Assembly: GCA_021790995.1 (NCBI GenBank)
Contig: JAJYFA010000008.1
Location: forward strand, 1 to 52,225
Length of the DNA: 52,225 nt
DNA from: Acidobacteriota bacterium
Lineage (GTDB): Bacteria > Acidobacteriota > Terriglobia > Terriglobales > Acidobacteriaceae
Direction: 5' to 3'
This document shows positions 1 through 52,225 of the stretch, piece by piece (the stretch's first letter is position 1; each line of letters starts with the position of its first letter). The position numbers and the translations under genes are program-made. Below the pieces are notes generated by a model that was given only the letters and a program-made list of their open reading frames with translations, ran no database searches and had not been told where the DNA came from.

Positions 1-399
1 AGCGAAACAAAAGGGGCCGAAAAGAGCAGGCAATAGCGGACCCCTCACTTTCACCAGGAATACCCGGCAGTAAACTCGACCACAACGTTTACTCAGGGCA
101 ATCGCATGAACGGTTTGTACTGGTGTCGCTGTTGACGAACAATGCTCCAAGCGTACATTTATGTGCCGTGATTGAGGGGGCATGGAGAAGATGGCACGTG
201 ACGCGCTCAAAAATCAGCGGCTTTTTAGGGGTGGTCTTCTAAAAAACAACAATAACCGCCTCGCGATCCGTCTCTAGGCGTTCGGCGGAATCGTACCGGC
301 GTTCATGCGATTGCCCTGACAACATCGCGAGCGGCGCGATGTCCCTCATCGCACCTGCTACCCTATTAAGTCCGGCTGTGCTGGATAAGGAGTGCATGC

Positions 400-1365
400 G
401 TGGCGGAAATTGCGCCGTTTGGGATCAGGCCAGAGATCTCACCGCGCCCATGGGGCTTTCGCGATCTGCGTCCGTGGTACGATCTTGTGGCCGAGGGCGA
501 TCCCATCGGTGAGGTTTGGCTCACGGGCGACGATTGCCGGGTTTCAACCGGTCCTTATGCGGGCAAGCGGTTGGCCGCGCTGTTTGCCGAAGAGCACGAG
601 GCGCTACTCGGCGCCAGCGCGCCATCGCCAGACTCACCGCTGCTGATCAAGACCATCTTCGCGCGGGAAAAACTGAGCGTGCAGGTGCATCCCGACGACA
701 GGATGGCGCAAAAATACGGCGATCCGCGCGGCAAGACCGAGTGCTGGTACGCTCTCGCCGCCGAGCCGGGCGCAAAGGTCGCTCTGGGTGTGAAGCACGG
801 CACGACAGTTGCCCAGATCGAGCAGGAGATTCATGACGGCACGCTCGAAGCGAGTCTGAATGCGGTGCCGGTTGCAGCCGGCGACATGATCTTTGTCGAC
901 GCGGGCACCATTCACGCCATCTGGCCGGGATCGATCCTGATGGAGACGCAGCAGAACTGCGACCTGACCTATCGCATGTTCGACTACGGCCGTCCACGCG
1001 AGTTGCACATCGCAAAATCGATCGAAGCCACCAAACTCACGACGCGCGCCGGAAAAGTCGCGCCGCAAGTGCTTGCCGACCGCACAGTACTGATCGACGT
1101 CGAGTACTTCCGCGTGGAGCGGATTCCCGTAGAGGGCCGCCGTTCAGGCGAAAGCCTCCGCGGAGATCGGCAGCCGGGCCTCGCTTACCTGTTCGCCGCC
1201 GCCGGATCTGCGCGGCTCCTGGGACCAGGCTTTGAGCCGCTGGAACTGCCGTCGCGCGGCGTTGTCGCCGTGCCCGCGGCGTCACCCGAATTTGTGCTGG
1301 AAGATACAAGCAAGCCGGGCGAAAAGCTGGACATGATCCGCATCACGCCCAACTGGCCGAAGTGA
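400..1365 (+). CDS. manA: Mannose-6-phosphate isomerase, class I (cupin)
   Basis: ORF with GTG start preceded by AAGGAG; motifs PWGF, KTIFAREKLSVQVHPDD, GKTECWYAL, AGTIHAIWPG typical of type I PMI. Confidence 0.9.
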   Translation: MAEIAPFGIRPEISPRPWGFRDLRPWYDLVAEGDPIGEVWLTGDDCRVSTGPYAGKRLAALFAEEHEALLGASAPSPDSPLLIKTIFAREKLSVQVHPDDRMAQKYGDPRGKTECWYALAAEPGAKVALGVKHGTTVAQIEQEIHDGTLEASLNAVPVAAGDMIFVDAGTIHAIWPGSILMETQQNCDLTYRMFDYGRPRELHIAKSIEATKLTTRAGKVAPQVLADRTVLIDVEYFRVERIPVEGRRSGESLRGDRQPGLAYLFAAAGSARLLGPGFEPLELPSRGVVAVPAASPEFVLEDTSKPGEKLDMIRITPNWPK

Positions 1366-2256
1366 ACGGGAAGAGCGGCGTCCGCGGAGCCAGAGGATTG
1401 CGTCTTCCGCGAAATCGGCTGGCGAATGTGGCGGGGAGTCTCTCTGGCGGAGCGAGGTCCGGTGGCGCAGAGATTCGCGCGGAGCGCGAGCTGTTTACCA
1501 CTTCGTCACCTACCCTCCCCCTCCCCCATTCTTTTGGACGATGTTCCTTGTTTTCAAAGGCTTAGACCATGATTTGCGGTTCAGGTTCCTGATATCAAAG
1601 AAGTTAAAGGCAAAATCGTCAAGAGTAAGAGGTTACGGATGGTGTTTCGGGACGGTTGCGCCTGTTTCAGAGGGCCTGCGCTTCGCCGGTGGGGCGGTCT
1701 CAGAGGGCCGGTTCGGCGCTCGTGATTCCGTCTGAGATCATGGTAGCGGTTTTGGAGAAATACTCTGCAAAGATTGGGATGGAAATCGGAGGCAGCCGGT
1801 TCACCTGCCCGGTGACAACTGAAGGTGACGAAGTGGAGCGCATCTCTGCCTTGTGGAAGCGTTTTAGACCGCCTGGCAGGTGGGCATGTTCGTGCGGCGA
1901 CGATCTTCACGCAACGCCCGCTCATCGCAAAGAACGCGATGAACGGGCCACAGCTTCGTCGAACTCAGCGCACTTCTTCACGGCTTTTGACCTGAGGGCC
2001 ACCTGCCCGAGAGACGCATCTCAACCCAGCGGCTGTTCGGTTTTCACCCTCAGTGCAGCTTCGGCGAAAGGAGAGCATACCGGAGAACCAGAATCTTCTG
2101 AAAAACAGGAATGTTTGAAGTGGTGGCCAGGGACGGGATTGTTCTAACTCATCGTGCTGATTCTAAACATGTTATTGAAAACTATAGGTGCAGGATTGCG
2201 CCACAACCTACCGATACGCGGTTTCGGAGTACGTATTGAGTACACGGGGTTTTGCA

Positions 2257-2919
2257 CTAAAGCACGTTGCTCTTACCAAGATTGCATGTCTCGCACAGGG
2301 TTTGGAGGTTCTCCTCGACGGTTTCGCCGCCAACACTCCAAGCGGTTATATGGTCAACGTGCAGTTCGAGGCCTGGCGTTAATACCGGACTTGCCCCGCA
2401 AGCTCGGCATGAGAAGTTATCCCGTTTGAGGATGCGGTACCGTAACCTCAAAGAAGGATCGCGACTTGTTCGATGCCCACTGGCCACCTCTATTGGAGTC
2501 GGAGGATCTCTATCTTGTAAATTTGCGTATTCAACAAACTCTTCAAGCGCCTTTGTCCAAGAGCCAAAGCGGCGAATGTACGGCCTCTCGGAAATCGCGG
2601 ACGGCGGATGAGCCGTCTCCCTGCGCTTTGGTTGTCGTCCGTAGTGTTCCCACAAAACCATCAAGTTTTCGAATAGGCGCTCGTCTGAAATATGGACCTC
2701 ATTCAAAATCTCTAGCCCAGCCTCTTTGAGCGCTTGGTTCCATGAGCCGAAGCGTTTGCTCACTGTGATGGCGGAATACCTCCCAAATCTTGGATACAGT
2801 CTGCTACTTATACTTTTGGTTCCAGCGGCTTCGGCAGCGCGTTGAAGATCGCCCAACAATTCAGCGCTGGATACAGCCGCATTGGGTGATCGACTTAACT
2901 GGAATTTCGACTCGCTCAT
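2257..2919 (-). CDS. HNH endonuclease with two homing-endonuclease-associated (HNH_repeat-like) repeats
   Basis: C-terminal RDNFSCRACGASP...LELHVDHITAWSVGGETVEENLQTLCETCNLGKSN HNH motif; N-terminal duplicated 'RFG.Y..I..RFGSW..AL.EAG' / 'YIRRFGSWTKALEEF' repeats. Confidence 0.85.
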   Translation of the reverse strand: MSESKFQLSRSPNAAVSSAELLGDLQRAAEAAGTKSISSRLYPRFGRYSAITVSKRFGSWNQALKEAGLEILNEVHISDERLFENLMVLWEHYGRQPKRRETAHPPSAISERPYIRRFGSWTKALEEFVEYANLQDRDPPTPIEVASGHRTSRDPSLRLRYRILKRDNFSCRACGASPVLTPGLELHVDHITAWSVGGETVEENLQTLCETCNLGKSNVL

Positions 2920-3027
2920 GACTGACCCAATCGGGGTCGAACCTCCACTCCCCTGTGCATAAGTGTACTTGCAATTTCTTGCCAGTGTGCTTTGCTTAAG
3001 GTATCCCGAAATTAAACATCACCCTGC

Positions 3028-3282
3028 ATGGAGGTCGAACGAAGTAATAAAGACAAGATCATTCTGCATCTCTGTGCCTCGAAGTACGGAAGCGACACGC
3101 GAGACTATCGCGAGGCTAGATACGATGTCCGGCTCATCACGAAAGAGATCGGCGTCGAGAACTACCATCCGCCGAAAGGGGTCTATGGCATCATCGCCAA
3201 TCCTCCGTGCACGATGTTCTCCATTGCACGCTCAAGAGCCAAAACGCCCCGTGATCTTCGTGAGGGAATAAGGCTAGTGTAG
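3028..3282 (+). pseudogene. Truncated phage-type DNA cytosine methyltransferase N-terminal fragment
   Basis: 84 aa ILHLCASKYGSDTRDYREARYDVRLITKEIGVENYHPPKGVYGIIANPPCTMFSIARSRAKTPRDLREGIRLV with NPPCTMFS motif; stops where IS630-like sequence begins. Confidence 0.65.
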
Positions 3283-3286
3283 TGCG

Positions 3287-3421
3287 TCATGCAGATTGAC
3301 CGTTATGCAGGGCCGCCCGAGCGCGCTTGACCTTCTCCAGGATGTCGGCGGCCTTGGCGGTCCAGATGAAGGGTTTGGGGCTTTCATTGTGATGGTCGAT
3401 GTAATCGAAGATGGGCAGGTT
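3287..3421 (-). pseudogene. IS630-family transposase C-terminal remnant
   Basis: Minus-strand translation NLPIFDYIDHHNESPKPFIWTAKAADILEKVKRARAALHNGQSA* matches the IS630-type C-terminal signature (D.HN..PKPF.WT); no start, truncated. Confidence 0.7.
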
Positions 3422-3422
3422 C

Positions 3423-5210
3423 TATAAAAGGGGATGTCAAGTAAAAACACTTTCCCTCAACCGCCCGTGGAAGGATTTTTTCTGACATCCAGCCCCTGTT
3501 GGCGGCGGCACTGGTCTTGGCTTGGGCGCGGCGGTGCTTTTTGCCGGGTTGTGCGGCGTGGGGATTCATACTTGCGTTTGTCGCGCGGCGTCTGCGAGCG
3601 TCATCGAAAGCAGCGTGTCGGCTATGCGCCAACCATGGTTCTATCTGAGACTCATTGGCCTATGGCTTTGTTGGGTTGTCCGAGGAGGCATACGGTGGCC
3701 CTTGAGACTTGGAAGCCTAAACCCGCCATGGATACTCGTCCTCGAACCCGGACGCTGGCTGGCCGAGCGGCAAAGCATTTTCCCTTTTAGCCGCTTTTGG
3801 GCGAGCCGCGCTTAAGCTGCTTGTGCGCTCACATATTCCGCTTGAAAAACCTCTCCTTTCTTCCAGATCTTCAGCGTGATGGCGGCGATCTTGCGGGCTA
3901 ACGTGAGCCGCGCCATCTCCGGACGCATGTTCTTGCTGAGCAGCCCGCGATAAAACTCGCCGAAGACGCCCGGCGAAAAGCTGGCCGTGGTGGCCGCGGC
4001 CTTGAAGACATTTTTCAGTTCGTGGTTATGATTCCAGTTCAAGCCGCGAATCTGCGCTGGCCGCTTCTTCCGTTCCAGTTGCCCGTCGACCACGCGATAC
4101 TCGGCGCTGTCGCGGGTCTCCACGCCCAGCCCGCAGTAAGTCCAGAACTGCCGCTTGGTGCGGAAGCGGTGCGGCGTCTGCACACGACCGATCAGCACGG
4201 CTGCGCGCAGTGGACCCAGAAACGGCACCGTTTGCAGCCACCGGGCCGCCGGGTGCTTGCGGCACTCGACGATCAGATCGTGTCGTGCCTGTCGGCGCAG
4301 TTTCTGTAGCGCGTCCAATTGCTGGTAAAGGCACTCGGCGCGGCGCCGCAAAGCGCAAGCGCCGAGTGCCGCCAGATACTCGCCGCGATGCTTGCTCCCA
4401 TATAACTTCTTTCCCGCATAGCCGATCGCCTGGCCCCGAAACACGGCCTTCAACCGCCCCATCACGCGCGTGGTGTCTTCGGTGAGCATCAGGTAACTGC
4501 GCACCAGGTGTTGCACCTCCAACGCGCTGGTCTCACCGTGATAGACCGGCGACAACATATCTGCGCGCAACAACTCGGCCAGCTTGCGCGCATCGATTGC
4601 ATCGCCCTTGTTACCCGACTTCAGCAGCGCGTTCTTGCGCGGATTGCACACCACCAGCTTCTCCACTCGCCGGGACAAAAGATCGTAAAGCCAGGCCGAA
4701 TGGGTGCCTTCTTCAAAGGTCACCCGCACCGTGCCCTGCACTCCGCCGATGAAATCCAGAATCGCCGCCGCCCGCGTCATCAGTACCGACTGCTGGATCA
4801 GCCGGCCGCTCTCGTTGAGTACCGCCGCCGAGATCGTGTCCCGGTGGACATCGAGCCCGATATATCTCACACTGTTCATCTGGGTGTTCCTCCTTGATGG
4901 CTGCGGTTGTCTGCTTCAGCACAGCAACCGCAGCTTACAAGAAAGGGGCGCCCTTTTATATTGCGTGGCCCAGCCAAGCTATTTCTGGATGCTCGATTTC
5001 CCCCGATGGGAAGCACTGCCCTTTCTCGGGCGACTGACGCATCGGTGGTTTCCCACGACTGAGGGTGTGACAGAGGGTGGGCTGGCACATCAGAACCTCG
5101 GCGCTGATCCGCAAAACGCAAGTCAAGGTCGTCGAATCGCAGTTTCCGTGGCGCTTCAGGTGGAGTAAAACGCCAAACCGTGCGACCTCAGGTGTACGGT
5201 TTCGCATCTC
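3423..5210 (-). mobile_element. Probable IS110-family insertion sequence including flanking non-coding ends (boundaries uncertain)
   Basis: Intact IS110 transposase flanked by about 300-390 bp non-coding segments on each side; exact ends not resolvable without a second copy. Confidence 0.45.
3812..4879 (-). CDS. IS110-family transposase (DEDD N-terminal + Transposase_20 C-terminal)
   Basis: MNSVRYIGLDVHRDTISAAVLNESG, FEEGTHSAWLYDLL, NPRKNALLKSGNKGDAIDARKLAELL, QTVPFLGPLRAAVLIGRV...FWTYCGLGV; intact 355 aa. Confidence 0.92.
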   Translation of the reverse strand: MNSVRYIGLDVHRDTISAAVLNESGRLIQQSVLMTRAAAILDFIGGVQGTVRVTFEEGTHSAWLYDLLSRRVEKLVVCNPRKNALLKSGNKGDAIDARKLAELLRADMLSPVYHGETSALEVQHLVRSYLMLTEDTTRVMGRLKAVFRGQAIGYAGKKLYGSKHRGEYLAALGACALRRRAECLYQQLDALQKLRRQARHDLIVECRKHPAARWLQTVPFLGPLRAAVLIGRVQTPHRFRTKRQFWTYCGLGVETRDSAEYRVVDGQLERKKRPAQIRGLNWNHNHELKNVFKAAATTASFSPGVFGEFYRGLLSKNMRPEMARLTLARKIAAITLKIWKKGEVFQAEYVSAQAA

Positions 5211-5306
5211 CCAAAAACCGCCCGTTTCCCCCTTGCGGCGGGTGCCCCGGTCTTGCAGCCCTGAGGCTCCTGCACTCCGGGATCCCCGCTTCTCCGTTCT
5301 TGCCTT

Positions 5307-5666
5307 TCAGCCTCTCCAGAACGCCATCAGCAGGCCGCCGGTGACGATGAGCGCTCCGCCTGCGTAAACGGGCGGGGTGGGCGCGTGGCCGAAGCGGACT
5401 TTGTTGAGGATCTGCGCCATGAGAAAGAACATGGCCACGTAGACGCCGATGAGGCGGCCAAAGTCCCAGCGCGGCGCATTGACGATGGAGCCATAAGCTG
5501 CCAGCATGACGGCTCCGGCAAGGAACGCGAAAACGCGACTGGCCCCCGAGGAGCGATAAAAGCTGGTCTGGAAGAACGAGTCGCCCAGGGCTTCAAGAAA
5601 GGCCGCAAACGCGAGCGCGGCGAGTGCGCCCAGGGGGTTCGAGACAAGACGGCTGGCCCATTGCAT
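5307..5666 (-). CDS. Hypothetical small integral membrane protein (about 3-4 TM)
   Basis: 119 aa ORF with several hydrophobic segments, clean ATG start. Confidence 0.6.
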   Translation of the reverse strand: MQWASRLVSNPLGALAALAFAAFLEALGDSFFQTSFYRSSGASRVFAFLAGAVMLAAYGSIVNAPRWDFGRLIGVYVAMFFLMAQILNKVRFGHAPTPPVYAGGALIVTGGLLMAFWRG

Positions 5667-5944
5667 CGGGGATCTCCTCGGTGGGGTTGAAACTCAAGTA
5701 GGCAACGCACCTTCCTCAGATGGCGCAGCCCAGCGCAATTCCGATGCTAACCAATCAATCGTTTAGAATTCGTAAGGACGGAAGGGTCGTTTTCAGCAGC
5801 CTGTAAAGCTCCGTTGATTTTCTGCCACTCGCGGCACGCGACCCACGCACTGCGCGAAGCTCGCGTTTCGGCCTAGCTGGCCGTGTTTGCCGCAGCTTTG
5901 CGGGACACGGCTTCCGTGCCGGGCGCGACAGGGAGAGGAAGCGC

Positions 5945-6124
5945 ATGAAGTACGCCGGATTGCTGGTGATGCCAGCGGGATTCTTTCTTACGCTCGCTGC
6001 CCTCGTGCTGTTCGCCGATGCCACGCGGCGGATGGCGTTTGTGCTGTGCGGCCTTGCGGTTGTGGCGCTGGGCCTCGGGGTCGTGGCGCGCGGCCACATG
6101 CCGGTGCGTGGAGCCAGCCGATGA
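5945..6124 (+). CDS. Small 59-aa membrane protein overlapping the ammonium transporter start
   Basis: MKYAGLLVMPAGFFLTLAALVLFADATRRMAFVLCGLAVVALGLGVVARGHMPVRGASR*; stop overlaps the ATG of the next gene (ATGA). Confidence 0.55.
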   Translation: MKYAGLLVMPAGFFLTLAALVLFADATRRMAFVLCGLAVVALGLGVVARGHMPVRGASR

Positions 6125-7431
6125 GCGCCGCTGCTCCCATCACACAAGCCCCCGCGGCGGCAATGAGCGAGGCCGTCTTTGCCCTCACGTTTGCCCTGTT
6201 GCTGATTGCGCCGCTGGCGCTGGCCGGCGTGGCCCTGATCAATACCGGACTTGGACGGTCGCGTTCGGCGGCGCAGGCCATGCTGGGCAGTCTTGCGGTC
6301 CTGGCTGTGGCCGCGATTGTCTTTGCCTTCTGGGGCGCGTCGCTGGCGGGCGCGCCCGGAGCGCGGGAGCTTGCGTTTCACGCCGCCGGAAAGAGTTGGG
6401 GCGTTCTGGGGCTTGGGCCGTTGCTGCTGCGCGAGCTTGGATCGGCCGCGCCGCAGAGGCAGCTTGCGCTGCTCTTCGAGTTCCTGGCTGTTGCCATGGC
6501 GGCGATGATTCCGTGGGGCTCGGGCGCCGACCGCTGGCGGCTCGCGGCTGGATGCGCGGCGGCGGCGGTGATCGCGGGCCTGGTGTTTCCTTTGGCGGCG
6601 CACTGGATCTGGGGCGGCGGGTTTCTGGCTGCGCTGGGTGCCAACTTCGGACTGGGAGCGGGAGTTCTCGATGGCGGAGGCGCGGCCACGGTGCATGCGC
6701 TGGGCGGGCTGGCGGCGCTGGCGCTGGCCTGGATCGCGGGACCGCGCAGAGGCAAGTTCCCCAAAGAGGGCCTGTCGACGGCGATGCCGGGCCATAATGC
6801 CATTTATGTTTTGTTCGGCTGCCTGCTCGCGCTCGTGGGGTGGCTTGCGTGGAACGCAGCCGGTGCGGTCATCTGGCTGCATGCGCCCTTGGCGGAGCTG
6901 CCGGGAACGGCTATGAATACATTGCTCTCGGCCGCTGCTGCGCTGCTGATGACCTTTGCCATCACGCGCGTGCGCTTCGGCAAGCCGGATGCGAGTCTCT
7001 GCGCCAACGGATGGCTCGCGGGACTGGTGACCTCGACCGCGTGCGCCGCCGTGGCGACGCCGTTTGAAGCGATCTTCGCCGGAGCCGTGGCGGGAACTGT
7101 GACGCCGCTGCTGGTGGAGTTGCTGGAGCTTGCCCTCTCGATCGACGATCCCTCCGGCGCAATCGCGGTGCACGGCGCCGCGGGACTGTGGGGACTGGTC
7201 GCCGCCGGCTTCTTTGCCGCCCCGAGCGGGCAGCTCGCTGCGCAACTGGTGAGTGTGGCGGCGCAGGTCGGCGTTTTGCTGCCGCTCATTTATCTGCTCT
7301 TCGCGCTGCTCAACCGCGTAGTCGCCTTCCGCGTCGATCCCGATGGCGAACGAATTGGCATGGATCTGCACGAACTGGGCGGCGGAGCCTATCCCGAGTT
7401 CGTGATTCACCGCGACGAATCGTACCGATAA
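6121..7431 (+). CDS. amt: Ammonium transporter, Amt/MEP family
   Basis: WIWGGGFLAALGA...LDGGGAATVHALGG (W148/D160/H168-like region), GWLAWNAAGAV, AVHGAAGLWG (second His); start reassigned from ORF 5887. Confidence 0.8.
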   Translation: MSAAAPITQAPAAAMSEAVFALTFALLLIAPLALAGVALINTGLGRSRSAAQAMLGSLAVLAVAAIVFAFWGASLAGAPGARELAFHAAGKSWGVLGLGPLLLRELGSAAPQRQLALLFEFLAVAMAAMIPWGSGADRWRLAAGCAAAAVIAGLVFPLAAHWIWGGGFLAALGANFGLGAGVLDGGGAATVHALGGLAALALAWIAGPRRGKFPKEGLSTAMPGHNAIYVLFGCLLALVGWLAWNAAGAVIWLHAPLAELPGTAMNTLLSAAAALLMTFAITRVRFGKPDASLCANGWLAGLVTSTACAAVATPFEAIFAGAVAGTVTPLLVELLELALSIDDPSGAIAVHGAAGLWGLVAAGFFAAPSGQLAAQLVSVAAQVGVLLPLIYLLFALLNRVVAFRVDPDGERIGMDLHELGGGAYPEFVIHRDESYR

Positions 7432-7620
7432 GGCGAAGCCGCAGGCGAGGATTCTTTCATGCCCTTCGATCATGGTTCCCAAAAAGGTGTTTGGGTTTGC
7501 AGATAATTTCTCCGCTTCGCGGTAGGATCGATTTTGTTAAGAGATTGCAGGCAGTTCAATGGCGCCGATTGAGCCTTGATCTCGTGAAGTAGAACTAACG
7601 GCGGAAAGTTTTGACGATTC

Positions 7621-7656
7621 AAAAAGGCATGGCTCAAGGGCTGTGCCTTTTTGTTT
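7621..7656 (+). terminator. Rho-independent terminator-like hairpin
   Basis: AAAAAGGCAtgGCtcaagGGCtgTGCCTTTTT, stem followed by T-rich tract, just upstream of portal gene. Confidence 0.65.
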
Positions 7657-7684
7657 GTGGAGAGCTTGTTTTTGAGCAAGGAAG

Positions 7685-9001
7685 GTGCGCGTGAGTGTAG
7701 GGGAGCAGTTGCGGGAGATGTGGCGGCAGGCGCGTGGCGGCGGACGATACGGTCGCGGCGCGGATACGCGGGCCGCGGAGCTGGCGGCGGCAACCGAGGC
7801 GGAGCGCAAGACGCTGGCTATGCCCGCGATCCTGAGTCCTGTGCAGTTTCCGGGGCGGCACCTGCCGAAGCCGACGCCGATGAATCTGCGGCGGTTTGCG
7901 GAGACGCCCGTGGTGCGGCGCGCGATCAACGTGATCAAAGATCGCATTGCGGCGATGGACTGGCAGGTGCGGGTGCGGCGTGGTGTGGAGCCTGGGGATG
8001 TGTCGTTTCAGGCGCGGAAATTGCGGGCGTTGCGGCGGGTGCTTGAGGAGCCGAATCCGACGGACAGCTTCAGGACATTGATTGAGCAGGCGATTGAGGA
8101 TGCGTTGACGGGCGGCTATGGAGCAATCGAGATGGAGCCGACGGGCGATCCGGAACGGCCAGCGATGTTGTGGTCCGTGGATGGAGCTTCGATCCGCATC
8201 AACGCCAAGTGGGACGGGCAGGAAGACATGCCGCGTTACGCGCAGGCAGTGGCGGGGCAACTTGAGTCGAGCGCGGTGGAACTGCTCGACAGGCAGTTGA
8301 TGTACATCCGTATGAACCCGCGGAGTTTTACGCCATTCGGACTGGGACCGCTGGAGGTAGCGTTCGAGACGGTGAATCAGTTTTTGAGTGCGCACCGCTT
8401 TGCGGGGAAGTTGGCGGCAAACTCGGTGGCGCAGTATGCGCTGTGGCTGAACGAGGCCACGCCAGCGCAGCACGACCGGCTGATCCGCTGGTGGCAGGAC
8501 GAGATCGAGGGCACGGGAAGGGTGCCGCTGCTCTCGACCGAGCAGAAGCCGGAGGTGCTGCGATTTGCGCAGGGTACAGACGCGGATCTGCGACTGGCAT
8601 GGCAGGAGTTCCTGATCCGGATGGTGGCGAACGCTTTTGGATTGCCGCCGTTGATGCTGGGGCTCGAGGCCGATGTGAATCAATCGACGGCCTCGGAGAT
8701 GGCGGATGAGGCGTTCCGAGGAGCGATTTCTCCGCTGGCGCTGCTGCTGGCGCAGCACATTACGCGGGACCTGTTTGGGAAGTGTGTCGGCTGGCGCGAG
8801 TTCGAGTTTGTCTTCAACGAGCTGAGCGCACGGGACGAGATGACGGAGTTGCAGGTGCAGGTGCAACTGCTTCAGGCTGGCGTACTGACGGTAAACGAGG
8901 TTCGGGCCATGCGGGGGCTGGCGCCGATGGAGGCAGGGATCGGGGAGCAGGGGTCAGTTGAACACCAGGGCAAACCCAGATTCCTGAAACCTTGTCCCTG
9001 A
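7685..9001 (+). CDS. Phage portal protein
   Basis: 438 aa with portal-like N-half (VVRRAINVIKDRIAAMDWQV..., LIEQAIEDALTGGYGAIEM) and 'LIRMVANAFGLPPLMLGLEADVNQSTASEMADEAFR' typical of HK97-type portals. Confidence 0.82.
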   Translation: MRVSVGEQLREMWRQARGGGRYGRGADTRAAELAAATEAERKTLAMPAILSPVQFPGRHLPKPTPMNLRRFAETPVVRRAINVIKDRIAAMDWQVRVRRGVEPGDVSFQARKLRALRRVLEEPNPTDSFRTLIEQAIEDALTGGYGAIEMEPTGDPERPAMLWSVDGASIRINAKWDGQEDMPRYAQAVAGQLESSAVELLDRQLMYIRMNPRSFTPFGLGPLEVAFETVNQFLSAHRFAGKLAANSVAQYALWLNEATPAQHDRLIRWWQDEIEGTGRVPLLSTEQKPEVLRFAQGTDADLRLAWQEFLIRMVANAFGLPPLMLGLEADVNQSTASEMADEAFRGAISPLALLLAQHITRDLFGKCVGWREFEFVFNELSARDEMTELQVQVQLLQAGVLTVNEVRAMRGLAPMEAGIGEQGSVEHQGKPRFLKPCP

Positions 9002-9007
9002 ACCCTA
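8932..9007. repeat. Degenerate heptad repeat, inverted arms, inside portal C-terminus
   Basis: Left GCAGGGA TCGGGGA GCAGGGG TCAGTTG; right CCTGAAA CCTTGTC CCTGAAC CCTAG. Confidence 0.65.
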
Positions 9008-9020
9008 GCGAACGGAGCGA

Positions 9021-9530
9021 ATGACGATGCGACTGGAAGCGATGGCGGTGGAGATTCCTCATGTGGACAAGCACCCGAACCGGGTGCCGTTCGAGGGCGT
9101 GTTGACGGTGGTGAATGCGGCCAGCGACAGGGCTCCGGCGGGAGCGCGAGGGCATCGCGTGATGCTGACGAAGGATGCGACGGAGAAGGGGCTGGCGTCG
9201 CTGGTAGGCATGGCGGTGGATTACCGGCCCGGATGGGACGGGCACGACGCGCGGCGCAAGATCGGCCTGCTGACCGAGGCGAATGTCATTGGGCAGCGTC
9301 TGATGGTGCGCGGGTATCTCTACGCGCGCGACTTTCCCGAGGTGGCGGAGGCGATTGCGGCCCAGGCGCCGGGGGCAATGGGGATGAGCTACGAGCTGGC
9401 AGATGCGCACGTGGAAGACATGCGGGCCGAAGTGTGGAAGCTGACGCGCGTGACTTTTACCGGAGCGGCGATTTTGCTGCGCGACAAGGCAGCTTATCGG
9501 GCGACTAGTTTTCGGATGCGGCGGAGTTAG
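9021..9530 (+). CDS. Prohead protease-like / phage morphogenesis protein
   Basis: 169 aa directly between portal and capsid-type genes; 'HVDKHPNRVPFEGVLTVVN...TEKGLASLVGMAVDY' pattern; assignment leans on gene order. Confidence 0.5.
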   Translation: MTMRLEAMAVEIPHVDKHPNRVPFEGVLTVVNAASDRAPAGARGHRVMLTKDATEKGLASLVGMAVDYRPGWDGHDARRKIGLLTEANVIGQRLMVRGYLYARDFPEVAEAIAAQAPGAMGMSYELADAHVEDMRAEVWKLTRVTFTGAAILLRDKAAYRATSFRMRRS

Positions 9531-9561
9531 AAAAGGCAGCAAGTCGGCGAGTTAGCCAATG

Positions 9562-9588
9562 AGGCTCCGAGCGGCGGGGCCTTTTTTA
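9562..9588 (+). terminator. Rho-independent terminator-like hairpin
   Basis: GGCTCC gagcggc GGGGCC TTTTTT downstream of protease-like gene. Confidence 0.55.
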
Positions 9589-9675
9589 TTGACTGGAAAA
9601 GCAGGAAAGAAGCGGGCAAGAAGCGCGGTTTGCAGAGTCTCTTTGCAAACGGGTTTGCCGGGGCGCCAAGGAGCC

Positions 9676-9712
9676 GATCACTTACCGCTTACCACTTATC
9701 ACTGAAGAAAGG
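9676..9712. repeat. Degenerate heptad repeat
   Basis: CTTACCG CTTACCA CTTATCA CTGAAGA, period 7. Confidence 0.6.
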
Positions 9713-9718
9713 AAGGAC

Positions 9719-10117
9719 ATGGAAAACGAGGAGAAGAGCGTTGTCGAGCGGCTGGAAGCCGCGACTGCCTTGCTTGAAGGTGCGCTGAACTGGCTGGAAG
9801 AACGCCAAGGCGCGCTGTCGGGCGAGGTGGAGAGAATCTCGGCCACGGTGGAGCAGAGCCGGCGGGAGGCTGAACTGGTCGAGAAGCTGGCAGCGGCCGA
9901 GCAGGAGTTGGCCGAGTTGAAAGCCGCATCGGCGCAGAATGTGCTGACCCCTATACGCCGGACTATGCCCGCGGCAACGGCGGAGATGCTGGCCAAGCAC
10001 GGCATCGGCGAAGGGCCGGTGGATGTGCGCGCGCTGGATGCGGCGCTCGCGGGGCTAAGCCTGGAACAGCGCATCGCGGTGAAGACGCAACTGCAGCGGG
10101 CAGGCGCGATTTCCTAA
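9719..10117 (+). CDS. Coiled-coil phage scaffold-like / hypothetical protein
   Basis: 132 aa, Glu-rich coiled-coil (EEKSVVERLEAATALLEGALNWLEERQ...), positioned immediately before capsid gene. Confidence 0.5.
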   Translation: MENEEKSVVERLEAATALLEGALNWLEERQGALSGEVERISATVEQSRREAELVEKLAAAEQELAELKAASAQNVLTPIRRTMPAATAEMLAKHGIGEGPVDVRALDAALAGLSLEQRIAVKTQLQRAGAIS

Positions 10118-10119
10118 AG

Positions 10120-10212
10120 ACAGGGATCAGGTTTCAGGGGTCATGGATCAGATTTGTCAATCTGTTCCTTGCTACGGGCCACTGAACCCTGACGACTGAA
10201 ACCTGAAACCTT
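10120..10212. repeat. Degenerate heptad inverted-repeat element
   Basis: Left ACAGGGA TCAGGTT TCAGGGG TCATGGA TCAGATT; right ACTGAAC CCTGACG ACTGAAA CCTGAAA CC. Confidence 0.8.
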
Positions 10213-10247
10213 TTAACCACGGCCCCATGGAGGGGGCGGAGAGAGCT

Positions 10248-11228
10248 ATGAACGCAACCTTTGCAGATATTCACGCGGCAGCGGATTTCATTGGGCCGGG
10301 TGCAGTTGAAGTCCCGTTATATCAGACGGAGATCTTCGATATTTGCCGCCGGTCGAGCCCCTTCGGGCAACGCATCAAGCAGGTACCGGCGACGGGCCAT
10401 CCCTCACGGTTCTTCGAGGAGACGGCGATTCCCAATCCGGGCACGGCCGGCTTTGTGAATCCGCGTAGCATTTCGCCCACGGTGGTCAGTCCGACGCGCA
10501 TCGAGCTGAGCGTACCGCTGAAAGCGATTGTGGCGCAGATCAACTACAACCTGTTCGACATCGAGCTGGGGGACCAGCAGAAGCAGTTCGCCTACTTGCA
10601 GGCCAAGGATCTGGTGGATACGGTGAGCGGCGTGATGGTGACGCACGACGTGGCGCTGTGGCAGGGCAATGACACCAGCCTGAGCTCGCCCACGACTACT
10701 CAATACATGGGATGTGCGGCGCAGATCGCGGGCAGCGGTAACACGGTGACTGTAGCCACATCGATGAAGATCGTGGACACGATCAAGACCACGATCGCGC
10801 AAATGGTGGCCAACACAAATTATCGTGTGCGGCCGACGGCCATCTATGCCAACCCGGTGCTGCTCGATCTGATCGACCAGGAGATGAAGAGCGACTACAA
10901 CGTGGTGCTGAATACCGACCAGATCACAGGCGGATTCCGCGTGAAGATGTTGTCGACGCAGGCAGGCGATCTGCCGCTGATTCCTGACTGGAGCCTGCCG
11001 TATACGCCTGGAAGCGGTTCCGGTTCCAGTTACGTGCCGGGCAGCTATCCGGCCTACATCGTCACCGAGGATTTGATCGAGTATCACTGGCTCGGCGATC
11101 CGGCTCCGCGCATCTTCCAGCTCGGTCTGCCGAATTCGATGACTTACCAGTACGTTGCGGTCAAGTTCGGAGCGCCGGTGGTCAAAGGCGCGAACTTTGC
11201 GCACTACCAGGTGATTGTGGAGCGGTAG
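10248..11228 (+). CDS. Phage major capsid protein-like
   Basis: MNATFADIHAAADFIGPGAVEVPLYQTEIFDICRRSSPFGQRI...; capsid-like length, composition and gene order; ATG 10248 preceded by GGAGAGAG so preferred over 10227. Confidence 0.7.
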   Translation: MNATFADIHAAADFIGPGAVEVPLYQTEIFDICRRSSPFGQRIKQVPATGHPSRFFEETAIPNPGTAGFVNPRSISPTVVSPTRIELSVPLKAIVAQINYNLFDIELGDQQKQFAYLQAKDLVDTVSGVMVTHDVALWQGNDTSLSSPTTTQYMGCAAQIAGSGNTVTVATSMKIVDTIKTTIAQMVANTNYRVRPTAIYANPVLLDLIDQEMKSDYNVVLNTDQITGGFRVKMLSTQAGDLPLIPDWSLPYTPGSGSGSSYVPGSYPAYIVTEDLIEYHWLGDPAPRIFQLGLPNSMTYQYVAVKFGAPVVKGANFAHYQVIVER

Positions 11229-11233
11229 GAAAG

Positions 11234-11352
11234 ACAGGGGTCAGGTTTCAGGAATCAGCGGTCAGGGGCGGACCAGCCAGCAACTCGCCTGAACGGCTTT
11301 CGACACCCGAACTCTGAGATCTGAACCCTGAACCCTGACACCTGAACTCTGA
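11234..11352. repeat. Degenerate heptad inverted-repeat element
   Basis: Left ACAGGGG TCAGGTT TCAGGAA TCAGCGG TCAGGGG; right CACCCGA ACTCTGA GATCTGA ACCCTGA ACCCTGA CACCTGA ACTCTGA. Confidence 0.85.
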
Positions 11353-11362
11353 GGAGATCTTT

Positions 11363-11986
11363 ATGGCTTATCTTGAGCCAGCGGATTACATGAATTACGG
11401 ATTGCCTGCCGGGACCACGGCGGACTGGATTACGGCCGCTACGGCATTGATCAACAGCTACTGCCGGCGGCCGGACCTGAATGTGGTGCAGTACGTGGAG
11501 CGCCTGCGAGTGGTTGCGGGAGCGCATACGGTGGTGCTGAGCTATCTGCCGCTAGCTGTCCTGGCGCCGGCTACATCGCCGCTCGTTGGCATCCAGGGCC
11601 GCTACACATGGCCGCGGCGCGGTGCTGTTTTGCCCGAGCCGGTGAACGAGATGGTGTGGGCGTTTGCGCTGCCAGGACAGTGGACTGCGATCGATCCGAC
11701 GCTGGTGGACTTCGATCCAGCGACCGGCGAACTGACGCTGCCGGTGAATGTGTTGTGGCTGCCTTACAACGAAGTCCAGGTCACGTATACGGCCGGTCTG
11801 ACGACGATCGGCGACGACGTGAAGTCGGCGTGCGCGCAGATCGTGCGCAACGCTCAGGCTACGCCAGCGCTGAACGCCAGCATGACGCGGGTCGACACGA
11901 TGTGGGTGAAGTATTTCTCAAGTTCGTTGATCGACGAGACTGTGCAGGAGTGGCTGAAGCCGTACGTGGCAAGCCGGCTGGGATAA
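11363..11986 (+). CDS. Phage head-tail connector-like protein (gp6-like)
   Basis: 'YLEPADYMNYGLPAGTTADWITAATALINSYCRRP...' N-terminus as in head-tail adaptors; follows capsid. Confidence 0.6.
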   Translation: MAYLEPADYMNYGLPAGTTADWITAATALINSYCRRPDLNVVQYVERLRVVAGAHTVVLSYLPLAVLAPATSPLVGIQGRYTWPRRGAVLPEPVNEMVWAFALPGQWTAIDPTLVDFDPATGELTLPVNVLWLPYNEVQVTYTAGLTTIGDDVKSACAQIVRNAQATPALNASMTRVDTMWVKYFSSSLIDETVQEWLKPYVASRLG

Positions 11987-11991
11987 AGGCA

Positions 11992-12072
11992 GGTTTCAGG
12001 GATTAGGGATCAGGACGCATGGTGACGAGATTACTTTCGTCTGAACCCAGCCACCTGAAGCCTGTTCACTGG
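11992..12072. repeat. Degenerate heptad inverted-repeat element
   Basis: Left GCAGGTT TCAGGGA TTAGGGA TCAGGAC; right CTGAACC CAGCCAC CTGAAGC CTGTTCA CTGG. Confidence 0.75.
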
Positions 12073-12088
12073 AAAATGGGAGCGAGTT

Positions 12089-12523
12089 ATGAGCGATACG
12101 GAGCCGCGCCGCCCGAGAGGTGCGCCGCAGATGCTGGCCGACGCCCTGCTGCGCAACGCGGCGGGTACCACGGCGTTCTTTCGTGTGACCGGCGTGAGCA
12201 CAGACACCGTCACATCGGAGGTAGGGCTGGTGGCCACGACCTTTGCGGAGGTTCCAGTGAGTCCGGCGGTGATGCGACGAGTGGAGCCTGGCTGGAAGGA
12301 AGGCGGGCAGACGAAGTGGGAGTTGCTGGTATCAGCCACTGGCGTCGAGCAGCAGGTGAACGCGCTGAATCTCGCGTCGGCGCAGTCGCTGTTTGCCATG
12401 GCGCTGGCGGTGACGGTGGGCGAGCAAGACTACCTGATCGAATCCATCTCCTCGAATGAGGCATTTGGACAGGTGTACATTTACCGGCTGCTGTTGCGCG
12501 AGGCGCGGCAGCAAGGGGTGTGA
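12089..12523 (+). CDS. Hypothetical phage-module protein
   Basis: 144 aa intact ORF in the head/tail cluster. Confidence 0.5.
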   Translation: MSDTEPRRPRGAPQMLADALLRNAAGTTAFFRVTGVSTDTVTSEVGLVATTFAEVPVSPAVMRRVEPGWKEGGQTKWELLVSATGVEQQVNALNLASAQSLFAMALAVTVGEQDYLIESISSNEAFGQVYIYRLLLREARQQGV

Positions 12524-12525
12524 GA

Positions 12526-12672
12526 GCAGGTTTTAGAGGTCAGGTTTCAGGGTCGAGCGGCCCAATCGACTCGTGGTCAAGATTGCGCGGGCCGGAAAGG
12601 TGGACGGGAAGCAAGGAGCAGAGGTTGGGAGGCGTTTTTCTGGTCCCTGGCCCTGCCCCCTGTTCCCTGTTG
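12526..12672. repeat. Degenerate heptad inverted-repeat element
   Basis: Left GCAGGTT TTAGAGG TCAGGTT TCAGGGT; right CTGGTCC CTGGCCC TGCCCC CTGTTCC CTG. Confidence 0.7.
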
Positions 12673-12674
12673 TT

Positions 12675-13160
12675 ATGCAGAACGCAAAAGACTCGTTTTA
12701 TATGGCGCTGCGCACGCGCCTGTCAGCCATCAACCCGGAGCGGACGATTCTGCTGCGTGGCGCAGTGCGGCCGGGAATTCTGGTGGAAGAAGCCGAAGCG
12801 CCCTACGCGCAACTTCCCGACGATGTGTTCATTTTGCGCTGGATGGGGCTGGCGACGGACGTGGAACTTGCCGCAACGATGGCGGCCGAACAGTGCGAGA
12901 TCGTCTACCAGACCTGCGGAACGCAGGGCTTTGGCGGGCTGGATCGCGGGCGCGCGCTCAGCCAGATGGATAAAGAGCTGCTGGGGATGCTGCAGCCGTT
13001 CTCGACGCCGAAGCTCAATTACACGGCGACTCCGCCGGCTGCTATGCTGACGCAGATCTTCTGGGACGAGCCGGTTTTTGGGCCGGTGACGATCAACCGT
13101 GACCGGCTGAGCCGTGCGGCGATTGTGACGATGTACAGCTACGAGGAGCCGGGGGAGTGA
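12675..13160 (+). CDS. Hypothetical phage-module protein (tail-terminator/neck position)
   Basis: MQNAKDSFYMALRTRLSAINPERTILLRGAVRPG...; start reassigned from ORF 12573; function from position only. Confidence 0.5.
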   Translation: MQNAKDSFYMALRTRLSAINPERTILLRGAVRPGILVEEAEAPYAQLPDDVFILRWMGLATDVELAATMAAEQCEIVYQTCGTQGFGGLDRGRALSQMDKELLGMLQPFSTPKLNYTATPPAAMLTQIFWDEPVFGPVTINRDRLSRAAIVTMYSYEEPGE

Positions 13161-13167
13161 AGGCTTC

Positions 13168-13276
13168 GCCAGGAATCAGGTTTCAGGGGTCAGATTTCAG
13201 TTTTCGGTATCACGCAGATGGTGGGAGATTGCCGATCACTGTTCACAGACCCCTGATGCCTGAAACCTGATCTCCA
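13168..13276. repeat. Degenerate heptad inverted-repeat element
   Basis: Left CCAGGAA TCAGGTT TCAGGGG TCAGATT TCAGTTT; right CCCCTGA TGCCTGA AACCTGA. Confidence 0.8.
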
Positions 13277-13285
13277 GAGGATTTC

Positions 13286-14395
13286 GTGATGACAGCAACA
13301 TGGTTTTCCGCTCCGGCGCCGGTGGCGCGGCGGGTGCGCGCCTATTTTGCGCCCGTGAATCGAGCCGCGCAGGCGCCGGTGCTCTTCGATCCATCGCAGC
13401 AGAGTGGGTTCAATCTGGATGCGCCGCCCGTGCCGTGGATCGACCTGGGATGGATCCAGAATTTCGTGCGCACGTCGCAGAGCCAGTCGGCGCCTCTGCT
13501 CACGGGCATTCCGGCCGCAGCTCTCGAACAGGTGCGGCAAACGCTCGAGGCGCAGGTGAGCCTGGAGTTTTTGAGCTGGACCAAGCTGACGATGGCGTTG
13601 GCGACCGGATCGCAACACATGAATGTGCTGGCCGTGGCAAGCGGCGCCACGGCAGCGGCCGACGGGGCGCAGGCTGTGGCTGCCGTCGTGCCGCAGAGCG
13701 GTTCGACCAGCACATCCATTTTGCTTGCGTCGTCGGACGCAGCCAAGTTCACTGCGGGCTCGATTGTTGCGGTGGACGTGGATTACACGGGTCAGACGGG
13801 CTATGTGGGCAGTCCGGTGGCAGGCGCGTATGTGAGGGGGGCGTTGACAGATGTAGATTACATCCGGCGCGTGACTTTCAATGTGGCGCTGGCGGCCGAA
13901 ACCAGCTCCAGCGGATTGACGCTGGCTTCTCCGCTGCCCGGAGGCGCGCCGGCCACAGGCGCAAAGGTGCAGCCCGTCGTGGGCTTTGTGGATCGCGAAG
14001 GCGGCAGCTTTTACCAGGAGTGGTCGGCGCTGTTTGTGATGCAGGGCAGCCAGGGAGAGCGAATCATCTTTCACTATCCGCGACTGCAACCGGCAATTAG
14101 CGGTGAAGAAACAGTGTTGCCGCTCGATGAACGGGCAGCCCCTTCGCGTCGCAATGCGGGCGGCAGGGCGACGGTGCATGTAGCTCAAATGTCACAGGCA
14201 GCAGGAAAGCGCGGCACTCAGGATGCGGTTCACCGCTCCGTCTCGGTACACCAAGCCTCGGGAAATTCCATCAATGGTCAGTCGCGCGTCCTGCTCAAGG
14301 CGCAGTTCATGGCGCTGCCGGTGACGGATCCTCTCGATGGGGAGCGGGTGGTTTGCTACAGGAGCTTTGTGCCTGCGCCGAATGCTCTGGTGTGA
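13286..14395 (+). CDS. Phage tail-tube/structural-like protein
   Basis: 369 aa intact ORF with AGAGGA upstream; Ala/Ser/Thr-rich beta-type sequence in tail position. Confidence 0.5.
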   Translation: MMTATWFSAPAPVARRVRAYFAPVNRAAQAPVLFDPSQQSGFNLDAPPVPWIDLGWIQNFVRTSQSQSAPLLTGIPAAALEQVRQTLEAQVSLEFLSWTKLTMALATGSQHMNVLAVASGATAAADGAQAVAAVVPQSGSTSTSILLASSDAAKFTAGSIVAVDVDYTGQTGYVGSPVAGAYVRGALTDVDYIRRVTFNVALAAETSSSGLTLASPLPGGAPATGAKVQPVVGFVDREGGSFYQEWSALFVMQGSQGERIIFHYPRLQPAISGEETVLPLDERAAPSRRNAGGRATVHVAQMSQAAGKRGTQDAVHRSVSVHQASGNSINGQSRVLLKAQFMALPVTDPLDGERVVCYRSFVPAPNALV

Positions 14396-14471
14396 GAAGG
14401 CAGGAATTGGAACTGCGGGACTACGAAAACATTCGACCACGAACCACTGACCATGATTCACGAGAAACACA

Positions 14472-16781
14472 ATGAAGATTACGATCCAAGGGCAGGACTA
14501 CACGGTGGCGCTCGATGCCGCGCGTCCGTTGACGATCGAGCGGAAGATGAATGAGCCTTCCGTCTGCCAGCTGTGGCTGAGCCTCGCCGCCAATGGGAGC
14601 CTCGCTGCGCCCGCGCGTTACCAGACGCTCGCGGTGACGGGCGACGACGGCACGCAATATTTCACGGGATACATCGCGGTGAGCCCGCTGCCGGAGTACG
14701 CGGGGATGGGCCTTGAAGGTCCGCGCTATCGCACGGCGATCCAGGCCGTGAGCGATGAGTGGCTGCTTGACCTGGCGCTGATGCCGCCGAACATCAGCCT
14801 TAGCAACCTGACCGCGGGCCAGGTGCTGGCTCTGCTCATCGAAGAGTCCGGCTCGGCGGCGCTCACTTCCACGGGGCTCACTCTCGGAACGCCGCTTGGC
14901 AGCTTTGCCCCCGAGCACGGCGCGAGCTGGAGCAGGAGCGCCGGTGAGGCTGCAAACATGGCGCGGGCCGCTTATCGCGCTCTCAACGGGACTGTTTTGC
15001 TCAACTCCGTGCAGTCGACGGTGCATCCGCTCAACGAGACCGATGGCAGCCTGAATCTTGCCGACCTTTCGCTTACCAGCGGCGTGAAGCGCGGGCTGGC
15101 GAACGATGTGACGGTGTGTGGCGAAGAAGAGCCTGTGGTGTATGTGACGGAGTATTTTCTGGGCGACGGCGCGACAACGTATTTTGTTTTGTCGGAGGAC
15201 CCGTACTTTCAACCCGCATCGAGGACGATTCTGATCTACGAGCTCTTCAACGGGCCGGGGATCGATCCTGTGCTTTGGTCGGTGAACGGCAAAAGTTACT
15301 TTAGCCTGGGCGCCAACGGCCTCACCGTCAACGGCGGCAACGGCTACGACGGGCAGACCACGCTTGCCTGGCTCAATCCCATCGAGATGGGCGGCACGCT
15401 GCTGCTTGAGTTGGTTGGCGTAACGCTTGCCGCGGGCAGCACGGGTATTCTGGGGGGATTTTTCAACGGATTGCCGGCTGCGGCCGATTGTGCCGTGGGC
15501 TTCCAGGCTATGGCGCAGCAAGGCACAGGGACCGTGACGCTGCAACCGATCATCATGGGCTCGGCAGCGGGTTCCACCTTTGCGGTGAATTCCGCCAATG
15601 AGTACACGCTGCGCATCCGCATTCATTGCCCCGAGAGCAATCGTGCCGGGGCGATGTTCTACTCCTACGGAGACAACGGACTGATCGGCGTGGGCGGCGC
15701 ATGGGTGATGGCTCCGGGCAAGATTCAGATGGAGGTGCAGGAGTTCGTCAACGGTGTTGGCGCTACGCCCGTCACGCTTTACGACGGCGGGATCGCGAAT
15801 CTTCCCGCGCCCTGCAATCTGATTCCGGTCAGCAGCATGGATATGACGGGCACGATCCGCGCCATTCATCTGACCGATATGGGATCGGGCTGGGTGGTGA
15901 GCACGCCGCCCAGCAGCGGCGCTTACACGCGGCGTATCGGCCCGACGGAGGTGGCAGGCGAATGCCACGTCGAGCGCACGGGCAGGCTCGTCTTCTACAC
16001 CGGATACACGCCGGTTGCAGGCGAGCAGATTGCGGTGAGTTACCGCACCATCCGGCGCGCCGTGGGACGCGCCGTGAACACCGCCAGCCAGCAGGCGCTC
16101 GAGCAGGCGGGATCGCCGTGGTCGGCGGCGTGGATTGGATCAGTGACCAGGCCGCCGGCGCGCAGTTCGGAAGATTGCCGTAATGCGGCGCAGGTGATGG
16201 CGCAGGCCGCGGCCAGCGTGAGCGCGCTGTGGAGCGGGACGTATAAGGGGAACCGCACGAGCTTTGCCAGCGACGTGTGGCCGGGCGATGCGCTGCTTCT
16301 CAACGCGCCTTCAACGAATCTCGACGCGCAGGTGGTGGTGCGCGCGGTCAAGTTGAGTTATGGCGCGAGCTCGCCCGATCTTGTGGACTACGAGATCGCT
16401 TTTGCAAACGACTGGGCCGACGACCTGGCGATCAAAACCAGCACGGTGGTGCCGGCCAAGACATGGCTTCCAGCTCCGGTAAATCCCACCTGTCTCGCGA
16501 ACCTGAACAATCTCTCCGTGACGGCGCTCAGCGGCAGTACGGTGACGGTGAATACGGGCGTTGTGCCACCTGCCGGCGGCGGCTTCGAGGTTCGCCTGCG
16601 CGACTACTCGTTCCAGGCCGGCGAAGATCCGACGCTGGTGCTGCGCGGTTCCGGGCAGACGCTTACGTTCACGCGGGTCTCGGCAAGCGACCGGTTTTAT
16701 ATACGGATGTACGACGGCTCCACGCCGCCGAATTACTCGGAGTTTTCCGCGGCGCTGTTTATCAATTTGCCGCTGGGATAA
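14472..16781 (+). CDS. Large phage tail/baseplate-like protein with internal jelly-roll-like and C-terminal FN3-like segments
   Basis: 769 aa; N-terminal 'MKITIQGQDYTVALDAARPLTIERKMNEPSVCQLWLSL' tail-type start; central 'ELFNGPGIDPVLWSVNGKSYFSLGANGLTVNGG' lectin-like; C-terminal FN3-like 'FYIRMYDGSTPPNYSEFS'. Confidence 0.55.
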   Translation: MKITIQGQDYTVALDAARPLTIERKMNEPSVCQLWLSLAANGSLAAPARYQTLAVTGDDGTQYFTGYIAVSPLPEYAGMGLEGPRYRTAIQAVSDEWLLDLALMPPNISLSNLTAGQVLALLIEESGSAALTSTGLTLGTPLGSFAPEHGASWSRSAGEAANMARAAYRALNGTVLLNSVQSTVHPLNETDGSLNLADLSLTSGVKRGLANDVTVCGEEEPVVYVTEYFLGDGATTYFVLSEDPYFQPASRTILIYELFNGPGIDPVLWSVNGKSYFSLGANGLTVNGGNGYDGQTTLAWLNPIEMGGTLLLELVGVTLAAGSTGILGGFFNGLPAAADCAVGFQAMAQQGTGTVTLQPIIMGSAAGSTFAVNSANEYTLRIRIHCPESNRAGAMFYSYGDNGLIGVGGAWVMAPGKIQMEVQEFVNGVGATPVTLYDGGIANLPAPCNLIPVSSMDMTGTIRAIHLTDMGSGWVVSTPPSSGAYTRRIGPTEVAGECHVERTGRLVFYTGYTPVAGEQIAVSYRTIRRAVGRAVNTASQQALEQAGSPWSAAWIGSVTRPPARSSEDCRNAAQVMAQAAASVSALWSGTYKGNRTSFASDVWPGDALLLNAPSTNLDAQVVVRAVKLSYGASSPDLVDYEIAFANDWADDLAIKTSTVVPAKTWLPAPVNPTCLANLNNLSVTALSGSTVTVNTGVVPPAGGGFEVRLRDYSFQAGEDPTLVLRGSGQTLTFTRVSASDRFYIRMYDGSTPPNYSEFSAALFINLPLG

Positions 16782-16844
16782 TGAGCGAGTCAGCAGATCA
16801 GCGAGCAAGAAGGTTGGCGGGTTGGCGAGCCTGCGGTTGAGTGA

Positions 16845-16872
16845 TTTCTGACTTCTGATCCCTGAACCCTGC
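16845..16872. repeat. Degenerate heptad repeat (right arm type)
   Basis: TTTCTGA CTTCTGA TCCCTGA ACCCTGC. Confidence 0.65.
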
Positions 16873-16878
16873 TCGGGA

Positions 16879-17112
16879 GTGTACATGCGCATGATGAATG
16901 AATTCGAAGCCCAGGTACTGAGCGATCTGAGTGTGTTGAAGTCGCAGATGAACAGTCTGATGGGCGACGGCAACGGCGGGCGCCTGGGCGATCTGGAGCG
17001 GCGCATGGACCGTCACGAGCAGAACTGGCAGCGCGCCAAAGGATTTCTGGCCGCGGTCAGCGTGGTGTTCGCCGTGCTCGAGGTTGCCGTGGAGGCGTGG
17101 CGCCGGCACTAA
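16879..17112 (+). CDS. Small coiled-coil plus single-TM protein (holin/XhlA-like position)
   Basis: 77 aa, 'LERRMDRHEQNWQRAKGFLAAVSVVFAVLEVAVEAW' coiled-coil then TM. Confidence 0.5.
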   Translation: MYMRMMNEFEAQVLSDLSVLKSQMNSLMGDGNGGRLGDLERRMDRHEQNWQRAKGFLAAVSVVFAVLEVAVEAWRRH

Positions 17113-17151
17113 ATGGCGTTCAAGCCAAGTGAATCTTCGTATAATCTCCCC

Positions 17152-17655
17152 ATGAGCCAACAACCGCTGGTCGGCGTTGTGATGGGCAGCAAGAGCGACT
17201 ACGAGACGCTCTCGCCAGCCGTGGAGATTCTGACCATCCTCGAAATTCCTCATGAAGCGCGCATTGTGAGTGCGCACCGCACGCCCGATTGGCTTTTTCG
17301 CTACGCGGAGACGGCGCGCGAGCGTGGCCTGTGCGCGATCATCGCCGGGGCCGGCGGCGCGGCGCATCTGCCCGGCATGCTGGCGGCCAAGACGCTGGTT
17401 CCCGTGCTTGGCGTGCCTGTTCCCGCAACCCAACTGAATGGCCTCGATTCGCTGCTTTCGATTGTGCAGATGCCCAAGGGCGTTCCCGTGGGTACATTCG
17501 CCATCGGCAAGGCGGGCGCGGCTAATGCCGCACTGTTTGCCGCGGAGATTCTGGCCGCGACCGACGCGACACTCTACGAGCGGTTGGCTGCGTGGCGCGC
17601 CGCGCGCACCCAGGAAGTACTCGACCAGACACTGGGCGAGGAACCGTCGAAGTGA
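17152..17655 (+). CDS. purE: 5-(carboxyamino)imidazole ribonucleotide mutase
   Basis: MSQQPLVGVVMGSKSDYETL...SAHRTPDWLFRYAETA..IIAGAGGAAHLPGMLAAKT; start reassigned to the conserved N-terminus. Confidence 0.95.
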   Translation: MSQQPLVGVVMGSKSDYETLSPAVEILTILEIPHEARIVSAHRTPDWLFRYAETARERGLCAIIAGAGGAAHLPGMLAAKTLVPVLGVPVPATQLNGLDSLLSIVQMPKGVPVGTFAIGKAGAANAALFAAEILAATDATLYERLAAWRAARTQEVLDQTLGEEPSK

Positions 17656-18797
17656 CTGGCTCATCTGTTCTGAAACCCGAAAAAACTTTGCTTGCCATTC
17701 TTGGTGGCGGCCAATTGGGCCGCATGACGGCGATGGCTGCGCGCACCATGGGGTATCGCGTGCGCGTGATGGACCCCGAGGCATCCTGCCCGGCGAGCTT
17801 TGTTGTCGATGAGACCATTGTGGGCCGCTGGGACGATGTCGATGCGGCGCGGAGGCTGGCCACGGGCGCCGATGTGGTCACGCTCGAGATTGAGCAGATT
17901 GGCGTCGACGCTCTGCGCGTGGTTGAGAGCCTGGCGCCGCTTCGTCCCGGCGTCGAGCCCATCCGCATCATTCAAGACAAGACATTGCAGAAACCCTGGC
18001 TCGCCGAGAACGGTTTTCCCGTGGGATCGTTTCGCGTGGCGCGAAGCGAAGACGGGCTGCGCGAGGCGGTGACTGCGCTCGGCGGTGACGTGTTTGTGAA
18101 GACCGGCCGCGGCGGCTACGACGGCCGCGGCCAGGTGCGCATCCAGCCGAATGACGGCGCCGATCTTGGTGTTGCGTGGCGCGCGCTGGGCGAGCGTCCC
18201 GCGGTCGTCGAAAAAGCCCTTGACCTCGACTGCGAGATCAGCGTGATGGCCGCGCGCAGTCCGTCGGGCGAAGTGCGCGCTTTCCCGGCAGCGCGCAATC
18301 ATCACGAAAATCAGATTCTGGCCTGGAGCGTGCTGCCGGCCGGCGTTGCGCCGGAGATGGAAGCCCGCGCCGAAGCCCTTGCCGCGGAGATGGTGGCAAA
18401 GCTCAACCTGGTGGGTTTGCTCTGCGCCGAACTCTTCGTTACGCGCGCGGGCGAGATCTTTGTGAATGAGCTTGCGCCGCGTCCGCACAACAGCTACCAC
18501 CAGAGCGAGCGGGGGTGCGCGACCAGCCAGTTCGAGCAACTGGTGCGCGCGGTGTGCGATCTGCCGCTGGGTTCGGCGGAGCTGATTGCGCCGTGCGCGA
18601 TCGCCAATCTACTTGGCGATCTGTGGCTGGGCAAGGATCCCGATTTTGCCGCGGCTCTCGCGGTGCCGGGCGTGCGTTTGCACTTGTACGAGAAGCACAC
18701 GCCGCGAGCGGGGCGGAAGATGGGGCACTTGTCGGCGGTGGGGGCGACGGCGGAAGAGGCGCTGGAGCGGGTGTTGGAGGCGAAGCGGCGGATTTAG
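17652..18797 (+). CDS. purK: 5-(carboxyamino)imidazole ribonucleotide synthase (ATP-grasp)
   Basis: LLAILGGGQLGRMTAMAARTMGYRVRVMDPEASCPA..., VNELAPRPHNSYHQSERGCATSQFEQLVRAVCDLPLG; GTG start overlaps purE stop (GTGA). Confidence 0.95.
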   Translation: MTGSSVLKPEKTLLAILGGGQLGRMTAMAARTMGYRVRVMDPEASCPASFVVDETIVGRWDDVDAARRLATGADVVTLEIEQIGVDALRVVESLAPLRPGVEPIRIIQDKTLQKPWLAENGFPVGSFRVARSEDGLREAVTALGGDVFVKTGRGGYDGRGQVRIQPNDGADLGVAWRALGERPAVVEKALDLDCEISVMAARSPSGEVRAFPAARNHHENQILAWSVLPAGVAPEMEARAEALAAEMVAKLNLVGLLCAELFVTRAGEIFVNELAPRPHNSYHQSERGCATSQFEQLVRAVCDLPLGSAELIAPCAIANLLGDLWLGKDPDFAAALAVPGVRLHLYEKHTPRAGRKMGHLSAVGATAEEALERVLEAKRRI

Positions 18798-18953
18798 GCC
18801 TGGTGAAAAGCGACCGCCGCCACTCATGCCTCTATGGGGTCCCTGAGAGGATGAAAGTATCGCCATACAGCGTAGGCGCGCTAGTCTGGAGACCCGCACG
18901 ACAACCGGTCTGGCGACCTGCGCTACCGACCTTGATCCTCAATCCTGCTGATG

Positions 18954-20786
18954 CTATTGCTCGCCGGCGGCAATAGCGGATTTTTCCCAGCGTTTGGGCC
19001 GCTTATTCTGCTGCAGGATCTTCTTGCGCAGGCGCAGCGACTTCGGCGTGACCTCCACGAACTCGTCGTCGGCGATGAACTCGATGGCCTGCTCCAAATT
19101 GAGCGTGGTGTAGGGAACAAGGCGGATGGCATCGTCGGCGGTCGAGGCGCGCATGTTGGTCATCTTCTTTTCGCGGACCACGTTCACATCCAGATCGTTG
19201 TCGCGCGAGTGTTCGCCGACAATCATGCCCTCGTAGACCTCGACGCCGGGACCGACGAAGAGAATGCCGCGCTCCTGCAGGCCGTTGAGCGCGTAGGTCG
19301 TCGTCGGCCCCTGCCGGTCGGCGATGAGCGCCCCGGTGGGCCGCTGCGGAATCTCGCCCTGGTAGGGGATGTAGCCGTCGAAGAGCGAATTCATCACGAT
19401 TGTGCCGCGGGTCTCGGTGAGCATTTCGCTGCGCAAACCGATCAGCCCGCGGCTGGGCACGCGGAACTCCAGACGCACGCGGCCGGAGCCGTGATTGTGC
19501 ATCTTGGTCATCTCGCCTTTGCGCGGCCCGAGTTTTTCGATCACCACGCCGGTGTACTGCTCGGGGATGTCGATGGTGAGGTGCTCGACCGGCTCCATAC
19601 GCACGCCGTCTACCATGCGCGTCACAATCTCCGGCCGGCCGGCCATCAGCTCGTAGCCTTCGCGGCGCATCATTTCGATCAGAATCGCAAGTTGCAGCTC
19701 GCCGCGGCCGAGTACTTTGAAGGCGTCGGGCGATCCAGTGTCTTCCACGCGAATGGAAACGTTGGTGAGCAGCTCTTTTTCGAGGCGCTCGCGCAGATTG
19801 CGACTGGTGACGTACTGCCCTTCGCGGCCAGCGAAGGGCGAGGTGTTCACGTTGAACTGGATGGCGATGGTCGGCTCGTCGATGACGATCAGCGGCAGCG
19901 GCGCGGGATTTTCGACGCTGGTGATGGTTTCGCCGATGGTGATGCCCTCGACGCCGGCGACGGCCACAATGTCGCCCATTGTGGTCTCTTCTATCTCCGT
20001 GCGCTTGAGACCGGCGAAGGTGAACAGCTTGGTGATCTTCGTTTTGTAGAGCGAACCGTCGCGGCGCGAGATGTTCACCTCATCGCCCACATGCAGCGTG
20101 CCCTGGAAGACGCGGCAGATGGCGATACGGCCGAAGTAGTCGGAGTAGTCGAGGTTGGTAACGAGAATCTGCAATGCGCCCGCGGCGTCGCCGGTGGCCT
20201 CGGGGATGGTGTTGACGATGGCCTCGAAGAGCGGCTGCAAATCCGTGCCGGGCCTGGCTGGATCGGTGGTTGCCGTTCCTGCCTTTGCGACCGCGTAGAG
20301 CACGGGAAAATCGAGCTGCGATTCGTCGGCGTCGAGATCGATGAAAAGATCGTAAATTTCGTTGAGCACTTCCTGCGGACGCGCGTCGGGCCGATCGATT
20401 TTGTTGATGACGACGATCGGAGGGAGCTTGGCTTCAAGCGCCTTCGAGAGCACGTAGCGCGTCTGCGGCAGCGGGCCCTCGGCCGCGTCCACCAGCAGCA
20501 TCACTCCATCGACCATCTTAAGCGCGCGCTCCACTTCGCCGCCGAAGTCGGCGTGGCCGGGCGTGTCGACGATGTTGATCTTGCCTCCGCCGTAGTTGAT
20601 GGCCGTGTTCTTGGCGAGAATCGTGATGCCGCGCTCGCGCTCGAGTTCGTTCGAGTCCATTACGCGCTCGGCCACCTGTTCGTTGGCGCGGAAGGTGCCG
20701 GCCTGGCGCAGCATGGCGTCGACGAGGGTGGTCTTGCCATGGTCAACATGGGCGATGATGGCGATATTGCGTATCGTCTGGCTCAA
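18954..20786 (-). CDS. typA: Ribosome-associated translational GTPase TypA/BipA
   Basis: [62 protein letters not shown]; full length 610 aa. Confidence 0.97.
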
Positions 20787-20971
20787 AAGTAAAAATTTCC
20801 TTCTCTAGCGGATTTGGCCGCGCGGGCCCTCGGATCGGTGAGGAGAGTAAGCTGCCGTGCAGCCGCGCATCGCTGCTGTTTCTATTTTATCAGGCGAAGA
20901 CTGTTTGCCTAAGCTCATGCGGGATTTTCTGTTTTGCGGAATTCGCGGGAGAGAGTACACTTTCTGCGCAG

Positions 20972-22072
20972 ATGAAAACCGTTAATTTCTGCCGCTTGCA
21001 GTCCATGTCCTGTAGCCGGTTTGTCCGGCTCGTGCGCGCCTTCGCCGTTTTGCTCGCTGTTGGCGTGTCGTGCGGTGTCTTTGCATTGGCACACGCCCAA
21101 GCGACGGCCGCGACGCCGCATGGCAAGCTGCTGATCGAGTCGATCGATGTCGAAGGCGGACAATCGACGCTGCTGGTCGCGCCCTCCGGTCAATCGCTGC
21201 TGGTCGATACCGGCTGGCAGGACCACAACGGCCGCGACGCGGAGCGGATTGCCGCCGCCATGCACGAAGCCGGCATCACGCGCATCGATTACGTACTGAT
21301 CACCCACTTCCACGACGACCACGTGGGCGGCGTGCCGGCGCTCGTGGCGCGCGTGAAGGTGGGCGAGTTCCTCGACCACGGCGAGAACCGCGAAGACGCA
21401 GCCGCCACACGCAACAACTACGCGGCTTATCTGAAGGCCATCGCCGGCCATCCCCGCCGCATTGTGCATCCCGGCGACACGATTCCGATCAAGGGCCTGA
21501 ACGTCGTGGTTCTTACCGCCGACGGGCAGCACATCTCCGCGGTTCCGGGGATCAAGCCTGTGCCCAATCCCTGGTGCGCCGGCGAACACCCCTGGCCCGA
21601 CGATCCCACGGAAAACGCGCGCTCGGCCGGCATTCTCGTGACCTTCGGCAAGTTCAAATTTCTCGATCTCGGCGATCTGACCGGCAAGAAGGAAGTAGCG
21701 CTGGTCTGCCCGGCGAATCCCATCGGGAAAGTCGATCTCTATCTCGTTACGCATCACGGCATGGATTGGTCGAACTCGCGCGCCATCGTCTACGCGATCT
21801 CTCCGCGCGTGGCCATTATGAACAACGGAGCGCACAAGGCCGGCAAGCCGGCGGCGTGGGAGATTGTGCACACCAGTCCGCGCATCGTCGACCTGTGGCA
21901 ACTGCACACGGCCGAAGACTCCGACGCCGCGCACAACAGCCCCGAGGCGCTGATTGCCAATCCCAAGGGGGACGGCGACGGCCATGCGTTGAAGGTTGTT
22001 GCTTTGCGTAACGGAAGCTTTTCCGTGACCAACACGCGCACGGGTCAAACGAAGCAGTATCCGCACCAATAG
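20972..22072 (+). CDS. Secreted metallo-beta-lactamase-fold hydrolase (ComEC-type MBL domain)
   Basis: DVEGGQSTLLVAPSGQSLLVDTGWQ, ITHFHDDHVGGVPAL, N-terminal signal-like segment. Confidence 0.85.
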   Translation: MKTVNFCRLQSMSCSRFVRLVRAFAVLLAVGVSCGVFALAHAQATAATPHGKLLIESIDVEGGQSTLLVAPSGQSLLVDTGWQDHNGRDAERIAAAMHEAGITRIDYVLITHFHDDHVGGVPALVARVKVGEFLDHGENREDAAATRNNYAAYLKAIAGHPRRIVHPGDTIPIKGLNVVVLTADGQHISAVPGIKPVPNPWCAGEHPWPDDPTENARSAGILVTFGKFKFLDLGDLTGKKEVALVCPANPIGKVDLYLVTHHGMDWSNSRAIVYAISPRVAIMNNGAHKAGKPAAWEIVHTSPRIVDLWQLHTAEDSDAAHNSPEALIANPKGDGDGHALKVVALRNGSFSVTNTRTGQTKQYPHQ

Positions 22073-22100
22073 GACGTAAGACACTTTTAGGAGAAACTGT

Positions 22101-23090
22101 ATGTCGATTACTCGAAGAGAATTTGTCTATGGGGCAGGCGCTGCGGCTGCGCTGGCTGTTGGAGCACGCACGGCTCAGTCTGCTTCCACATGTCCATTTC
22201 GTCTTTCCGTCATCAACGATGAGATTTCCCAGGACTTCGATCATGCCTGCTCGGTGGCAGCCAACGACTTCGGTCTGCACTGGATCGAGATACGCGGCAT
22301 GTGGGGCAAGAACGCGACCGACCTGAAGGATGACGAGATCGCTCGCGCGCAGAAAATCCTGGCAAAGTACAAGCTGCGCGTGACGGACATCGCCAGCCCG
22401 CTCTTCAAAGTTCACTGGCCGGGCGCGCCCATGTCGAAGGTAGGTCCGCACCGCGACGAGTTTCATGCGAGCTTCGACTTCAAGCAGCAGGACACCGTGC
22501 TGGATCGCTCGATCGAACTTTGCAAGGCCTTTCAGACAGACCGTATTCGCTGCTTCGACTTCTGGCGGCTTGAGGATCCCAAGCCCTATCGCGCGGCGAT
22601 CAACGACAAACTGCGCGAGGCGGCGCGCACCTGCGCCAAGCACAATCTAATCCTGCTGCTCGAGAACGAGATGGCCTGCAATACGGGCAGTGGCAAGGAG
22701 GCCGCGGAGACGATGGCCGCGATCACCGAGCCCAACTTTATGCTCAACTGGGATCCGGGCAACTCCGCGACCTTCCCGGGCGACACGCCTTATCCGGACG
22801 ACTACAATCTGCTGCCCGTGCATCGCATCGGCCATTGCCATTGCAAGGATACGATTCGCAAGCCAGACGGCAAGTTTGCCTGGGCGCCGGTGGGCGGCGG
22901 CATGATCGACTGGGTGGGTCAGTTCCGTGCTTTCAAGCGCGACGGGTACCACTACGCAGTGAGTCTGGAGACGCACTGGCACGGCGGCGTGCCGCCGGCG
23001 GGGTCCACGATGAGCGTCTCCGAAGCCTCGACCCGCGCGAGCATGAAGGGACTGAAAGAGACACTGGCCAAAGCCGGATTCAGTTGCTGA
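22101..23090 (+). CDS. Sugar phosphate isomerase/epimerase, AP-endonuclease-2-type TIM barrel, Tat-signal-like
   Basis: MSITRREFVYGAGAAAALAVGART; LLLENE, NWDPGNSATFPGD, HRIGHCHCKDT. Confidence 0.8.
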   Translation: MSITRREFVYGAGAAAALAVGARTAQSASTCPFRLSVINDEISQDFDHACSVAANDFGLHWIEIRGMWGKNATDLKDDEIARAQKILAKYKLRVTDIASPLFKVHWPGAPMSKVGPHRDEFHASFDFKQQDTVLDRSIELCKAFQTDRIRCFDFWRLEDPKPYRAAINDKLREAARTCAKHNLILLLENEMACNTGSGKEAAETMAAITEPNFMLNWDPGNSATFPGDTPYPDDYNLLPVHRIGHCHCKDTIRKPDGKFAWAPVGGGMIDWVGQFRAFKRDGYHYAVSLETHWHGGVPPAGSTMSVSEASTRASMKGLKETLAKAGFSC

Positions 23091-23103
23091 GGGAAGGCAG
23101 ATG

Positions 23104-23174
23104 GTAGCGTGTAGCCGGTAGCTTGCAGATCCTAGTTTCCGGCCAGGATCTGGAAGCTCCTGGCTACCGGCTTC
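23104..23174. repeat. Degenerate heptad inverted-repeat element, GTAG variant
   Basis: Left GTAGCGT GTAGCCG GTAGCTT GCAGATC CTAGTTT; right arm reverse complement GAAGCCG GTAGCCA GGAGCTT CCAGATC CTGGCCG. Confidence 0.8.
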
Positions 23175-23325
23175 AGTATTCTTGCCGCATTCTGCGGCGC
23201 GAGAGCTTTCAACCGGCGTTCACATTTGCGGCGTGGCTGGCCCGCTACGATGGAGAACAAAGTTATGCCTGACGGTGCACGCACAGTGCGCCGCATTGGC
23301 ATCGATCTCCATGCGGCGAGTCGAT

Positions 23326-23598
23326 TTATTTCAGATAGGCGCGCACCAGGTCGATCAGGTCTTCGGCGAGATCGGGAGCAATCTGCTCCTTGGCGCCGTC
23401 GACCAGATGGAAGCGAATGTGGGTTTCAAGCACTTCGGCCATCAGGCTGTTGATGCCCCCGCGCACCGCGGCCAGCAGCATCAGTTGATCTCCGCAGTCC
23501 CCTTCGCCGGAGAGCGATCGCTCCACGGCTTCGAGTTGTCCACGGATTTTTTTTATGCGCTGCAGTAGTTTTGCTTTTTCCCGTTCAGGATGCGGCAT
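23326..23598 (-). CDS. Metal-sensing transcriptional repressor, CsoR/RcnR/FrmR family
   Basis: MPHPEREKAKLLQRIKKIRGQLEAVERSL...C..QLMLLAAVRGGINSLMAEVLETHIRFHL; His3/Cys/His/His pattern like RcnR-type members; start reassigned from 23676. Confidence 0.85.
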   Translation of the reverse strand: MPHPEREKAKLLQRIKKIRGQLEAVERSLSGEGDCGDQLMLLAAVRGGINSLMAEVLETHIRFHLVDGAKEQIAPDLAEDLIDLVRAYLK

Positions 23599-23614
23599 CG
23601 TTGGATCTCCCGGC

Positions 23615-23662
23615 TTGACAATACCAACCTGGGGTATGGTATCAACCCAGTAGGGGTATAGT
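23615..23662. promoter_or_regulatory. Divergent promoter/operator region between RcnR-like repressor and porin
   Basis: TTGACA (23615-23620) and ATACCaacctggGGTAT plus a further GGGGTAT half site in TTGACAATACCAACCTGGGGTATGGTATCAACCCAGTAGGGGTATAG. Confidence 0.5.
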
Positions 23663-23679
23663 TGCTCCTCTTCCATTCT

Positions 23680-25248
23680 ATGCTGTTTCGCAACCCCAAT
23701 CCGTTAGGTTCGGCGGCAGCCGGGTTGGCTTGCGCCTTTCTGCTCACGGGCATTTACGGTGTGGCGCAGTCGTGTTCCCGTGTGCCATCGGCGCCAGAGC
23801 CGCGGTTGCGGCCGCAGGGGTGGTACCAATCGGGGAACCCGATCCAGCTTGCGTATCAGCCCCTGCGCACAGGTTTTTCCGCGGTCATCGACGCCGCCGG
23901 TCCTGAAGGCGATGCGGCAGGCGACCGGCAAGCGGAGACAGAACCCGCTCTTACCATGGCGCCGCACTCGGCGAGCGCACGCTACTGGGTCTCGGGCCAG
24001 GCCAACAGCATCTTTCAGGCTCACGGCTATTTCCACTCGCCTTACCAGGGGACGAACAGCCTCATCGACGATTTGGAGACCAAAGCCTCCGAGGTAGGGA
24101 CGCTCTATCTTGGCTACCAGTTACGTCCGAACTCGCGGTACAACACCGATCTGATCGTCGATTTCGAGAACGCGGGCGGGCGCGGGATCTCCCAAGCGCT
24201 CGGACTGGCCGGCGCGACCAATCTCGATGTGGTACGCAATCCAAACCTGAGCAGTGCGCCCTATCTTGCGCGCGGCGAGATCCACCAGACCATCGGCCTG
24301 ACGGACGAGATGGTCGATCAGGATCGTGGGCCGCTGGCGCTCGCGACCAAAATGCCCGCGCGGCGGTTCGAGATCCGCATCGGCAAGATGACGCTTCCCG
24401 ATACCTTCGATGTGAACTCCGTCGGGTCGGATAGCCATTTGCAGTTCACCAACTGGACGATCGACAACAACGGCGCCTGGGACTATGCGGCCGATACGCG
24501 CGGCTATACGGTCGCCGGCATTCTGGAGTACGACGACAAGGTGTGGTCGGCGCGGTACGCCATCGCCGCCATGCCGACGGTGGCCAACGGCATGGACCTC
24601 GACTGGGCTATCAGCCGCGCCAACGGACAGAACGGAGAGTTCGAGTTACGCAAGGGGCTGCTGGCTCCCTTCGTGAAGTCGAAGCGCGAAGGCGCGATAC
24701 GCATTTTGAGTTACGTCAACCATGCGCACATGGGCGACTACCGCGCGTCGGTCGAGCAGTATCTGGCAGGCAGGATCGCCAGGCCGAGCATTATTGCAAC
24801 TGAACGTTTCGGCGCGGTGAAATATGGCTTCGGATTCAACACGGAACAGGAAGTTACGGACAGCCTGCGGCTCTTCGGGCGTTTTGGCTGGAACGACGAC
24901 CGCAATGAATCTTTTGCGTACACCGAGGTCGCACAGACGGTTCTCTTCGGCGGCGACTACAACGGCCACGACTGGCGCCGACCGAACGACAAGGTCGGCG
25001 TGGCCTTCGTGTCGAACGCCATCAAGCGCGATCACCAGAATTACCTGCACTACGGCGGGCTCGGCTTCCTGCTGGGTGACGGTAACCTGAATTACGGCCG
25101 CGAGAACATTCTCGAGTGGTACTACAACGTCCACATCTGGCGCGGGCTCTACGGAATGCTGGGCGGGACCGAGATCGCCAACCCCGGCTACAATCGCGAC
25201 CGCGGCCCAGTGTACGTCTCAACGGTGCGCGCGCACATCGATTTCTAA
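23680..25248 (+). CDS. Outer-membrane beta-barrel porin (porin_2-like)
   Basis: Secretion-signal-like N-terminus, many alternating beta segments, 'QANSIFQAHGYFHSPYQGTNSL', C-terminal aromatic 'RAHIDF'. Confidence 0.75.
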   Translation: MLFRNPNPLGSAAAGLACAFLLTGIYGVAQSCSRVPSAPEPRLRPQGWYQSGNPIQLAYQPLRTGFSAVIDAAGPEGDAAGDRQAETEPALTMAPHSASARYWVSGQANSIFQAHGYFHSPYQGTNSLIDDLETKASEVGTLYLGYQLRPNSRYNTDLIVDFENAGGRGISQALGLAGATNLDVVRNPNLSSAPYLARGEIHQTIGLTDEMVDQDRGPLALATKMPARRFEIRIGKMTLPDTFDVNSVGSDSHLQFTNWTIDNNGAWDYAADTRGYTVAGILEYDDKVWSARYAIAAMPTVANGMDLDWAISRANGQNGEFELRKGLLAPFVKSKREGAIRILSYVNHAHMGDYRASVEQYLAGRIARPSIIATERFGAVKYGFGFNTEQEVTDSLRLFGRFGWNDDRNESFAYTEVAQTVLFGGDYNGHDWRRPNDKVGVAFVSNAIKRDHQNYLHYGGLGFLLGDGNLNYGRENILEWYYNVHIWRGLYGMLGGTEIANPGYNRDRGPVYVSTVRAHIDF

Positions 25249-25262
25249 AGACAGGAAGGAAG

Positions 25263-25646
25263 CTACTTCGTCGGTTGTGGCTGCGCGGGGAGCCTGTAGA
25301 TCACTTCTCCGGGCTTGGCGTAGTGCAACTTCTCCCGCGCCTCGCGTTCAATCTCATCAGGATCCGATTGGAGCCGCTGAATCTGCTGGCGCATCTGCGC
25401 GTTTTCCTGTTGCAGGTCTTTGATCTGCTGCTGCAGGTGGCGATCTTCGGTACGTTTATGCTGCCAGACCGAGAGGCCGTGCTTTCCATAGACCACGTGC
25501 CAGGTCACGAGCAGCGTCAAGCTGATGGCGAGCACCGTTCCTGCCGGCTGCCAGAGCCTTTGCGCCCAGGCGGCGGCGCGCTTACCAAGCGGCGCCTGAG
25601 GCTTGCCGGCTGCCGTCTTTTCTGTTTGCGCGGTCTGTTGCGCCAT
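25263..25646 (-). CDS. Septum formation initiator family protein (FtsB/DivIC-like)
   Basis: Single TM followed by coiled-coil HLQQQIKDLQQENAQMRQQIQRLQSDPDEIEREAREKLHYAKPGEVIYRL. Confidence 0.85.
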   Translation of the reverse strand: MAQQTAQTEKTAAGKPQAPLGKRAAAWAQRLWQPAGTVLAISLTLLVTWHVVYGKHGLSVWQHKRTEDRHLQQQIKDLQQENAQMRQQIQRLQSDPDEIEREAREKLHYAKPGEVIYRLPAQPQPTK

Positions 25647-25750
25647 TGAATCACAATCCTTCTATGTGGGAGGTGGTGCGCTCAGGATGACAGGTTCGTG
25701 GTTCAAAGAACTGCTGCATCAGGACACCCACTCCGACTCCCCGGCTTGTT

Positions 25751-27154
25751 CTAGCCGAGAACGAATCTTTCGGCTGCCGAGCGCAGGGCCTGCACCTCGT
25801 TTTCGTTGCGCGCTTCACTATAGGCGCGCACCACCGGTTCAGTTCCTGAAAGCCGGTAGCAGACCCACGAGCCGTCGTCGAGAATCAGCTTCAGCCCGTC
25901 GGTGCGCACCACGTTCACGACTTTGTGTCCTCCCAGGTCGCTGGGATCGGCCTTCAACTTCTCAGTGAACGCGGCTTTCTGCTCCGCGGTCAAGTGAAAG
26001 TTCTCGCGAACCGGGTAGAAGGAACCAACCTTGGCAAAAAGCGCCTTCAATTGTGCGCCGAGGCTGGCGCCGCGAGTGGCCACCATCTCGGCGACCAGCA
26101 GCCCGGCCAGAACGCCGTCCTTCTCCGGCACGTGGCCTCGGATCGTTAGCCCCGCTGATTCCTCGCCGCCGATGGCGATCTTGTCCTGGTTGATCAGTTC
26201 GCCGATGTACTTGAAGCCGACAGGAGTCTCGTAGAGGGGCACCTTGTGGTAATCGGCCAGAGCGTTGATGAGGTTGGTGGTCGCCACGCTCTTGGCCACG
26301 CCATTCTTCCAGCCGCGTGTCTCCACCAGATAGTCAAAGAGCAGCGCGATGATGTAGTTCGGCTGGATGAAGGTTCCGTCGCCATCGACCACCCCGAAGC
26401 GATCCGCATCGCCGTCGGTGGCGATGGCAAGCGAGGCGCCGATCTCTTGCATCTTTTTCTTGGCGTCGGTGAGCAATTCGTCGGAAGGCTCCGGCGCGTG
26501 GCCGCCAAAGAGCACGTCGCGGTAGTCGTGTACGCACTCGACCGTCACACCGTACTCGCGCAGCAGGTCGGAGGCATAGCCGCGTCCCGCGCCCCAAAAC
26601 GGGTCGTAGACCACTTTGATGCCCGCCTTGGCGATGGCTTTAAGATCAACCAGTTCGGTGAGCCGCTTGAGGAACGCGGGTTTCACATCAACCGTTTCGA
26701 ATTTTTCGGCAGAGGACATTGGAACGCCGGCTCCGCTGGCGGCGAGCTTTTCCGCCGCGGCCTCAATCTGCTTTGTTGCTTCAGGCAGCGCAGGCGCGCC
26801 ATCGGGTGTCGAGTACTTGATGCCGTTGTACTCCGGGGGATTGTGCGACGCGGTAAAGTTGATGGCGCCGCATGTCTTGAGCGTGCGCACAGCGTACGCG
26901 ATGGCAGGCGTGGCCGCGGCCTCGGAAATCACGATAGGCGTGACGCCCGCCCCGGCCAGGACTTTGGCCGCCTCGGCCACAAAGCTCTCGCCAAGGAAGC
27001 GCGGATCGCGGCCGACCAATACCCGGTGCGGTGCGGGCAGAGTCTTCACATACGCAGCAATGCCGCCCACGGCCAGCCGGATGTTCGCTGTCGTAAATTC
27101 GTCCGCTACAATCGCCCGCCAACCCGAAGTGCCAAATTTAATCGCTGTCGCCAT
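25751..27154 (-). CDS. Phosphoglucomutase/phosphomannomutase family protein
   Basis: IKFGTSGWRAIVADEFT, FTASHNPPEYNGIKY, ATDGDADRFGVVD, GGEESAGLTIRGHVPEKDG; start at MATAIKF. Confidence 0.93.
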   Translation of the reverse strand: MATAIKFGTSGWRAIVADEFTTANIRLAVGGIAAYVKTLPAPHRVLVGRDPRFLGESFVAEAAKVLAGAGVTPIVISEAAATPAIAYAVRTLKTCGAINFTASHNPPEYNGIKYSTPDGAPALPEATKQIEAAAEKLAASGAGVPMSSAEKFETVDVKPAFLKRLTELVDLKAIAKAGIKVVYDPFWGAGRGYASDLLREYGVTVECVHDYRDVLFGGHAPEPSDELLTDAKKKMQEIGASLAIATDGDADRFGVVDGDGTFIQPNYIIALLFDYLVETRGWKNGVAKSVATTNLINALADYHKVPLYETPVGFKYIGELINQDKIAIGGEESAGLTIRGHVPEKDGVLAGLLVAEMVATRGASLGAQLKALFAKVGSFYPVRENFHLTAEQKAAFTEKLKADPSDLGGHKVVNVVRTDGLKLILDDGSWVCYRLSGTEPVVRAYSEARNENEVQALRSAAERFVLG

Positions 27155-27322
27155 CGCGTTTTCTCCGCCTTGCTGCAATTTGCTTCCAATTCAATCCTGC
27201 AATACCGCGCCCGGATCGGCAAGCTATGTTGCATTTGTGCGTGAGGATTTCAGTCGGGTTCGCCGCCTGGCCCGATTCGGACGTACGCTGTTGAGAACGT
27301 AGTCTTCATCCGGAGGGGGCTT

Positions 27323-27673
27323 ATGCTCGAAGCCACATCGTTCGCTCGTATTGTTTTGACAACGGCCGCCAACGCCGAGGAAGCAGCGCGGCTGGGCCGT
27401 ACGCTCGTCGAGGATCGTCTGGCCGCGTGCGCCACGCTGCTGCCGGCCGCGCATTCGATCTATCACTGGCAGAGCCAGATTGAGACTTCCGACGAGTGTG
27501 TGCTTCTGCTCAAGACGGTTGCCGGACGGCTGGCCGCACTGGAAGCCCGGCTTCACGATCTCCACAGCTATGAGACGCCGGAGTTTCTGGTGCTTCCGGT
27601 CGAAGCGGGCAGCCATGCCTATCTTGCGTGGCTTCAAGCCAGCCTGCATGAGCCAGAGAGCAGATTTATCTGA
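27323..27673 (+). CDS. cutA: Divalent-cation tolerance protein CutA
   Basis: VLTTAANAEEAARLGRTLVEDRLAACATLLPAAHSIYHWQSQIETSDECVLLLKT; strong RBS GGAGGGGG. Confidence 0.9.
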   Translation: MLEATSFARIVLTTAANAEEAARLGRTLVEDRLAACATLLPAAHSIYHWQSQIETSDECVLLLKTVAGRLAALEARLHDLHSYETPEFLVLPVEAGSHAYLAWLQASLHEPESRFI

Positions 27674-27753
27674 GCCGAAGGATTCCGCACCCGCGCGTGA
27701 TCGTGTGGATGCCAGCCGGCGCGCACTCTGGTATTCTTTGAGGAGTCTGCCTC

Positions 27754-27915
27754 ATGCGTTGGCTCCTCATTGTCCTGCTCGTCTCGCTTGCAGGGCTGCT
27801 TATTGCGGCCGCGGGCGTGGCATATCACATCTGGAAACAGCGGTTTGGGCGCGGCAGCGAGGCGCCTGTCGCGGTTGATCCGGCTGAGGAGCCGAATCTG
27901 GAAGTGGAACCCTGA
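27754..27915 (+). CDS. Small 53-aa single-TM protein
   Basis: MRWLLIVLLVSLAGLLIAAAGVAYHIWKQRFGRGSEAPVAVDPAEEPNLEVEP*, preceded by GAGGAG. Confidence 0.5.
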   Translation: MRWLLIVLLVSLAGLLIAAAGVAYHIWKQRFGRGSEAPVAVDPAEEPNLEVEP

Positions 27916-27944
27916 TTTGCCCCGCGATTTAACATCATCGAGAA

Positions 27945-28922
27945 ATGAGAAGAGTATGCGGACGATTCCAGATCGCCGATGCCGCATCTAACTTACAGGG
28001 GATCAAAGATATTTTTTTGCTGAAAGGAATTTTGCCTGCCGTGAGCACACAAACACCTGAAACTGCAAGCCCTGTAGCCAGTCCCGCCGTCAAGGAAATC
28101 TCCATTGCGCACAGTCCAGACTCCGATGACGCCTTCATGTTTTACGGGCTGGCGACAAATAAAATTCGCGTGCCCGGCTATCGCTTCACGCATACGCTTT
28201 GCGATATTGAGACCCTCAATCGCCGAGCCCGCGACGAAGCATTCTACGACGTAAGCGCCATCAGCTTTCACGCTTATCCCTATGTGCAGGAAAACTACAC
28301 GCTCATGGGCTGCGGGGGCAGCGTGGGTGAGGGCTACGGGCCCATGGTCGTCTCCAACCGCAAGATGGAACCGGGCGAACTCGACCGTATCCGCGTGGCC
28401 ATTCCCGGCACGCTCACCACGGCCTATCTGGCTCTGAAGATCTTCAACCCGAAGATTGAGACCCAGGTCGTTCCCTTCGACCAGATCATTCCGGAGATTC
28501 TGGCCGGCAAGTACGATGCGGGCCTCATCATCCACGAGGGGCAGCTTACCTACACGACGAACGGCCTCCACAAGATCATCGATTTAGGCGTGTGGTGGCG
28601 CGAAACCACCGGTCTTGTGCTGCCTCTGGGCGGCAACGCGATCCGGCGCTCGCTCGGCGCCAAATCGCACAAGATCATCTCCAAGGCGCTGCGCGACTCC
28701 ATCAACCACGCCCTCGACCATCGCGAGGAGGCGCTGGAATACGCCATGCAGTTTGCGCGCGACCTGGACACGGGCCTGGCAAGCAAATTCGTGAGCATGT
28801 ATGTCAACGAACGCACGCTTGACTATGGCGCCGACGGCCGCGAGGCCATCCGCAAGCTGCTGGATCTCGGCCACGAACGCGGCGTGATCCCCATCTCGCC
28901 CAAGGTCGACTTCGTGGATTAG
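27945..28922 (+). CDS. mqnD: 1,4-dihydroxy-6-naphthoate synthase-like (futalosine pathway)
   Basis: SIAHSPDSDDAFMFYGLATNKI..., DVSAISFHAYPYV, GYGPMVVS, GLIIHEGQLTY. Confidence 0.85.
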   Translation: MRRVCGRFQIADAASNLQGIKDIFLLKGILPAVSTQTPETASPVASPAVKEISIAHSPDSDDAFMFYGLATNKIRVPGYRFTHTLCDIETLNRRARDEAFYDVSAISFHAYPYVQENYTLMGCGGSVGEGYGPMVVSNRKMEPGELDRIRVAIPGTLTTAYLALKIFNPKIETQVVPFDQIIPEILAGKYDAGLIIHEGQLTYTTNGLHKIIDLGVWWRETTGLVLPLGGNAIRRSLGAKSHKIISKALRDSINHALDHREEALEYAMQFARDLDTGLASKFVSMYVNERTLDYGADGREAIRKLLDLGHERGVIPISPKVDFVD

Positions 28923-28943
28923 TCCCGCAATCCGATCACGGTA

Positions 28944-28981
28944 CTCCCATCCTTGTGCGCAATCCCGCGAAAGGATGGGAG
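28944..28981. terminator. Inverted-repeat hairpin downstream of mqnD-like gene
   Basis: CTCCCATCCTT(28944-28954)/AAGGATGGGAG(28971-28981), 11-bp perfect stem. Confidence 0.5.
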
Positions 28982-29122
28982 GCCAACGCGCTACTCTTCC
29001 CGCTTCCATATCCTGTGCTGTTCGCAGCCCTCGCCGTGACATGGACCTTTGGGTGCCTGGACCTGCACGAAGGTCATCCAGCCGGCCTAACAATCTTTCC
29101 GTGAAACTCTAAATATTTCCTA

Positions 29123-30142
29123 ATGCGCGTCGATACATCCGGCAGGAGCTACCTCTGGATGCATGCTCAACCGACCTTTCTCGTCGCATCGGCGGATACG
29201 AACCTGCTGCGTGCCATTGAGCCTACGCTGCTCGCCGCAGGTGCGCGTATCGAAGTTGTTCTCTCCGCGGAGGCCGCGCTGGCTTCAATCTCCGGCCCTC
29301 ATCCACCCAACCTGATTCTTCTTGACGTCGATCTGCCGGGCATGCCCATGGGGCAGTTGCTGGCAGCTCTTCGCGCCAGGACGGAGAGCTCCGGCCTTCC
29401 CGTCGTGCTCATCGCCGATATGGTGACGCAGGATTGGATCGATCGGCTTGCCGAGGGCGCAATCGACGAACTCATTCCGCGTTCAGCTGAGTCCACTTAT
29501 TGGCAGTTGCGTCTGGACATGGTGCTGCGCAATCAGCGCATGGCGCACGAGTTGGACTCCTTGCGCGATGTGGTTCTGCGTAGCGCCCAACTCGATCGCC
29601 TGACCGGTGTCTACAATCGCGAAACCCTGCTGGCCATGCTCTTTCGCGAAACCGATCGGGTGCAGCGCAATGGCAGTCCGATGTGTCTGGTGCTCTTCGA
29701 TATCGACGATTTCGGCCACTGGAATTCGCGGCTCGGCGTGGATGCCTGCGACGAACTGCTTTGCCAGGCGGCCAGCCGCACCGCGGCCCTGTTGCGCAGC
29801 TACGATGTGCTGGGACGGCCGGGCATGGACGAGTTTCTGGTCGCATTGCCCTCCTGCACTCCGGCCAATGCCATGGCTCTCACTGAACGGCTGCGCGTTG
29901 AGGTATTTTCCAAACCCTTCCACGTAGCCGGCGAAGCCATCCGGCTCTCCGCCTGTTTCGGCATTGCCGTGAGCCACGGCCGTTCGCCGGTGGTGGTGCT
30001 ACTGGAAGCGGAAAAGGCTATGGAGTTGGCCAAGGCGTCCGGCCCCGAATCGATCCAATGCTTCGGCAGCCCATCGCAAACCGCGCCGTCTCCCGTTACC
30101 TTTCTTTCCGCAAGTTCGGGAGATGAGTTGCTCGCCTGGTAA
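29123..30142 (+). CDS. Response-regulator receiver-like domain fused to degenerate GGDEF domain
   Basis: NLILLDVDLPGMPMGQLLAAL receiver-like; LTGVYNRETLLAMLFRETDR...LVLFDIDDF...RSYDVLGRPGMDEFLVAL. Confidence 0.8.
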   Translation: MRVDTSGRSYLWMHAQPTFLVASADTNLLRAIEPTLLAAGARIEVVLSAEAALASISGPHPPNLILLDVDLPGMPMGQLLAALRARTESSGLPVVLIADMVTQDWIDRLAEGAIDELIPRSAESTYWQLRLDMVLRNQRMAHELDSLRDVVLRSAQLDRLTGVYNRETLLAMLFRETDRVQRNGSPMCLVLFDIDDFGHWNSRLGVDACDELLCQAASRTAALLRSYDVLGRPGMDEFLVALPSCTPANAMALTERLRVEVFSKPFHVAGEAIRLSACFGIAVSHGRSPVVVLLEAEKAMELAKASGPESIQCFGSPSQTAPSPVTFLSASSGDELLAW

Positions 30143-30163
30143 CCCAAAGGCCAGACGAGCTGG

Positions 30164-30191
30164 CCCCGGATTCTCTCTCCGGAATCCGGGG
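30164..30191. terminator. Hairpin in convergent intergenic gap
   Basis: CCCCGGATTC tctctccg GAATCCGGGG perfect 10-bp stem. Confidence 0.5.
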
Positions 30192-30232
30192 CGGATGCTT
30201 CGCAAGCGGACAGGCTGAAAAACGCGAAAGCG

Positions 30233-31549
30233 CTACGTGGCGTGTCTTGTTTCCGCATTCTCAGGGAGTAGAAATTCCTGAAAGACTTCGTTTGAAATCA
30301 GCCGTCCGCGCGCCGTGAGCCGTGCTCTTTCGCCATCGAAGATGAGCAGCTCATCTTCGGCAAGCCTTTTTGCCGTTCTGATGGAAGCTTCAACGAGGCT
30401 CGAACCGAATTCTGTTCGCAGTTCGGCAACATCCACGCCGGCATTTGTGCGCAACCCCAGAAACCACGCTTCCTCGTGCTGCCGCTCGCGCGCGAGCCAC
30501 TCCATCTCGACCGCTTCTGCGCCGTCCAGATACACTCTCAGGTCTTCGGTCGTCGTCGCGCGTAATACCGAACCAACCGTGCCCCATTCATTTCGCGTGC
30601 CCTGCGAAATGGATGAGAGATCTCCACATTCCCGCTTTGCCCCCGATTCTCGCCCGATTGACGTACAAGCGGCAACTGCGGAATCGCGCAGCATAGACGA
30701 CGCATCCAGCCCCACGCCGAGATACGGCCGCCGCTGCCAGTAGCGCAGGTTGTGGCGCGATTCCATTCCAGAGCGAGCAAAATTCGAAATCTCGTACTGC
30801 CGCAGTCCGGCGCTCTCAAGCCGCTCGATGGCTCGCTCGTACATCTTCACAATCGCGTCTTCGCCCGGCACCAGTTCGGCGTGGTACCGTGCGCCGCCCT
30901 TGAGCATCTCGCGCCCCAGCCGCGAATCCTCGTCCACCTCCAGCATGTAGATGCTGGCGTGCGGAACCTCGGAGGCCAGCAGCGCATCGAGCGATTCCTC
31001 CCACGAGTCGAGGGTTTGTCTGGCCAGTCCCGCAATCAGGTCGAGGTTCAGATTCGAAATTCCGGCCGCACGCAGTCGCCGGAGGTCTGCTTCAACGGCG
31101 GCGCGGTTGTGCAGCCGCCCGCTCGCGTGCGCCTCGCTGTCCACGAACGACTGCACGCCCAGGCTCGCGCGATTCACGCCCGCGGCTGCCATGGCTTCGA
31201 GGGTCGCGGCGGCCAACTGTCCGGGCGCGCACTCCATGGTGATTTCGGCGTCCGCGTCGAGATCGAACTCCCCGCGCAGGGCTGCGAAGAGCCGCATTAC
31301 GAGATCTGGCGCGAGCAGCGATGGCGTTCCCCCGCCCAGGTACACCGTGTCCACGCGCTGCGGCAGCTCGGCTCCCACGCTCTGCGCCCACGCGCGTGCG
31401 CCGGTCAGATCGGCGATTACCCTCTCCACATAGCGAGCGTGTTCCGCGACCGGATACACCCCCGACGCAAAGTTGCAATAGGTGCACTTCGACCGGCAAA
31501 AAGGAATGGAAACGTAGACCCCAAGCGCATTGCCGGCCGAGCGACTCAT
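30233..31549 (-). CDS. hemW: Radical SAM coproporphyrinogen III oxidase-like (HemW)
   Basis: VSIPFCRSKCTYCNFASG, DTVYLGGGTPSLL, VNRASLGVQSF. Confidence 0.92.
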   Translation of the reverse strand: MSRSAGNALGVYVSIPFCRSKCTYCNFASGVYPVAEHARYVERVIADLTGARAWAQSVGAELPQRVDTVYLGGGTPSLLAPDLVMRLFAALRGEFDLDADAEITMECAPGQLAAATLEAMAAAGVNRASLGVQSFVDSEAHASGRLHNRAAVEADLRRLRAAGISNLNLDLIAGLARQTLDSWEESLDALLASEVPHASIYMLEVDEDSRLGREMLKGGARYHAELVPGEDAIVKMYERAIERLESAGLRQYEISNFARSGMESRHNLRYWQRRPYLGVGLDASSMLRDSAVAACTSIGRESGAKRECGDLSSISQGTRNEWGTVGSVLRATTTEDLRVYLDGAEAVEMEWLARERQHEEAWFLGLRTNAGVDVAELRTEFGSSLVEASIRTAKRLAEDELLIFDGERARLTARGRLISNEVFQEFLLPENAETRHAT

Positions 31550-31624
31550 GAAGAGATTGTTGCACGCACGGTTGCCGCCGCTATCGGCTGCTGCTCATGC
31601 AATGATGAAGAAGAGGAGATCCGC

Positions 31625-32746
31625 TTGAAGCTCTGGCCTGCTCTGGCAATCGGCGTCATCCAGGGCACTCTTATTCTTGCTCACTGGTTCATTTTCACGA
31701 CCTGGATTGCCTTCTGGCCGGGCGAGATTGCGGACCCTCCTGCCGGGCTGCGCGTGGCCATGCTGGTGCTGGCCTTCAGTTTCGCCGCAGCAACGCTGCT
31801 CGCGCTCCGCTTCTCGAATGCCGTTGTTCGCGCCGTTTACTGGCTCGCGTCCCTCTGGCTCGGCCTTGTCAACCTCTTTTTCTGGACGTCGTTTCTGGTT
31901 TGGACGGCCTGGCTTGTGCTGCGGTTGATGCATCCCGCAGTCCATTCCGGGGCAGTTCGGCCGATTCTTGCCGGCGTACTCTACGGCATGGCGGCCCTTC
32001 TTGGCCTTTGCGGCATCATCAATGCGCAGATCCTTCGCATCCGCCATGTCGCCATCGCGATTCCCAACCTTCCCACATCATGGAAGGGCCGGCGCGCGGT
32101 TCTGCTCAGCGATCTGCACCTCGGACCGATCAACGGCATGCGTTTTTGCCGCCGCATCGCAGCCAGAGCCGCAAAATTCAAGCCCGACGTGGTCTTTCTT
32201 CCCGGCGATCTCTTCGACGGCACAAAAGGCGACCTTGATCGACTTGCAGCACCGCTCAAGCAGCTCACGCCGCCGCTCGGCATCTACTTTTCCACAGGCA
32301 ATCACGAGGAGTTTACCGATCCTGCGCACTATGTCGAAGCCATTGCCCGCGCAGGAGTTCGCGTTCTCCGCGACGAGATGGTCTCGATCGAGGGCGTGCA
32401 GGTTGCGGGCGTGTATTACCACAGCAGTTCGTCGCCGCTGCGGATGAAGGCCGCGCTCGATCGCATGAATCTCGACCGCACACGGCCCGCGATTCTGCTG
32501 AACCACGCTCCCACCCGCCTGCCCACAGTGGAACAGGCCGGCTTCAATCTCCAACTCTCCGGGCACACGCATGGTGGGCAATTCCTGCCCTTCACGTGGA
32601 TCACACGCGGCGTTTACGGTCGCTTTACCAGCGGCCTGCAGCGCCACGGTTCACTTCAGGTCTACACGTCAACTGGCGCCGGAAGCTGGGGACCGCCGAT
32701 GCGCCTGGGCACGCGGCCGGAGATGGTGATTCTCACCTTCACATAA
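31625..32746 (+). CDS. Membrane-anchored metallophosphoesterase (YaeI-like)
   Basis: N-terminal TM segments; LLSDLHLGPI, FLPGDLFDG, STGNHEEF, LNHAPT, LSGHTHGGQF; TTG start proposed. Confidence 0.88.
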   Translation: MKLWPALAIGVIQGTLILAHWFIFTTWIAFWPGEIADPPAGLRVAMLVLAFSFAAATLLALRFSNAVVRAVYWLASLWLGLVNLFFWTSFLVWTAWLVLRLMHPAVHSGAVRPILAGVLYGMAALLGLCGIINAQILRIRHVAIAIPNLPTSWKGRRAVLLSDLHLGPINGMRFCRRIAARAAKFKPDVVFLPGDLFDGTKGDLDRLAAPLKQLTPPLGIYFSTGNHEEFTDPAHYVEAIARAGVRVLRDEMVSIEGVQVAGVYYHSSSSPLRMKAALDRMNLDRTRPAILLNHAPTRLPTVEQAGFNLQLSGHTHGGQFLPFTWITRGVYGRFTSGLQRHGSLQVYTSTGAGSWGPPMRLGTRPEMVILTFT

Positions 32747-32949
32747 CAGCCTGTGATAAGAGTCGAGAGCGCGCCGGAAGGCGATCTTCCTACCGTCGTG
32801 ACACGAAACTTCTCCCGCTCCAGATAACTGGCGTCTCATAATTTGATCCGTGGCGTTATGAAGTGGTGTGCGCATCGGCACAGAAGACATTTGTATGCGA
32901 GCTATGATGGATACGCAATTGCGAAGAGTGTCTTCGAGGAGAGAACGCA

Positions 32950-34674
32950 ATGAGTTCTGAATCTTCTGTTTTGGGCCGTTCCGGTGCCACCGTTATTCGT
33001 ACCAGCCTGTCCGGGCGCGACCTGCTCATGAATCCACGCCTTAACAAGGGAACCGCATTTACCGCAAGCGAGCGCGATACCTTTGGTCTGCACGGTTTGC
33101 TGCCGCCTCACATCGGAACGCTGAAAGACCAGCGCGAGCGCCGCAAGCGCGTCCTCGACAGCCGGCCCACCGCCTTCGGCAAATACTCGAACATGCGCGA
33201 TCTGCAGGACAACGATGAGACACTGTTCTATTCCCTCATTGAGCACAACATCGAAGATCTGCTGCCGATCGTCTATACGCCGGCCGTTGGCGAAGGGTGC
33301 CAGCGATTCAGCGAGATCTGGCGCAAACCGCGCGGACTTTTTCTCAGCTATCCCAACAAGGATCGCATCGAACAGATTCTTGCCAATCCGTTGTACGACG
33401 GCGTGCGCTGCATCGTGGTGAGCGACGGGGAACGCATTCTGGGTCTCGGCGATCAGGGCGCGGGCGGCATGGGGATTCCCATTGGCAAGATGGCTCTCTA
33501 CACCGCGCTGGGCGGCATTCCGCCGGAGCAATGTCTGCCAGTGCTGCTCGACGTGGGCACCGACAATGAGGCGCTGCTCAGCGATCCGATCTACGTCGGC
33601 TGGCAGCACAAACGCATCCGCGGCGAGGAGTACGACGGCTTTGTCGAAACCTTCGTGAAGGCTGTCGAGAAGCGCTGGCCACACATTCTTCTGCAGTGGG
33701 AGGATTTTGCCGGATCGAACGCGGCTCGCCTTCTCGATCGCTATCGCAACCGTCTCTGCACGTTCAACGATGACATTCAAGGGACCGCGGCTGTGACCAC
33801 GGCGACTCTGTTTGCGGCCGTCAAAGCGACGGGAATTCCGCTGCGGGAGCAGACGATTGCCATGTTTGGCTCGGGGTCGGCAGGCATTGGCATTGCCGAT
33901 TTGCTGATCGCCGCCATGAAGGAAGAGGGACTGAGCGAACAGCAGGCGCGCAGCCGCATTTTCGGATTCAATCGTTACGGCCTGCTGGTCGAGGGCGGCA
34001 AGGGGATTCGTACCGAGCAGCAGCCGTTCGCGCGTAAGCAAGAGGACTTGGCGGGGTGGAAGCTGACACCGGGAAGCCTGGAAAGTGGAGCGATTTCGCT
34101 GCTCGACGTGGTGCGCAACGCCGGCATCACGGTGTTGGTCGGCGTCAGCGCCCAGGCAGGAACATTTACCGAAGAGATTGTGCGCGAGATGGCTCGCCAC
34201 ACTCCGCATCCCGTTATCTTTCCGTTGTCAAATCCGACCTCGAAATCCGAGGCCGCGCCTGCCGATCTGCTTCGCTGGACCGAAGGCCGCGCGCTGGTGG
34301 GCACGGGCAGTCCGTACCCGCCGGTCGAATTCAACGGCAAACCGGTCCGCATCTCCCAGGTCAACAACTCCTTCATCTTTCCCGGCGTGGCTCTAGGCAT
34401 TCTCGCTTCACGCGCCAGGCGCGTCACCGGCAATATGATGATGGCTGCCGCCAAGGCTCTGGCCGCGTTGTCGCCGGCGCGCGCCGATCATTCCGAGCCG
34501 TTACTGCCGCCCATCGCCGATGCGCGCAAGGTGAGCCTGGCGGTAGCCGCATCCGTGGGCCGGCAAGCCATGGAAGATGGAGTTGCGAACCCCGTGGAGG
34601 AAGCGCCATTTGCCGAGATCCTTCGCGATTATGTGTGGGAGCCGGAGTACGTGCCGTACGAGCGGATTCCTTGA
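32950..34674 (+). CDS. NAD-dependent malic enzyme
   Basis: LDSRPTAFGKYSNMRDLQDNDETLFYSLIEHNIEDLLPIVYTPAVGEGCQRF; FNDDIQGTAAV; FGSGSAGIGIADLL; FPLSNPTSKSEA. Confidence 0.95.
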   Translation: MSSESSVLGRSGATVIRTSLSGRDLLMNPRLNKGTAFTASERDTFGLHGLLPPHIGTLKDQRERRKRVLDSRPTAFGKYSNMRDLQDNDETLFYSLIEHNIEDLLPIVYTPAVGEGCQRFSEIWRKPRGLFLSYPNKDRIEQILANPLYDGVRCIVVSDGERILGLGDQGAGGMGIPIGKMALYTALGGIPPEQCLPVLLDVGTDNEALLSDPIYVGWQHKRIRGEEYDGFVETFVKAVEKRWPHILLQWEDFAGSNAARLLDRYRNRLCTFNDDIQGTAAVTTATLFAAVKATGIPLREQTIAMFGSGSAGIGIADLLIAAMKEEGLSEQQARSRIFGFNRYGLLVEGGKGIRTEQQPFARKQEDLAGWKLTPGSLESGAISLLDVVRNAGITVLVGVSAQAGTFTEEIVREMARHTPHPVIFPLSNPTSKSEAAPADLLRWTEGRALVGTGSPYPPVEFNGKPVRISQVNNSFIFPGVALGILASRARRVTGNMMMAAAKALAALSPARADHSEPLLPPIADARKVSLAVAASVGRQAMEDGVANPVEEAPFAEILRDYVWEPEYVPYERIP

Positions 34675-34698
34675 TCCGTTGTTGCGGAAGCTGGCTTT

Positions 34699-34732
34699 GT
34701 GAAAGGGCGCGACTTCAGTCTCGCCCTTTCAC
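34699..34732. terminator. Bidirectional terminator-like hairpin between convergent genes
   Basis: GTGAAAGGGCG(34699-34709)/CGCCCTTTCAC(34722-34732). Confidence 0.6.
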
Positions 34733-34761
34733 GTAAGTGTCGCATTGATTGGTACCGCGCG

Positions 34762-37251
34762 CTACCCTTCGCCGGGCACCTGCTCCAGCAGCCGCTTCCA
34801 TGTCTTCTGGTTTCGTCTGAATCCCCTCTTCAGATCTTCGAGAATGCGCTCGAAGTCGGAGTTGGTGCGAAGGTTGTTCCATGCGGGATTCTTCTGGAGC
34901 CACGGGTAGTTTTCGTTGCCAAGATAGATGGCGCGGCGCAGCCAGTGCAGTGCCTCGCTGGCATCGCCCTCGACGGCGAAGTATGTCGCGAGCCGGTAGG
35001 CCATTTCGTTGTCGGCCTCGGCCGCGGCCAGGGTGTCGTCTTTGAGCAGCGCCGTGGCGCGTTCGCGCGCGCCCGCCTGAACGTAGCAGATGGCGAGCGT
35101 CGGCACGGCGATGCGCATCGAGGGGTCGTCGGCGATCACGCTTTCCAGGGTCTTGATGGCCGCGTCCAGATTGCCCACTCGCATCCGCTGATAGCCGGCC
35201 GAGGTGCGCAGCAGCGGATGACGCGGTTCCAGCGCCAGGCCCTTTTCCAATTCCTCGCCGGCAAACTCGATCTGGTTCTGATAGTGATACACGCGAGCGC
35301 GGTGGTTATAGAGCAGCGCCGCATTGGCCGGGTTCAGCTTCAGCGCCCGGCTGAACTCGTCCAGTGCCTCGCTGTACATCCCGTCGCCGCGCAGCGCGAG
35401 CCCCGCCACCATGCGCACATTCCAGTCATTGCCCGCAGTCGTGAGCAGGTTGGCAATGCCGTGCCGCGCCGACTCCTTTTCGCCACGCGAGAGCAGCATG
35501 TAAATGCGGTAGAGATTTGCCTCGGTCGATGCCGGATCGAGCTTGAGCGCTTCGTCGAAGGCGCGCCGCGCGCGCATCACGTGAATCTGTCCGCCAAAGC
35601 CGTGGCGCGTGTATTGCAACTCGGCAATGCCCAACCCGGTCCATCCCGCGGGAAACGCCGGATCGGCCGCGGTGACGCTCTCGAACAGCGCATGGGCGCG
35701 GTCGAGATCGGCGCGCGCGCCCGTGCGCGCCATGAAGGAACTCAACAGCGCCCGCGCCTGCAGGTATTTTTCGCTTACCGGTCCGGGCAGAGATCCGTCG
35801 CGCGCCGCGGCGCGCGCGATGGTGGCGCCCGCATGTGCCTGTGCCGCTTCAATGCCCTCTGCGGGACCCATCCCCAGCAATGTGGCAAAGACCTCGTTGG
35901 AGATTTCGCTCTGCACGGCGATCAGATCGAGCGACGAAACATGAATTGACCCGCCTGTGCGCACGCTTTGCGAGGTCACGTCGAGCAGTTGCCAGTTCAG
36001 ATCGAATCCGCTCCCAGAGCGCACAAAGCTGCCGGCAAGCACAAACCTTGCCAGCAGCTTTTGCCCCACGGCCAGCGGATCGAGTTGCGCGATGGGCAAT
36101 CGCATGAGCGCGCTCGAAGGCCGCACCACGAGCGATGGAATCCGCGCCAGTCGGGCCGCGATCGCATCGGCCAGGGCATAGCCATAGAGTGGCGCCGCTT
36201 CCGCCGTTCCCATGTTTGTGAAGGGCAGCACGACCAGGGAATTCTCCGTTGCGTGCTCGCCGGTCGACTCGCGGAACCGTTCCGCCAGCATCGAAAGCAA
36301 TCCGGTGGCGCGCTTCTCCGCCTCAGGGCCAGTGACTGGCAGGTTCGCAGCCACGTCGCTGGGAATGATGCCTGTCTCAATGCTGAGCGCCTTCATGATG
36401 GTCTTCAGCCCCTCGCGCACCTCGGCCGCCGACGCCGTGCGCGCGCCGGGATTTTTTTCGAGGCAGGCGAGAATCACGCTCTTCAGCTCCGGTGAAATTC
36501 CCGGCACGATCTGGCTCAAATCCGGCGGATCGAGGAACTGGATGGCGCGAATGGCCTGGAAATCCTCGGCGTCGGGCCGCGCAAACGGATGTCTGCCGCT
36601 GGCCAGTTCGTAGAGAATGACTCCAAGCGCCCACACGTCCGACTGCACGCTGGAGTGCCCGGTGACAAACTGCTCAGGTGCCATGTAACGGATGGTTCCG
36701 CCGCGCGCGGTGTAGGCGGTTGCGGCAGAGACATCCTTGGCGAGCACCGGACGCGCCGGGTCGAAGCGCGCATCTTCGGGCGCGAGCCGCCGCGCCAGGC
36801 CGAAGTCGAGAATCTTCACCAGGCCGCCATCAGTCAGCATCACGTTCTGTGGCTTCAGGTCGCGATGAAAGATGCCGAGGGCATGTGCCGCCTGGAGGCC
36901 GTCCGCAATCTGGATGCCGACCGAAAGCACCAGTTGCAGACTTGCCGGTCCGCGCTCGATCAGCTTGTCGAGCGGCTGGCCGGGAACAAACTGCATGGCG
37001 ATGTAGGCCTCGTCGCCGCTTTCGCCCACCTCGTAGATCGCGCACACATTGGGATGCTCGATGGCAGATACCAGCCGCGCCTCGCGCAGCACCGTCGTCC
37101 GCATCTGCTCGGCTGTGAGCACGCCGGCGTGCAGCATCTTCAACACCACCGGCCGCTGCAGCAGCGTGTCGTTGGCTGCGTAGACCACGCCGCTGCCGCC
37201 TGCGCCCAGCCGCCGCAGAATCTCGTAATGTGCAATCGTCTTGCGCTTCAT
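34762..37251 (-). CDS. Serine/threonine protein kinase with FlgO/TolB-N-like segment and TPR repeats
   Basis: YEILRRLGAGGSGVVYAANDTLLQRPVVLKML, HRDLKPQNVML, ILDFGLARRL, YMAPEQ; 'LVVLPFTNMGTAEAAPLYGYALADAIAARLA'; C-terminal TPRs. Confidence 0.93.
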   Translation of the reverse strand: MKRKTIAHYEILRRLGAGGSGVVYAANDTLLQRPVVLKMLHAGVLTAEQMRTTVLREARLVSAIEHPNVCAIYEVGESGDEAYIAMQFVPGQPLDKLIERGPASLQLVLSVGIQIADGLQAAHALGIFHRDLKPQNVMLTDGGLVKILDFGLARRLAPEDARFDPARPVLAKDVSAATAYTARGGTIRYMAPEQFVTGHSSVQSDVWALGVILYELASGRHPFARPDAEDFQAIRAIQFLDPPDLSQIVPGISPELKSVILACLEKNPGARTASAAEVREGLKTIMKALSIETGIIPSDVAANLPVTGPEAEKRATGLLSMLAERFRESTGEHATENSLVVLPFTNMGTAEAAPLYGYALADAIAARLARIPSLVVRPSSALMRLPIAQLDPLAVGQKLLARFVLAGSFVRSGSGFDLNWQLLDVTSQSVRTGGSIHVSSLDLIAVQSEISNEVFATLLGMGPAEGIEAAQAHAGATIARAAARDGSLPGPVSEKYLQARALLSSFMARTGARADLDRAHALFESVTAADPAFPAGWTGLGIAELQYTRHGFGGQIHVMRARRAFDEALKLDPASTEANLYRIYMLLSRGEKESARHGIANLLTTAGNDWNVRMVAGLALRGDGMYSEALDEFSRALKLNPANAALLYNHRARVYHYQNQIEFAGEELEKGLALEPRHPLLRTSAGYQRMRVGNLDAAIKTLESVIADDPSMRIAVPTLAICYVQAGARERATALLKDDTLAAAEADNEMAYRLATYFAVEGDASEALHWLRRAIYLGNENYPWLQKNPAWNNLRTNSDFERILEDLKRGFRRNQKTWKRLLEQVPGEG

Positions 37252-37396
37252 CGCTTAGCTCAAGTGTATCGGTCATTGGGTAAAGACCGTGTGAATGATC
37301 GTGAATGCCGTACTTCCGCGGCCGCCGGTCGAATCTGTTAACGTCGAAGTGGCGATGATTTCCTTTCGCGGACAAACCAGAACAGGCAGGCAACGC

Positions 37397-38929
37397 ATGG
37401 CGGTTCATCCAGGGGGCGAGCTGCCGATTGCTGTTGTGGCCTTCGCGTTCGTGCTTGTTCTGTTCGCGGCTGTGCTCGCCCCGGCGCAGCAGGACGCGGT
37501 CCAGCAGCACGCACAACAACAATCGCTCGCGCCTGCTGCGCAGCCGCCGTCCTCGCAACCGCAGCAACCCGGCGCGGGAACGCAAGTGCAAACCGGAACT
37601 TCGAGTGGTCTCACCGTCGATGCGCGCGTCCAGAATCTCCTCGCCGACCACCAATACGCGCGCGTGGCTGCGCAGCTCAATAAGCTTCCGCCGGAGGAAG
37701 CGCAGTTGTATCGTGGCGTGCTGGCGAATCGTTCGAACGATCTCAAGCAGTCGGTTGCGTTCCTGGAGCCGCTCGTCGATCGGGTGACGGCCAGCGGAGA
37801 CACCGCGCACGAAAAGCTGCTGCGTGAGGCGCTGGCAGAGGACTATCTGCGGCTGGGCGACTGGGCGAAGGCCGCCAAAGCGTACAAAGCTCTCGACACG
37901 CGCCTGCACACAAAGCTCACGCCTGACGAGCAGGACCAGATCGAGATGCCGCTCAAGCTGCTGCCGCTCGCCGAGAATGATCCGCCCGAGACCGTCGATC
38001 CATGCGATCCGTTCGAACTCCAGATCACGATTGATCCACTCGGCCTGATCGACGTGCCCGTTTTTGTGGATGCCGATTCGCACAGTTGGATGTTGGATCC
38101 CACGCTGCCCTTCAACCTGATCGCGCGCTCCACGGCAAAAGCGGTGGGTCTCAAGTTGTCTGACGAAGCGGCGACGATTCGCACGCTTACGGGGCGGCCG
38201 ATCAAGGTTCACGTCACCGTGGTTCCGCGCTTCACCATCGGCGGCCGGCTCACCATTCGCAATATGACAGCCTTCGTTTTCGACGATGCCGACTATTCCT
38301 TCCCGCGCTCCGGCTACCAGGTGGAAGGTGTGCTGGGCTACCCGGCGCTCGCGGCCATCGGCAGCCTCACCGTCAATGCCGACGAAACCATCGATGTGCG
38401 CCCGGCCATGCAAATTGCGCCTCCTGCGAAGGACGACCGGCTCACCGGCGGCGCCCCGTTCTATCTCGATGGCGACCAGGTGATTGTTGCGCTCAAGCGT
38501 GTGCGGCAGGCAGGCGAGCAAGCTGCGGATTCTGCCGCACCGCCCGATCCCACCGCGCAGGCTGGCGCAACGGCTGCATCCGCGCTCAGCGACGATCGCA
38601 TGTACGTGATCGACGCCGGCGGGCAGCAGACCTATCTCACCTCGCGCTACTTCGACGAGCACGCCGCTGCGTTCAACAACATGAAGGTGAATCTTTACAC
38701 ACCGCAGGGCGAGTCGTCCGGACCGCAACCCTCCTACGTCGCCGAGACGGTTCCGCTCCGCATCGGGAACGCCACCATCGACCTGCACTACATCCGCGTG
38801 TTGACCGAGCCGCTCGGTTCGAGCGCACTCGACGATGTGTACGGCGTGCTCGGCGCGGACGCCCTCGGCCAGCTCAAGAGCTACACGTTCGACTACCGGA
38901 CGATGCGGTTCAATGCTATGGGGCAGTGA
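37397..38929 (+). CDS. Signal-containing protein with two retropepsin-like (aspartyl protease-fold) lobes
   Basis: Lobe 1 VFVDADSHSWMLDPTLPFNLIARS...GVLGYPALAAIGSLTV; lobe 2 MYVIDAGGQQTYLTSRYF...GVLGADALGQLKSYTFDYRTMRF. Confidence 0.6.
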   Translation: MAVHPGGELPIAVVAFAFVLVLFAAVLAPAQQDAVQQHAQQQSLAPAAQPPSSQPQQPGAGTQVQTGTSSGLTVDARVQNLLADHQYARVAAQLNKLPPEEAQLYRGVLANRSNDLKQSVAFLEPLVDRVTASGDTAHEKLLREALAEDYLRLGDWAKAAKAYKALDTRLHTKLTPDEQDQIEMPLKLLPLAENDPPETVDPCDPFELQITIDPLGLIDVPVFVDADSHSWMLDPTLPFNLIARSTAKAVGLKLSDEAATIRTLTGRPIKVHVTVVPRFTIGGRLTIRNMTAFVFDDADYSFPRSGYQVEGVLGYPALAAIGSLTVNADETIDVRPAMQIAPPAKDDRLTGGAPFYLDGDQVIVALKRVRQAGEQAADSAAPPDPTAQAGATAASALSDDRMYVIDAGGQQTYLTSRYFDEHAAAFNNMKVNLYTPQGESSGPQPSYVAETVPLRIGNATIDLHYIRVLTEPLGSSALDDVYGVLGADALGQLKSYTFDYRTMRFNAMGQ

Positions 38930-39006
38930 GGCAGGGAATAGGGAATAGGGAATAGGGAATGACCGCTCGATGATCTTCTCCCAGCACTCTAATTTCTGTT
39001 TCCTGC
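38925..39006. repeat. Degenerate heptad inverted-repeat element, ATAGGGA variant
   Basis: Left ATAGGGA x3; right reverse complement GCAGGAA ACAGAAA TTAGAGT GCTGGGA. Confidence 0.75.
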
Positions 39007-39282
39007 ACGCTCCAATTTCATCTGCGCGCGCCGGCCAAGGGCCAGCATCGCGATTCCAAAGACAAGCATCGCCAGGCCGCACCAGAGATTCGCGTCGATG
39101 CCCAGGCTCTTCACGTACAAATCGGCGCGGTCGCGGGTGGAGTAGCCGAACGCCGAGAGGATTGTTCCCGTGAGCGTAAAGAACATGCCAACCGTGATGC
39201 GCACATCCACATCGAGAATGGAGCGGATGGTTGGTTTCGCCGCAGATTGAACGGTCAGTTCCCTTTTTGCCTTCTTCGCCAT
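38989..39282 (-). CDS. Small two-TM hypothetical protein
   Basis: 97 aa with hydrophobic segments VGMFFTLTGTILSAFGY and LWCGLAMLVFGIAMLALG. Confidence 0.65.
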   Translation of the reverse strand: MAKKAKRELTVQSAAKPTIRSILDVDVRITVGMFFTLTGTILSAFGYSTRDRADLYVKSLGIDANLWCGLAMLVFGIAMLALGRRAQMKLERAGNRN

Positions 39283-39294
39283 GGTTCGCTCCTC

Positions 39295-41124
39295 TCACAG
39301 AAAGATCAGATTGACCGCAATTGCTGCCAGAAGAATCAGCGCAGCCGCAACCGTTTCTGGCTGCTTCCACCAACTCCCCCTGGACGGCTCCGCCGCGCGC
39401 ATCAGCCCAGCCAGTTTCGTTTCCGGTCTCGGCCTGGTGTAGAAGCTCACAATCGTCGTCACGATCAGGCTCACCGCGAAAGCCAAAGCCGCCGTGCCAA
39501 TCGCGAGCGCCAACTCGTTTGCAGGCCGATCGGCCACTGCGATCCATCCGCCATGGATGCCGCGCCGATCGCCCCGAGGCAGTGCCGTTCCATGATTGAG
39601 CAGCGCGGCCGCCACGCCAGCAAGCAGCCCCGCAAATGCCCCGTGTCCCGTGGCGCGCTTCCAAAAGACGCCCAGGAGCAGCGCGGCAAAGAGAGGCGCA
39701 TTCACCATCGCGAAGACCAGCGCCACCGTGTCGAGCAGGCTGTTCGTATGAATCGCCGCGCACGCCGCGGCAACGGCCAGCGCCATGCCGCCAGGCGCCG
39801 CCCATCGGCCCGCCTTCAGAATCTGTTTGTCGTCCGCATCTTTGTTGAGAAATGCATGGTAGATGTCGCAGGCAAAGACCGTGTTCGCGGCAGCGACGCT
39901 CGCCGCGACGCCGCCCATCAGGCAGGCCAGCAGCGCGGCCAGGCCGATTCCCATCAGGCTTGGAGGCAGAGACGCCAGCACCACGTTCGGCATTGCCATC
40001 GCGTAGTCGAGCACTGCCTTGCCGTTCGCGCGCTTGATGGGTTTACCGTTCGCGTCGGCCTTGGCTGGAACCAGCCCTTGACCCGCCTCAATGGCTGGAG
40101 GAACCACCGTGATCTCGTGGTAGATTGCGCCGTTCTCGTTGTGGATCATGATGGTGGTGTGCGGCGTCGGCAGGCTCAGGGCGAACAATCCCGGCAGAAT
40201 GAGCAACAGGGGAACGAAGATGCGCAAGGCCGCTGCGATCAGCGGCGCGCGGCGCGCGGCGGCAACATTCTTTGCCGCCATCGGCATTTGCAGCAGCCGG
40301 AAATCTGCGCACCATGTGCTGCCGCCGAGCACAACTCCCGCGCCCAGCACGAGCTCCACGGCGCCAATGCCCATAGACAGGCCACCGGCGCGCGCCGGCC
40401 CGCTCCATGCATGGAGAAAGCCAGCCGGAACCACTGCCACCAGCCCAGCCCAACCGCCGGCACGCTTCAATCCCAGCAGAACCACAGGCAACATCGCAGC
40501 CACGACCATGCAAAACTGGAGCACCTGGTTGTACATGGCTGCCGCCAGCCCGCCAAGCAGCACGTAAACAAGCACCAGCACCGCCGGCAATGCGATCGCG
40601 AGCAGCAGATCTCCCCTGGGCGGCAGGTGCAGGCTGTTGCTGACGCTGTCGAAGATACGCAGCGCCACCAGGACGCGCGCCATGGCATAGAGGGCAATGC
40701 CCGCGCTGAACAGCGACATGGCGATGAACAGAACGGCATTGAGCGCGCGCGTCTTCTGGTCGAAGCGAAGCCCAAGGTACTCGGGAATCGATCGCACAGG
40801 CACGCCCGGAGCCGATTCAGCTCCATAAAAAATCGGCATCAGGACCAGCGCCGCAAAGAGCATGGCGGGAATCGAGCCCAGCACGAAGAAGCCCATGCTC
40901 GCCATGCCAAAGCGGGCTCCCGCGGCGCCCATGCCAAGCACTTCAAGCGATCCCATGCTTGCGCTCACGAGCGCCAGCCCGCTCAGCCAGCCCGGCAATT
41001 TTCGCTCGGCCTGCAGGTATGCGCGGCTGCTCGTCATGGTGGGCGCGAGCGAGAGACCCGCCGACAACACAAAAAAGCCGTAGATCAAGAGAAGCAGCCA
41101 GTCGGCGGAGGAAAGTACAGGCAC
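39295..41124 (-). CDS. Sodium:solute symporter family transporter
   Basis: About 13-TM sequence; 'SADWLLLLIYGFFVLSAGLSLAPTMTSSRAYLQAERKLPGWLSGLALVSASMGSLEVLGM'; GTG start proposed. Confidence 0.88.
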   Translation of the reverse strand: MPVLSSADWLLLLIYGFFVLSAGLSLAPTMTSSRAYLQAERKLPGWLSGLALVSASMGSLEVLGMGAAGARFGMASMGFFVLGSIPAMLFAALVLMPIFYGAESAPGVPVRSIPEYLGLRFDQKTRALNAVLFIAMSLFSAGIALYAMARVLVALRIFDSVSNSLHLPPRGDLLLAIALPAVLVLVYVLLGGLAAAMYNQVLQFCMVVAAMLPVVLLGLKRAGGWAGLVAVVPAGFLHAWSGPARAGGLSMGIGAVELVLGAGVVLGGSTWCADFRLLQMPMAAKNVAAARRAPLIAAALRIFVPLLLILPGLFALSLPTPHTTIMIHNENGAIYHEITVVPPAIEAGQGLVPAKADANGKPIKRANGKAVLDYAMAMPNVVLASLPPSLMGIGLAALLACLMGGVAASVAAANTVFACDIYHAFLNKDADDKQILKAGRWAAPGGMALAVAAACAAIHTNSLLDTVALVFAMVNAPLFAALLLGVFWKRATGHGAFAGLLAGVAAALLNHGTALPRGDRRGIHGGWIAVADRPANELALAIGTAALAFAVSLIVTTIVSFYTRPRPETKLAGLMRAAEPSRGSWWKQPETVAAALILLAAIAVNLIFL

Positions 41125-41397
41125 AAAAACTCCTTCTCTCCCGATGTTACCGAACCGGATTGGCGTTGAGCAGGGTCTCTTGCACCGATTTCGCGAAGAA
41201 CGCGAAATGAAGATGGCGCAGGCGGCATCGAGCGCCGCGGAGTAAACGCAAAAATGAGAAATGGCGGAGGGAGAAGTTTCCCTGCCGCCGTACCTCAATT
41301 CATTTTTCCGCTTTTCTGTCGAAGCTGAAAGTCCGCTGCTCCACAGATTCGCACGCAGACACCCCGTTTCGCTGCATCGCCGCCGCCCGCGGCACGA

Positions 41398-42039
41398 TTA
41401 CTGCGGCGTTCCTGATTCCGGAGCAGGCGCAGGAGCCGACTGCGGCGCGCTGGCCGGCGGCTGACCGCCCGGCGCAGGCTGGGGGAATGGTCCACCCGGA
41501 CCATGGAACTTGTTTCCCGGTCCCCATCCGCCGGGATCCCCGGCGTGCCGCTGTTCACGCTCCATCCGTTGCGCGCGTAGCGCCTGCAACTGCTTCCACT
41601 GATCCGGAGTCAACTGCATCCGGATGTCGAGCAAAAAGAGCGAATCGGCTTTTTCCAGATCCGCCCTCGCCGTTACGATCTTGTCAATTTGCGCCTCAAT
41701 CGTCTTCCGGTCGGGCGTATCGGCCTTGATCATCGGTTCTAGCTCGACCTCGGCCTTTTGCAGATTGGCGTGAAGGTCGATCAGCTTCATCCGGTGATCC
41801 TGCAGAATGCCGTCCATCGCCTTGCGCTGAACGTCGGTCAAATTCAACCGTTTCACCATGTTCGGATTGTTCCAGAACTGTCCATGCGCAAACCCGAACG
41901 ACTGTTCGATAGGCGGCCGATGCTGAGCGAATCCGGGTGACATCCCCTGTCCGCCAGGCATTTGCGCGCTGGCCAGGCCTCCCGCCATCAGAACTCCTGC
42001 TACCGCAAAAACCAATAGTGCAGTTTTCATTGCCTTCAT
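41398..42039 (-). CDS. Spy/CpxP-like periplasmic protein
   Basis: Signal peptide; 'LNLTDVQRKAMDGILQDHRMKLIDLHANLQKAEVELEPMI...DIRMQLTPDQWKQLQAL'. Confidence 0.8.
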   Translation of the reverse strand: MKAMKTALLVFAVAGVLMAGGLASAQMPGGQGMSPGFAQHRPPIEQSFGFAHGQFWNNPNMVKRLNLTDVQRKAMDGILQDHRMKLIDLHANLQKAEVELEPMIKADTPDRKTIEAQIDKIVTARADLEKADSLFLLDIRMQLTPDQWKQLQALRAQRMEREQRHAGDPGGWGPGNKFHGPGGPFPQPAPGGQPPASAPQSAPAPAPESGTPQ

Positions 42040-42108
42040 CGCCTTCTCCTTTCCCTCGCCAGGCAAGGGACTCCCTTTGTCGCCTTCGCGTTCAAAGGCT
42101 TCGCCATC

Positions 42109-42594
42109 TTACTGAGCTTCGTTGTCATCCATTAATTGCGCCAGCGGTTCCATGGCTTCGGGGACCGTGCGCGAGAGGGCTCTGTCCACAGATGCCAGCA
42201 GATCCTTGTCCTGTGCGCTGGCATTGCCTTTCACTGCTTTGGTTTCGGGAACAGACGCGGTTTCTGCTGCTTGCGCGCTGGCCGGCAGCGCAGTCTCCTG
42301 ACCGGAGGCTACCTGCTCGACAGCGGCTTGCTGCGCCGTCTTTTGCGCCGAGAGCTTTGCCATCTGCTGCCCGTGGTAGATCGCGTGGACCCCCACGGCC
42401 AGGCTGCCGGCTGCCAGCAGGCACCCCATCGCCCAGCTTGCCACTCTCCGCCAACTGTGCCGCACGGATGTTTTTGCCACCATCCGGGGCCGGCTCATTG
42501 CCGCATCGCTCCAGGTATCCATGCTGGTCTTGAAGTGTCTCAAGGCCTGCTTGAGCTCCTGGTCTTCTCCCGCCAAATCGTGTTCCCAGTTCAT
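42109..42594 (-). CDS. Anti-sigma-factor-like single-TM protein
   Basis: MNWEHDLAGEDQELKQALRHFKTSMDTWSDAAM...; single TM; start overlaps ECF sigma stop (ATGA). Confidence 0.65.
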   Translation of the reverse strand: MNWEHDLAGEDQELKQALRHFKTSMDTWSDAAMSRPRMVAKTSVRHSWRRVASWAMGCLLAAGSLAVGVHAIYHGQQMAKLSAQKTAQQAAVEQVASGQETALPASAQAAETASVPETKAVKGNASAQDKDLLASVDRALSRTVPEAMEPLAQLMDDNEAQ

Positions 42595-43247
42595 GGTGTC
42601 CCTTTCAACTCTGTGCGTACTCGTCCCAGCGCGCGTGAAAGATGCGCCTTTACCGTGCCCTCGCTGAGTCCGGTCGCCTCTGCAATTTCGTTCAACTCCC
42701 GCTCTTCCACGTAGCGCAGCAGAAAAACTGTCCTCTGCCGCTCGCTCAATTTCTTCACTGCCCGCCAAACCTGCGCCACTTGTTCCCGCGCCAGCATCTG
42801 CTGCTCCGCATTGCGCTCACCGCTCGGCAACCATTCGCTGGCCTCGGCCAAATCGACGGTATTGGTTCGAGTCTGCCGCCAAAACTGGATGCGGCGGCTT
42901 CGCCAGTAGTCCTTTTGCAGGTTGATGGCGATCCGCATCAGCCAAGTCATTGCGCTCGACTCGCCCCGGAATTCTTTCCAGTTCCGGTGCGCCTTCAGAA
43001 AACACTCCTGCGTCAGCGTCTCCGCCAGATCCACATCGCGCAGCGACGCAAGCAGAAATCGGTAGATCTTGGGCCGATGGCTTGCGACGATCTGGGCAAA
43101 CTCTTCGGATGCGATCTCTTCCGCCGCTTCCGCCGTCATCGGGCTCACTGCTGTGCCGGCAGCCATCATCTTGGTAGACGCCTTCGTGCGCCGCAAGTTT
43201 ACATGCCTCCCCATCGTTTGCGCGGATTCAAGGCTCAGTATAGGCAA
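42591..43247 (-). CDS. RNA polymerase ECF sigma factor
   Basis: Region 2 'YRFLLASLRDVDLAETLTQECFLKAHRNWKEF', region 4 'LSERQRTVFLLRYVEERELNEIAEATGLSEGTVKAHLSRALGRVR'. Confidence 0.93.
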   Translation of the reverse strand: MPILSLESAQTMGRHVNLRRTKASTKMMAAGTAVSPMTAEAAEEIASEEFAQIVASHRPKIYRFLLASLRDVDLAETLTQECFLKAHRNWKEFRGESSAMTWLMRIAINLQKDYWRSRRIQFWRQTRTNTVDLAEASEWLPSGERNAEQQMLAREQVAQVWRAVKKLSERQRTVFLLRYVEERELNEIAEATGLSEGTVKAHLSRALGRVRTELKGTP

Positions 43248-43388
43248 GAATCATATTGCCAGTCGCCAGAAAAATGCTCCGGTTGCGGGACTGGATGGCC
43301 GCTTTTCGCCTCTCCGGCAAGCCTAGTGATGACAACTGTATAATTTGGGGCGGCAAGTAATGCACTCAGAAAAGAAAGGGAAACCGAT

Positions 43389-44708
43389 ATGATCTCGCGC
43401 CGGCAATTCGTAAACGGTCTCGCCGCAGGTGTAGCAGGCTCGGCCATTTCTTCCACCGCTAAAAGCTATGCACAGATTCTGGGTGCGAACGACCGCCTGA
43501 ACTTCGCGATTAACGGATTGCACGGCCGGGGCTATGCGCACTTGTCGTCGCTCAAAGCCAACAGCAAGACAGCCCGTGTTGCCTATGTCTGCGATGTCGA
43601 TTCCGGCATTATGGCCAAGTTTGCGGCAAGAGCAGAGCAAGTGCTCGGTTATGCTCCAAAAGCTGAGGGCGACTTCCGGCGCATGCTGGAGTCGAAGGAT
43701 GTCGACGCGATCACGGTTGCCGTTCCCGACCACTGGCATACGCCGATGGCTGTGCTTGGCCTCAAGGCGGACAAGCACGTGTACGTCGAGAAACCCTCCA
43801 GCCAGAATCCCCGCGAAGGCGAGCTGCTGATCGCCGCGCAAAAGAAGTACGGCAAGATGGTCCAGGTCGGCGATCAGCAGCGATCCTCCGACTACACCAT
43901 CGAGCTCTTCGACAAGATCCACAACGGCTACATCGGCGAGACCTACATGGCGCGGGCCTGGTACGTGAACACACGCGGGGCCACATACTACGGCAAGCCC
44001 GGTCCGGCGCCCGCCACGCTCAACTGGGACCTGTGGCAGGGCCCGGCGCCGCGCAGCGAGTACAGAGCCAACATCCATCCTTATAACTGGCACTGGCTGC
44101 GTATCTACGGGACTGGCGAAGCCCTGAACAACGGAACCCACGAAGTGGATGTCTGCCGCTGGGCGCTCCAGGGAGGATTTCCCAAAGCCATCACCTCCAC
44201 AGGTGGTAACTACCAGTTCAAGGACGACTGGCAGTTCTACGACACGCTGATCACGAACTTCGAATACGAAGGTAAAATGATCTCGTGGGAGGGCCGGAGC
44301 CGCCAGGGTATCCGGGAGTTCGGCCGCGATCGCGGCTCGCTGATTATGGGAACCAAGGGTTCGGTCGTAATCGACCGCGGCGGCTACGATGTTTACGACT
44401 GGAAGGGCAAGCAGATCGATCAGTACCGCACCGGCCACCAGACCGAAACCACAGATGTCATCGGCGCCGATACGATGACCGACGCCCACTTCGCCAACTT
44501 TATCGGCGCCATCAAGGGCCAGGACAAACTGCACTCGCCCATTCCGGTCGCCAATGTCAGCGTCACTATGCTTCTGCTGTCGAACATCGCCTGGTTCGTC
44601 AACCGCAGGTTGAGTATCGACACGGAGACGGGGCACATCATGGACGACCCCGAAGCCATGAAGTACTGGGGCCGGACCTACGCGCCGGGCTGGGAAGTGA
44701 CGGTGTAG
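43389..44708 (+). CDS. Gfo/Idh/MocA family oxidoreductase, Tat-signal-like
   Basis: MISRRQFVNGLAAGVAGSAIS; VAYVCDVDSG; VPDHWHTPMAVLGLKADKHVYVEKP. Confidence 0.9.
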   Translation: MISRRQFVNGLAAGVAGSAISSTAKSYAQILGANDRLNFAINGLHGRGYAHLSSLKANSKTARVAYVCDVDSGIMAKFAARAEQVLGYAPKAEGDFRRMLESKDVDAITVAVPDHWHTPMAVLGLKADKHVYVEKPSSQNPREGELLIAAQKKYGKMVQVGDQQRSSDYTIELFDKIHNGYIGETYMARAWYVNTRGATYYGKPGPAPATLNWDLWQGPAPRSEYRANIHPYNWHWLRIYGTGEALNNGTHEVDVCRWALQGGFPKAITSTGGNYQFKDDWQFYDTLITNFEYEGKMISWEGRSRQGIREFGRDRGSLIMGTKGSVVIDRGGYDVYDWKGKQIDQYRTGHQTETTDVIGADTMTDAHFANFIGAIKGQDKLHSPIPVANVSVTMLLLSNIAWFVNRRLSIDTETGHIMDDPEAMKYWGRTYAPGWEVTV

Positions 44709-44767
44709 AAAGCAGGCGACAGGGTCGGACTGCAGAATCCAGAGACTGTTATCTTTGAGAGGTGCAA

Positions 44768-45658
44768 ATGACTTCTACATCTGGAATTCTGCCTGCCGCC
44801 CAGGCCGGAACCATCGTTCTGGGCGGCGACCTGACCGTGAACCGCATGGGCTTCGGCGCCATGCGCATCACCGGCCCCGGCATCTGGGGCCCTCCTGCGG
44901 ATGTTCCCGGCGCCATCGCGACGCTGCGCCGCGCCGTGGAACTGGGCGTCAACTTCATCGACTCAGCCGACTCCTATGGCCCCGATGTCTCCGAGGAACT
45001 CATTGCCCAGGCTCTCTGGCCCTATCCTGCAGGGCTTGTCATTGCTACCAAGGTTGGCTGGACGCGTCATGGCCCCGGTGTCTGGCAGCACAACGCAGCG
45101 CCGGCGCACATTGAGCAGGCCATCAGCGGCAGCCTGAAGCGTCTGCGCCTCGAGCGCATCGACGTTTATCAGCTCCACATTCCAGATCCGGCCGTTTCCT
45201 TTGACGCCTCCATGGAAGCTCTCGCCCGGCTCCAGGAGCAGGGCAAGATCCGCCACGTCGCGCTTTCCAACGTCACTCTCGAACACATCCGGCGCGCTGA
45301 AAAAATCGTTCCCATCGTGAGCGTGCAGAACCGCTATAGCTTCTCCGATCGCGAGTGGGACTTCGTCGTCGACTACTGTACCTCGAAGGGAATCGCCTTC
45401 ATGCCATGGGGGCCGATCGCGCAGGCGCGCAAAGCCAATGAGGTCGTGGAAAAGATCGCCGCCGCGCGCGGCGTTTCGACGGCCGTGGTCTCGCTGGGCT
45501 GGCTGTTGCGCCGTTCGCCTGTGATCTTGCCTATTCCGGGCACCAGCAACGTCAGGCATCTCGAAGAAAACCTGAGCGCCGCGGCTTTCCGGCTCAGCGA
45601 CGGCGAATTCGCCGAGATGAATGCCGTGGCCCCAAAGCCTTACTGGTTGCGCGGGTGA
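44768..45658 (+). CDS. Aldo/keto reductase
   Basis: MGFGAMRITGPGIWGPP, GVNFIDSADSYG, LERIDVYQLHIPDP, IPGTSNVRHLEENLSAA. Confidence 0.92.
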   Translation: MTSTSGILPAAQAGTIVLGGDLTVNRMGFGAMRITGPGIWGPPADVPGAIATLRRAVELGVNFIDSADSYGPDVSEELIAQALWPYPAGLVIATKVGWTRHGPGVWQHNAAPAHIEQAISGSLKRLRLERIDVYQLHIPDPAVSFDASMEALARLQEQGKIRHVALSNVTLEHIRRAEKIVPIVSVQNRYSFSDREWDFVVDYCTSKGIAFMPWGPIAQARKANEVVEKIAAARGVSTAVVSLGWLLRRSPVILPIPGTSNVRHLEENLSAAAFRLSDGEFAEMNAVAPKPYWLRG

Positions 45659-45752
45659 GCGGCGGCGGGATGGCGTGAAACAAGCAGTGAGCCTAGGGCT
45701 GCGCTGTTACACTGTCCCGTTCCACTCCTTTTGTGGATCGAGAAGGAAACCG

Positions 45753-46457
45753 ATGCTACTCGAAGCTCTTCGCAACGAAGTTCTCCGCGCCAACCAGGAG
45801 ATCGCTCGCCGCGGTCTCGCGCCCCACACCTTCGGCAACGCCAGCGGTGTCGACCGCTCCGGCGCAAAGCCCCTCGTCGTTATCAAGCCGAGCGGCGTCG
45901 ACTACGCCACCATGAAGCCCGCCGACCTGGTCGTCACCGATCTCGACGGCAATATCGTCGAGGGTTCGCTGCGCCCGTCGAGCGATCTCGACACGCACAC
46001 GTTCCTCTACCGCGAATTTCCCCAGATCGGCGGCATTGTTCACACCCACTCGGAGTTCGCCACGTCGTGGGCGCAGGCCGGGCGCGCCATTCCCTGTCTC
46101 GGTACGACTCACGCCGACTATTTTTATGGCCCGGTTCCGGTCACTGCGCCGCTCTCTGCGGAAGAGGTCGCCGAGGCGTATGTGCGCAACACAGGCGCGG
46201 TCATTACACGGCTCTTCAAGCAGCAGAATCTGGATCCTGCCGCTGTACCCGGCGTGCTGGTGGCCGGCCACGCTCCGTTTGCCTGGGGCAAGACTGCGGC
46301 CGATGCTGTCGAACACGCCGATGTCCTCGAGTACATTGCACGGCTGGCCTTCCGCAGCACGCTGCTCGGGGCGCCCGAAGCCGGCATTCCGCACTACGTG
46401 AAGGAGCACCACTACACACGCAAACACGGTCCCGGAGCGACCTACGGTCAGCGGTGA
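45753..46457 (+). CDS. araD: L-ribulose-5-phosphate 4-epimerase (class II aldolase)
   Basis: LAPHTFGNASGVDR, VIKPSGVDY, GGIVHTHSEFATSWAQAG, GTTHADYFYGPVP. Confidence 0.9.
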   Translation: MLLEALRNEVLRANQEIARRGLAPHTFGNASGVDRSGAKPLVVIKPSGVDYATMKPADLVVTDLDGNIVEGSLRPSSDLDTHTFLYREFPQIGGIVHTHSEFATSWAQAGRAIPCLGTTHADYFYGPVPVTAPLSAEEVAEAYVRNTGAVITRLFKQQNLDPAAVPGVLVAGHAPFAWGKTAADAVEHADVLEYIARLAFRSTLLGAPEAGIPHYVKEHHYTRKHGPGATYGQR

Positions 46458-46840
46458 GCAGGTCTCGCAATCTGCCGCCGCTTGCGGCCCATGCGCTCAA
46501 AAAGACAGCGAAAGCAGAAGCCGGAAACCGGGTCATAGGCAGCGGCTCCGAGCTGATCTGGCGCGCTTTTCGAAGTTGCCCCGTCATCAAAGGCACGATA
46601 AACTATGCAAGATGAGCAGTCTACAATTTTCCATACATGCCTTCTATTCTTTGGAGGCTGTTGCGCTGTTCCTCATCAGGCTCAAGTGACGTATCGCACA
46701 GCCGAGTGACATTTCGCGGAACTCCAAGTCCATATCTTGCGTAGTATCAAGTGATTGGCCTTCCGCCGCCGGGCGAGGGACAACCATCTTCCGCGTGGCA
46801 ACTCACGTGCTAGCATTCACCTTGTAGGACACCTCCCTCT

Positions 46841-49771
46841 ATGGACAAAAGCCTCCTCAATCGCGTGCAGGCTACGTTGCTGGCTCTGGCGACTGCGGCT
46901 TTGTTCATGCTTGCCGTCTTTAATCTCCTTCAGGAGCGGGAGTTTCAGCAGCCCACCGATGGCGTGTGGTGGCACGAGGCGCAAGGGGGGTTGGTGGCCG
47001 ACCGTGTCCTGCCCGATTCGCCCGGTCAGCACGCCTTCATCCAGGTCCACGATCTTTTGACTGCGGTCAACGACGTTCCGGTGACCACGACCGCCGATCT
47101 CGAGCGCGCTCTTTACCGCGCCGGCAGTTACGTTCAGCTCCACTACAGCATCACGCGCGACGGCATTCCCATCGACACGCCGGTGCAGGTGATTCCAGTA
47201 CCCGCGGACCACAGCCTGCAACTCGGCCTGCGTGTCATCGGTCTCATCTACCTGATCATCGGCTTCTACGTTCTCTTCCGCCGCTGGGGCGCGCCCCGCG
47301 CCACGCACTTCTATCTCTTTTGCCTGGTGTCGTTTGCGCTCTACGCGCTCAAGTACTCGGCAAAGCTCGATCTGCTTGACTGGACAGTCTTCTGGACCAA
47401 CGTCGCTGCCGAAGCACTGCAGCCGGCGCTCTTTCTCCACTTTGCCCTCAGCTTCCCCGAGGAGCGCCTCAAGAGCGTGCGGCGCCGCTGGCTATTGCCG
47501 TTGGTGTATGCGCCGGGCGCCGGGGTGCTGGCGTTGTGGCTCTGGTCGATCAGTACGCGCGAAGCCACCAAGCTGCTTCTCGACCGTCTCAATCAGATCG
47601 CGACCGGCTACGACGCGCTGTTCTACATCCTGGCCGCATTGCTGTTTCTGCGCAGCTACAGCCGCGCCTCGACGCCGCTTCTGCGCCAGCAGTTGAAGTG
47701 GGTCACGCGCGGGACTCTGCTGGCGGTGCTGCCCTTCACGCTCTTTTACGCGGTTCCTTATCTGCTCCAGCTCAACCCGCCGCGCCTGCTGATGAATCTG
47801 GCGGGGCTCTCGCTGGTGTTTCTGCCCCTCACGTTCAGTTGGGCCATCGTGCGCTACCGGCTGATGGACACCGACCTGATCTTCAAGCGAGGCGTGGCCT
47901 ACACCCTGGCCACGACGTTGCTGCTCGGCGGTTACTTTGGCGCCATCGCTCTCATCTCGGTCCTGGCGCACAACGCCATGCCGCAGGCGGTGCGCCAGTG
48001 GGGCCTGGCCCTCGCCATTGTGATTACGGCCGCGGTCTTCGATCCTCTCAAGCGCCGCATCCAGGGCTGGGTAGACCGCGCCTTCGACCGCCATCGCTAC
48101 GACTACCGCAAGGCGCTGGTCGAGTTCGGCCGCGGCCTGAGTTCGGAAACCGACCTGCAGGCGCTGCTGAACGCCATTGTCGAGCAGTTGCCGCGTACCC
48201 TCCTCGTTGCCCGAGTGGCCATCTTCCTCGCTGGCGATTCGGGTGAGCTCCGTCTCGCTGCGTCGCACGGACTTCCTGAGGAAGTGGGTCCAAAAAGTGA
48301 AAGCGCGGAGCGCCTCGATCTCGGGTTCCTTCACTTCGACGGCGTCTCCGATCACTCGCACGTTTTCTTTGAAAACACCCAGCAGGCACTGCATCTGCCG
48401 CCGGCCCAGCAGCGCACCGCGGCGCTCCTCGATCTCAACTATTACCTTCCTTGCCGTGTCGCCGCATCTCCCTCCGACGAAAGCAACGGCAAACCGGCGC
48501 TCCGCGCTCCCGGGCTTCGGACGAATACCCAGCCGCTGGATGGCGCCGGCCGCACCATCGCCGTGATCGGTCTGGGCCGCACGCTGGGTGGCGACTTCCT
48601 TTCGAGCGAAGATGTGGAACTGCTGGAATCGCTCGCCAGCTACATCGGCATCGCCCTGCAAAACGCCAGCCTTTACGCGCGCCTCGAAGAAAAAATCGTC
48701 GAGTTCGAGCGCCTGAAAGAGTTCAACGAAAATATTGTCGAGTCCATCAACGTCGGCATTTTCGCCATCGACCTTGGCGACCGCATCGAGAGCTGGAATG
48801 CGCAGATGGAGGCCATGTACGCGCTCAGCCGCGCCGAGGCCATCGGCCAGGAGCTTCGTTCCGTTTTTCCTTTGGAGTTCATTGAGGCATTGCAAGAGTT
48901 CCGCGGCGAGGCGGGCGTGCATCATCTCTACAAGTTCCCTTTGACCACGCGCGCCGGCGAACTGCGCACCGCCAATATCGCCGTTGCTCCGCTGCTTTCA
49001 CGCGACTTTGTTCCCGTGGGCCGCATCGTTCTCGTCGACGACATCACGGAACGTGTCGCACTCGAAAATCAACTGGCGCAGGCCGACAAGCTCAGCTCCA
49101 TTGGCCTGCTGGCCGCCGGCGTGGCGCACGAAATCAATACTCCGCTCGCCGTCATCTCCTCCTATGCGCAGATGCTTTCCAAGCAGTTGCGCGCCGATGC
49201 CAGGCTGGGACCGGTGCTCGACAAGATCACGCAGCAGAGCTTCCGCGCCGCGGAGATCGCCAACGGCCTGCTCAACTTTTCGCGCACCTCCACCACGGAG
49301 CTCCGCGCGACCGACCTCAATCAGGTCATCCGCGACACGCTCTCCCTGCTCGAACACCAGTTCAAGACGGCGCAGATTCTCGTCGATCTGGATCTTGCCG
49401 AGGAGCTTCCGCCCATCAACGGTAACCCCGGGAAGCTGCAGCAGGTCTTCCTCAATCTGCTGCTCAATGCCAAGGACGCCATGCCTGGCGGCGGACGCCT
49501 GCGCGTGGCCACGCTTGAAAACGGCCATGTGGAAGCTCTGGTCTCCGACTCCGGTTCCGGCATCGCTCCCGAGCACCTCAAACGCATTTACGACCCCTTT
49601 TTCACCACCAAGAACATGCCAGGCGAGAGGCGCGGCACCGGCCTGGGGCTCGCCGTAAGCTATGGCATTATTCAGGAGCATGCCGGAAAGATTCACGTGG
49701 AAAGCGCGATTGGAACCGGCACGACCTTTCATCTTGAGTTTCCATTGTTGAGGAATTCTGTTCATGCCTGA
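46841..49771 (+). CDS. Sensor histidine kinase: extracytoplasmic PDZ, multi-TM, GAF, PAS, HisKA, HATPase
   Basis: PDZ-like 'GGLVADRVLPDSPGQHAFIQVHDLLTAVNDVPVTT'; HisKA 'GLLAAGVAHEINTPLAVISSYAQML'; HATPase 'QVFLNLLLNAKDAMPGGG', 'GTGLGLAVSYGIIQEHAG'. Confidence 0.92.
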   Translation: MDKSLLNRVQATLLALATAALFMLAVFNLLQEREFQQPTDGVWWHEAQGGLVADRVLPDSPGQHAFIQVHDLLTAVNDVPVTTTADLERALYRAGSYVQLHYSITRDGIPIDTPVQVIPVPADHSLQLGLRVIGLIYLIIGFYVLFRRWGAPRATHFYLFCLVSFALYALKYSAKLDLLDWTVFWTNVAAEALQPALFLHFALSFPEERLKSVRRRWLLPLVYAPGAGVLALWLWSISTREATKLLLDRLNQIATGYDALFYILAALLFLRSYSRASTPLLRQQLKWVTRGTLLAVLPFTLFYAVPYLLQLNPPRLLMNLAGLSLVFLPLTFSWAIVRYRLMDTDLIFKRGVAYTLATTLLLGGYFGAIALISVLAHNAMPQAVRQWGLALAIVITAAVFDPLKRRIQGWVDRAFDRHRYDYRKALVEFGRGLSSETDLQALLNAIVEQLPRTLLVARVAIFLAGDSGELRLAASHGLPEEVGPKSESAERLDLGFLHFDGVSDHSHVFFENTQQALHLPPAQQRTAALLDLNYYLPCRVAASPSDESNGKPALRAPGLRTNTQPLDGAGRTIAVIGLGRTLGGDFLSSEDVELLESLASYIGIALQNASLYARLEEKIVEFERLKEFNENIVESINVGIFAIDLGDRIESWNAQMEAMYALSRAEAIGQELRSVFPLEFIEALQEFRGEAGVHHLYKFPLTTRAGELRTANIAVAPLLSRDFVPVGRIVLVDDITERVALENQLAQADKLSSIGLLAAGVAHEINTPLAVISSYAQMLSKQLRADARLGPVLDKITQQSFRAAEIANGLLNFSRTSTTELRATDLNQVIRDTLSLLEHQFKTAQILVDLDLAEELPPINGNPGKLQQVFLNLLLNAKDAMPGGGRLRVATLENGHVEALVSDSGSGIAPEHLKRIYDPFFTTKNMPGERRGTGLGLAVSYGIIQEHAGKIHVESAIGTGTTFHLEFPLLRNSVHA

Positions 49772-51218
49772 TGGTACCGAGCAAGCACTGACCTTGAACG
49801 CATCCGATCCCGCCGCTGAGAGCAGTGACAATTCTCCTGTGGCCTCCATTTTGGTGGTCGATGACGAGGCCGGCATTCGTGAATCGCTGGAGGTGCTTCT
49901 CGGCCTTGAGAACTACGTGGTCAGGACCGCCGCCAACGGCGAGGAGGGGCTGAACTTCGTCGATCGCGAGAGCTTCGATCTCGTCCTGCTCGATCTGGCG
50001 TTGCCCGGCCAGAGTGGACTTGAGCTGCTGCCGCAGTTCAAGGAGCGCCATCCCAATCTGCCCATCATCATGATCACGGCCTATGGCACGGTGGAAAACG
50101 TCGTGGAGGCGATTCGTGCGGGCGCGGAAAACTTCATCCAGAAGCCATGGGATAACGAGAAGCTACTGGCCGACATCCGCTCGGCCATCGCCCGTCATCG
50201 CGCGGAAGAAGAAAACATCCAGCTCAAGCGCACCCTCAAGCAGCGCTACAACTTTGCCAACATTGTGGGCAAGAGCGAGTTGATGCTGCGCATCTTCGAT
50301 CTCGTGGGCCAGGTCGCGCCCAGCCGCTCCACGGTGCTGATTCAAGGCGAAAGCGGCACCGGAAAGGAGATCATCGCCAAGGCCATTCACGCCAACTCGC
50401 CGCGCCGCGACAAGCCATTCGTTCCCATCAACACCGGCGCCATGCCGTCGGAGCTGCTTGAGTCCACGCTCTTCGGCCATGTGAAGGGCGCATTCACGTC
50501 GGCGATCGCGTCCAAAAAGGGACTCTTCGAGGTGGCCAACGGCGGTACGTTATTTCTTGACGAGATCGCCACCATGGGCATCGACACGCAGGCCAAGATC
50601 CTGCGCGTCCTGCAGGACAAGCGCTTTATGCACCTTGGCGGCATCCAGGAGATTCAGGTGGACGTGCGCATCCTGGCCGCCACCAACGTTGACCTGCGCC
50701 AGGCCGTGCGCGAAGGCAAGTTCCGCGAAGATCTCTTCTACCGCCTCAACGTCATCACCATCGATCTGCCGCCGCTGCGCTCTCGCCGCGAAGACATTCC
50801 GCTGCTGGCCCAGCACTTCCTCGACTACTATGCCAGCGAAAACGGGTTCGCGCAGCGCAAGCTCTCGGCTGACGCCATGCGCGCCCTCATTGACTACGAC
50901 TGGCCAGGCAATGTCCGCGAGCTTGAGAACGCCATCGAGCGCGGTGTTGTGCTCTCGTCCGGCCCTGTGATCGGCGCCGATCTCCTGCCCGGCCACATCA
51001 CTGGCCGCAGCTTCCAGGACGCGCTGCTCGAGCACAATCCCAACTCCTCGCTCTTCGACATTCTCGAAGTCATCGAGCGCCGCATCATCGTCGAGAAGCT
51101 GGAGCGCTGCAACTGGAACCAGACCGAAGCCGCCGAGCAGTTCCACATCCCGCTCTCGACACTCAACCAGAAGATCAAACGCCTGAACATCGAGATCCGG
51201 AAAAAGGGCAGGGAGTAG
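49764..51218 (+). CDS. Sigma-54-dependent NtrC-type response regulator
   Basis: Receiver [16 protein letters not shown]+ [25 protein letters not shown]; Fis-type [32 protein letters not shown]. Confidence 0.95.
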
Positions 51219-51315
51219 AGCAACGATCAGGTCTCAGGGCGCGGGTTGCTGACAGGATCGGCCGGCGTTCGTACACTGACACCTGAAATCTTAAACCTGA
51301 CACCTGAAACCTGAC
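51209..51315. repeat. Degenerate heptad inverted-repeat element
   Basis: Left GCAGGGA GTAGAGC ... TCAGGTC TCAGGGC; right TGACACC TGAAATC TTAAACC TGACACC TGAAACC TGAC directly before ATG. Confidence 0.8.
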
Positions 51316-51696
51316 ATGACCTGCTACCTCTTCAAATCCGAGCCCGGCGTCTACTCCTTCGACGACCTCGTCCGCGAAGGCGAAACCATCTGGGATGGCG
51401 TGACTAATCCGGCCGCCGTCAAGCACCTGCGTGAGATGAAGCCGGGGGCGAAGTGGATCTTCTACCACACCGGCGACGAGCGCGCTGCTGTCGGCATGGG
51501 GACCGTTGTGAGCGTCGATGCGTCCGACCCCAAGGTGCCCATCGTTCGCGTGAAGGCTGGCAAGCGGCTGAAACACCCCAAGGCACTCCAAGTGATAAAG
51601 GCCGAGAAGGCATTCAAGGACTCGCCGCTCGTCAAGATCGGCCGCCTCTCCGTGGTCCCACTGACACTAGAACAGTGGGATTGGTTCGTGGTCTAA
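51316..51696 (+). CDS. EVE domain-containing protein
   Basis: MTCYLFKSEPGVYSFDDLVREGETIWDGVTNPAAVKHLREMKPGAKWIFYHTGDERAAVG. Confidence 0.93.
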   Translation: MTCYLFKSEPGVYSFDDLVREGETIWDGVTNPAAVKHLREMKPGAKWIFYHTGDERAAVGMGTVVSVDASDPKVPIVRVKAGKRLKHPKALQVIKAEKAFKDSPLVKIGRLSVVPLTLEQWDWFVV

Positions 51697-52070
51697 GGAG
51701 TTCGGTGCAGGCGGTCATTCAACTCTTCTAAGTTGCGCACGAACCACACAGCCGATCCACGGTTGCACTCGACCACAAAATCGTGCAGTGCCTTACTGGC
51801 GGCGCTGTGAGCAGCGATATCGCCTACAATGGCGATGCATAGGTGGTAGGTCGCAAATTTCTGCAGCACCTCGCCGGCAATGCCATTGTGCAGGTGGAAG
51901 AATTCGTCTCCCAACCGTTCAACCGGAATAGCCGCGAGTTCCGCTCGCTGGCTGGATGCCGCGCTGATGATCTCCAATGCAGCAGAGGCGTTGCCCATCG
52001 GCGAGCCCTCGGCTGGATATTCCAAAACCCGGCGGCCTTGCAACTCGCGAACTGAAATTTCCTGGTTCAT
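51693..52070 (-). CDS. DUF4180-like hypothetical protein
   Basis: 125 aa intact ORF; 'SALEIISAASSQRAELAAIPVERLGDEFFHLHNGIAGEVLQKFATYHLCIAIVGD'. Confidence 0.7.
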   Translation of the reverse strand: MNQEISVRELQGRRVLEYPAEGSPMGNASAALEIISAASSQRAELAAIPVERLGDEFFHLHNGIAGEVLQKFATYHLCIAIVGDIAAHSAASKALHDFVVECNRGSAVWFVRNLEELNDRLHRTP

Positions 52071-52081
52071 CAGACCGCTTC

Positions 52082-52109
52082 CGGCTACTCCCTACTCCCT
52101 GTTTTCCAG
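52082..52109. repeat. Degenerate heptad repeat at 3' end of the edge ORF
   Basis: Reverse complement ACAGGGA GTAGGGA GTAGCCG GAAGCGG. Confidence 0.65.
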
Positions 52110-52225
52110 CCACGCCCGTGTATTCAGCAATTGCCGCTGGTCGAGCGCCCAGACTTTGCCAGTCAGCGCGTCTGGCGCGCGGCCTTCACGGGCCGACTTT
52201 TCGAATTCGCTCGCCATGGCCTGCA
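52101..52225 (-). CDS. Partial ORF C-terminus at window edge
   Basis: Minus-strand reading ...MASEFEKSAREGRAPDALTGKVWALDQRQLLNTRAWLENRE*, runs off the window. Confidence 0.4.

Follow-up and report, generated by a model that had tools for sequence, protein, structure and literature searches.

What are the seven-base repeats that occupy the gaps between the structural genes of a phage-like module in an Acidobacteriota bacterium, and how do they arise? The module lies in a 52,225-nucleotide stretch of DNA, all of which was analysed and which is referred to here as the window. A first-pass annotation had read most of its gaps as one design, in which a left arm of tandem heptads with constant TCAG and three variable bases faces, across a spacer, a right arm of reverse-complement heptads.

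Period-7 repeats in the gaps of the module

The proposed period of seven with opposing arms is confirmed in these gaps. Self-identity at lag 7 in the pooled module gaps is 0.405, compared with 0.256±0.014 in shuffles (z 10.9; maximum of 0.298 in 2000 shuffles), and the values at lags 14 and 21 are elevated too. An excess is found over intergenic DNA as well, where the lag-7 value exceeds those at lags 5, 6, 8 and 9. Clear arm pairs are present at 10118-10226, 11229-11362, 11987-12088, 12524-12674 and 13161-13285 (Table 1). The seven in-phase heptads described at 11304-11352 were also recovered, with one CCGA followed by CTGA every seven bases (11314, 11321, 11328, 11335, 11342 and 11349).

The listed gaps do not all share the same TCAG two-arm design. 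The region 8932-9007 is mostly coding, with the portal ORF extending to 9001 and reading into the repeat. At 9676-9712 the heptads are CTTACCR rather than TCAG and form a right arm only, those at 12640-12671 carry CTG without the A, and 16842-16871 combines a good right arm with a weak left arm. Constant TCAG was likewise not sustained as the defining feature, as the heptad letters differ among gaps and species while the period and arm pairing persist. Column conservation averages 0.75 across arrays 35 nt or longer. The idea of four constant and three variable positions did not survive either, given that the unevenness among columns (0.0277) is no greater than predicted by a simulation of duplication and uniform mutation (0.0258), and uneven column conservation was rejected as a sign of selection. 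Arrays overall do not consist of near-identical units, though near-perfect arrays occur (38933-38960, and in genomes G193 and G203).

Table 1. Heptad arms and arrays in the window
Positions	Feature	Basis
8950-9001	Degenerate hairpin that the portal ORF reads as its C-terminal tail (stop 8999-9001)	Sequence, ORF
9677-9705	Lone array whose heptads use different letters: ACTTACC GCTTACC ACTTATC ACTGA	Lag-7 detector
10121-10150	Left heptad arm, CAGGGAT CAGGTTT CAGGGGT CATGGAT CA, gap before capsid gene	Lag-7 detector, sequence
10163-10211	Right heptad arm, 3' end CTGAACC CTGACGA CTGAAAC CTGAAAC CT	Lag-7 detector; inverted-pair alignment score 17
11233-11268	Left heptad arm, gap after capsid gene	Lag-7 detector
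11301-11352	Right arm of seven heptads in phase (CCGA, followed by six CTGA)	Lag-7 detector, sequence; inverted-pair score 16
11990-12014	Left heptad arm, flush with stop codon at 11986	Lag-7 detector
12041-12071	Right arm, degenerate CTG heptads	Sequence
12527-12553	Left arm, CAGGTTT TAGAGGT CAGGTTT CAGGG	Sequence; alone under array threshold
12640-12671	Right arm, CTGGTCC CTGGCCC TGCCCC CTGTTCC CTG	Lag-7 detector
13170-13201	Left arm, CAGGAAT CAGGTTT CAGGGGT CAGATTT CAG	Lag-7 detector
13240-13270	Right arm, CTGTTCA CAGACCC CTGATGC CTGAAAC CTGA	Detector merged both arms as 13170-13270
16842-16871	Right arm, gap after tail gene; weak left arm at about 16788-16805	Lag-7 detector
23093-23181	Paired arms, TAGCNNN-type units, convergent gap outside module	Lag-7 detector (array 23093-23130), arm pairing
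38933-38960	Near-perfect array outside module	Lag-7 detector
51227-51316	TCAG heptads (51227) opposite CTGA heptads (51276-51316), outside module	Lag-7 detector

Distribution, layout and orientation

The pattern is not limited to the module, as arrays occur elsewhere in the window (Table 1) and throughout the genome. Genome-wide, TCAGN3TCAGN3TCAG has 110 matches compared with 20 when the pattern is reversed. Array density is 1663/Mb in intergenic DNA vs. 77/Mb in coding DNA, and 997 gaps hold 310 arrays vs. 11 in shuffles. Statistics on the bacterium's own genome cover about 0.67 Mb, only 0.22 Mb of which was picked without regard to hits. In the family sample, arrays are found in 57 of 80 genera. 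They are also present in other families of the phylum, which keep the layout with different letters. Besides TCAGNNN, the units include TAGCTNN, AGGGANN, CAGTGNN and others, all in a common order of stop codon, heptads, spacer, reverse-complement heptads and ribosome site of the next gene. Several units coexist in one genome, and neighbouring gaps of a single operon carry unrelated ones. In the spc/alpha ribosomal operons, nearly every gap has an array. In addition, whole elements with their spacer occur as dispersed, diverged copies, several of them within ribosomal-protein operons. One 103-bp hairpin is matched at other sites of the genome by full-length or nearly full-length copies with 71-80% identity. 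An Rfam scan of the window and the ribosomal-operon loci returned no match.

The median distance from the stop codon of the preceding gene to the start of the left arm is 3-8 bases in the family and G193, and 17.5 bases in G176. Arrays are commoner in co-directional gaps in the Acidobacteriaceae samples; outside the module, such gaps of the relatives hold 1.56 arrays/kb vs. 0.48 and 0.39, a three- to fourfold higher density. G193 and G176 do not consistently favour co-directional gaps. The arms have a CAG-in/CTG-out polarity, which is seen in convergent gaps too, and G exceeds C in the left arm of 38/40 hairpins in G193 and G176 and of 52/83 in the family.

Pairing of the arms and turnover of their letters

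Among 297 arrays, 176 share their gap with an inverted partner, compared with 51 for a direct partner and 4 for shuffled partners. The units themselves change even between close relatives, and overall the gaps with arrays diverge no faster than those without. Coarse unit-class labels showed no phylogenetic signal when mapped onto the capsid phylogeny. These labels are noisy, the visibly homologous arrays of L086 and L098 being labelled differently, and a label-free measure of heptad similarity was therefore used. By this measure, the arms of one gap score 4.52. Scores are lower for one gap compared between species whose capsids share at least 95% identity (3.84), for unrelated gaps (3.35) and for column-shuffled heptads (3.15). 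The arms of one gap are thus far more alike than the same gap across such species, indicating that both arms are rewritten together. At the variable columns, register-specific matching is 0.538 vs. 0.442, a modest difference in which the per-column figure is inflated by the choice of best offset, and permutation of heptad order gives +1.15±0.21. Both results are as predicted by arm-to-arm copying.

Origin of the elements and relation to known repeats

We lean towards the view that these are fold-back elements, created and re-created at the DNA level by heptad slippage and arm-to-arm copying. In many bacterial genomes, no long simple repeat is commoner than the heptad (reviewed in PMC4679880, PMC4692102), and replication slippage of heptads would lengthen the arms. 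When a fold-back forms, intrastrand template switching or conversion would transfer the sequence of one arm to the other, keeping the arms matched despite drift of the letters. Occasional copying of a whole element into another gap may spread units within a genome. Between cistrons the elements would be tolerated, as the transcript would fold out and leave the stop codon and next ribosome site intact. Where a gap needs a stem-loop anyway, a heptad hairpin could serve as one, and possibly does so behind the capsid gene. A neutral account alone leaves unexplained why the left arm keeps a constant position behind the stop codon, why the arms have the CAG-in/CTG-out polarity and why co-directional gaps hold an excess. 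That gaps with arrays do not diverge faster overall also speaks against the fold-back view. A bolder reading, which we consider unlikely, is that a DNA process of Acidobacteriota writes paired inverted heptad arms with free letters and rewrites both jointly, such that the architecture is inherited and the sequence is not; the polarity would then point to an enzyme, for example one combining CTG priming with fold-back copying.

The arrays could instead be selected intercistronic RNA stem-loops that stabilise the upstream message, pause or partly terminate transcription, or are cut by RNase III, so that neighbouring genes are expressed unequally. This is a possibility that we hold to be doubtful. 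The density of arrays in co-directional gaps of the relatives and in the ribosomal operons agrees with it, and gaps with arrays fold better than shuffled controls. In addition, folding behind the capsid gene is strong both where heptads are present (median z -4.4) and where they are absent (-4.0), which would fit replacement of an ordinary stem-loop by the heptad hairpin. However, the g6-g7 gap is unstructured where it has no arrays (z 0.0), and the co-directional preference is inconsistent in G193 and G176. At mismatched stem positions G·U is no commoner than A·C (128 vs. 133), as it would be under selection for a structured RNA, and the sense-strand stability bias is smaller in gaps with arrays than in array-free gaps (-4.4 vs. 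-6.9 kcal/mol). There is thus no sign of fine selection on RNA pairing, and the equal mismatches together with the lack of extra sense-strand stability over ordinary gaps indicate that the arms are matched at the DNA level.

It is improbable that the arrays act through stop codons, with the right arm (CTGA, CTAG) providing stops in three frames before the next gene to trap run-on or out-of-frame ribosomes and the left arm as mere complement. Seven is not a multiple of three, and family right arms have stops in 2.27 frames vs. 1.28±0.11 under column permutation, with TGA at 192 vs. 55. However, the enrichment of CTG is as strong as that of TGA (418 vs. 123; 272 vs. 80), the effect is weak in G193 and G176 (1.12 vs. 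0.80), inverted arms would not be needed, and the polarity extends to convergent gaps. REP and BIME palindromes carry a GTAG/GGAG or CGTC tag and are often linked to a Y1 transposase. The present elements resemble them as dispersed imperfect palindromes with arms and spacer in intercistronic gaps, and Acidobacteria encode such transposases (PMC3733652). Mobilisation by a REP-associated Y1 transposase (RAYT) is nonetheless very unlikely and was rejected, as array-rich genomes lack Y1_Tnp: G045, which has the most TCAG heptad matches of the family sample (169) and is 98% complete, and G140, with 59. The arms are tandem heptads, which REPs do not have, rather than a single 20-40 bp palindrome, and no GTAG/GGAG foot was seen, which upholds the annotation's exclusion of REPs for the GTAG type. 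We give equally little credence to the idea that a protein or small RNA binds the heptads in single-stranded DNA or RNA, a role proposed in Beggiatoaceae for the TAACTGA repeats close to start codons. CTGA is common to both and arrays lie just upstream of genes, but a single genome holds several unrelated units, and units change between close relatives; the variation from gap to gap in one operon led us to reject a sequence-specific TCAG-reading regulator.

Among described systems, the annotation's statement that this is not a standard terminator stands: right arms appear, from our reading of the window, to lead into ribosome sites (for example, CTGAGGAGATCTTTATG from 11349) rather than into the T-run that follows a GC-rich stem in an intrinsic terminator. 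Its suggestion that paired inverted heptad arms are undescribed was mistaken. In Xanthomonas, GGGAATC/(GGGANTN)n repeats are 89-93% intergenic, lie a mean of 28 nt behind the upstream ORF, mostly between co-directional genes with few in divergent gaps, and form 70-75 inverted GGGANTN pairs in convergent orientation; Nostoc has the heptamer GGGGA(C/T)T (PMC4692102). The arrays studied here share with these the mix of fixed and variable positions, the intergenic location near the upstream ORF and the extensive variation among close species, and are likewise convergent within a gap with G-rich strands inward. The unit is not GGGANTN, although AGGGANN is close. Whereas those systems have one fixed G-rich unit per genome and an emphasis on G-quadruplexes, here there are many unit classes per genome, most arrays are paired, units are rewritten between relatives and dispersed copies contain the spacer. 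These paired heptad arrays are a more varied form of a repeat kind already seen in Xanthomonas and Nostoc, and these precedents weaken the claim of novelty.

With many hairpins per lineage and structure uncoupled from sequence, the elements form a natural data set. Comparison of close isolates could address how inverted arms stay matched and why a length of seven bases is favoured among bacterial simple repeats, a long-standing question. Core operons, including those for ribosomal proteins and ATP synthase, tolerate hairpins of 100-250 bases between cistrons, which bears on the prediction of operons and terminators in a phylum that is abundant in soil.

As in STRR/LSSR sequences, tandem seven-base units are enriched in non-coding DNA. 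The TAACTGA repeats of Beggiatoaceae and cyanobacteria are also intergenic heptads ending in CTGA near start codons, but they are a single invariant unit and almost never inverted (1/170 sets; PMC4679880), whereas NNN varies freely here. In the Nostoc trnL group I intron, degenerate heptads occupy both sides of the P6b stem, where two unrelated heptads (Class I TDNGATT and Class II NNTGAGT) serve one stem, repeat number varies and the region has been repeatedly replaced (PMC4476775, PMC3488679). The sites described here are intercistronic, with no Rfam match in the window, and while P6b is one intron locus, they comprise many gaps and many units.

Heptad hairpins in the module and beyond

Pooled over the gaps of the phage-like module, lag-7 self-identity is 0.405 against 0.256 ± 0.014 in 2000 shuffles (z 10.9), and lags 14 and 21 peak as well. 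This bears out the tandem 7-base units (heptads) that the first-pass annotation had described between the structural genes, here those for portal, putative protease, capsid, adaptor and tail. Its division of the gaps into a left and a right arm applies to many of them, and some carry one good arm only. The first "gap" that it named is mostly the 3′ end of the portal ORF, which runs into the repeat, and one array that it read as TCAG has other letters (CTTACCR in the table). Heptads encode the portal C-terminal tail, so here the repeat has become part of a coding sequence. A perfect array of AGGGAAT units elsewhere in the window is apparently young.

Coordinates and locations of repeats and neighbouring elements
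Location	Feature
window 8950-9001; likewise L035, L039, L045	heptads encoding variable portal C-terminal tail (RDQG motifs)
window 9566-9592	protease-g3 gap: ordinary terminator-like stem-loop and T-run (GAGGCTCCGAGCGGCGGGGCCTTTTTT)
window 9677-9705	CTTACCR array
window 10221-10239	GGCCCCATGGAGGGGGC hairpin directly upstream of capsid start; GGCCCC side recognisable in gaps of most relatives
window 11301-11352	best example: CCGA, then six CTGA, strict 7-base spacing; opposed by TCAG heptads at 11233-11268
window 38933-38960	AGGGAAT ×4, perfect tandem
L123 18960-19115 (rplF-rplR gap); L220, L221, L223, L225, L227, L229, L230, L233	CCGAACGGAGNNGCAGGGCGNCTCCGCTNNTAGGAAGGA hairpin
L123 17618-17784; L220-L233	GCGAGTCGG...CCGGCGTTNAGCGAGGA element upstream of rplO
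L239, L242, L244, L062, L087, L089, L093	fold-back gaps of 8-, 9- or 15-base units (CAAATTAC, CTTGAAAC, AGCGGGGCT, GCTGACCGCTTCATC)
rplF-rplR, rpsL-rpsG, rpmD-rplO, atpG-atpD gaps; beside coaX-like gene	copies of 103-bp hairpin (gene names partly assigned by visual inspection of translations)

The period-7 excess extends genome-wide: a letter-blind detector finds 310 lag-7 arrays in 997 gaps versus 11 in shuffles, and 17, 87 and 42 arrays at lags 5, 8 and 9, respectively. Array density is 1663 per Mb in intergenic and 77 per Mb in coding sequence, with genes called by a simple purpose-written caller. The 4.15-Mb draft genome containing the window (own genome) holds 110 matches to TCAGN3TCAGN3TCAG versus 20 to the reversed pattern. 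Of the genomes sampled from Acidobacteriaceae, 100 of 151 contain a four-unit TCAG pattern, as do 57 of its 80 genera. Other families of this phylum have it too, and two genomes from family f30 (G193 and G203, 8.3-8.4 Mb) exceed 1300 such matches each, often as perfect tandem repeats.

The opposing inverted arms also hold up, as 176 of 297 arrays have an inverted partner in the same gap, compared with 51 direct and 4 shuffled, and the fixed columns are paired in 93% of cells. Left arms start a median of 3 bases after the stop codon in the own genome, 4 in relatives, and 7.5 and 17.5 in the distant genomes G193 and G176; right arms end 27-57 bases before the next start. Within Acidobacteriaceae, CAG occurs 451 times in 5′ arms (168 expected) and CTG 418 times in 3′ arms (123 expected). 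G-rich left arms are seen in 38 of 40 hairpins from the two distant genomes. In non-module gaps of the family, arrays are densest between co-directional genes (1.56 per kb, versus 0.48 convergent and 0.39 divergent), and the own-genome samples agree. This bias is not universal, since convergent gaps in G193 and divergent gaps in G176 hold as many arrays per kb.

Unit letters and agreement between arms

The TCAG letters, previously taken as constant, vary by gap and species. Among the 80 contigs that share the capsid module, the unit at a given gap is TCAGNNN in some species but TAGCTNN, CAGTGNN, AGGGANN or CACGANN elsewhere. From rpsH to rplQ in the own genome, nearly every gap holds a hairpin and adjacent gaps differ in unit; ribosomal-operon gaps of other genera likewise hold hairpins with differing units, some of 8 bases (e.g. 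CTTGAAAC or CAAATTAC). The 8-, 9- and 15-base fold-backs are the heptad architecture with other periods. In a label-free comparison, heptad similarity is 4.52 between both arms of one gap and 3.84 for the same gap across species whose capsids are at least 95% identical (3.35 for unrelated gaps, 3.15 column-shuffled), indicating that the arms of a gap match each other better than the same gap in sister species. A tree test based on unit labels, cruder and with noisy labels, points in the same direction. Since array gaps diverge at about the same rate as other gaps in the genomes compared, we claim joint change of both arms and not unusually fast change.

Several genera also have a small conserved hairpin (CCGAACGGAGNNGCAGGGCGNCTCCGCTNNTAGGAAGGA) upstream of rplR in the ribosomal-protein operons, and its stem bases vary on both sides; it has no match in Rfam and is a candidate ribosomal-protein leader element. 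A second element is conserved upstream of rplO across genera.

Origin of the elements and a possible RNA role

We favour an account in which the elements arise and persist at the DNA level, through slippage, fold-back copying and tolerance. Their generation we infer to involve several steps. Arms would grow through heptad slippage, and their matching may be maintained by fold-back copying or conversion; register-specific matching between arms is present but modest (0.538 versus 0.442; permutation +1.15 ± 0.21). Whole elements may now and then be copied into other gaps. One 103-bp hairpin, in the rplR-rpsE gap, recurs elsewhere as diverged copies of 71-80% identity at (nearly) full length, including the spacer; spacers recur at many loci in G193, and contigs L086 and L098 contain nested hairpins, with a differing unit within the spacer of an older one. 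The elements would be tolerated because the transcript folds them out, leaving stop codon and ribosome site intact. A REP-associated Y1 transposase is not a requirement, as two Acidobacteriaceae genomes (G045 and G140) are array-rich without any.

A serious rival to this account is that the hairpins act in RNA at some gaps. Array-bearing gaps fold better than shuffles, and the gap after the capsid gene, in its favour, folds strongly both with heptads (median z −4.4) and without (−4.0), whereas the g6-g7 gap folds only when heptads are present. This suggests that a stem-loop is wanted behind the capsid gene and that a heptad hairpin can supply it. However, two marks of RNA-level selection are absent: mismatches show no G·U excess (128 G·U versus 133 A·C), and the sense strand is favoured no more than in ordinary gaps. 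The unevenness of conservation across the seven columns matches duplication with uniform mutation, so the "constant four, variable three" pattern needs no selection.

Known heptad repeats and inheritance of the module

Paired inverted heptad arms have a precedent in the Xanthomonas (GGGANTN)n repeats, which form 70-75 inverted pairs, lie near the upstream gene, show a co-directional excess and vary between close species (PMC4692102). The layouts are alike in almost all respects, although the Xanthomonas repeats are built on one unit. A further likeness is the Nostoc trnL P6b stem, in which heptad arms persist as a stem despite wholesale replacement of the unit (PMC4476775). TAACTGA repeats have CTGA in common with the Acidobacteria heptads but are almost never inverted (PMC4679880). 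Given these precedents, and as the literature searched gave no account of such repeats in Acidobacteria, we file the hairpins as a variant of an already known repeat type, undescribed for this phylum in that literature.

Relatives of the module itself (window 7685-17655, portal to tail) lie on 80 contigs (L031-L110), without exception from Acidobacteria and mainly from Acidobacteriaceae. Of the 81 sequences compared, 41 have purE downstream; many contigs stop short of that point. These relatives and the recurrent purE suggest vertical inheritance, as a domesticated prophage or gene-transfer-agent-like module.
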